Shown here in pieces: positions 1 to 34,692 of a stretch of 34,692 bases of DNA; the stretch's first letter is position 1, and each line of letters starts with the position of its first letter. The DNA is from Chloroflexota bacterium (GTDB lineage Bacteria; Chloroflexota; Dormibacteria; Aeolococcales; Aeolococcaceae), in contig VBJV01000022.1 of NCBI GenBank assembly GCA_005879785.1, forward strand, positions 65,749 through 100,440. The letters run 5' to 3'. A model generated the notes under the pieces. It did no database searches, was not told where the DNA came from, and worked only from the letters and a program-made list of their open reading frames with translations. The position numbers and the translations under genes were made by a program.

Positions 1-353
1 GGCTTGTCCGGTGTGGAATGCTCGTCGCACAGGCGGCGCGCCAGCGCTGCCGCGGCGACGTTGAGCCGCGTGGTGTGCTCGGCCTGGCCCCATTCCGTGA
101 GGCGCAGTCGCGTCGCCTGGAATGTGCAGGTCTCAACGGCATCGCAGCCCACCTCGAGGAACGATCGGTGCACGCGCTCGACGACGTCGGGGGCATTGAG
201 GACGAGGCCGTCCATCCAGCCCTCGAGCGCCGCGCCGCCGTACTGTTCGAGTGCGGGGTGCTGGGCATGCAGGCTGGTGCCCATGGCGCCGTCGACCACG
301 AGCACGCGGCGCTGCAGTGCCTCGAGAAATGGCGACTGCACCTGGACTGCCAT
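1..353 (-). CDS. metH: Homocysteine S-methyltransferase domain protein (MetH N-terminal-like), 3' end truncated by window edge
   Basis: My own minus-strand translation from ATG at 353: MAVQVQSPFLEALQRRVLVVDGAMGTSLHAQHPALEQYGGAALEGWMDGLVLNAPDVVERVHRSFLEVGCDAVETCTFQATRLRLTEWG...; DGAMGT and ETxTF motifs typical of the family. Absent from the ORF track because it has no stop within the window. Confidence 0.8.
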   Translation of the reverse strand, partial: MAVQVQSPFLEALQRRVLVVDGAMGTSLHAQHPALEQYGGAALEGWMDGLVLNAPDVVERVHRSFLEVGCDAVETCTFQATRLRLTEWGQAEHTTRLNVAAAALARRLCDEHSTPDK

Positions 354-499
354 GGCTAGACGGTATCAGGAGTTGGCTGACCGGGCCGTGATACTCTCGG
401 CCGGCGCATTTACCAAGTCGCAGCAGGAGCAATCGTTTGGCACGACGTCCACCCCGTCCAGGCGGCACGCGCCGTCGCGGTCCGGCGCGCCGGCGCGAC

Positions 500-745
500 G
501 TGAGCGCCGAGGACGGCGCGGTCGCCTCCGTAAAGGAGGAGACGATCGAGATGGACGCGACGGTCCTGGAGCCGCTGCCCAACGCCATGTTCAAGGTGCA
601 GTTGCAGACGGGCCAGGAGGTGCTCGCGTACACGTCCGGCAAGATGCGCAAGTTCTACATCCGTATCCTCATCGGCGATCGGGTGCGGGTCGAGCTCTCG
701 CCGTACGACCTGACGCGCGGGCGCATCACGTTCCGTTACAAGTAG
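500..745 (+). CDS. infA: Translation initiation factor IF-1 (start uncertain: TTG 437, GTG 500 or ATG 551)
   Basis: [70 protein letters not shown] is a near-canonical IF-1 sequence. Confidence 0.93.
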
Positions 746-760
746 GCGCGGGGCGAGCCG

Positions 761-1213
761 ATGGTGGTCGGCTATGTCATCGCCGGCCTGGTGCTCCTGG
801 CAATCCTGGTCGCGGCGTATCGCGCGCTCGGACGCCCCAGCGCGCCCGTCAGCGATCCGCATGCGCTGTTGCGCGCTGTCGCGGACACCGCGGAGTCGGC
901 GACGGCGGCGACGCAGGAACCCGCCGCAGGTGCGCGCTCAGAACAGCGCCGCCTCGAAGGTTGCGCACAGGCGCTGGACCGGCTGACGCCAGGCGACCTC
1001 GACGCTTCCGGTGCACGTGCACATGAGCTTCTCGCGCAGGGAGTCAACGAGCTGCTCTGGGCAGCGCGCCTGCTGGAGCGCAGCGGCCTCGCCAGCGAAG
1101 GATTGCGCCGAGCGCACGCAGAGCTGACAACCTCGGGCACGCGGTGCCTCGCGCAGGCGCGCGCGCTCCTCGCCGGCTCAGGCGCCGCGAAAGAAGGTCA
1201 CGGTGCGCGCTAG
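761..1213 (+). CDS. Hypothetical protein with N-terminal transmembrane segment
   Basis: ORF of 150 aa directly downstream of infA; N-terminus MVVGYVIAGLVLLAILVAAYRAL is a TM helix, remainder Ala-rich helical. Confidence 0.55.
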   Translation: MVVGYVIAGLVLLAILVAAYRALGRPSAPVSDPHALLRAVADTAESATAATQEPAAGARSEQRRLEGCAQALDRLTPGDLDASGARAHELLAQGVNELLWAARLLERSGLASEGLRRAHAELTTSGTRCLAQARALLAGSGAAKEGHGAR

Positions 1214-2040
1214 GCCTTCGTCGAGCCCGACGGCGGGCGCCCAGCCGAGCTCGCCGGCGGCACGCTGCACGTCCACGCACGAGCGCCGCTGCTCACCCGG
1301 CTTGGCCTCGCCATGGTGTGCCACGGCGTCCACCCCGATGACGGCGCGTAGTCGCTCGAAGAGCTGGTTCACGTCCGTCTCGGCGCCTGTGCCGATGTTG
1401 TACGCACCGGCCGGTGCGTCGATCGCGCAGAGATTGGCGCGCACCACGTCGTCGACGTACACGTAGTCGCGCGTCTGCAGTCCGTCACCGTTGATGACAG
1501 CAGTCTCGCCGGTCAGCAGCCGTGTGGCGAGAATGGCAACGACGCCGGCCTCTCCATGCGGGTCCTGCCTCGCGCCGTACACATTCGCGTACCGCAAGGA
1601 GACCGATTCGAGACCCTGCACGCGCTGGAAGGTCGCCGCATAGAGCTCGGCGCACAGCTTCGAGGCGCCGTACGGGGACTCCGGCCGGCAGGGCGCATCC
1701 TCCGGGGTCGGGATGGTGTCCGTTTCGCCGTACACCGCTCCGCCGCTGGAAGCGAAGACGACGCGCTGCACCGCGGCTGCGGCGCACGCTCGCAGCACGT
1801 TGACCGTGCCCAGGACGTTGGTCTGCGCGTCACCCAGCGGATCGCGGACCGAGCTGCGCACGTCGATCTGCGCCGCCTGATGGAACACCACCTCGGGCCG
1901 GGTTGCTGCGATGGCGTCGACGAGCGCGGGTGTGGTGACATCGAGCTCGAGCAACGTCGCGCGGCGTGACCCGCGTTCAGCAGCGCGTCGACGAGGTGCG
2001 AGCCGATGAAGCCGGCGCCGCCGGTGACCAGCGCCCTCAC
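1178..2040 (-). pseudogene. NAD-dependent epimerase/dehydratase (UDP-glucose 4-epimerase-like), reading frame disrupted
   Basis: N-terminal VRALVTGGAGFIGSHLVDALLNAGH (GTG at 2040) lies in one frame; the remainder (ATLLELDVTTPALVDAIAATRPEVVFHQAAQIDVRSSV...YGASKLCAELY...YVDDVVRANL...) lies in another. The frames meet near 1966-1975. Confidence 0.8.
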
Positions 2041-3089
2041 GCTTCGACAAGCGGGGGTCGCGGTTTCGGCGCGTGGACGTGGGTGAGCAGGAAGACGACG
2101 AAGCCGAGGACGACCAGGCTGCCGTAGCTGATGCTGCGATCCAGGATGGCGATCGACAGCGCAGCCTCCTTGCTGATGCCGCCCACCGCGACGAGCACGG
2201 TGACCATCCCGAACTCGACCAGGCCGAGGCCGCCGGGCAGGAAGGGCACGGTGGTGAGCAGCGCCGCCGCCAGCGCAACGAGCAGGAACTGCGACGGTCC
2301 CAGCAAGTTGCCGTCCCCGAGCGCGAAGACAACGAAGGCGAGGCGGGCGGCCTCCATTCCCCACACGGTCCCGGTGAGCGCGATCAGCGTGGGAAAGCGG
2401 CCGAGTGAATGGACGGTTCCCACCCTGAAGCTCTCGTAACGGTGGAACACCGCTTCCGGCAGCAGGCGGAGCAGGCGCTGGCCGCGGCCCGCTCGCATGG
2501 TGAGGACGACGCCGACGCCGGCGCAGCACACCAGGGTCCCGGCGACGACGTACGGAATCAGCACACCCGGCGCCTTGCGATGGAAGACCACCGCGCCTGC
2601 CGCCAGCAGCAGCGCCATCAGCACGCACAGGTCGACGAGGCGCTCGGCGATGATCGTGCCCAGCGCCTTGCTCGCCGAGATGTGGCGCTTGGCCCGGGCC
2701 AGGTACGCGCGATAGACGTCGCCCATCTTGGCGGGCACGACACAGTTGACGAAGAACGATGTCACGATGATGCCGATCAGTCCTGGCCAGGGCTGGCTCT
2801 CGCCCGCGTTGCGCAGCAGCAGCCGCCAGCGGATCGCGCGCACCACGAAGCTCGAGTAGAAGACGATCAGCGCCGCCAGGTAGAGCAGCGCGTTGGCGTG
2901 ACGGATCTTGTTCCACGCGTCGCCCCAGTTGATGGGTGCGCGGGTGACGGCAACCGCGACGATGATCGCCGCCACCAGCAGCGAAGCGACCGTGCGCGGC
3001 GTGAAGAGACGTGCTGAGAGCGACGGTGGGACACCCGGGCGCACCGGCTCGACCGTGGCGAGCGTGCTGGTCACGGCTCGCTCCGCCAC
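2037..3089 (-). CDS. Lysylphosphatidylglycerol synthase TM-region / UPF0104-like flippase-type membrane protein
   Basis: 350 aa polytopic protein; SSFVVRAIRWRLLLRNAG, VPAKMGDVYRAYLARAK, IIAERLVDLCVL, PFLPGGLGLVEFGMV motifs of the PF03706-type family. Stop overlaps the epimerase GTG start (GTGA). Confidence 0.8.
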   Translation of the reverse strand: MAERAVTSTLATVEPVRPGVPPSLSARLFTPRTVASLLVAAIIVAVAVTRAPINWGDAWNKIRHANALLYLAALIVFYSSFVVRAIRWRLLLRNAGESQPWPGLIGIIVTSFFVNCVVPAKMGDVYRAYLARAKRHISASKALGTIIAERLVDLCVLMALLLAAGAVVFHRKAPGVLIPYVVAGTLVCCAGVGVVLTMRAGRGQRLLRLLPEAVFHRYESFRVGTVHSLGRFPTLIALTGTVWGMEAARLAFVVFALGDGNLLGPSQFLLVALAAALLTTVPFLPGGLGLVEFGMVTVLVAVGGISKEAALSIAILDRSISYGSLVVLGFVVFLLTHVHAPKPRPPLVEA

Positions 3090-3200
3090 GTCGTGCGCAC
3101 GCGGCCCCTTCCGATCATGGCCTGCATTCAGCGTGGGCGGCGCATGCGCGAGAGCAGCGCGCGCCGCTGCGATTCCGCCGGACCTCCCGCTGCGTGCATC

Positions 3201-3578
3201 TCACGCTCGGCCAGAATGCGAGCCAGCTGTTCCAGGTGACCCGATCGTACGCATCTCGTCCGATCCGGGCTCGACGATCGGCCAGACCCCACCGTGCCGT
3301 CCGAGCACGACATCGGGCGAGATCGAGGCGCGCAGCACCTCGCCGTCCATGAAGTGGAACGCGGCGCGGTCCCAGGCAGCCACGACCTCTGCGGGCGGCG
3401 CGGGGACCGAGTCGCCGACGATGATCTGACGGATCGCGGTCATCGGGAAGAGGGCGCGCTCGGTGTTCGGGTCGACGGAGCGGAACTCGGCTTCCAGGAC
3501 GGCGTGGTCGAACGTGATCTCGGGCGTGTCCGCATGCAGGACCTCGCCGTCAACGAAGCTGATCACCACGGCCGGCAT
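3201..3578 (-). CDS. DUF6982-like protein with two internal repeats; C-terminus probably frameshifted (continuing in the frame ending at 3128)
   Basis: Internal repeats VVISFVDGEVLHADTPEITF... and AAFHFMDGEVLRASISPDVVL...; a neighbouring frame continues plausibly as GHLEQLARILAEREMHAAGGPAESQRRALLSRMRRPR. Confidence 0.6.
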   Translation of the reverse strand: MPAVVISFVDGEVLHADTPEITFDHAVLEAEFRSVDPNTERALFPMTAIRQIIVGDSVPAPPAEVVAAWDRAAFHFMDGEVLRASISPDVVLGRHGGVWPIVEPGSDEMRTIGSPGTAGSHSGRA

Positions 3579-3730
3579 AGCCCCGCCAATCTACGACACC
3601 CGCGCCACCTTCCCACGCCGCCCGGCTCGGTATGCGAACCGCGCCAGGAAACACCGAGAAGTGTCACAGCCCGGTGACAGAGGCTGCAGCGGGCCGCGGG
3701 TAGCATGACCTGCGGGGAGTTGGTCAAACG

Positions 3731-4417
3731 ATGAGCACACGCTCGACTCGACGCGGGCGCGGCGGGGCGCGCTGGCCGAGCAGCGAAACATGCCGTCGCT
3801 ACGCGCCGGTGCTGTTCGCGGGCTTCGGCGCTGCGCTCGCGCTCGCGTTGCATGTGGTCACCGCCGAGGCAGCCGGGAGCGCCAGCGTCGCTGGGCAGGC
3901 CGCCGCCGGCGGGCCCTGGGCCGGCGTGTTGACGGCTGCGCCGGCCACGACCCCTGAACACTCGCGCCGAAGCGACCGTCGCCTGCGCCGGGACGATCGG
4001 AACCGCGGACGGCATCACATGGCGGGCACCGCACGAAGCACCACTCGCGCACGAACCGGGACGGCGCGAAGCCAGCCACTGCGCGGCGAACGCGCACCCG
4101 CGGCCCCGGCAGAGTCCACTGTGGTGAGTGGCGTCGAAGCCGCACGATCGAGCGCTCTCGTGCCCGTGACGCCGCCGGCGCAGCCGGCGGCAGCGCAGCC
4201 GGTGGCAGCGGAGCCGGCCGGGCCGCTGCCGACCCCGCCCGCCGAGATCCCACCCGTGATCGCGCCGCCGTTGCTCACCCTTCCGTCGGCTCCACGTCAG
4301 CAACTCTTCAGCCCGTCGTGGCCCGGTGTGCCGTTCAACGTGGCCAGCCTGGCTGCCCTGGTGCTCGCCGCCGCCGTCGCCGCCAGCGCGCTCGTGCTCG
4401 CGCGCCGGCGCACCTGA
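3731..4417 (+). CDS. Hypothetical Pro/Ala/Arg-rich protein with N- and C-terminal hydrophobic segments
   Basis: 228 aa; hydrophobic segments VLFAGFGAALALALHVVTA and VASLAALVLAAAVAASALVLARRRT flank a low-complexity Pro/Ala/Arg linker. Confidence 0.55.
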   Translation: MSTRSTRRGRGGARWPSSETCRRYAPVLFAGFGAALALALHVVTAEAAGSASVAGQAAAGGPWAGVLTAAPATTPEHSRRSDRRLRRDDRNRGRHHMAGTARSTTRARTGTARSQPLRGERAPAAPAESTVVSGVEAARSSALVPVTPPAQPAAAQPVAAEPAGPLPTPPAEIPPVIAPPLLTLPSAPRQQLFSPSWPGVPFNVASLAALVLAAAVAASALVLARRRT

Positions 4418-4427
4418 GCGAGCGCCG

Positions 4428-6539
4428 GTGCAACTCATTCGTCAGACGTTGGCGGCCTGGCGGCGAACGCGTTTCTCGGTCAAGTTCACCTCCGTCATCG
4501 TGGTTGCCTGCCTGCTCATCTCGCTGGTGCCTCTGTGGATCGCGCAGCTCAACACCAATGACGAGGCGAAGGACCGGGCGGCCGACAAGGTGGGGGTCGC
4601 AGGCAACCTGATCGCCGGGCAGCTCAGCTCGCTCAGCTCGTTCATCCAGGGCGTCGCACGACAGATCGACGCCAGCCGTGACCTGCCCAACCCCGAACTG
4701 GTGCGGGCAACGCTCGCGCAGGACGCCGCCGTCAATCCGTTCGGCGACGTGCTTGGCGTCATCGATCCCGATGGTCGCGTCGTGTCGGTACAGGGGACGC
4801 TCACCCTGACCCGCGCAGATCCGATCATCAGTGTGCTGACCGCCGCCGTTCCCAAGGGCGCGCACGTCGCGCCGGCCACCGACGGCCAGCCGTGGCTCGT
4901 CGAGGACGCGGCAGTGCCGAACAGCACAGCCACCGCCTTCGTGGGGCGTCCGCTGAGCGCCCAGCTCGCCACCGCCATCGGCAGCAACCTGGCCACCGCG
5001 GCGGATCCGGCCGACTTCACCGTCATCGGCACCGACGAGCGCTTCGCCATCGACGGCCGCATCGCGGGGCTCACCGTGAGCATGGGCGACAAGCCGTTCG
5101 CGCAGCTGGCCAGCGTGCTGTCCGGCAGGTCCGCTTCGGTGGTCACGGTGGGGACACGTGACTTCGCAGTGGCGACGGCGCAGCTCGGCCCGGCGTTCCG
5201 ACTGGTGGTCACCACACCTGTGGACGTCGTGGCCACGCCGCTGCAGCCGCTCATCCTGCTGATCGCACTCATCGTCGCGCTGGTGGCAGTCATCGTGGTG
5301 ATGGTGCAGTTCAGCCTGCAGCGTCCACTGCGCCGGCTCGACCGCGCTGTGGCGGGTCTGGGCAAGAACGAGTTCGACGTCCCGGTGCCGACAGGTCCCG
5401 ACAATGAGCTGGGCCGGCTTGGCGAGACCTTCGAGAAGATGCGCCGTGAGCTGCAGACGCAGATGAAAGCGACGCGAACGCGCGCAGCGATCGCGACCGC
5501 GTTGAGCACCTCGCGTCCGCTCGAGGAAACGCTCTCCGAGGTCTGCACGGAGCTGCGCACGTCAACCGGCGTGGACGCGGTCATGATCCTGGTGAACGAA
5601 TCGGAGATGAACGACCCGTTCGCCATCTTCGAGGGCGTGCGCGACGTCGACGTCGACGCGCTGTTGAAGGGCACCGGACCGATCGGCGAGGGCTACCGTC
5701 AGAGCATGATGGGAGCGCTCATGCTCGGCGCTGCGCCCGCGAGCCTGGAGGCCCACCTGGGGATGCGCGATTTCTGTGTCGCGCCGCTACGCCTTGCGGA
5801 GCACCTGCATGGTGTGCTCGCCGTGGCTCGCAGTGAATCGGAAATGGACGAGACCGACGCCGACCTCGTCGTCGGCACGGCGGAACAGCTTGCGCTGGCG
5901 TTGGAGCGATCCCGTTTCCTCGCGTCGGTGAAGCGGCAGGCCAGCATGGACGACCTCACCGGTCTGTACAACCATCGCTTCCTGGTCGACTACCTCGGCC
6001 AGCAGGTCGCGCTCGCAGAGCGTCTGAACACGTCCCTGGCGATACTGATGATCGACATCGACCACTTCAAGGTCCTCAACGACAGCCTGGGACACCAGGC
6101 AGGCGACGTCGCGCTCGCCGCTTTCGCGCAGACGCTCGTGAGCAGCGTGCGCCGGTCGGATCTCGCCGCCCGCTACGGTGGTGAGGAGTTCGCGGTGGTG
6201 ATGGCCAACACGTCGGCCGAGGAAGCGCGACTGGTGGCGGAGAAGATCCGGCTGGCCCTGGCCGACAGCATTATCGAGCTCGAACCCGGAGCGCCCCTGA
6301 CGCTGACCGTGAGCGTCGGTGGCGCCGCGTTCCCCGAGGACACAGAGAGCGCACGTGAGCTGCTCACGCTGGCCGACGAAGCCCTGTACCGCGCCAAGCG
6401 CACGGGGCGCGACCGCACCTGCATGGCGGGTGACGTGCGTGCGAGGATCAAGCCCAAGGTGGCCAGGATGCGTGATGCCGGCGTGATCGATGTGGAGTCC
6501 AATGTCGGTGCCGGCGGGCGCCATCGACCTGCGCAGTGA
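4428..6539 (+). CDS. Membrane diguanylate cyclase: periplasmic sensor + HAMP + GAF-like + GGDEF domains
   Basis: GTG 4428 start; N-terminal TM, HAMP ([38 protein letters not shown]), GGDEF with YGGEEF and upstream RRSD matching the RxxD I-site layout. Confidence 0.9.
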
Positions 6540-7539
6540 CACGCTGACCGTCCCCGACGCGGGAATGCGCGCGGCAATCGCCGCCGCTGAGGTCGGGGAT
6601 GACGTGTGGGGTGAGGACCCCACGGTGCGCCGGCTCGAGGAGGGAGTCGCCGCACTGCTGGACAAGCAGGCGGCGGTGTTCGTGCCCAGCGGCACGATGG
6701 CGAACCTCGCCGCGGTCGCCGCGCAGACCCGCCCCGGCGACGAGGTCATCGCCGATGCGCAGGCACATGTCGCGCTGCACGAGGCGGGTGGCTCAGCCGC
6801 GGTTGCCGGTGTCCAGCTTCGCCTGCTCGACGGGTTCGAAGGCACCCCCGACGCCGCGATGGTCCGCGATGCGGTGCGCGATCAGGACATCCACAATCCG
6901 ACCTCGAAGCTTCTGTGCCTGGAGAACACCCACAACCGTCGCGGCGGCTGCGCGATAGCCTTGCAACGGATCACGGCCGCTGCCGGCGCGGCGCACGCGG
7001 AGGGCCTGCGCGTCCACTGCGACGGGGCACGGCTGTTCAACGCCGCTGTGGCGCTGGATTGCGCCGCCGCGGCGCTGGTCGGCCACTGCGACACCGTGTC
7101 CGTGTGCTTGAGCAAGGGGCTGGGGGCTCCGGTCGGCTCGGTGGTCGCCGGCGATGACGCCGTCATCGCCGAGGTGCGGCGCTGGCGCAAGCGCCTCGGC
7201 GGCGGCATGCGGCAGGCCGGTGTGCTGGCGGCGGCGGGACTCTACGCACTCGACAACAACGTGGCTCGGCTCGCGGACGACCATGCCAACGCACGCGTCA
7301 TCGCCTCCGCATTGCGCGGCGTTGGCGGCGCGACGCTGCTCGAGCCGACCATCCCCACCAACAGCGTCATGCTGCGCACGGCCGCGCCGGCCGATGTGGT
7401 GGTGCGTGAGGCTGCCGCCCGAGGAGTTGCACTAGCGGTCATGGGGCCTGACCTGGTCCGCGGCATGACCCACCTCGGTGTCACCGACACCGATGCGCGC
7501 CGTGCGGCCGAGGTGCTGAGCGAGGTGCTCGCCGGGTAA
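6502..7539 (+). CDS. ltaE: Low-specificity L-threonine aldolase (PLP-dependent)
   Basis: [12 protein letters not shown]...[16 protein letters not shown]...[10 protein letters not shown]...[15 protein letters not shown]...[18 protein letters not shown]. Confidence 0.92.
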
Positions 7540-7542
7540 GCG

Positions 7543-7572
7543 AAGGCCCCCGACGAAACCGTCGGGGGCCTT
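7543..7572. terminator. Perfect 12-bp stem hairpin between convergent ltaE and the histone-like gene, possible bidirectional terminator
   Basis: AAGGCCCCCGAC-GAAACC-GTCGGGGGCCTT; no strong T-tract follows on either strand. Confidence 0.7.
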
Positions 7573-7601
7573 GCGACGAGTTGTTGGGGTTGAGTGTGAG
7601 G

Positions 7602-8300
7602 TCAGCTCGCCGGCGGGGCTGCTGCCGCTGCTGCCGCAGCCGGAGCTGCTGCCGCCTTGCGACGGCCACCACGCCGTGCCGCCGGCTTGCGTGCCGCGGC
7701 CGCCTTGGGGGCGCGCTTTGCGGTGGCGCGCTTCGCAGTGGTGCGCTTTGCGGTGGTCCGCTTCGCCGTGGCGCGCTTCGCCGTGGCGCGCTTCGCACCG
7801 ACCCGACGCTTCGCCGTGGTGGCGCGCTTGGCTGTGGCGCGCTTCGCGGTCTTGCGCTTCGCGGTGGTGCGCTTGGCGCCGGCGCGACGCTTCGCAGTGC
7901 GCTTTGCCGTGGTGCGCTTGGCGCCCCGCCGTGCCCGGCGCACAGTGGTCTTCGCTGCAGTCCGGCGGCGGGTGCCACGGCGCGCAGTGGTGCGCTTCGC
8001 GGTCCGCTTCGCCGTCGCCCGCTTTGCGGTCTTGCGCTTGGCAGTGCGCTTGCCGCGGACGGCGGAACCGGCGCGCCGCGCAGCCCCGCGCAGCCCTGCC
8101 TCGAGTCTGGCAACTGTTTTCTCGAGCCCTGCGAGTCTCTTCTCGAGCTCGCTGACGGGCAGTGCCTTCACCAGGCTCTGCACCGCCTTCATGAGGTCGC
8201 CACCAGCGGGTGCGCGGCGACGCGCGGTCGTCCTGACGCGCCTCACGGTGCGTTTGACGGCCGTTGGCACGCCGCCTCTCCTACGTCTGGTTCTGGCCAT
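7602..8300 (-). CDS. Histone H1-like Lys/Arg/Ala-rich DNA-binding protein
   Basis: 232 aa; N-terminal helical/coiled segment (MKAVQSLVKALPVSELEKRLAGLEKTVARLEAGL), then repeats of AKRTTAKR/AKRATAKR and an Ala-rich tail; SD AAGGAGG at 8317-8311. Confidence 0.85.
   Translation of the reverse strand: MARTRRRRGGVPTAVKRTVRRVRTTARRRAPAGGDLMKAVQSLVKALPVSELEKRLAGLEKTVARLEAGLRGAARRAGSAVRGKRTAKRKTAKRATAKRTAKRTTARRGTRRRTAAKTTVRRARRGAKRTTAKRTAKRRAGAKRTTAKRKTAKRATAKRATTAKRRVGAKRATAKRATAKRTTAKRTTAKRATAKRAPKAAAARKPAARRGGRRKAAAAPAAAAAAAAPPAS
7705..8065 (-). repeat. Degenerate intragenic repeats encoding (T/A)AKR(T/A)TAKR units
   Basis: Recurring GCGCTT(C/T)GC(G/C)GTGGTGCGC-type units on the + strand, in frame with the H1-like protein. 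Confidence 0.8.
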
Positions 8301-8398
8301 ATTGGATGGGCCTCCTTGAGTGACGGCCCGCTCTTTTTCCGGACCGTCGGTTTAGACGTTTGTGACAGGAGGTGACTAAAACCTCCAGTCGGTCGTAC

Positions 8399-8427
8399 AT
8401 CATGCTGGTTGTACGCGCAATTGTCAA
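8399..8427 (-). promoter_or_regulatory. Putative sigma70-type promoter for the histone-like gene
   Basis: Minus strand: TTGACA (8427-8422), 17-nt spacer, CATGAT (8404-8399). Confidence 0.55.
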
Positions 8428-8532
8428 CGTTTGCACCCTGGGTTGCTGCCAGGGCAGACATCTACCCATGTCGCAGACTCGTCGCGACTTGTCCACGGGG
8501 CGCTGACCGGTTGCGTATAGTGCGGCCTGCTG

Positions 8533-9789
8533 ATGGCGACAGACGAAGGCCGCTCGGCACTGAGCATTGCCCAGCACCGGTTCGAAGCGACGGCAGAAGC
8601 ACTCGGACTGGACGAATCATTGCGCGGGATCCTGCGCGCCGTGAAGCGCGAACTGGTGGTGCATTTCCCGGTCGAGATGGACGACGGGGGCTTCAGGGTG
8701 TTCACCGGTTTCCGGGTGCAGCACAGCGTCGCCCGAGGGCCCGCCAAGGGTGGATTGCGGTATCACCCCGCGATGACGCTCGACGATGCACGGGCCCTGG
8801 CCATGCACATGACCTGGAAGGCTGCGGTGGTCGACCTCCCGTTCGGAGGTGCGAAGGGCGGTGTGATTTGCGATCCGCGAGCGCTGTCGGCATCGGAGCT
8901 GGAACGGCTGACGCGGCGCTTCACCACCGAGATATCCATCATCGTCGGCCCCGATCGCGACATTCCGGCACCGGACCTCGGCACCAATCCTCAGGTGATG
9001 GCCTGGATCATGGACACGCTTTCCATGCACGCGGGGTTCTCTGTCCCCGCGTCCGTGACCGGCAAGCCGATATCGATCGGTGGGTCCGAGGGACGCTTCA
9101 CCGCGCCCGGACGCGGTCTGACGATCGTCACCGTGGAGGCGATGCGCGACCGCGGACTGGACCCGATGGGTGCGACCGTCGCGGTGCAGGGCTTCGGCAA
9201 GGTCGGGTCCGTCTCCGCCGACCTCCTCACGCGAGCGGGCATGAAGGTCGTTGCCGTGTCCGACAGCGCGGGCGGCATCTACCGCGGCGACGGCCTCGAC
9301 CTCGCCGCGCTGCGCGCTCTTAAAGAGGAAGGGGGCCGGCTGGCCGACTACGGCGCGGCCGACCAGTTGAGCAATGACGAGTTGCTGACCCTCGAGGTCG
9401 ATGTGCTCGTCCCGGCGGCGCTCGAGGGTCAGGTGACCGCGGCCAACGCCGACGGCGTGCGGGCCCGCGTGATCGCGGAGGGCGCCAACGCGCCGCTCAC
9501 GCTGGAAGCGGACACCATGCTCGAGGATCGCGGCGTGCTCATCCTTCCGGACATTCTGGTGAACGCCGGAGGGGTGGTCGTCTCGTACTTCGAGTGGGTG
9601 CAGGACCTGCAGGCGTACTTCTGGGCGACGGGCGAGGTGAATTCGCGGCTCAAGGAGGTGATGGTGCGCAGCTACCAGCACGTCAGCGCGCGAGCCGCGC
9701 AGCGCGACGTCACGCTGCGCTCGGCAGCGTACGAGATCGCGGTGGAGAAGGTGGCCGAAGCGACGCGGGTGCGCGGTATCTATCCGTGA
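8533..9789 (+). CDS. gdhA: Glutamate dehydrogenase (Glu/Leu/Phe/Val dehydrogenase family)
   Basis: FRVFTGFRVQHSVARGPAKGGLRYHP, VDLPFGGAKGGVICDP, DIPAPDLGTNPQVMAW, VAVQGFGKVGS, ANGE-type C-terminal motifs. Confidence 0.92.
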   Translation: MATDEGRSALSIAQHRFEATAEALGLDESLRGILRAVKRELVVHFPVEMDDGGFRVFTGFRVQHSVARGPAKGGLRYHPAMTLDDARALAMHMTWKAAVVDLPFGGAKGGVICDPRALSASELERLTRRFTTEISIIVGPDRDIPAPDLGTNPQVMAWIMDTLSMHAGFSVPASVTGKPISIGGSEGRFTAPGRGLTIVTVEAMRDRGLDPMGATVAVQGFGKVGSVSADLLTRAGMKVVAVSDSAGGIYRGDGLDLAALRALKEEGGRLADYGAADQLSNDELLTLEVDVLVPAALEGQVTAANADGVRARVIAEGANAPLTLEADTMLEDRGVLILPDILVNAGGVVVSYFEWVQDLQAYFWATGEVNSRLKEVMVRSYQHVSARAAQRDVTLRSAAYEIAVEKVAEATRVRGIYP

Positions 9790-9823
9790 GCCCCGCGGCA
9801 GTGGAGTAGGATCGAGCACCGCA

Positions 9824-10930
9824 GTGGTCGACACTCGACGCGTTCTCATCACCGGTGTCTCGCGATTCTGGGGCGGGCAGCTGGTCCGCCGCCTCGAGGC
9901 GAGCCGGGAGATCGAGCGGATCGTGGCCGTCGACACGAAGGCGCCGACCATCAACCTGCAGCGCACCGATTTCGTACGCGCTGACATCCGGCACAGCCTG
10001 ATCGACAAGCTGCTGCGCGCTCTGGACATCGACACCGTGGTGCATGCCGGTCTCATCGTCGATCCCCGCCGGGCGACGGCGCGAGTGGTGCACGAGACCA
10101 ACGTCATCGGCACCATGAACCTCATCGCCGCGTGCAGCGGGGCCGACAGCCCGGTGCGCAAATTGGTCGTGAAGTCGAGTACAGCGATCTACGGGTGCGA
10201 GCCCGACGATCCGTCGTTCTGGTCGGAGGCGATGACACGCAAGGCTCCGGCGCGCGACTCGTTCACGCGTGACCTCGACGAGGTCGAGGCCTACGTGCAC
10301 GACTTCGCCGTGCGCAAGCCGGCGGCGGTCACCACCTGCCTGCGATTCGCCAACGTGCTCGGCGGGGCACACAGCACGCCCTTCTCCCGTTTCTTCGACC
10401 TGCCGGTGGTCCCGACGGTGCTGGGATTCGATCCTCGCCTGCAGTTCGTGCACGAGGAGGACGCGGTCTCGATCCTCGAGCAGGCGGTCACGCACGATCG
10501 ACCGGGCGTCTTCAATGTCGCGGGCAGCGGCATCGTGCTCCTGAGCCAGGTCGCAGCACTGCTCGGCAAGCGGAGCGCCCCGATACTGCCGTTCACCGGC
10601 AGCTCCATCGCGCTCCCCATTTTCAATCGCGCGACGGGCACCGGGTTTCCCCCGCACCTGGCGCGCCTCCTTCAGTTCGGACGGGTAGTCGACACGGCGC
10701 GACTGCAAAGCCAATTCGGCCAGCTGGAGTGGACGACGGTTGGCGCGGTGAAGGAGCATGCCCGCCAGCGCCGCCTGCCCGCCGAAGTCGAGGAGAAGCC
10801 GCACATGTACGAGAGCGAGCTCGAGGAATTCCTGCGCGCACGCCGCATCACGTCCAATGGGCACGGCGACGAAGCACCCCGTCGCCGATCGCCACGCCGT
10901 CCCAATCCGCGCAGCCGGGCCAGACGATGA
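9824..10930 (+). CDS. NAD-dependent epimerase/dehydratase (extended SDR)
   Basis: VLITGVSRFWGGQLVRRLEAS...VVHAGLIVDPR...ETNVIGTMNLIAAC...VVKSSTAIYG. Confidence 0.82.
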   Translation: MVDTRRVLITGVSRFWGGQLVRRLEASREIERIVAVDTKAPTINLQRTDFVRADIRHSLIDKLLRALDIDTVVHAGLIVDPRRATARVVHETNVIGTMNLIAACSGADSPVRKLVVKSSTAIYGCEPDDPSFWSEAMTRKAPARDSFTRDLDEVEAYVHDFAVRKPAAVTTCLRFANVLGGAHSTPFSRFFDLPVVPTVLGFDPRLQFVHEEDAVSILEQAVTHDRPGVFNVAGSGIVLLSQVAALLGKRSAPILPFTGSSIALPIFNRATGTGFPPHLARLLQFGRVVDTARLQSQFGQLEWTTVGAVKEHARQRRLPAEVEEKPHMYESELEEFLRARRITSNGHGDEAPRRRSPRRPNPRSRARR

Positions 10931-11943
10931 GCGTCGATCCGGCCGCGGCAAGCAACGGCGCGCATCCGGGCGGGCGGTCGCGCTCCCCGCGGCGGACGCT
11001 GAACCGCTTGCGCGCCGAGCTGCCGGTGACAGCGATGAGCGCCACGGGCACCGCAGCGGTGCGGCTCAGGCAGCTGACCGGCCGAGAGATCATCGATCTG
11101 GCCAGCCTTCAGGACGCGGTCGCGATGGGATATCACGTCGCCGAGGTGCGCCGCAAGCACCGCGGCGGCGACTACCAGGTGGACGAGTTCGGCTTCGATC
11201 GGACCTGGACCGAGGCCCTGATCCCGCTCTTTCGCATCCTGTACCGGCGCTACTGGCGCGTGGAGACGACGGGCATGGAAGTGGTGCCGAGCCATGGCCC
11301 CGCGCTGCTCGTCTCGAACCATTCGGGGGTGCTGCCTCTGGACGGCGCGATGATCGAGGTAGCGGTCTTCGATGAGACGGACCGCGTCCCGCGCGCCCTG
11401 GTCGCCTCGTGGTTCGGCGGGCTGCCGGTGCTTTCGTGGCTGCTGCGCCGCACCGGTCAGACGACAGGACACCCCGACGACTCGGTGCGTCTGCTGCGTG
11501 CGGGCGAGCTGGTGCTGGTCTTTCCGGAGGGTGTCCGGGGCACGGGCAAGCCATTCTCCGAGCGATACCGTCTGCGCCGTTTCGGCCGTGGCGGCTTCGC
11601 CGAGGTGGCGCTGCGCGCCGGCGCTCCGATCATCCCCATCTCGGTCGTGGGCGCGGAGGAGATCTATCCGATGATCGCCGACGTCCAGCCGCTCGCCAAG
11701 TTGATAGGAATGCCGTACTTCCCGGTGACGCCGACCTGGCCGCTGCTCGGCCCGCTGGGCCTCATCCCGCTGCCAAGCAAGTGGCGGATCCGTTTTCACC
11801 CGCCGGTGCGGACTGACCAGTACGGGCCGGACGCCGCTGACGACCCGTCGCTCGTCATGCGCATCAGCGACGAGGTCCGCGACACCATTCAGGCCGGGCT
11901 GGTCAACGAGCTGGCCAGACGCAAGGGCGTCTTTCGCGGATAA
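10927..11943 (+). CDS. PlsC-like lysophospholipid/glycerol-3-phosphate acyltransferase
   Basis: ALLVSNHSGVLPLDGAM, LVLVFPEGVRGTGKPFSERYRLRRFGRGGFAEVALRAGAPIIPISVVGAEE; ATGA overlap with the upstream SDR gene. Confidence 0.85.
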   Translation: MSVDPAAASNGAHPGGRSRSPRRTLNRLRAELPVTAMSATGTAAVRLRQLTGREIIDLASLQDAVAMGYHVAEVRRKHRGGDYQVDEFGFDRTWTEALIPLFRILYRRYWRVETTGMEVVPSHGPALLVSNHSGVLPLDGAMIEVAVFDETDRVPRALVASWFGGLPVLSWLLRRTGQTTGHPDDSVRLLRAGELVLVFPEGVRGTGKPFSERYRLRRFGRGGFAEVALRAGAPIIPISVVGAEEIYPMIADVQPLAKLIGMPYFPVTPTWPLLGPLGLIPLPSKWRIRFHPPVRTDQYGPDAADDPSLVMRISDEVRDTIQAGLVNELARRKGVFRG

Positions 11944-11960
11944 GGGGGGGAGGCTGTGAG

Positions 11961-12004
11961 CACCATATGTGGTAGTGCCATTCGGCGCTGACCACAAGAT
12001 GGTG
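11961..12004. promoter_or_regulatory. Long imperfect hairpin upstream of guaB3
   Basis: CACCAT-A-TGTGGT-AGTGCC-ATTC-GGCGCT-G-ACCACA-AG-ATGGTG: 18 bp (one G.U) in three helices around a 4-nt loop. Confidence 0.65.
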
Positions 12005-12037
12005 CGCCTGCCGGGCTGTCTTACTCAGGCCGTTTGC

Positions 12038-12043
12038 TAAACT
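12038..12043 (+). promoter_or_regulatory. Putative leaderless-type -10 element (TAAACT) for guaB3
   Basis: TANNNT hexamer with 6 nt to ATG at 12050. Confidence 0.5.
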
Positions 12044-12049
12044 CCTCAG

Positions 12050-13210
12050 ATGGAGCTCGAACTCGGCAGAGGCAAGCGGGCACGCCGGGCGTACGGGTTC
12101 GACGAGGTGGCGCTGGTCCCTGGTCGCATCACCATCAACCCCGACGAGATCGACATCTCAACGTCGATCGACGGCACGGGTCTGACGATCCCCTTCCTGG
12201 CCGCCGCGATGGACGGCGTCGTCGACACTGCGTTCGCTGCCGAGATGGGCAGGCTCGGCGGTCTGGCCGTCCTGAACCTCGACGGGGTGCAGACGCGCTA
12301 CGAGGATCCCTCCGGCGTGCTGCGTGAGATCGCCGATTCGCCACCCGACCAGGTCAACACGGTGTTGCAGCGCATCTACACCGCCCCGGTTCAGGACGGC
12401 CTCATCGGTCAGCGCATAGAAGAGGTGAAACGCTCCGGCGCGCCATGTGCGGTGTCGACCGTGCCCGGTATGGCGGAGCGGCGGGCGCCGATCGCCCAGG
12501 AGGCAGGCGCCGACGTTTTCGTGGTGCAGGGCACGGTGCTGACCGCTCGGCATCGCAGCAAGTCCTACCGCCACCTGTCGTTTCGAGAGCTCACGGAGTC
12601 GCTCGACATCCCGGTGATCGCGGGCAACTGCGTCGACTATGCGACCGCTCTGGAGCTGATGGACACCGGCATCAAGGGACTGCTCGTCGGAGTCGGACCG
12701 GGCGCCGCGTGCACGACGCGCGCGGTCCTTGGCGTCGGCGTGCCACAGGTCACCGCCACGAGTGATTGCGCCGCAGCGCGCGACGACCATCTGCGCCGCA
12801 GCGGTGACCGCGTGGCGATCATCACCGACGGGGGCATGCGTCTCGGCGGCGACATCGCCAAGGCTTTCGCCAGTGGCGCCGACGCGGTGATGATCGGCTC
12901 CATTTTCGCCGCGGCGCAGGAAGCCGCGGGACACGGCAACCACTGGGGCATGGCCACGCCGGATCCGAACCTGCCGCGCGGCACCCGGATCCGCACCGGA
13001 ACCAAGGGCACGCTGGCCGAGATCCTCTTCGGCCCGGCGCACGTCGATGACGGAAGCATGAACCTCGTCGGTGCGCTGAAGAGCGCCATGGGCGTCTGCG
13101 GCGCGCGCACCGTGCGCGAGTTCCAGGAGACCGAGATGGTGATCGCCCCGTCGATCAAGACCGAGGGCAAGATGCAGCAGCGCGAGCAGCGCGTGGGGAT
13201 GGGCGTGTGA
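12050..13210 (+). CDS. guaB3: GuaB3-family IMP dehydrogenase-related protein
   Basis: [72 protein letters not shown]; lacks CBS domains. Confidence 0.88.
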
Positions 13211-14793
13211 CGGTTGCGACCGAGTTGGGCAGTGCGACGAACACGCCTGCCCGGGTCGCACAGGACACGGTGTTCGTCCTCGACTTCGGCTCGCAGTACA
13301 GCCAGTTGATCGCGCGCCGCGTGCGCGAGGCGAAGGTGTACTGCGAGCTCGTGCCCGGCTCGATTCCCGCCGCCGAGATCGCCGCGCGCGCGCCGCGCGG
13401 TTTGATCTTCAGCGGCGGCCCCGCATCGGTGTACGAGCCGGGAGCGCCCCACCCGGACCCCGATGTGTACAACCTCGACCTGCCCATCCTGGGTATCTGC
13501 TACGGGATGCAGTTGCTCGCCGGCGACCTCGGCGGTGCCGTCGAGCCGGCGCAGCGACGGGAGTACGGGCACGCGTCCCTGACCGTGGACGACGAGGCGG
13601 GCATCTTCGACCGGCTGCCACACGAACTGTCGGTGTGGATGTCGCACGGCGATGTGATCACTCGGCCGCCACCGGGCTTTCGCCCCATCGCACACTCGCT
13701 CAACTCACCGTGCGCGGCCATCGCCGGCCCGCGAGGTCGCTTCGGCATCCAGTTCCATCCCGAGGTCGCACACACTCCGCTCGGTCGTGACGTGCTGCGC
13801 AATTTCCTGCTCAATGTCTGCGGCTGTGCCGGCACCTGGGAGCCGGCATCCTTCATCGAGAGCGCGGTCGCGGACGTGCGCCGGCGCGTCGGCGACGCGC
13901 GGGTGCTGTGCGCACTGAGCGGAGGAGTCGATTCGGCGGTGGCGGCGACTCTCGTGCACCGCGCTGTCGGCGACCAGCTCGCGTGCGTGTTCGTCGACAA
14001 CGGCCTGCTGCGCCGTGGCGAGGGCGACCGCGTGGTCGAGATCATGTCCCGGCAACGCCACATCCGGCTCGTCCACGTCGATGCCGCGGAGCAGTTCCTC
14101 GACGCGCTGCAGGGTGTCACGGATCCCGAGGAGAAGCGCCGGCGGATCGGGCGCACCTTCATCCGGGTCTTCGAGGAGCAGGCGCGAGCGCTGGGGCAGG
14201 TGCCCTTTCTGGCGCAGGGAACGCTGTACCCCGACGTCATCGAGTCCACGTCGTATGACACCCAGCACGCCCAGAAGATCAAGACGCACCACAACGTCGG
14301 CGGACTGCCCGAGAACCTGCGCTTCGAGCTCGTGGAACCGCTGCGCTACCTGTTCAAGGACGAGGCGCGCGAGGTCGGCATCGCGCTGGGACTGCCCGAA
14401 GACCTGGTGTGGCGCCAGCCGTTCCCCGGTCCGGGATTGGCCATTCGCATCGTCGGCGACGTGACCCGCGAACGGCTCGAGACGCTGCGCGCCGCCGACT
14501 GGGTGGTTATCGACGAGATCAAACGCAGCGGTCTGTACCGCAAGGTCTGGCAGTCCTTCGCGATCCTGACGCCGATCTCTTCAGTGGGTGTCATGGGTGA
14601 TTACCGCACGTACGCCAACGTCGTCGCGGTGCGCATCGTCGAGAGCGACGATGGCATGACCGCCGATTGGGCGAAGGTGCCGTACGACGTCCTCGGCACC
14701 ATCAGCCGGCGCATCGTCAACGAGGTTCCCGGAGTGAACCGCGTGGTCTACGACATCTCGTCGAAGCCGCCATCGACGATCGAGTGGGAATGA
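13207..14793 (+). CDS. guaA: GMP synthase (glutamine-hydrolysing)
   Basis: [64 protein letters not shown]-terminal [13 protein letters not shown] overlap with guaB3. Confidence 0.97.
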
Positions 14794-14814
14794 GCGCTCA
14801 GACAAATCTGGTGA

Positions 14815-15009
14815 GGATGGGGAGGACGGCGCGGCGAGGGACCACGCGGTCGGAGCCCCGCTGGCGCACCTCACCCCACGAAGTCCGCACCCGACCACCG
14901 CGACTTCGTGGGGACCCCGAATCCGCCGCTGACTCTCGGCTCGACCTCCGCTCCGAGCCGTGCCGTCTCGCCTCCGAGACGATCCCTCGCTGCACCGTCC
15001 TCCCCATCC
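14815..15009. repeat. 195-nt element with 27-bp near-perfect terminal inverted repeats and nested hairpins (MITE-like or structured RNA candidate)
   Basis: 14815-14841 GGATGGGGAGGACGGCGCGGCGAGGGA versus reverse complement of 14983-15009 GGATGGGGAGGACGGTGCAGCGAGGGA (25/27). Inside: 12-bp perfect IR 14874-14885/14902-14913, 6-bp hairpins 14937-14942/14955-14960 and 14965-14970/14975-14980. Confidence 0.75.
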
Positions 15010-15083
15010 CCTAGACGTGCTGGTGGTCACTCATTTCCCTGAGTTCTCTTCGGAGCTTTCTAGTCGCACGACCACGCTCCCGA

Positions 15084-15089
15084 TACCCT
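15084..15089 (+). promoter_or_regulatory. Putative leaderless-type -10 element (TACCCT) for purD
   Basis: TANNNT with 7 nt to GTG 15097 (10 nt to ATG 15100). Confidence 0.4.
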
Positions 15090-15096
15090 TGGCGGC

Positions 15097-16354
15097 GTGA
15101 TGCGCCTTCTCATCGTCGGCGGCGGAGGGCGGGAGCACGCGCTCGCCTGGGCATGCCGGCGCGAGCGCACCGACATCGAGGTCATCTGCGCGCCTGGCAA
15201 CGGGGGAACGGCAGTCATCGCGGAGAACGTCACGATCGACGTCACCGACGCGCGCACCATCGCGCGAATCGCGGCCGAGCGTGAGGTCGACCTCGTCGTC
15301 GTCGGGCCCGATGCCGCGGTCGCGGCGGGTGTCGCGGATGCGTGCGCCGCGCGGAACATCCCGGCCTTCGGGCCGACCGCCGCCGCCGGCCGCATCGAAT
15401 CCTCGAAATCGTTCGGCAAAGTCCTGATGGACGAGGCCGGCATACCGACCGCACGCTGGTTGAGCGGCACCGCCGATCAGCGCGACGCGCTGCTCGCCTT
15501 CGCCGAGGATCTCGGCGGCGCATGCGCTGTGAAGGCAGACGGCCTGGCTCTCGGCAAGGGCGTGGTCATGTGCGAAACGCTCGACGACGTGCACGGGGCG
15601 CTGCGCGCCTGCTTCGACACCGCGCGTTTCGGCGCTGCGGGCAGCCGCGTGGTCGTCGAGGAACAGCTCACGGGTACGGAGGCATCGGTGCTGGCACTGA
15701 GCGACGGTCACCGGCTGCGCCTGCTGACGCCCGCCCGCGACTACAAGCGCGCGCTCGACGGAGACGGGCGCATGCGCGCCGCCGCCCGACATCGACGCAC
15801 ACGGTCTGACCGACCAGGCAGCGCGCAAGGTGCTGCAGCCGTGCGTCGACGCGCTGCGCGCCCGCGGCACGCCCTTCGTCGGGTGCCTGTACGCAGGACT
15901 CATGCTCACCGGCGATGGCATCCGTGTGCTGGAGTTCAACGCCCGGTTCGGTGACCCGGAGGCGCAGGTGGTGCTGCCGCTGCTCGACGAACCGCTGGCG
16001 GAGGTGCTCCGCGACTGCGCGCGCGGCGAGGTCGCGCCGGGAGTGGCCGTCACGTCCGGCGCCGCCGTCGGCGTGGTGGCCGCTGCGGCTGGATATCCTG
16101 GCGAGGTGCGCATCGGCGACCGCATCGAGGGCCTGGACACGATCGACGCGCGCGCTCTCTGCTTTCATGCCGGCACGCGTCGCGCACCCGACGGGACGGT
16201 GCGCACATCCGGTGGCCGCGTGCTCTGCGTCGTGGCGCGCGCTCCGCAGCTCGAAGAGGCGCGCTCGGCCGCGTACGAGAACGTCGCGCGCATCACCTTC
16301 GCCGGCATGCAGCGGCGCGGCGACATCGCGCAGCGGGTCGGAGTCACTGCGTGA
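15097..16354 (+). pseudogene. purD: Phosphoribosylamine-glycine ligase, reading frame disrupted near 15775
   Basis: Frame 1: MRLLIVGGGGREHALAW...ARDYKRALDGDG; frame 2 continues GACAPPPDIDAHGLTDQAARKVLQPCVDALRARGTPFVGCLYAGLMLTGDGIRVLEFNARFGDPEAQ. The RGPNTGGM motif normally between them is absent. Confidence 0.9.
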
Positions 16355-16860
16355 GCGCAGCGCTTCTCGTGGGCATCGTGGTCGGCAGCGAGTCTGACCT
16401 GCCCGCGATGCGACGCTGTGGCGAGGTGCTCGACGAGTACGGCATCGGCTGGGAGATGGGTGTGATGTCGGCGCATCGCGCGCCCGACGTCGTGAGTGGG
16501 TATGCACGTGCGGCGCGGTCGCGCGGCCTGCGCGTGCTCGTGGCCGGCGCCGGCGCGGCCGCGCACCTGCCCGGGGTCCTGGCCTCCATGACGACACTGC
16601 CGGTGATCGGGGTGCCCCTGGCCGCAACCCCGCTGGCCGGCCTCGACGCGCTGCTCAGCATCGTGCAGATGCCGCCCGGCACACCGGTGGCCACCGTGGC
16701 GGTGGGCGAGATGGGGGCGCGCAACGCCGGCCATCTGGCGGCCCAGATCGTGGCCCTCGACGACGCCGACGTGGAAGGGGCGCTCGGCCGGGTTCGCGCG
16801 CGCATGCGTGAAAGCGTCCAGTTGCCCGAGGGATTCGACCCCTCCGGAGCCGGCGACTAG
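16351..16860 (+). CDS. purE: N5-carboxyaminoimidazole ribonucleotide mutase (PurE)
   Basis: GIVVGSESDLPAMRRCGEVLDEYGI, SAHRAPD, AGAGAAAHLPGVLASMTTLPVIGVPL, LDALLSIVQMPPGTPVATVAVG. GTGA overlap with purD. Confidence 0.93.
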   Translation: MSAALLVGIVVGSESDLPAMRRCGEVLDEYGIGWEMGVMSAHRAPDVVSGYARAARSRGLRVLVAGAGAAAHLPGVLASMTTLPVIGVPLAATPLAGLDALLSIVQMPPGTPVATVAVGEMGARNAGHLAAQIVALDDADVEGALGRVRARMRESVQLPEGFDPSGAGD

Positions 16861-16892
16861 CGCAGATGCACGAAACCTCGGCTCCGCGACAC

Positions 16893-16898
16893 TAGACT
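16893..16898 (+). promoter_or_regulatory. Putative leaderless-type -10 element (TAGACT) for the OadA-like gene
   Basis: TANNNT with 6 nt to ATG 16905. Confidence 0.45.
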
Positions 16899-16904
16899 CG
16901 CGCG

Positions 16905-18698
16905 ATGCCTCGCCTCGAACTGGTGGAGACGTCGCTCCGCCTCGGGCAGCAGTCGCTCCTGATCAGCCGTCTGCGCCAGCGGCACGCTGTGCCGGTCGCC
17001 GAGCGCCTCGACCGCTGCGGATTCGCCGCGCTCGACGTCTTCGGCGGCTCGACGTTCGAGGCCTCCCTGCGCTTTCTGGCTGAGGACCCCTTCGAGCGGC
17101 TGCGCGCGATCCGCGCCGCGGCTCCGATCACGCCGCTGCTCGCCATGATCGGCGGGCAGGCGCTCGTCGGTCACCGCCACGTCTCCGACGACACCGTCGA
17201 CGCCTTCATCGCCGCCGCAGCCGAAGCGGGCGTGGACATCTTCCGCTGTTACGACCCCCTCAACGACACCCGCAACCTGGAGCGCTGCGCAGAGGCGGTG
17301 GCGCGCGCCGGCAAACAGGCCGAAGGAGTCATCGTCTACAACGACGCCGCGGACGGTGACATCCTGGTCGCCGCCGCGCGGCGGCTGGTCGAGATCGGAT
17401 TTCCGACGCTGTGCGTGCACGACCCCCTCGGTGTCCTGGTGGCCAGCCGCGCCGCCGAGACCGTGAGTGCAGTGCGTGCGGCTGCCGGCGTGCCGGTGGC
17501 GATATCGATCGCTGCGCAGACCGGACAGGCGACGCTGGCGGCGTACAGCGCGGCTCTGGCCGGGGCTCACCGCATCGACGTGGCGCTGTCGCCGCTGGCG
17601 GGTGGCGCGTCGGTACCCGCAGCCGAAGCGGTCATCGCCGGCTTCGCAGGAAGCCCGGTCGACCCGGGCCTCGATATCGAGCCCATCGCAGCAGCCGCGC
17701 TGGAGCTGGAGCAGGCGCTCGTGCACTACGCGGACGTGCTCGACCCACTGGCGCTGCGGCTCGACACCTCGGCGCTGCGTGGTCTGCTGCCGCCCTCCGC
17801 GATGGGGCACGCCCTGGCCGAGCTGCGCGCCCGCGACGCGCTTGCGAAGCTGGGCGAGGTCGAGGCTGAGGTGGTACGCGTCCGGGCCGAGCTTGGCTCG
17901 CCGCCTATGGTCACCCCGCTCACCGAGATCATCGCCACCCAGGCTGTCTACAACGTCTGCAACGGCGATCGCTACGCGACGGTGAGCCAGGAGGTGAAGG
18001 ATTACTGCCTCGGCCTGTACGGCGAGCCGCCGAAGCCGGTCGATCCTGAGATCCGGCGGCTGGTCAACGGCCGCGAGGAGCCGATCACCTGCAGGCCCGC
18101 CGATCTCCTGGAGCGATCCATCGCCGCGACGCGGCGCGAGCTCAAACGTGAGGGCCTGGCCGATGCGGCCGCGGCTGCCGTGGTCACGTACGCGCTGTTC
18201 CCAGCCGAATACCTCGCGCTCGTGCGCGGCGAGAGCGCCGCGGAGCAGCTCGGCGATGAGGCCGTTCCCCAGGGTGAAGCGCCCGTGGGCGTTCCCGAGA
18301 CCGCGATCGTCGACGAGCCTGCGGTGGCGCCAACTGTTGACGGCGCCGAGCCGGCCGTGGCCGCGCGCGAGCTCACCGTTGAGGTCGACGGCCAGTCGTA
18401 CGCGGTGCGGGTCATCGGGCTGCCCGAGGCGAGCGGTGCGAGCGGGGTGGCCGCCGCCATGCCCGCCGGGCCGCCCCCGGTGCGCGAAGGTACGGTGGTC
18501 GCTCCGATGCAGGGCTTGCTGCTCAAGGTTTCTGTCAAAGTTGGCGACAAGGTGAACCTGGGGGACGTGGTGGCGGTCCTCGAGGCGATGAAGATGCAGA
18601 ACGACATCACCGCTACCCGTTCGGGAACGGTCACCGAGGTATACGTGAAGGCCGGCGACGTGGTCAGCCCCCGCGATCCGCTTGTGCACGTCGGATAG
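16905..18698 (+). CDS. OadA/PycB-like carboxyltransferase-domain protein with C-terminal biotinyl domain; predicted catalytic metal site lost
   Basis: Family-level match over HMGL-like, PYC_OADA and biotinyl domains (EDPFERLRAIR, PLTEIIATQAVYNVCNGDRYATVSQEVKDY, EPITCRPADLLE, VLEAMKMQNDI), but active-site residues replaced (see findings). Confidence 0.88.
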   Translation: MPRLELVETSLRLGQQSLLISRLRQRHAVPVAERLDRCGFAALDVFGGSTFEASLRFLAEDPFERLRAIRAAAPITPLLAMIGGQALVGHRHVSDDTVDAFIAAAAEAGVDIFRCYDPLNDTRNLERCAEAVARAGKQAEGVIVYNDAADGDILVAAARRLVEIGFPTLCVHDPLGVLVASRAAETVSAVRAAAGVPVAISIAAQTGQATLAAYSAALAGAHRIDVALSPLAGGASVPAAEAVIAGFAGSPVDPGLDIEPIAAAALELEQALVHYADVLDPLALRLDTSALRGLLPPSAMGHALAELRARDALAKLGEVEAEVVRVRAELGSPPMVTPLTEIIATQAVYNVCNGDRYATVSQEVKDYCLGLYGEPPKPVDPEIRRLVNGREEPITCRPADLLERSIAATRRELKREGLADAAAAAVVTYALFPAEYLALVRGESAAEQLGDEAVPQGEAPVGVPETAIVDEPAVAPTVDGAEPAVAARELTVEVDGQSYAVRVIGLPEASGASGVAAAMPAGPPPVREGTVVAPMQGLLLKVSVKVGDKVNLGDVVAVLEAMKMQNDITATRSGTVTEVYVKAGDVVSPRDPLVHVG

Positions 18699-18708
18699 CA
18701 CGGCCGCG

Positions 18709-20151
18709 ATGTTCGACACGGTGCTCGTGGCCAATCGCGGCGAGATCGCGCTGCGCGTGGTCCGCGGATGCCGCGACCTGGGCGTCCGCAGCGTCGCCGC
18801 GTACAGCGAGGCCGACCGCGACGCTGCGTTCGTGCGGCTGGCCGACGAGTCCGTCGAGATCGGTCCGGCGCCGTCGTCACAGTCCTACCTGGTGGCAGAG
18901 CGCATCATCGACGCGGCGCAGCGAACCGGAGCGCAGGCGATCCACCCGGGCTACGGGTTCCTGAGCGAGAACCAATCGTTCGCGCACGCATGCCGCTCGG
19001 CAGGCATCGTGTTCATCGGGCCGCCGCCCGAGGCGATGGCGGCGATGGGCGAGAAGGTGGCTGCCCGCGAGCGCATGCGGCGATCCGGAGTGCCCGTCGT
19101 CCCCGGCACGGATGCGCTGAGCGGCGCTGACGAGGCAGTGGCCGCCGCGAACGACGTCGGCTATCCGGTGCTGATCAAGGCGAGCGCGGGCGGCGGTGGC
19201 ATCGGCATGCGGATCGCGCGTGACGAGCGCGAGCTGCGAGAGGGTTTCGAGACGGCGCGAAGCACAGCGGCGCGAGCCTTCGGCAACGACACCATCTTCC
19301 TGGAGCGCTACGTCGACGAGCCCCGTCACATCGAGATCCAGGTGCTCGCCGACACGCACGGCGCCGTGATCCATCTGGGCGAACGCGAATGCTCCGTGCA
19401 GCGGCGGCATCAGAAGATCATCGAGGAGACGCCGTCGCCGGTCATCGACGCCGAACAGCGGCAGCGCATGGGTGAGGCGGCGGTGACCGCGGCGCGGGCG
19501 GTCGGCTACGTCAACGCTGGCACCGTCGAGTTCATCTACAGCCGGGGCGAGTTCTTCTTCCTGGAGATGAACACCCGCCTGCAGGTCGAGCACCCGGTGA
19601 CCGAGCTCGTGTACGGCGTCGACCTCGTCGCCGAGCAGCTGCGCATCGCCGCGGGCGAGCCGTTGAGCCTCACCCAGGATGCGATATCGCCGCGTGGGCA
19701 TGCCATCGAGTGCCGTGTCAACGCCGAGAACTACGCGAAGGGGTTCCTTCCGTCGCCGGGGCGGGTCACCGGCTACCACGAGCCGTCCGGTCCGGGGGTG
19801 CGCGTGGACAGCGCGCTGACCGGACCTGGCGTGATCTCGCCGCACTACGACCCGCTGGTGGCCAAGCTCATCGTGCACGGCGAGTCGCGTGCTGCCGCCA
19901 TCGAACGCATGCGGCGTGCGCTGCTCGAGTACATCGTCGTGGGCATCCGCACCAACATTCCGTACCACCTCGCCGTGATGTCCGACACGGACTTCCGCGC
20001 CGGCAGCTACACGACGCATTTCATCGACGAGCATCCGCAGCTGGTCGCGGACGCCGACGCATGGGCGGAGCGGCAGGCGGCGCTGCGAAGCCTCGTGCGC
20101 GACCCGGCACGGGCCGCGGCGATCGCGGCCGCGGTTGCCGTGTCCGTGTAG
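18709..20151 (+). CDS. Biotin carboxylase subunit (AccC/PycA-type)
   Basis: VLVANRGEIALRVVRGCRDLG, HPGYGFLSEN, KASAGGGGIGMRI, ERYVDEPRHIEIQVLAD, FFFLEMNTRLQVEHPVTE. Confidence 0.94.
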   Translation: MFDTVLVANRGEIALRVVRGCRDLGVRSVAAYSEADRDAAFVRLADESVEIGPAPSSQSYLVAERIIDAAQRTGAQAIHPGYGFLSENQSFAHACRSAGIVFIGPPPEAMAAMGEKVAARERMRRSGVPVVPGTDALSGADEAVAAANDVGYPVLIKASAGGGGIGMRIARDERELREGFETARSTAARAFGNDTIFLERYVDEPRHIEIQVLADTHGAVIHLGERECSVQRRHQKIIEETPSPVIDAEQRQRMGEAAVTAARAVGYVNAGTVEFIYSRGEFFFLEMNTRLQVEHPVTELVYGVDLVAEQLRIAAGEPLSLTQDAISPRGHAIECRVNAENYAKGFLPSPGRVTGYHEPSGPGVRVDSALTGPGVISPHYDPLVAKLIVHGESRAAAIERMRRALLEYIVVGIRTNIPYHLAVMSDTDFRAGSYTTHFIDEHPQLVADADAWAERQAALRSLVRDPARAAAIAAAVAVSV

Positions 20152-20155
20152 TTGC

Positions 20156-20926
20156 GTGGCCGCGCCCCGTTTCGGGCGCCTGTACGCGTCCGCGGTGCTG
20201 CGTCCGTTCGCCGAGCAGCTCATCCAGGAGACCGGCCTCCGGGACGGCAGCGTCGCGTGTGACCTGCTCTGCGACGGCGGAGCGCTGAGCGGCGCGCTCG
20301 CCGCAGCGGTCGGCCGCGGCAGCCTGGTTGTCAGCGACGTCGATTCGGCGCTGGTCGAATCCGTGGCGCGAGACCTCGCCGCCGCGAGGTGCTCGGTGCG
20401 CGGCGTGGCCTGCGACGGCCAGACCCTGCCGATGGAGAGCGCGTCATGCGACTGCGTCGCGTCGCTGTTCACCATCGGCTTCGGCGACGGGGACGCCCTC
20501 ATGCTCGAGGCGCTGCGCGTGACGCGCCCGGGCGGCACCGTGATGATGGTGCACTGGGATGCCGATGCGCTGCCAGCGCACGAGGACGCGCTGGCCGCCG
20601 CGCTCATCGAGGTCACCGGGACGCGCACCGCGTTCTTCGACCACATCGCGCCGCGCCTGCAGCTGCCGCGCGGGGCGTCCGTGAGCCGGCTTGCCGATCT
20701 GGTGCGCTTCGATGGAATCCAGCACTATTGGAATGCGATGGTGATCGAGCGAAACTTTGGCGACGAGCAGCGGCCTGTCTCGGACGACGAACTGGCATCG
20801 GTCAGAGCAATCTGCGAAGCGCGGCTGGCGCCGTACACCGCCGCCGACGGCACCATGCGCATCCCCGTAGAAGCCGCGCTTGTGCGAATGACTGCGCAAG
20901 CCGAACCTTATGATGCGTGCGCGTGA
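20156..20926 (+). CDS. Class I SAM-dependent methyltransferase
   Basis: VACDLLCDGGALSGALAAAVGRGSLVVSDVD...DCVASLFTIGFGDGDALMLEALRVTRPGGTVMMVHWD: motifs I and post-I of a Rossmann methyltransferase. Confidence 0.75.
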   Translation: MAAPRFGRLYASAVLRPFAEQLIQETGLRDGSVACDLLCDGGALSGALAAAVGRGSLVVSDVDSALVESVARDLAAARCSVRGVACDGQTLPMESASCDCVASLFTIGFGDGDALMLEALRVTRPGGTVMMVHWDADALPAHEDALAAALIEVTGTRTAFFDHIAPRLQLPRGASVSRLADLVRFDGIQHYWNAMVIERNFGDEQRPVSDDELASVRAICEARLAPYTAADGTMRIPVEAALVRMTAQAEPYDACA

Positions 20927-21021
20927 GCTCGAAAGACGGTGATGAGACCGACGAAGACAGTCACGCCGACTTCTACTTCGAAGGGGGCGAGCGCCGCTGG
21001 CGTTGGCCCCCCCCGACCTGA
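20923..21021 (+). CDS. Putative 32-aa acidic small ORF
   Basis: GTG start overlaps the methyltransferase stop (GTGA): VSSKDGDETDEDSHADFYFEGGERRWRWPPPT*. Below the ORF-track length cut-off. Confidence 0.35.
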   Translation: MSSKDGDETDEDSHADFYFEGGERRWRWPPPT

Positions 21022-21034
21022 GAGGCGTAGGCGC

Positions 21035-23269
21035 CTAGAAGGCGACGGTGGCCGAGAAGGCCGCGGCGAGCGCCTGCCCGTCGATGTCGCGCAGCGCGGT
21101 GCTCACCGCGACCCGCAGCGGTCCGGCCGGCAACGAGGCAAGCGTGACCGTGGCGGTGCGCGAGCTGGTGTCGTATGTCGTGGATATGGGGGTGGCGACA
21201 CCGGACGCGGATGTCACGCTGATGGCGCCGGGAACGCTGCTCGCGTCGAGGTCGCTGTCGAAGCTGATCTGCAGCGTGAAGGCGCCGGTGGCGCTGCTGC
21301 TCACGCGCACGACGTGCGGCCCCGACGACTGGTCGTGCAGCGACGTCGTGTCGATGTCGACCACGAGGTACGTGGACCCGTCGGTCGAGGGCGACAGCGC
21401 GAGCCGCTCATCGGCGACCGACGCGGTGCTGTGATGCCCGGTTGGGTCGACGATCAGCTCGACGGTGGCATTCACCGTGCCGTCCGACGATGCCGAGACG
21501 CTCACGATGTACGCGCGGCTGAGGCGGTGCGGCGCGCGCGCCGAGGCGTCGACGCCGGGGCCGCTGAGCGCGGTCAGCGCCTTGCGGTCGCCACGGACCT
21601 GCGCATCGACGAACGCGTCGAGCGTGGAGCTCGCCGCGGCCGGGGCAGCCAAGCGCGCCGCCGCACTCGACCCGGGGATCATGCCCCGCTCGACCTGGGC
21701 CCCCGACGGCGTGGAGGCGATGAAACCGAAACCGCCGCCGGACGGCGCGAAGGCTGGAGCGCTTCCCGCCGGGCTCACCGCCAGGGGGGCGCCCGAAGGC
21801 AGCTGGGCAACGACCAGCTGCGCCGCGCCCGTCGATGCGGAGAGCACGTACGCAACCTCAGTGCCGTCGACGTTGAGCGCCACGTCACTGGTGGGCGCGC
21901 TCGGGTCGAGCGTCGACACGCTCGCGGGCGTGTCCCGGTCGACGGGCTCGGTGACCAGGCGGGATCCAGCGCCGCCGGCGTCGATCCACGCAACCGTGCG
22001 TCCGTCGGCGCTGAACGCCACGCCGCCGGCGGTAACGCCGCTCAGCAGCCGGCTGGTGCCTGCAGCGATGTTCAGCAGCTGTCCCCCGCCGGTCGACCCC
22101 GGGGCCGCCACGAACGCGTAGCCGCTGCTGGACAGCGCATCGACCTCACCCGATGCGGTCGGCAGGGTCAGCAGGATTCGCTGGTGGCCGGAAAGCTGGA
22201 CCGACTTGATGGCGTCGCCGTCGGCGAAGATCAGCCGCTCGTTCGACGTCCACGCCAGTGCCGTGACCGTGGTGGCGGCCTGCCCCAGCACGGTCGTGCC
22301 GCCGCCGTTCGACGCCGCCACCTCGATGAGCGAGCCACCGTCGGGGTTGGGAACCGCCATGGCCAGGAGGCTCCCTGCCGGCGCGAAGGCGAGCGCTGTG
22401 GCGGAGGGCCCGCGTACAACGGGCGCACCGCCGCCGGCCGGGAAGTCGATGACCGCGGGAATGCTGACGCCGAGCTGGCCGGCGGCGGCCGGCGACGCGC
22501 TCGGGCTGCTCGGCCGAGGCGGCGGCGACGCCTCGACGGTGGCGGCAGGCAGCAGCCCCGACGAGACCGCGACCGCGCCGTCGGGCGCCACCACGACCGA
22601 CGCGCCGGTCTCCGCTGAGCCGAGCGCTGCCGCGGCCAGTCGCGGCGGGATCGGAGTGCTCGGGCCCGGTGGTGGCGTGGGCGCGGTGCCGAAGGTGATC
22701 TGGATCGGCGCGGCGGCGGTGGCGCCCGACGACGCGCGGATGGAGGGCTGGGCGATGGTCACCGTGTACGGGGTGTTACCGACGAGATGGTGGACCGGCG
22801 TGATGACCAGCTTGTTGCCCCGCCACGAGTAGTTGACCGTGGTGGCCGGCTGGATGTGAACGCCCTTCTCGACAGCCTGGTGGTTCATGGGCTGGTTGAA
22901 CGCCACGGTGATCACATCGGCTGGGCTGACCGCGTGCTGCGCGGCGACGTTGGAGCTGGCAAAGAGGTTCTGGTGGTCCTGGGTGTGGCCGAACAGCAGC
23001 GAAACCACGGCGGCTGCGACGGCCACGACACCGACCGCAGCGCCGCTCCATGCTGCGTGGGCCGGGCCCACGCGCCACCAGGCCCGGCGCCGGCGCAGGG
23101 ACCGCTCGGCCTCGGCCATGAGATGACCGCGCAGCTGGTGACGGAAGTGCGGGTCAGCCTCCGCCAGCGGCCGCGAGGTGTGCAGCAGCCGCGCCGTGTC
23201 GGCGAGCTCGGGCTGATCGCGGAAGAGGTCCTCGAGCTCCGGGTCGAGCCAGCCGTCGAGGCGTGGCAT
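21035..23269 (-). CDS. Putative anti-sigma / membrane-anchored extracytoplasmic protein with SbsA-type Ig-like (Big_5) and beta-propeller-like regions
   Basis: ATG at 23269 overlaps the sigma-factor stop (ATGA). N-terminal cytoplasmic segment, one TM (AAVGVVAVAAAVVSLLFG), then DVITVAFNQPMNHQAVEKGVHIQP...YTVTI and repeated propeller-like segments. Confidence 0.75.
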   Translation of the reverse strand: MPRLDGWLDPELEDLFRDQPELADTARLLHTSRPLAEADPHFRHQLRGHLMAEAERSLRRRRAWWRVGPAHAAWSGAAVGVVAVAAAVVSLLFGHTQDHQNLFASSNVAAQHAVSPADVITVAFNQPMNHQAVEKGVHIQPATTVNYSWRGNKLVITPVHHLVGNTPYTVTIAQPSIRASSGATAAAPIQITFGTAPTPPPGPSTPIPPRLAAAALGSAETGASVVVAPDGAVAVSSGLLPAATVEASPPPRPSSPSASPAAAGQLGVSIPAVIDFPAGGGAPVVRGPSATALAFAPAGSLLAMAVPNPDGGSLIEVAASNGGGTTVLGQAATTVTALAWTSNERLIFADGDAIKSVQLSGHQRILLTLPTASGEVDALSSSGYAFVAAPGSTGGGQLLNIAAGTSRLLSGVTAGGVAFSADGRTVAWIDAGGAGSRLVTEPVDRDTPASVSTLDPSAPTSDVALNVDGTEVAYVLSASTGAAQLVVAQLPSGAPLAVSPAGSAPAFAPSGGGFGFIASTPSGAQVERGMIPGSSAAARLAAPAAASSTLDAFVDAQVRGDRKALTALSGPGVDASARAPHRLSRAYIVSVSASSDGTVNATVELIVDPTGHHSTASVADERLALSPSTDGSTYLVVDIDTTSLHDQSSGPHVVRVSSSATGAFTLQISFDSDLDASSVPGAISVTSASGVATPISTTYDTSSRTATVTLASLPAGPLRVAVSTALRDIDGQALAAAFSATVAF

Positions 23270-23832
23270 CAGGCCTCCTCCTCGACGAGGGTCACGATGC
23301 CCAGACGCTGGCGCACGCCGATCATGCCGCGGTGGATGAGCAGCTTCACTGCCCCTTCGCTCTTGCCCATGATCCGGCCGATCTGCGCCAGCTTGAGGTC
23401 CTCGCCGAGCTTGAGGGTCATCGCCATGCGCTGCTGCGGCGGCAGCGAGTCGATCGCCGCCCACACTCGCTCGGCCTCCGAGCTGTCGACCACCCGTTCG
23501 ACCACCGGGCGTGCCGGGTCGGCGACGCCCACGGCGCCGTCGAGGCTCGACGTCGGCCGGCGGCTGCGGTAGTGGTCATAGATCGCATTCACGCTTATCT
23601 GATACAGCCACGCGCTGAAAGGATGGCCCGACGACCGGTACCGGCCGATGGCGCGCAGCGCTTTGAAGAACACCTCAGACGTGACGTCCTCGGCGGCGTC
23701 CTGGTCGCGCACGCGGCTATACACAAACCGGTAGATTTGAGAGAAATAGTGGTCGTAGAGCTCTCCGAATGCATCGGCGTCCGACTTGGCACGCTCGACA
23801 AGCTGTTCTTCGTACGCCCGAGGCAGGCTCAT
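23269..23832 (-). CDS. ECF-type RNA polymerase sigma factor
   Basis: DAFGELYDHYFSQIYRFVYSRVRDQDAAEDVTSEVFFKALRAI (sigma2), LPPQQRMAMTLKLGEDLKLAQIGRIMGKSEGAVKLLIHRG (sigma4). Confidence 0.92.
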   Translation of the reverse strand: MSLPRAYEEQLVERAKSDADAFGELYDHYFSQIYRFVYSRVRDQDAAEDVTSEVFFKALRAIGRYRSSGHPFSAWLYQISVNAIYDHYRSRRPTSSLDGAVGVADPARPVVERVVDSSEAERVWAAIDSLPPQQRMAMTLKLGEDLKLAQIGRIMGKSEGAVKLLIHRGMIGVRQRLGIVTLVEEEA

Positions 23833-23905
23833 CCAGCGAACTCGGGCCGCACTTGACCGGGGAACGTGGGGCCCGCTCGGGCAGTTACGTTCGACGCGGC
23901 CTCGT

Positions 23906-24712
23906 TCATCCGACCGGACGCCGCCTCGAATCGTGAAGACGGCGCCTGACCGCCATCGCTGCGCCGGGCAGGTCGGTGATGATGCCGGCCACCCTCGGGT
24001 CGCCGAGGTACCTGCGCATCCGGGCCACGCCGTTCACCGTCCACACGACAACGGGCACCCCGCGGCGTTGAGCGGCATCGAGCACGCCACGCTGGCGGCG
24101 CGCGCGCGCCGGCGGCGGCGGCGCCAGGAGCTGGTGGGGCACGATGAAGTCGGCGCCGCACTCCTCCGCCCATTCGACCGGAAGGCTTTCGAGCCTGCGG
24201 CTGCGGGCCACCATCCGGGTCGGTCCGAGCAGCAGCCCGCAGCGCACGGCTGGGTTCAGCGTCTTCACTGTCGTGATCACTCCTCCGTGAAAGGATGTGA
24301 TCAGAAGCCAGTCGAGACGAGTGCGTCTCGCGGCCATCTCCAGGACTGCGGCCTCGCAGCCGCGCTCTTTGATCTCGACATTGACGGCGATGTGACCGCT
24401 GCAGAGGCGGAACACCGCCTCCAGCGTCGGCGGCTCGTGTCGGCAGCGGCGTACCAGCTCCGCGTAGGTGAGCTGCGCGACGGGCACACGGTGCCGGGTG
24501 GCGCTGTGATGGATGACCAGCGTGCCGTCGAGCGTGCGGCGGACGTCGAGCTCGACAGCGTCCGCGCCCTGGCGTATGGCCTCGGTGAACGATGCCAGCG
24601 AGTTTCCCGGCGCGTAACGTGACGCGCCGCGATGGCCGATGATCAGCGGGCCCTCGCTGCCTGCGATCAGGGGGCCGGCTCCGACGTGGATGTACCGTGT
24701 GGCGACCGTCAC
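23906..24712 (-). CDS. Glycerophosphodiester phosphodiesterase family protein
   Basis: GTG at 24712; LIIGHRGASRYAPGNSLASFTEAIRQGADAVELDVRRTLDGTLVIHH...NVEIKE...VVVWTVNGVARMRRYLGDPRVAGIITDLP. Confidence 0.88.
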   Translation of the reverse strand: MTVATRYIHVGAGPLIAGSEGPLIIGHRGASRYAPGNSLASFTEAIRQGADAVELDVRRTLDGTLVIHHSATRHRVPVAQLTYAELVRRCRHEPPTLEAVFRLCSGHIAVNVEIKERGCEAAVLEMAARRTRLDWLLITSFHGGVITTVKTLNPAVRCGLLLGPTRMVARSRRLESLPVEWAEECGADFIVPHQLLAPPPPARARRQRGVLDAAQRRGVPVVVWTVNGVARMRRYLGDPRVAGIITDLPGAAMAVRRRLHDSRRRPVG

Positions 24713-24734
24713 CGGTGGCCCAGCTTGCCACGGA

Positions 24735-24740
24735 TAGAAT
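24735..24740 (+). promoter_or_regulatory. Putative leaderless-type -10 element (TAGAAT) for purB
   Basis: TAGAAT with 8 nt to GTG at 24749. Confidence 0.5.
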
Positions 24741-24748
24741 GAAACGAG

Positions 24749-26113
24749 GTGATCCCTCGGTACGCCCCGCCCGAGATCGCGGCGATCTTCAGCGACGAGT
24801 CGCGGCTGCAGGGGTGGCTGAATGTCGAGCTGCTGGCGTGCGAGGGCTGGACGACGGTCGGACGCATCCCGACCAGCGCGCTGGCGGCCTTGCGCACCGC
24901 GCGTATCGATCCTGACCGCATCGCCGAGCTGGAAGCCGAGCAGGGGCACGATGTCGCGGCCTTCGTAGCCGCAGTCCAGGAAACCGTCGGTGAAGCAGGT
25001 CGATTCCTGCACCTCGGTTTGACGTCATCCGACGTTGTCGACACGGCGCTGGGCAAGCAGCTGCGCGACGCTGCCGTGGTCATCGACAGAGACGCCGGGT
25101 TGCTTGAAGCCGCCCTCGTCGAGCAGGCCGAGCGTCATCGCTTGACGGTGATGATCGGGCGCACACACGGCGTGCACGCCGAGCCGATCACGCTGGGCGT
25201 GAAGCTTGCCAACTTCGTCGACGAGGTGCGCCGGGCGCGCCGCCGTCTGGCCGCGGCCACTGCCGACGTCGCGGTGGGCAAGCTCACCGGCGCAGTGGGC
25301 ACGCATGCGAGCGTGCCGCCGGAGGTGGAGGAGCACGTGTGCCGCGGTCTCGGCCTGGAGGTTGCTCAGGTCACGACGCAGGTGGTCGCCCGGGACCGCC
25401 ACGCGGCGTTCGTGTGCGCGCTGGCACTGCTCGGCGCGGTGCTCGAACGCCTGGCAACGACGGTGCGTCTGCTGCAGATCACGGAGGTCGGCGAGGCCGA
25501 GGAGCCGTTCAGCGAGCGGCAGAAGGGCTCGTCCGCGATGCCGCACAAGCGCAACCCCGTGCTGTGTGAGCGTATCTGCGGCCTGGCCAGGACCATCCGC
25601 GGGTATGCCGCGACGGCGATGGAGAACGTCGCTCTCTGGCACGAGCGCGACATCTCGCACTCGTCTGCCGAACGCGTGATCCTGCCCGATGCATGCGCCC
25701 TGACCGATCACATACTCCGCCTGAGCACGCGCATCGTCGCCGGACTCAATGTCGACGCCGCGCGCATGCGAGAGAACCTCGAGCGTGACGGCGGTATCGT
25801 CTTCTCGCAGGCGGTGATGACCGCTCTGGTGACCGAGGCGGGCTGGCCACGCGAGCGCGCGTACCGAGCTGTGCAGGCGCTGACGGCGCGCGCGCGCGCC
25901 GGCGAGGGCGGCTTTCGAGACCTGGTGCGCGCCGACGCCGACATCAGCGCCGCGCTCAGCTCCGCGTCGCTGGCGCGCTGCTTCTCTGTGGATGCATACA
26001 CGGCCAGCGTCGACGAGACGTATCGGCGCCTCGGGCTGGCCACGACGCCACGCGGCTCGGGCGCGGCGTCACCGCCTCACCGTGTCGAGGCAGTCGCACG
26101 GGGGGCGGCGTGA
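24749..26113 (+). CDS. purB: Adenylosuccinate lyase
   Basis: MIPRYAPPEIAAIFSDESRLQGWLNVELL, FLHLGLTSSDVVDTAL, GRTHGVHAEPIT, QKGSSAMPHKRNPV, WHERDISHSSAERVILPDA. Confidence 0.96.
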   Translation: MIPRYAPPEIAAIFSDESRLQGWLNVELLACEGWTTVGRIPTSALAALRTARIDPDRIAELEAEQGHDVAAFVAAVQETVGEAGRFLHLGLTSSDVVDTALGKQLRDAAVVIDRDAGLLEAALVEQAERHRLTVMIGRTHGVHAEPITLGVKLANFVDEVRRARRRLAAATADVAVGKLTGAVGTHASVPPEVEEHVCRGLGLEVAQVTTQVVARDRHAAFVCALALLGAVLERLATTVRLLQITEVGEAEEPFSERQKGSSAMPHKRNPVLCERICGLARTIRGYAATAMENVALWHERDISHSSAERVILPDACALTDHILRLSTRIVAGLNVDAARMRENLERDGGIVFSQAVMTALVTEAGWPRERAYRAVQALTARARAGEGGFRDLVRADADISAALSSASLARCFSVDAYTASVDETYRRLGLATTPRGSGAASPPHRVEAVARGAA

Positions 26114-26997
26114 CCACGAGCGCGCTGAGCAGCGCCGAGGTGGAGGGTCTCCAGCTCTTTCGCCGCGGCAAGGTCCGCGACACGTTCCAGCTGGCCGACG
26201 GCACGCTGCTCATGGTCGCGACCGATCGCATCAGCGCCTTCGACGTGGTGCTGCCCACGCCGATCCCCGGCAAGGGCAGGGTGCTCACCCAGATGTCGCG
26301 CTGGTGGTTCGAGCAGACGCACAGCGTCGTGCCCAACCACCTCATCAGCGACGCCGAGGATGTGATGCCCGAAGCAGTGCGCGACACCTGGCGTGAACGC
26401 TGCATGCACGTTGCGCGCGCGCAGCGCATCGATATCGAGTGCGTCGTGCGCGGTTTCATCAGCGGCTCCGGCTGGAAGGAGTACCGGGAGCACGGCACGC
26501 TCGCAGGAGAACCGCTTCCCGCCGGACTGCGCGAGTCATCGCGGCTGACCGCGCCGCACTTCACCCCCGCGGTCAAACGCGATGACGGCCACGACGTCAA
26601 CATCTCGCGCGCGCAGCTGCGCGACCTGATGGGCGCCGAGCTTGCCGCGCGTCTCGAGTCGGCATCGATCAACCTGTTCGATCTGGCCACAGCGCGATGC
26701 GAGAGCGCGGGCATCTACCTCGCCGACACCAAGTTCGAGTTCGGCTTCGTCGCCGGGACGCTGACGTTGATCGACGAGGTGCTCACGCCCGACTCGTCGC
26801 GCTTCTGGAACATCTCCGAGTGGCGAGAAGGCGAGACCCCACCCTCGTTCGACAAGCAGTTCGTGCGTGACCACCTGGAGACGCTCGACTGGGACAAGAC
26901 ACCGCCTGGGCCTGAGCTCCCCGACGACGTGGTGCAGGGCACCGCGGCGCGATATCGCGAGGCGGCGCAACGCATCTGCGGAATCACCGCGACGTGA
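26110..26997 (+). CDS. purC: SAICAR synthetase
   Basis: LFRRGKVRDTFQL, VATDRISAFDVVLPTPIPGKGRVLTQMS, GSGWKEYREHGT, LPAGLRESSRL, FIDEV-type C-terminal motifs. GTGA overlap with purB. Confidence 0.96.
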   Translation: MTTSALSSAEVEGLQLFRRGKVRDTFQLADGTLLMVATDRISAFDVVLPTPIPGKGRVLTQMSRWWFEQTHSVVPNHLISDAEDVMPEAVRDTWRERCMHVARAQRIDIECVVRGFISGSGWKEYREHGTLAGEPLPAGLRESSRLTAPHFTPAVKRDDGHDVNISRAQLRDLMGAELAARLESASINLFDLATARCESAGIYLADTKFEFGFVAGTLTLIDEVLTPDSSRFWNISEWREGETPPSFDKQFVRDHLETLDWDKTPPGPELPDDVVQGTAARYREAAQRICGITAT

Positions 26998-27257
26998 CCT
27001 GGTCCGCCGAGGTCATCGTCTCGCTCAAGCCCGTGGTCAACGACCCCCAGGGCCTGGTGGTGCGCGACGGTCTGCGCCAGCTTGGGTTCGACGGCGTGCG
27101 CGCCGCTCGGGTCGGCAAGCACATCGTGCTCGAGGTCGATGCCGAAGATGAGCACAGTGCACGCGAACTGGTGTCACGCATGTGCGAGACGCTGCTGCGC
27201 AACCCGGTGATCGAGGACCACCGCATCAGCAGCCTGCGCCGGCTCGAGGACGGCTAG
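26994..27257 (+). CDS. purS: FGAM synthase small subunit PurS
   Basis: EVIVSLKPVVNDPQGLVVRDGLRQLGFDGVRAARVGKHIVLEV; lies between purC and purQ with GTGA overlap. Confidence 0.9.
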   Translation: MTWSAEVIVSLKPVVNDPQGLVVRDGLRQLGFDGVRAARVGKHIVLEVDAEDEHSARELVSRMCETLLRNPVIEDHRISSLRRLEDG

Positions 27258-27264
27258 TGCCCTG

Positions 27265-27978
27265 ATGCGATTCGGTATCGCGGTGTTCCCCGGGACTTGG
27301 TCGGATCGTGACTGCGCGCGCGCGGTGACCCTGGCCGGCCATGAGCCGGTGATGCTCTGGCACAAGGACCGCGATGTGAAAGATGCCGACTGCGTCATTC
27401 TCCCCGGTGGGTTCTCGTACGGCGATTACCTGCGCTGCGGCGCCGTGGCGCGCTTCGCCCCGCTCATGGACGCGGTTACCGAGTTCGCAGCCCACGGTGG
27501 GCTCGTCTGGGGCATCTGCAACGGCTTTCAGATCCTGTGTGAGGCCCACCTGCTGCCCGGCGCGCTGAGCCGCAACCAGTCGCTCCAGTTTCGCTGCGAA
27601 CCCGCCTACCTGCGCGTTGAGACGACCGTCTCGCCGTTCACCTCCGGGTGCACCCAGGGAGACGTTCTGCAGATCCCCGTGTCGCACGGTGAGGGGCGCT
27701 ACGTTGCCGATGATGAGACCCTCGACATGCTCGAACGTGATGGCCGCGTCGCTCTTCGCTACGTGGCCGCCGACGGCTCCGCCGTCGGCGCGCGCTCGCC
27801 AAACGGGTCGATGCGCGACATCGCCGGCGTGCTCAACCAGGGGCACAACGTGCTGGGCATGATGCCGCACCCCGAGCGGGCCAGCGAGGCGTTGCTCGGC
27901 TCCGATGACGGCATGCGCCTCTTCGAGAGCGTGTCGCACGCCGTCCGCCACGGCGATTCCTTCGCCAACATCTGGTGA
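27265..27978 (+). CDS. purQ: FGAM synthase glutaminase subunit PurQ
   Basis: GIAVFPGTWSDRDCARAV, ILPGGFSYGDYLRCGAVARFAP, GLVWGICNGFQIL, NVLGMMPHPERA. Confidence 0.95.
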   Translation: MRFGIAVFPGTWSDRDCARAVTLAGHEPVMLWHKDRDVKDADCVILPGGFSYGDYLRCGAVARFAPLMDAVTEFAAHGGLVWGICNGFQILCEAHLLPGALSRNQSLQFRCEPAYLRVETTVSPFTSGCTQGDVLQIPVSHGEGRYVADDETLDMLERDGRVALRYVAADGSAVGARSPNGSMRDIAGVLNQGHNVLGMMPHPERASEALLGSDDGMRLFESVSHAVRHGDSFANIW

Positions 27979-27982
27979 TGTG

Positions 27983-30150
27983 ATGACCGAGGTCACCGCG
28001 ATCACGCGTCCTTCGCAGCAGCAGCTTGCAGAAGTCGCCCTCACGACCGCCGAGTACGACCACCTCGTGGCGCTCATCGGCCGGCAGCCCAACGCACTCG
28101 AGCTTGGCATCGGCGGTGCCCTCTGGCCGGGCCGCGCGTCGTGCAAGGACCTGGCGAGAACGCGGGCGCCGTCGACATCGGCGCCGGGCTCGCCTGCGTC
28201 TTCAAGATCGAGTCACACAATCATCCCAGCGCCATCGAGCCGTACCAGGGAGCCGCGACCGGTGTCGGAGGCATCCTGCGCGACATCTTCACCATGGGTG
28301 CCCGCCCGCTGGCGCTGCTCGATTCGCTCCGCTTCGGCCCGCTCGACGAGCCGCGGCAGCGGCATCTCTTCGAGGGCGTGGTCGCGGGCATCGGCGGCTA
28401 TGGCAACTGCGTCGGCGTTCCCACTGTCGGCGGTGAGGTGTACTTCGATGCGAGCTACCGGCAGAACTGCGTTGTGAATGCGATGTGCGTCGGCGTGGTG
28501 GAGCACGCCAAACTGACACGCGCTCGAGCTGCCGGTGCGGGCAACCTGGTGCTGCTGGTCGGGGCCGACACGGGCCGCGACGGCATCCACGGCGCCAGCT
28601 TTGCCAGCGTCGTCCTCGATGAGGCCAGCGAGTCGCGACGTCCCGCCGTGCAGGTCGGCAATCCATTCCTCGAGAAATGCCTGATGGAGGCGTGCCTCGA
28701 GCTCGCCGGGCAGCCCGGAGTGGTCGCCATGCAGGACCTCGGCGCCGCCGGCCTGACCGGCAGTGCCGCGGAGCTGGCGCACCGCGGCGGCTGCGGCATC
28801 GAAATCGACGTGGCCCGGGTGTCACGACGCGAGACGGGCATGAGCGCCTATGAGGTGATGCTCAGCGAGTCGCAGGAGCGCATGCTGCTGGTGGTCACGC
28901 GCGAACGGCTTGCCGCGGTGCGCGAGACGTTCGCACGCTGGGACCTGCATTCGGACTCGGTCGGCGTGATCTTCGACGAGCCCCGCCTGATCGTGCGCGA
29001 CGGAGGCGACATCGTGGCCGACCTGCCCGTCGAGACCGCGGTCAGCGGTGCGCCGGTTCGACAGCCGGTCGGGGCGCTGCGCGAGCAGCCACAGGATGCT
29101 TCTCCACCGCCGCCACCATCACCCTGGCCCGCAGGCGAGACGCTGCTGCGGCTGCTCGCCGCCCCCAACATCGGCAGCCGCCGCGGCATCTTTCGTAGCT
29201 ACGACCACCAGGTCGGGGGCGCGACCGTTGTTCTGCCCGGCGGCGACGCCGCGGTGGTGCGCGTGCCGGGGACGTCGCTGGCGCTGGCGGTGAGCACCGA
29301 CGGCAATGCGCGCTATTCGGCGCTGGACGCGCGCCGGGGTGCTGCCATCGCTGTGTGCGAAGCAGCGCGCAACGTGTCGGCCACCGGCGCCGTACCGGTG
29401 GGCATCACCAACTGTCTCAACTTTGCCAACCCTGAGCGCGCCGAGGTGTATGACGCGCTTCGAGCCAGCATCGAGGGCATCGCCGAGGCGTGCCGGGCGT
29501 TCGACATCCCGGTGGTGAGCGGCAACGTGAGTCTGTACAACGACGCACCGTCGGGCGGCATCGATCCGACCGTCGTCATCGGCATGGTCGGTGTGATCGA
29601 TGACGTCGAGCGACACTGCACTGCGGCGTTCAGCGTGGATGACGACCTGGTGGCGCTGCTCGGCCCGATCGGCACGGAGCTCGGCGGCAGCGAATACCTG
29701 CGCCTGGTGCAGGGCGCTGGCGATGGCGAGCCACCGCACGTCGACCTGCAGCTGGAAGCTCGGGTGCAGGCCTTCGTGCGCGAGGCCATCGCCGCGGGTC
29801 TGCTTCGTTCCGCGCATGACTGCGCGGAGGGCGGTTTCGCTGTGGCAATCGCGGAGTCGTGCCTGCTGGGCGGGAGGGGAGCCTGGGTGGGCATCGAGGA
29901 GCTCGAGCGCGAGAGTGCGGATCCGGCCGGCGAGGCCGGTATACTTTTTGGCGAGAGCCAGTCGCGCTTCATCGTCAGCTTCCCAAGGGAGGCCTTAGTG
30001 CAGTTGCACGACCTGTCCAGCCGGCGTCAGGTTCCGTTCGCTGGGATCGGATCAGTCGGCGGGGAGCGCCTCGTGGTCACGGGCGCCATCGATGTGCCGC
30101 TCAGTGAGCTCCGCGAAGCGTATGAAGGGGCTCTCGATGCACCTGCCTGA
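27983..30150 (+). pseudogene. purL: FGAM synthase large subunit PurL, reading frame disrupted near 28126-28132
   Basis: Frame 1 [48 protein letters not shown]; frame 2 from about 28128 [60 protein letters not shown]... to the C-terminus. The SEHCSYKSSR-type segment is missing. Confidence 0.92.
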
Positions 30151-31615
30151 CACGTTCGCCGAGCATCTCGACGACGATCACCTGCATGAAGAATGCGGCA
30201 TCTTCGGCGTCTTCCACCCCGGCGAGGACGTCGCCAACCTCACGTATTTCGGGCTCTACTCGCTGCAGCACCGCGGTCAGGAGTCGGCGGGGATCGCCGT
30301 CAGTGACGGACGCGACATCCACATGCACAAGGAGATGGGCCTGGTGTCGCAGGTGTTCGACCAGGACAACATCGCCGAGCTGCGCGGCAACATCGCCATC
30401 GGTCACACGCGGTACAGCACCACGGGCAGCCCTCGGTTGCCCAATGCCCAGCCGATGCGTTTCGAACACCCGCAGCTGGGCCCTGTGCTGCTTGCCCACA
30501 ACGGCAACCTGGTCAATACACACCAGCTCCGCGAAGAGCTGGCCGCGGCCGGCGCCACTTTCGAGACCACGAGCGATACGGAGGTGCTCGGTGCGCTGCT
30601 GACGCGCACACCGGGGGAGACCCTCGCCGAGGTGCTGACCGCCGCGCTGCCCCGCGCCGAGGGCGCGTACTGCCTGCTGTTCCTGACGCGCGACTCGCTC
30701 GTGGCCGCGCGGGATCCGCTCGGCATACGGCCACTCTGCCTGGGACGCTTCGGCGAGCCCGAGGCGCCCGGCGGCACCGGCTACGTCATCGCCAGCGAGA
30801 CCTGCGCGCTCGACGTGATCGGCGCCAGCTTCATCTGCGAGATCGATCCCGGCGAGATCGTGTCCATCGATCAGAGCGGCATGCGCAGCACGAAGGTGCC
30901 GCGCACCACGCCGCACCGCGCCATGTGCTCGTTCGAGTTCATCTATTTCGCGCGCCCCGACAGCGTCATGATGGGTCAGTCGCTGTACGAGGCCCGCCGC
31001 GAGATGGGTCGTGAGCTGGCTCGCGAGTCTCCTGCCGACGGTGACATCGTGATCACCCTGCCCGACAGCGGCACGCCCGCGGCGATCGGCTTCGCCGAGG
31101 AGACCGGCCTGCCGTTCGCCGAGGGCATGATCAAGTCGCGCTACATCACGCGAACGTTCATCCAGCCCTCGCAACGTCTGCGCGAGGCGGGCATCCGTCT
31201 CAAGTTCAACCCGATGCGCCATGTGCTCGAGGACAAGCGCGTGGTGCTGGTTGACGACTCGATCGTGCGCGGCACGACCTCACGGCGCATCATCGACGAG
31301 CTGCGCCGGGCCGGCGCACGCGAGGTGCACATGCGCATCGCCTCGCCCCCGATCGCGTGGCCGTGTTTCATGGGCATCGACATCGCCTCACGGCGCGAGC
31401 TCATCGCCGCCGACCACTCACAGGAGGAGATCGCCACCCTGCTGGGCGCGGACTCGCTGCACTACCTCAGCCTGGCGGGGTTGCGCCGGGCCATGGGCAA
31501 GCCTGACGGCAGTGGCTTCTGCTTCGCCTGCTTCACCGGCTCGTATCCGGTTGACGTGCCCGCCCACCTCGAGGCCGACAAGCTTGCGCTCGAGATCCCG
31601 GTGGCAGCCGGCTAG
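30137..31615 (+). CDS. purF: Amidophosphoribosyltransferase (B. subtilis-like, Fe-S cysteines present)
   Basis: [76 protein letters not shown]. Overlaps the purL 3' end. Confidence 0.96.
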
Positions 31616-31629
31616 AAACGCTGAAGAAG

Positions 31630-32055
31630 CTATATGTCGGGGCGCTTCTCCGCGTCGCGCAGGCGCGCGCACAGCTGTAGCAGCAGCTTGTAGGTGAGCT
31701 TCGGCTGCTCGAGCAGCAGCGGCTTGAAGTTCCACGAGGTGAGCGACAGCAGTCGCAGCGGTGTCTCGGCGGTCACGGTCGCGCTGCGCACGCCTCCGTC
31801 GATGAGGGCGATGTCGCCGAAGGAGTCACCGGGTGCGAGGCGTCGTACTCGCCGTCCCCTGCGGCTCACGTTGGCGGTGCCGTCCAGGATCAGGTGGAAG
31901 CCGACGCCGGGTGCGCCCTCGGTGACCACCGCACGCCCCGCCGGAGTGTCCACCTCACGCGACGCCTGCACGATGCGATCGAGGTCCTTCTTGCTCAGAC
32001 CCTCGAACAGCTGCACCCGGCCGAGCAGTCCCACGAGTGTCTTGCGATCGGTCAT
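31630..32055 (-). CDS. Cyclic nucleotide-binding (CAP_ED/CRP-like effector) domain protein without an evident HTH
   Basis: VQLFEGLSKKDLDRIVQASREVDTPAGRAVVTEGAPGVGFHLILDGTANVSRRGRRVRRLAPGDSFGDIALIDGGVRSATVTAETPLRLLSL. Confidence 0.85.
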   Translation of the reverse strand: MTDRKTLVGLLGRVQLFEGLSKKDLDRIVQASREVDTPAGRAVVTEGAPGVGFHLILDGTANVSRRGRRVRRLAPGDSFGDIALIDGGVRSATVTAETPLRLLSLTSWNFKPLLLEQPKLTYKLLLQLCARLRDAEKRPDI

Positions 32056-32249
32056 CTGATCACGCTGTGCGGGGAGCCCTGGCAGGAATGCGGCAGTATC
32101 CAGTACTTGTCCTGGCAGGTATCGCACGAGGCCTGCAAGCGGATGTCCGCACCCACCTGAGCCTTGGGATGCTTCCTGCCGTCGCCGTTGCAGGTCGGGC
32201 AGGGCGACACGTCGTGATGTCCGCAGCCGCCTGGGCAGTCTCTGGCCAT
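32052..32249 (-). CDS. Small Cys-rich putative zinc-ribbon protein
   Basis: MARDCPGGCGHHDVSPCPTCNGDGRKHPKAQVGADIRLQASCDTCQDKYWILPHSCQGSPHSVIR; SD GGAGGAGAG upstream; ATGA overlap with the CNMP gene. Confidence 0.65.
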   Translation of the reverse strand: MARDCPGGCGHHDVSPCPTCNGDGRKHPKAQVGADIRLQASCDTCQDKYWILPHSCQGSPHSVIR

Positions 32250-32329
32250 CGCTCTCTCCTCCGCCGGGTGAAAATGCGTGGCGTACATGGTGCCACCCGC
32301 GGGGCTGGTGCGGAGGAAGCGCTGACGCG

Positions 32330-34692
32330 GTGATCAAGCAGATCCGGAGCCCGGTGATGATCGGCCGTGACCGCGAGCTCGCGCGGCTCGAGGACGCGTT
32401 GCTGTCGTCGCTGCGTGGAGAGCCTCGTCTGACGGTGCTCAGCGGCGAGGCCGGTGTGGGGAAGTCGCGGCTCTCCGAGGAGCTGCAGCGGCGGGCGCAC
32501 TCGCTGGGTTGCGTGACCCTGGTCGGCGAATGCTCGGAGACCGATCTGTCGCTGCCGTACCTGCCGTTCGTGCAGGCGATCGGCAACCTGCTCGAGGCCG
32601 GCGCCGGCTTCGACGAGCTTCGCGCCGCGCTCGGGCCGGCGGCGGCCTCGCTGACGCTCCTCTTCCCGCAGCTGGCCACAGCCGAGTGGCATCACGACCC
32701 TCAGGGGACCGCCTTCGACAAGCTGCGGCTGTTCGAGGCCGTGGTCAGCCTGCTCAGGACCCTGTCGGACACGCGAGGGCTGCTCTTCGTTGTCGAGGAC
32801 GTGCACTGGGCCGACCAGGCAACGCAGGAGCTGCTCGATTACGTCACGCGTCGCCTGGTGGCCAGTCGCACCATGTTCCTGATCACGCACCGCGACGCCG
32901 AGATGGACCGGCGCCATGCCTTGAGGCCGGCGCTCGAGCGCTGGCACAAGTCCGGGCGCTCCGAGACGATCGCGCTCGCACCGCTGGCGCTCGCCGCTGT
33001 GCGCACGATGATCGCTGCGATTCTCGACGACGATGATGCGCCCGAGGCGCTCGTGCGCCAGTTGCACGAGCGAGCCGACGGCGTCCCATTCGCCGTCGAG
33101 GAGCTGCTCCGTGACGCGGTGGAACGTGGCACCGCGCAGGGACCGGAGCACGGAGGCGATGGGCGTGGCGGCCCGCCACCGCGAACCCTGGCGGACAACA
33201 TCCTGCTTCGCGTCGAACGGATGCCGCCCGAGCAGGCGCACGTCGTTCGCTGCGCCTCGGTGCTGGGTCGCAGTTTCGACTTCAACGTCCTCGCGCAGCT
33301 CGTCGAGCGGCCGGTGGATCCGGTGCTCGACGCCTTGGATGGATGCGTCGCCGCGCAGCTGCTGGAACAGGATGCCCAACGCGACAACGGATACCGTTTT
33401 CGTCACTCACTCATCTGCGATGCCGTGTACGAGGACATGCTCGTCTCGCGGCGGCGTCTGCTCCATGGCAGGGCCGCGGATGTGCTCGAATCGACCGCGG
33501 CCGGCGAGGCGGCGGAGATCGCCCACCACCTCATCGCCGCCGGCCCAAGCGAACGGGCCGCCCGCGCCTGTGTGGATGCCGCCGAGCACGCGTTGCGCGG
33601 GTTGGCGCCTCGCGAGGCGTGCGACCTCTTTCAGCGCGCGATCGCGCTCACCGGCGATATCAGCGAACGCGCCGTCCTGACCTGCCGCCTCGGCGACGCG
33701 CTGCACGAGGCGGGTGACGTCGCCGCCGCCGAACGCACGCTGAGCGAAGGTATCGCCGCGCTCGAGCAGCTTGGGGAGCCGCGCACCGCCGCGCGGTACC
33801 GTCTGACCCTGGGACGCTGCTGCTGGGAGCGGTCTCAGTACGAGCGCGCGCGCGAGCAGTACGAGCGAACGCGCGACGTGCTCGAGCCGGAGGGGCCGAG
33901 TGAAGAGCTCGCGAACGCATACATCCGGCTTTCCGGGTTGCAGTCGTTCGCGGGCGCCGCGGACGAAGCCCAGCGGCTCGCCGAGCGCGCCATAGCCGTG
34001 GCGGGCAGCGCCGGAGCAGAAGCGGCCGGCATATCGGCCCGCGACTGGCTGGGCCTGGCGCTCTGCCATCAGGGTCAGCTCGACCGCGGGCTCGCTGAGC
34101 TCGACGAGAGCGCGGCGATGGCCGCCGCGGCCGGTCTGCACGCCCTCGAGGTCACCGTGGTCAGCCACGCGCTGAGCATCCTGGAGAGCTACGGCCGGGT
34201 CGCTGAAGTGCAGCCCTTCCTGCAGCGATTGCACGAGCTGCCTGGCGATCCGTGGATTCAGGTGGTACTGCCGTACTACGAGAGCTGGGTCTGGTTCTGG
34301 TCCGCAGAGCTGCGTCGGGCTGCACGAGCGGCAAGCAGCTGCATCGAGCTGGCGACACGGTTCGGCATGGACACCCAGGTCGCCTGGGGTCGCGCGGCGC
34401 TGTGCGCCATCGCCACCGAGGTCGGCGACCTCAACGCCGCGCACAACCTGCTGCCGCGGCGCGACCGCGTGCTCGAGCGGCAGGAGCTGCTCGAACAGGG
34501 CTGGGCCAGCCTCCGCTATCTGCTGGCGATGGGCGATGCCGGGGCGTGTGCCGAGCTGGCCGCCGAGCTCAGCGCGATGCCCGATGCGCTGGCCGGCACC
34601 GCACTGGTCGACACCGTCGTGGAGGCACTGATCGCTGCCGAGCGCACCTCCGAAGCCGCCCGCCTCCTCGAAGCCGCGGGTGGCAGCGCACG
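32330..34692 (+). CDS. AAA+ ATPase/TPR regulator (AAA_16-type, LuxR- or cyclase-family-like), truncated by window edge
   Basis: My translation from GTG 32330 (alternative ATG 32357, same frame): MIGRDRELARLEDALLSSLRGEPRLTVLSGEAGVGKSRLSEELQRRA...LLFVVEDVHWADQATQELLDY...; TPR-like helical repeats follow. Open to the right edge, hence absent from the ORF track. Confidence 0.85.
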   Translation, partial: MIKQIRSPVMIGRDRELARLEDALLSSLRGEPRLTVLSGEAGVGKSRLSEELQRRAHSLGCVTLVGECSETDLSLPYLPFVQAIGNLLEAGAGFDELRAALGPAAASLTLLFPQLATAEWHHDPQGTAFDKLRLFEAVVSLLRTLSDTRGLLFVVEDVHWADQATQELLDYVTRRLVASRTMFLITHRDAEMDRRHALRPALERWHKSGRSETIALAPLALAAVRTMIAAILDDDDAPEALVRQLHERADGVPFAVEELLRDAVERGTAQGPEHGGDGRGGPPPRTLADNILLRVERMPPEQAHVVRCASVLGRSFDFNVLAQLVERPVDPVLDALDGCVAAQLLEQDAQRDNGYRFRHSLICDAVYEDMLVSRRRLLHGRAADVLESTAAGEAAEIAHHLIAAGPSERAARACVDAAEHALRGLAPREACDLFQRAIALTGDISERAVLTCRLGDALHEAGDVAAAERTLSEGIAALEQLGEPRTAARYRLTLGRCCWERSQYERAREQYERTRDVLEPEGPSEELANAYIRLSGLQSFAGAADEAQRLAERAIAVAGSAGAEAAGISARDWLGLALCHQGQLDRGLAELDESAAMAAAAGLHALEVTVVSHALSILESYGRVAEVQPFLQRLHELPGDPWIQVVLPYYESWVWFWSAELRRAARAASSCIELATRFGMDTQVAWGRAALCAIATEVGDLNAAHNLLPRRDRVLERQELLEQGWASLRYLLAMGDAGACAELAAELSAMPDALAGTALVDTVVEALIAAERTSEAARLLEAAGGSA

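Follow-up and report, generated by a model that had tools for sequence, protein, structure and literature searches.

Comparisons with solved enzymes and with relatives indicated that the 597-aa protein encoded at positions 16905-18698 of the window (the whole 34,692-nucleotide stretch of DNA that was analyzed) is a real, conserved pseudo-carboxyltransferase (pseudo-CT). In the reading that we favored, and regarded as probable, this PycB-like protein has lost pyruvate carboxylation and has been kept as a biotin carrier and structural partner of a usually single biotin carboxylase (BC), serving acyl-CoA carboxyltransferases of the AccA/AccD and PccB types. A preliminary description of this DNA had offered a scaffold or biotin carboxyl carrier protein (BCCP) as one of several options for the protein, and it was the option best supported by our analysis, by way of genomes that have a sole BC and a sole biotinyl protein.

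The open reading frame (ORF) on the + strand was open and uninterrupted, and matches to the HMGL-like, PYC_OADA, and Biotin_lipoyl domains were found in its product. Thus, the single unbroken ORF, the preserved EAMKMQ biotin site (at K563), and the catalytic motifs of the neighboring BC (11 of 11 checked residues intact) were all as the preliminary description had stated them. The genes and domains were as follows.

16351-16860, + strand: purE, directly upstream of the pseudo-CT gene (profile match; context only)
16905-18698, + strand: pseudo-carboxyltransferase/biotin carrier protein, PycB-like, 597 aa (domain matches, alignment)
16905-17774, + strand: CT TIM-barrel domain, residues 1-290 (domain match; fold intact in the AlphaFold2 model)
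17775-18239, + strand: PYC_OADA conserved carboxylase domain, residues 291-445 (domain match, AlphaFold2 model)
18363-18416, + strand: conserved hairpin of two strands, residues 487-504, flanked by low-confidence linkers; a candidate for a BT-like element that contacts the BC
18480-18695, + strand: biotinyl carrier domain, residues 526-597 (domain match, alignment)
18591-18593, + strand: biotin-accepting Lys563 of EAMKMQ (predicted biotin site)
18709-20151, + strand: AccC/PycA-like biotin carboxylase with intact catalytic residues (the reading frame is open from 18682, and its first ATG is at 18709)

A chain with CT, PYC_OADA, and biotinyl domains next to a BC gene is the architecture of PycB from two-subunit pyruvate carboxylase (PC). 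The best PDB match in both sequence and fold searches was PycB of Methylobacillus flagellatus (5ks8), which also has CT, PYC_OADA, and BCCP in one chain and a separate, adjacent BC gene; unlike 5ks8, the pseudo-CT was without all four metal ligands and the pyruvate-binding Arg. The protein passed the NCBIfam PycB domain cut-off (PRK09282, 481 versus 402 bits) and missed the equivalog cut-offs for OadA (TIGR01108, 440 versus 756.5 bits) and AccB (TIGR00531, 43.5 versus 115.2 bits). Although it had a CT fold like that of OadA (2nx9), it differed from OadA in missing that cut-off and in adjoining a BC; oxaloacetate decarboxylase is not known to use a BC. By sequence, the pseudo-CT is not a member of the AccB family, but it may work in an AccB-like way, and it carried the intact biotinyl domain with EAMKM that goes with the AccB role. 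We searched the window's genome for a second PycB and found none.

To locate the active-site residues, we aligned the 597-aa protein to 5ks8, 2nx9, 5S, and Staphylococcus aureus PC. In the Rhizobium etli enzyme, the metal-site Asp and carbamylated Lys are D549 and K718. The positions were as follows.

16941-16943, + strand: codon 13, Leu in place of the metal-ligand Asp (R. etli D549) (alignment)
17151-17153, + strand: codon 83, Gly in place of the pyruvate-binding Arg (alignment)
17418-17420, + strand: codon 172, His in place of the carbamylated Lys (R. etli K718) (alignment)
17505-17507, + strand: codon 201, Ser in place of the first metal His (alignment)
17511-17513, + strand: codon 203, Ala in place of the second metal His (alignment)
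17913-17915, + strand: codon 337, the catalytic Thr, kept in a VTP motif (counterpart of R. etli T882) (alignment, 164-residue offset)

The PycB metal site (Asp, carbamylated Lys, His, and His) was absent from the protein, which had L, H, S, and A instead, and G83 took the place of the pyruvate-binding Arg of two-subunit PC. These five columns were invariant (Asp, Arg, Lys, His, and His) in 47 canonical relatives. The preliminary description had read the same changes from motifs (metal-ligand Asp to Leu, substrate Arg to Gly, carbamylated Lys to His, and the metal His pair to Ser and Ala) and had proposed an alignment to the CT domains of PC and OadA; an alignment of this kind, to S. aureus PC, 5ks8, and 2nx9, upheld all five losses, at L13, G83, H172, S201, and A203. 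It had also placed the catalytic Thr in the GGASVP segment and counted it as lost, which was wrong. In Lactococcus lactis PC, the pyruvate-binding Arg is R606, the carboxylysine is residue 703, and the catalytic Thr is T867 (PMC9581989). The Thr thus lies 164 residues past the carbamylated Lys, as it does in R. etli PC (K718 and T882), and the same offset counted in S. aureus PC leads to the T of VTPSSK, which aligned to T337 in the retained VTP motif. The GGASVP column already had Ala in 15 of the 47 canonical relatives.

Scans of the genome contigs and of the phylum yielded 96 distinct, near-full-length relatives. By the state of the site, 47 were D-R-K-H-H, 13 had only a Lys-to-Glu change, one had a Lys-to-Ala change (L083), and 35 were eroded. 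All 35 eroded rows formed a single clade of Dormibacterota (SH-aLRT 99), and the eroded state was common to independent genomes from different sites. The search for orthologs with eroded sites beside a BC, which had been suggested as a check, therefore returned a whole clade, and the substitutions were not unique to the window's sequence. In one part of the clade, the Arg and the first of the two metal His residues were still present (HRYHA, HRFHA, or QRFHA); in the other part, which includes the window, all five ligand and pyruvate residues were gone. Because one eroded subgroup still has two of the residues, the site looks to have been lost in steps within the clade. The former ligand columns were diverse in the clade, with H, Q, L, S, A, Y, or W in the Asp column and H, Y, F, Q, R, or L in the carbamylated-Lys column. 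The five metal/pyruvate columns belonged to the most variable ones, with a mean entropy of 1.83 bits versus 0.75 bits in the other formerly fixed columns (P = 0.00075 in a permutation test that ignores phylogeny).

The rest of the protein was under constraint. Specifically, 54 of the 116 canonically fixed columns remained so (≥90%) among the eroded rows, the biotin site was invariant across the clade, and the dN/dS of the CT domain was 0.03 to 0.21 in 12 eroded pairs versus 0.01 to 0.05 in six other pairs. The AlphaFold2 model of the pseudo-CT had a mean pLDDT of 88.8, and it superimposed on the CT of Vibrio cholerae OadA (2nx9) with a TM score of 0.95 (target length) and a root mean square deviation of 1.5 Å over 448 columns; the TM score to 5S was 0.90. 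The structure prediction that the preliminary description had called for thus gave an intact CT fold, and its view that the protein did not look like decay was borne out by this fold, the clade-wide state, and the purifying selection. A decaying gene or an assembly artefact might be suspected in a draft metagenome-assembled genome (MAG) in which the neighboring purD is frameshifted, but the single clade, the independent genomes of different sites, and dN/dS values well below 1 made this extremely improbable. For the clade as a whole, decay or artefact was refuted by dN/dS and clade-wide conservation.

In the pocket, R12, Q16, and T337 were kept, and a Thr or Ser was retained at the catalytic Thr position in 35 of 36 rows. 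The eroded clade had newly fixed residues close to the pocket motifs, namely Q15 and P174, and E341 and Q208 were mostly fixed there. The kept residues, together with Q15, P174, and largely E341, count against a pure scaffold, as this conservation is more than a pure scaffold needs. These residues raise the idea that the protein is still a carboxyltransferase, acting on another acceptor without a metal, with the carboxybiotin side (R12, Q16, and T337) kept and the pyruvate/metal side rebuilt. The clade-specific residues, the retained Thr or Ser, and the low dN/dS over the entire CT domain would fit such an enzyme. However, the five former ligand columns varied within the clade, which is unlike a conserved new site, and no linked substrate gene was common to all members, with the purine link missing in some. 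Judging from these patterns, we thought a new acceptor unlikely, though worth keeping in mind. Slightly less likely still was a combined arrangement, in which the pocket would have been rebuilt as a metal-free CT or carboxybiotin-dependent ligand site, with an acceptor possibly linked to the purine operon in those lineages where the operon persists, in a protein that is also a general carrier.

The case for a carrier and structural partner came from the distribution of biotin-dependent components. Among the 58 Dormibacteria genomes in which a BC was detected, 55 had just one, and this sole BC adjoined the CT gene wherever both were on one contig. Acyl-CoA carboxyltransferases were present in all 61 Dormibacteria genomes (accA/accD and pccB were checked in examples). 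In three genomes of the sister family, f2 (G119, G158, and G188), and in one of the window's family, f1 (G063), the other biotin/lipoyl domains were all of the lipoyl type (TDK or TEK), so the pseudo-CT was the only biotinyl protein found there. A search with the pseudo-CT (P0001) as the query revealed no second biotinyl protein in G135, G173, G176, G185, or G190, and the same search was sensitive enough to detect a 96-aa carrier in G004. Neither a BC nor a carrier was found near the loci of these genomes that encode AccD zinc-finger and AccA proteins or PccB.

No other carrier or BC was found in the f2 genomes and G063, but this did not apply to many f1 members or to the window's draft genome. 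Many f1 members had a small ESMKM carrier besides the pseudo-CT, often beside a PccB-type CT, and a 4.4-kb contig in the window's genome bin (L231, G000:C236:1-1200), possibly native and possibly a contaminant, encoded part of a second BC, one that is fused to a BCCP. All of the genomes were draft MAGs; those used were 84 to 98% complete, and the window's own was 75% complete. Because of the ESMKM carriers and the second BC-BCCP, the sole-carrier argument was strongest for the relatives, and it would reach the window only by homology.

Given one BC, a sole biotinyl protein, and AccA/AccD and PccB loci that lack partners, the most economical reading was that acyl-CoA carboxyltransferases receive their carboxybiotin from the pair. 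In the proposed mechanism, the BC would carboxylate biotin on Lys563 of the pseudo-CT, and the carrier would then deliver this carboxyl group to carboxyltransferases of the AccA/AccD and PccB types. These acyl-CoA carboxyltransferases are separate proteins that lack a dedicated BC and, in some relatives, any other carrier. The dead CT dimer would be a structural scaffold for the BC. We infer both the transfer in trans and the scaffolding. In two-subunit PC, the isolated BC subunit is reported to be a monomer that forms a stable dimer only in the holoenzyme (PMC5059739); by analogy, BC dimerization may be a reason to retain a dead CT. The role proposed here is that of AccB or of the fused BC-BCCP of Chloroflexus aurantiacus acetyl-CoA carboxylase (ACC) (PMC11077971), a carrier between BC and separate CT-alpha and CT-beta. 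Instead of being a short AccB or a BC-BCCP chain, however, this carrier has a dead pyruvate-type CT attached to it. In a search with most subscription journals outside its reach, we found no literature on a link between PC and Dormibacterota and no precedent for a pseudo-carboxyltransferase, and the part of the literature on related systems that it covered made no mention of a PycB-type carrier serving ACC. In actinobacterial acyl-CoA carboxylase alpha subunits of the AccA3 type, one BC/carrier serves several carboxyltransferases. Unlike the pair described here, these have BC and BCCP in one chain without a pyruvate-type CT.

The gene order in the window was GuaB3, GuaA, PurD, PurE, pseudo-CT, BC, and then PurB, PurC, PurQ, PurL, and PurF. 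The order PurD-PurE-CT-BC...PurB-PurC was repeated across the class, including lineages with an intact metal site. In the window, purD (15097-16354) was split by a frameshift, with the N-terminal part at 15097-15954 and the C-terminal part starting at 15830 in another frame; purD was one frame in relatives, and the frameshift is either a sequencing error or a real mutation. We also observed two ORFs without a Pfam or NCBIfam match 3' of the BC gene (20939-22618 and 22787-23572), the second of which was syntenic in many relatives.

This context suggested that the BC and pseudo-CT might replace PurK, by supplying CO2 or by N5-carboxylating AIR for the adjacent PurE. The BC is a relative of PurK among the ATP-grasp enzymes, purE adjoined the pair in most purine-making f1, f3, and f4 members, and purK was absent from all three families. 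Furthermore, purK was found in 10 of 10 f2 genomes, adjoining purE away from the CT-BC operon (e.g., L236 G119:C53 and L237 G188:C208), and that operon contained no purE in f2. However, f2 kept the pair despite having PurK, and the pair was also kept in G004 (98% complete), G063, and G190 (L228, L229, and L127), which lacked PurC, PurE, and PurK and are probably purine auxotrophs. The pair was thus not confined to genomes with PurE and without PurK. Moreover, class I-like PurE without PurK occurs elsewhere and has been explained by CO2 supply (PMC3261824). The purine-pathway-less relatives and f2 ruled out PurK replacement as the main role, and we gave this explanation very little weight. The purine link raised in the preliminary description was therefore real as gene order, with purK missing, but purine synthesis is not the function of the pair.

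It was just as improbable that the protein is still a PC, either with replacement ligands for the metal or working without one. The domain order, the neighboring BC, and the PycB profile match are those of a PC, and PEP carboxylase was absent from most f2 and several f1 genomes. On the other hand, the pyruvate-binding Arg and four metal ligands were gone with no conserved replacement, and most of the PEP carboxylase-less genomes that were checked had PEPCK-family proteins, an alternative route to oxaloacetate. PEP carboxylase in some genomes, or a PEPCK-family protein in most, could provide oxaloacetate. In G004 (1.5 Mb), neither PEP carboxylase nor ATP-type PEPCK was found.

Changes at the PC site were also seen outside the eroded clade. 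The Lys-to-Glu rows (L054, L056, L067, L068, L070 to L073, L076, L077, L080, L098, and L100; GIEDVAG) formed a separate sister clade that retained the Asp and both His residues, with a carboxylate side chain replacing the Lys-carbamate; long branches (L069 and L083) were placed insecurely. In the L083/L103 lineage, the carbamylated Lys was changed to Ala, and the Asp and both His residues were kept. The catalytic Thr column was Ala in 13 of 13 Lys-to-Glu rows and in 26 rows with an intact metal site (e.g., L035 and L058) that were labeled f4 type from the motif blocks of representatives. Loci of the f4 type such as L035 and L058 had Arg at the biotin-contact Ser position. PC activity in the intact-metal f4-type sequences is doubtful. 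Because of the Thr-to-Ala change outside the eroded clade, a complete PC site appears to be present in no Dormibacteria sequence of this set, which would fit a history in which pyruvate carboxylation was lost in parallel across the class and the biotin carrier was kept.

If the carrier and scaffold reading is true, a dead PC subunit is the biotin arm for fatty acid and acyl-CoA carboxylation, and the single BC that drives acyl-CoA carboxylation has its gene in a purine operon. In Dormibacterota, a lineage of soil bacteria, the labels "pyruvate carboxylase" and OadA mislead, and models of anaplerosis in this lineage should not presume PC. The series of site states (metal site intact, Lys changed to Glu, partial loss, and full loss) makes the transition from a CT to a scaffold directly testable.
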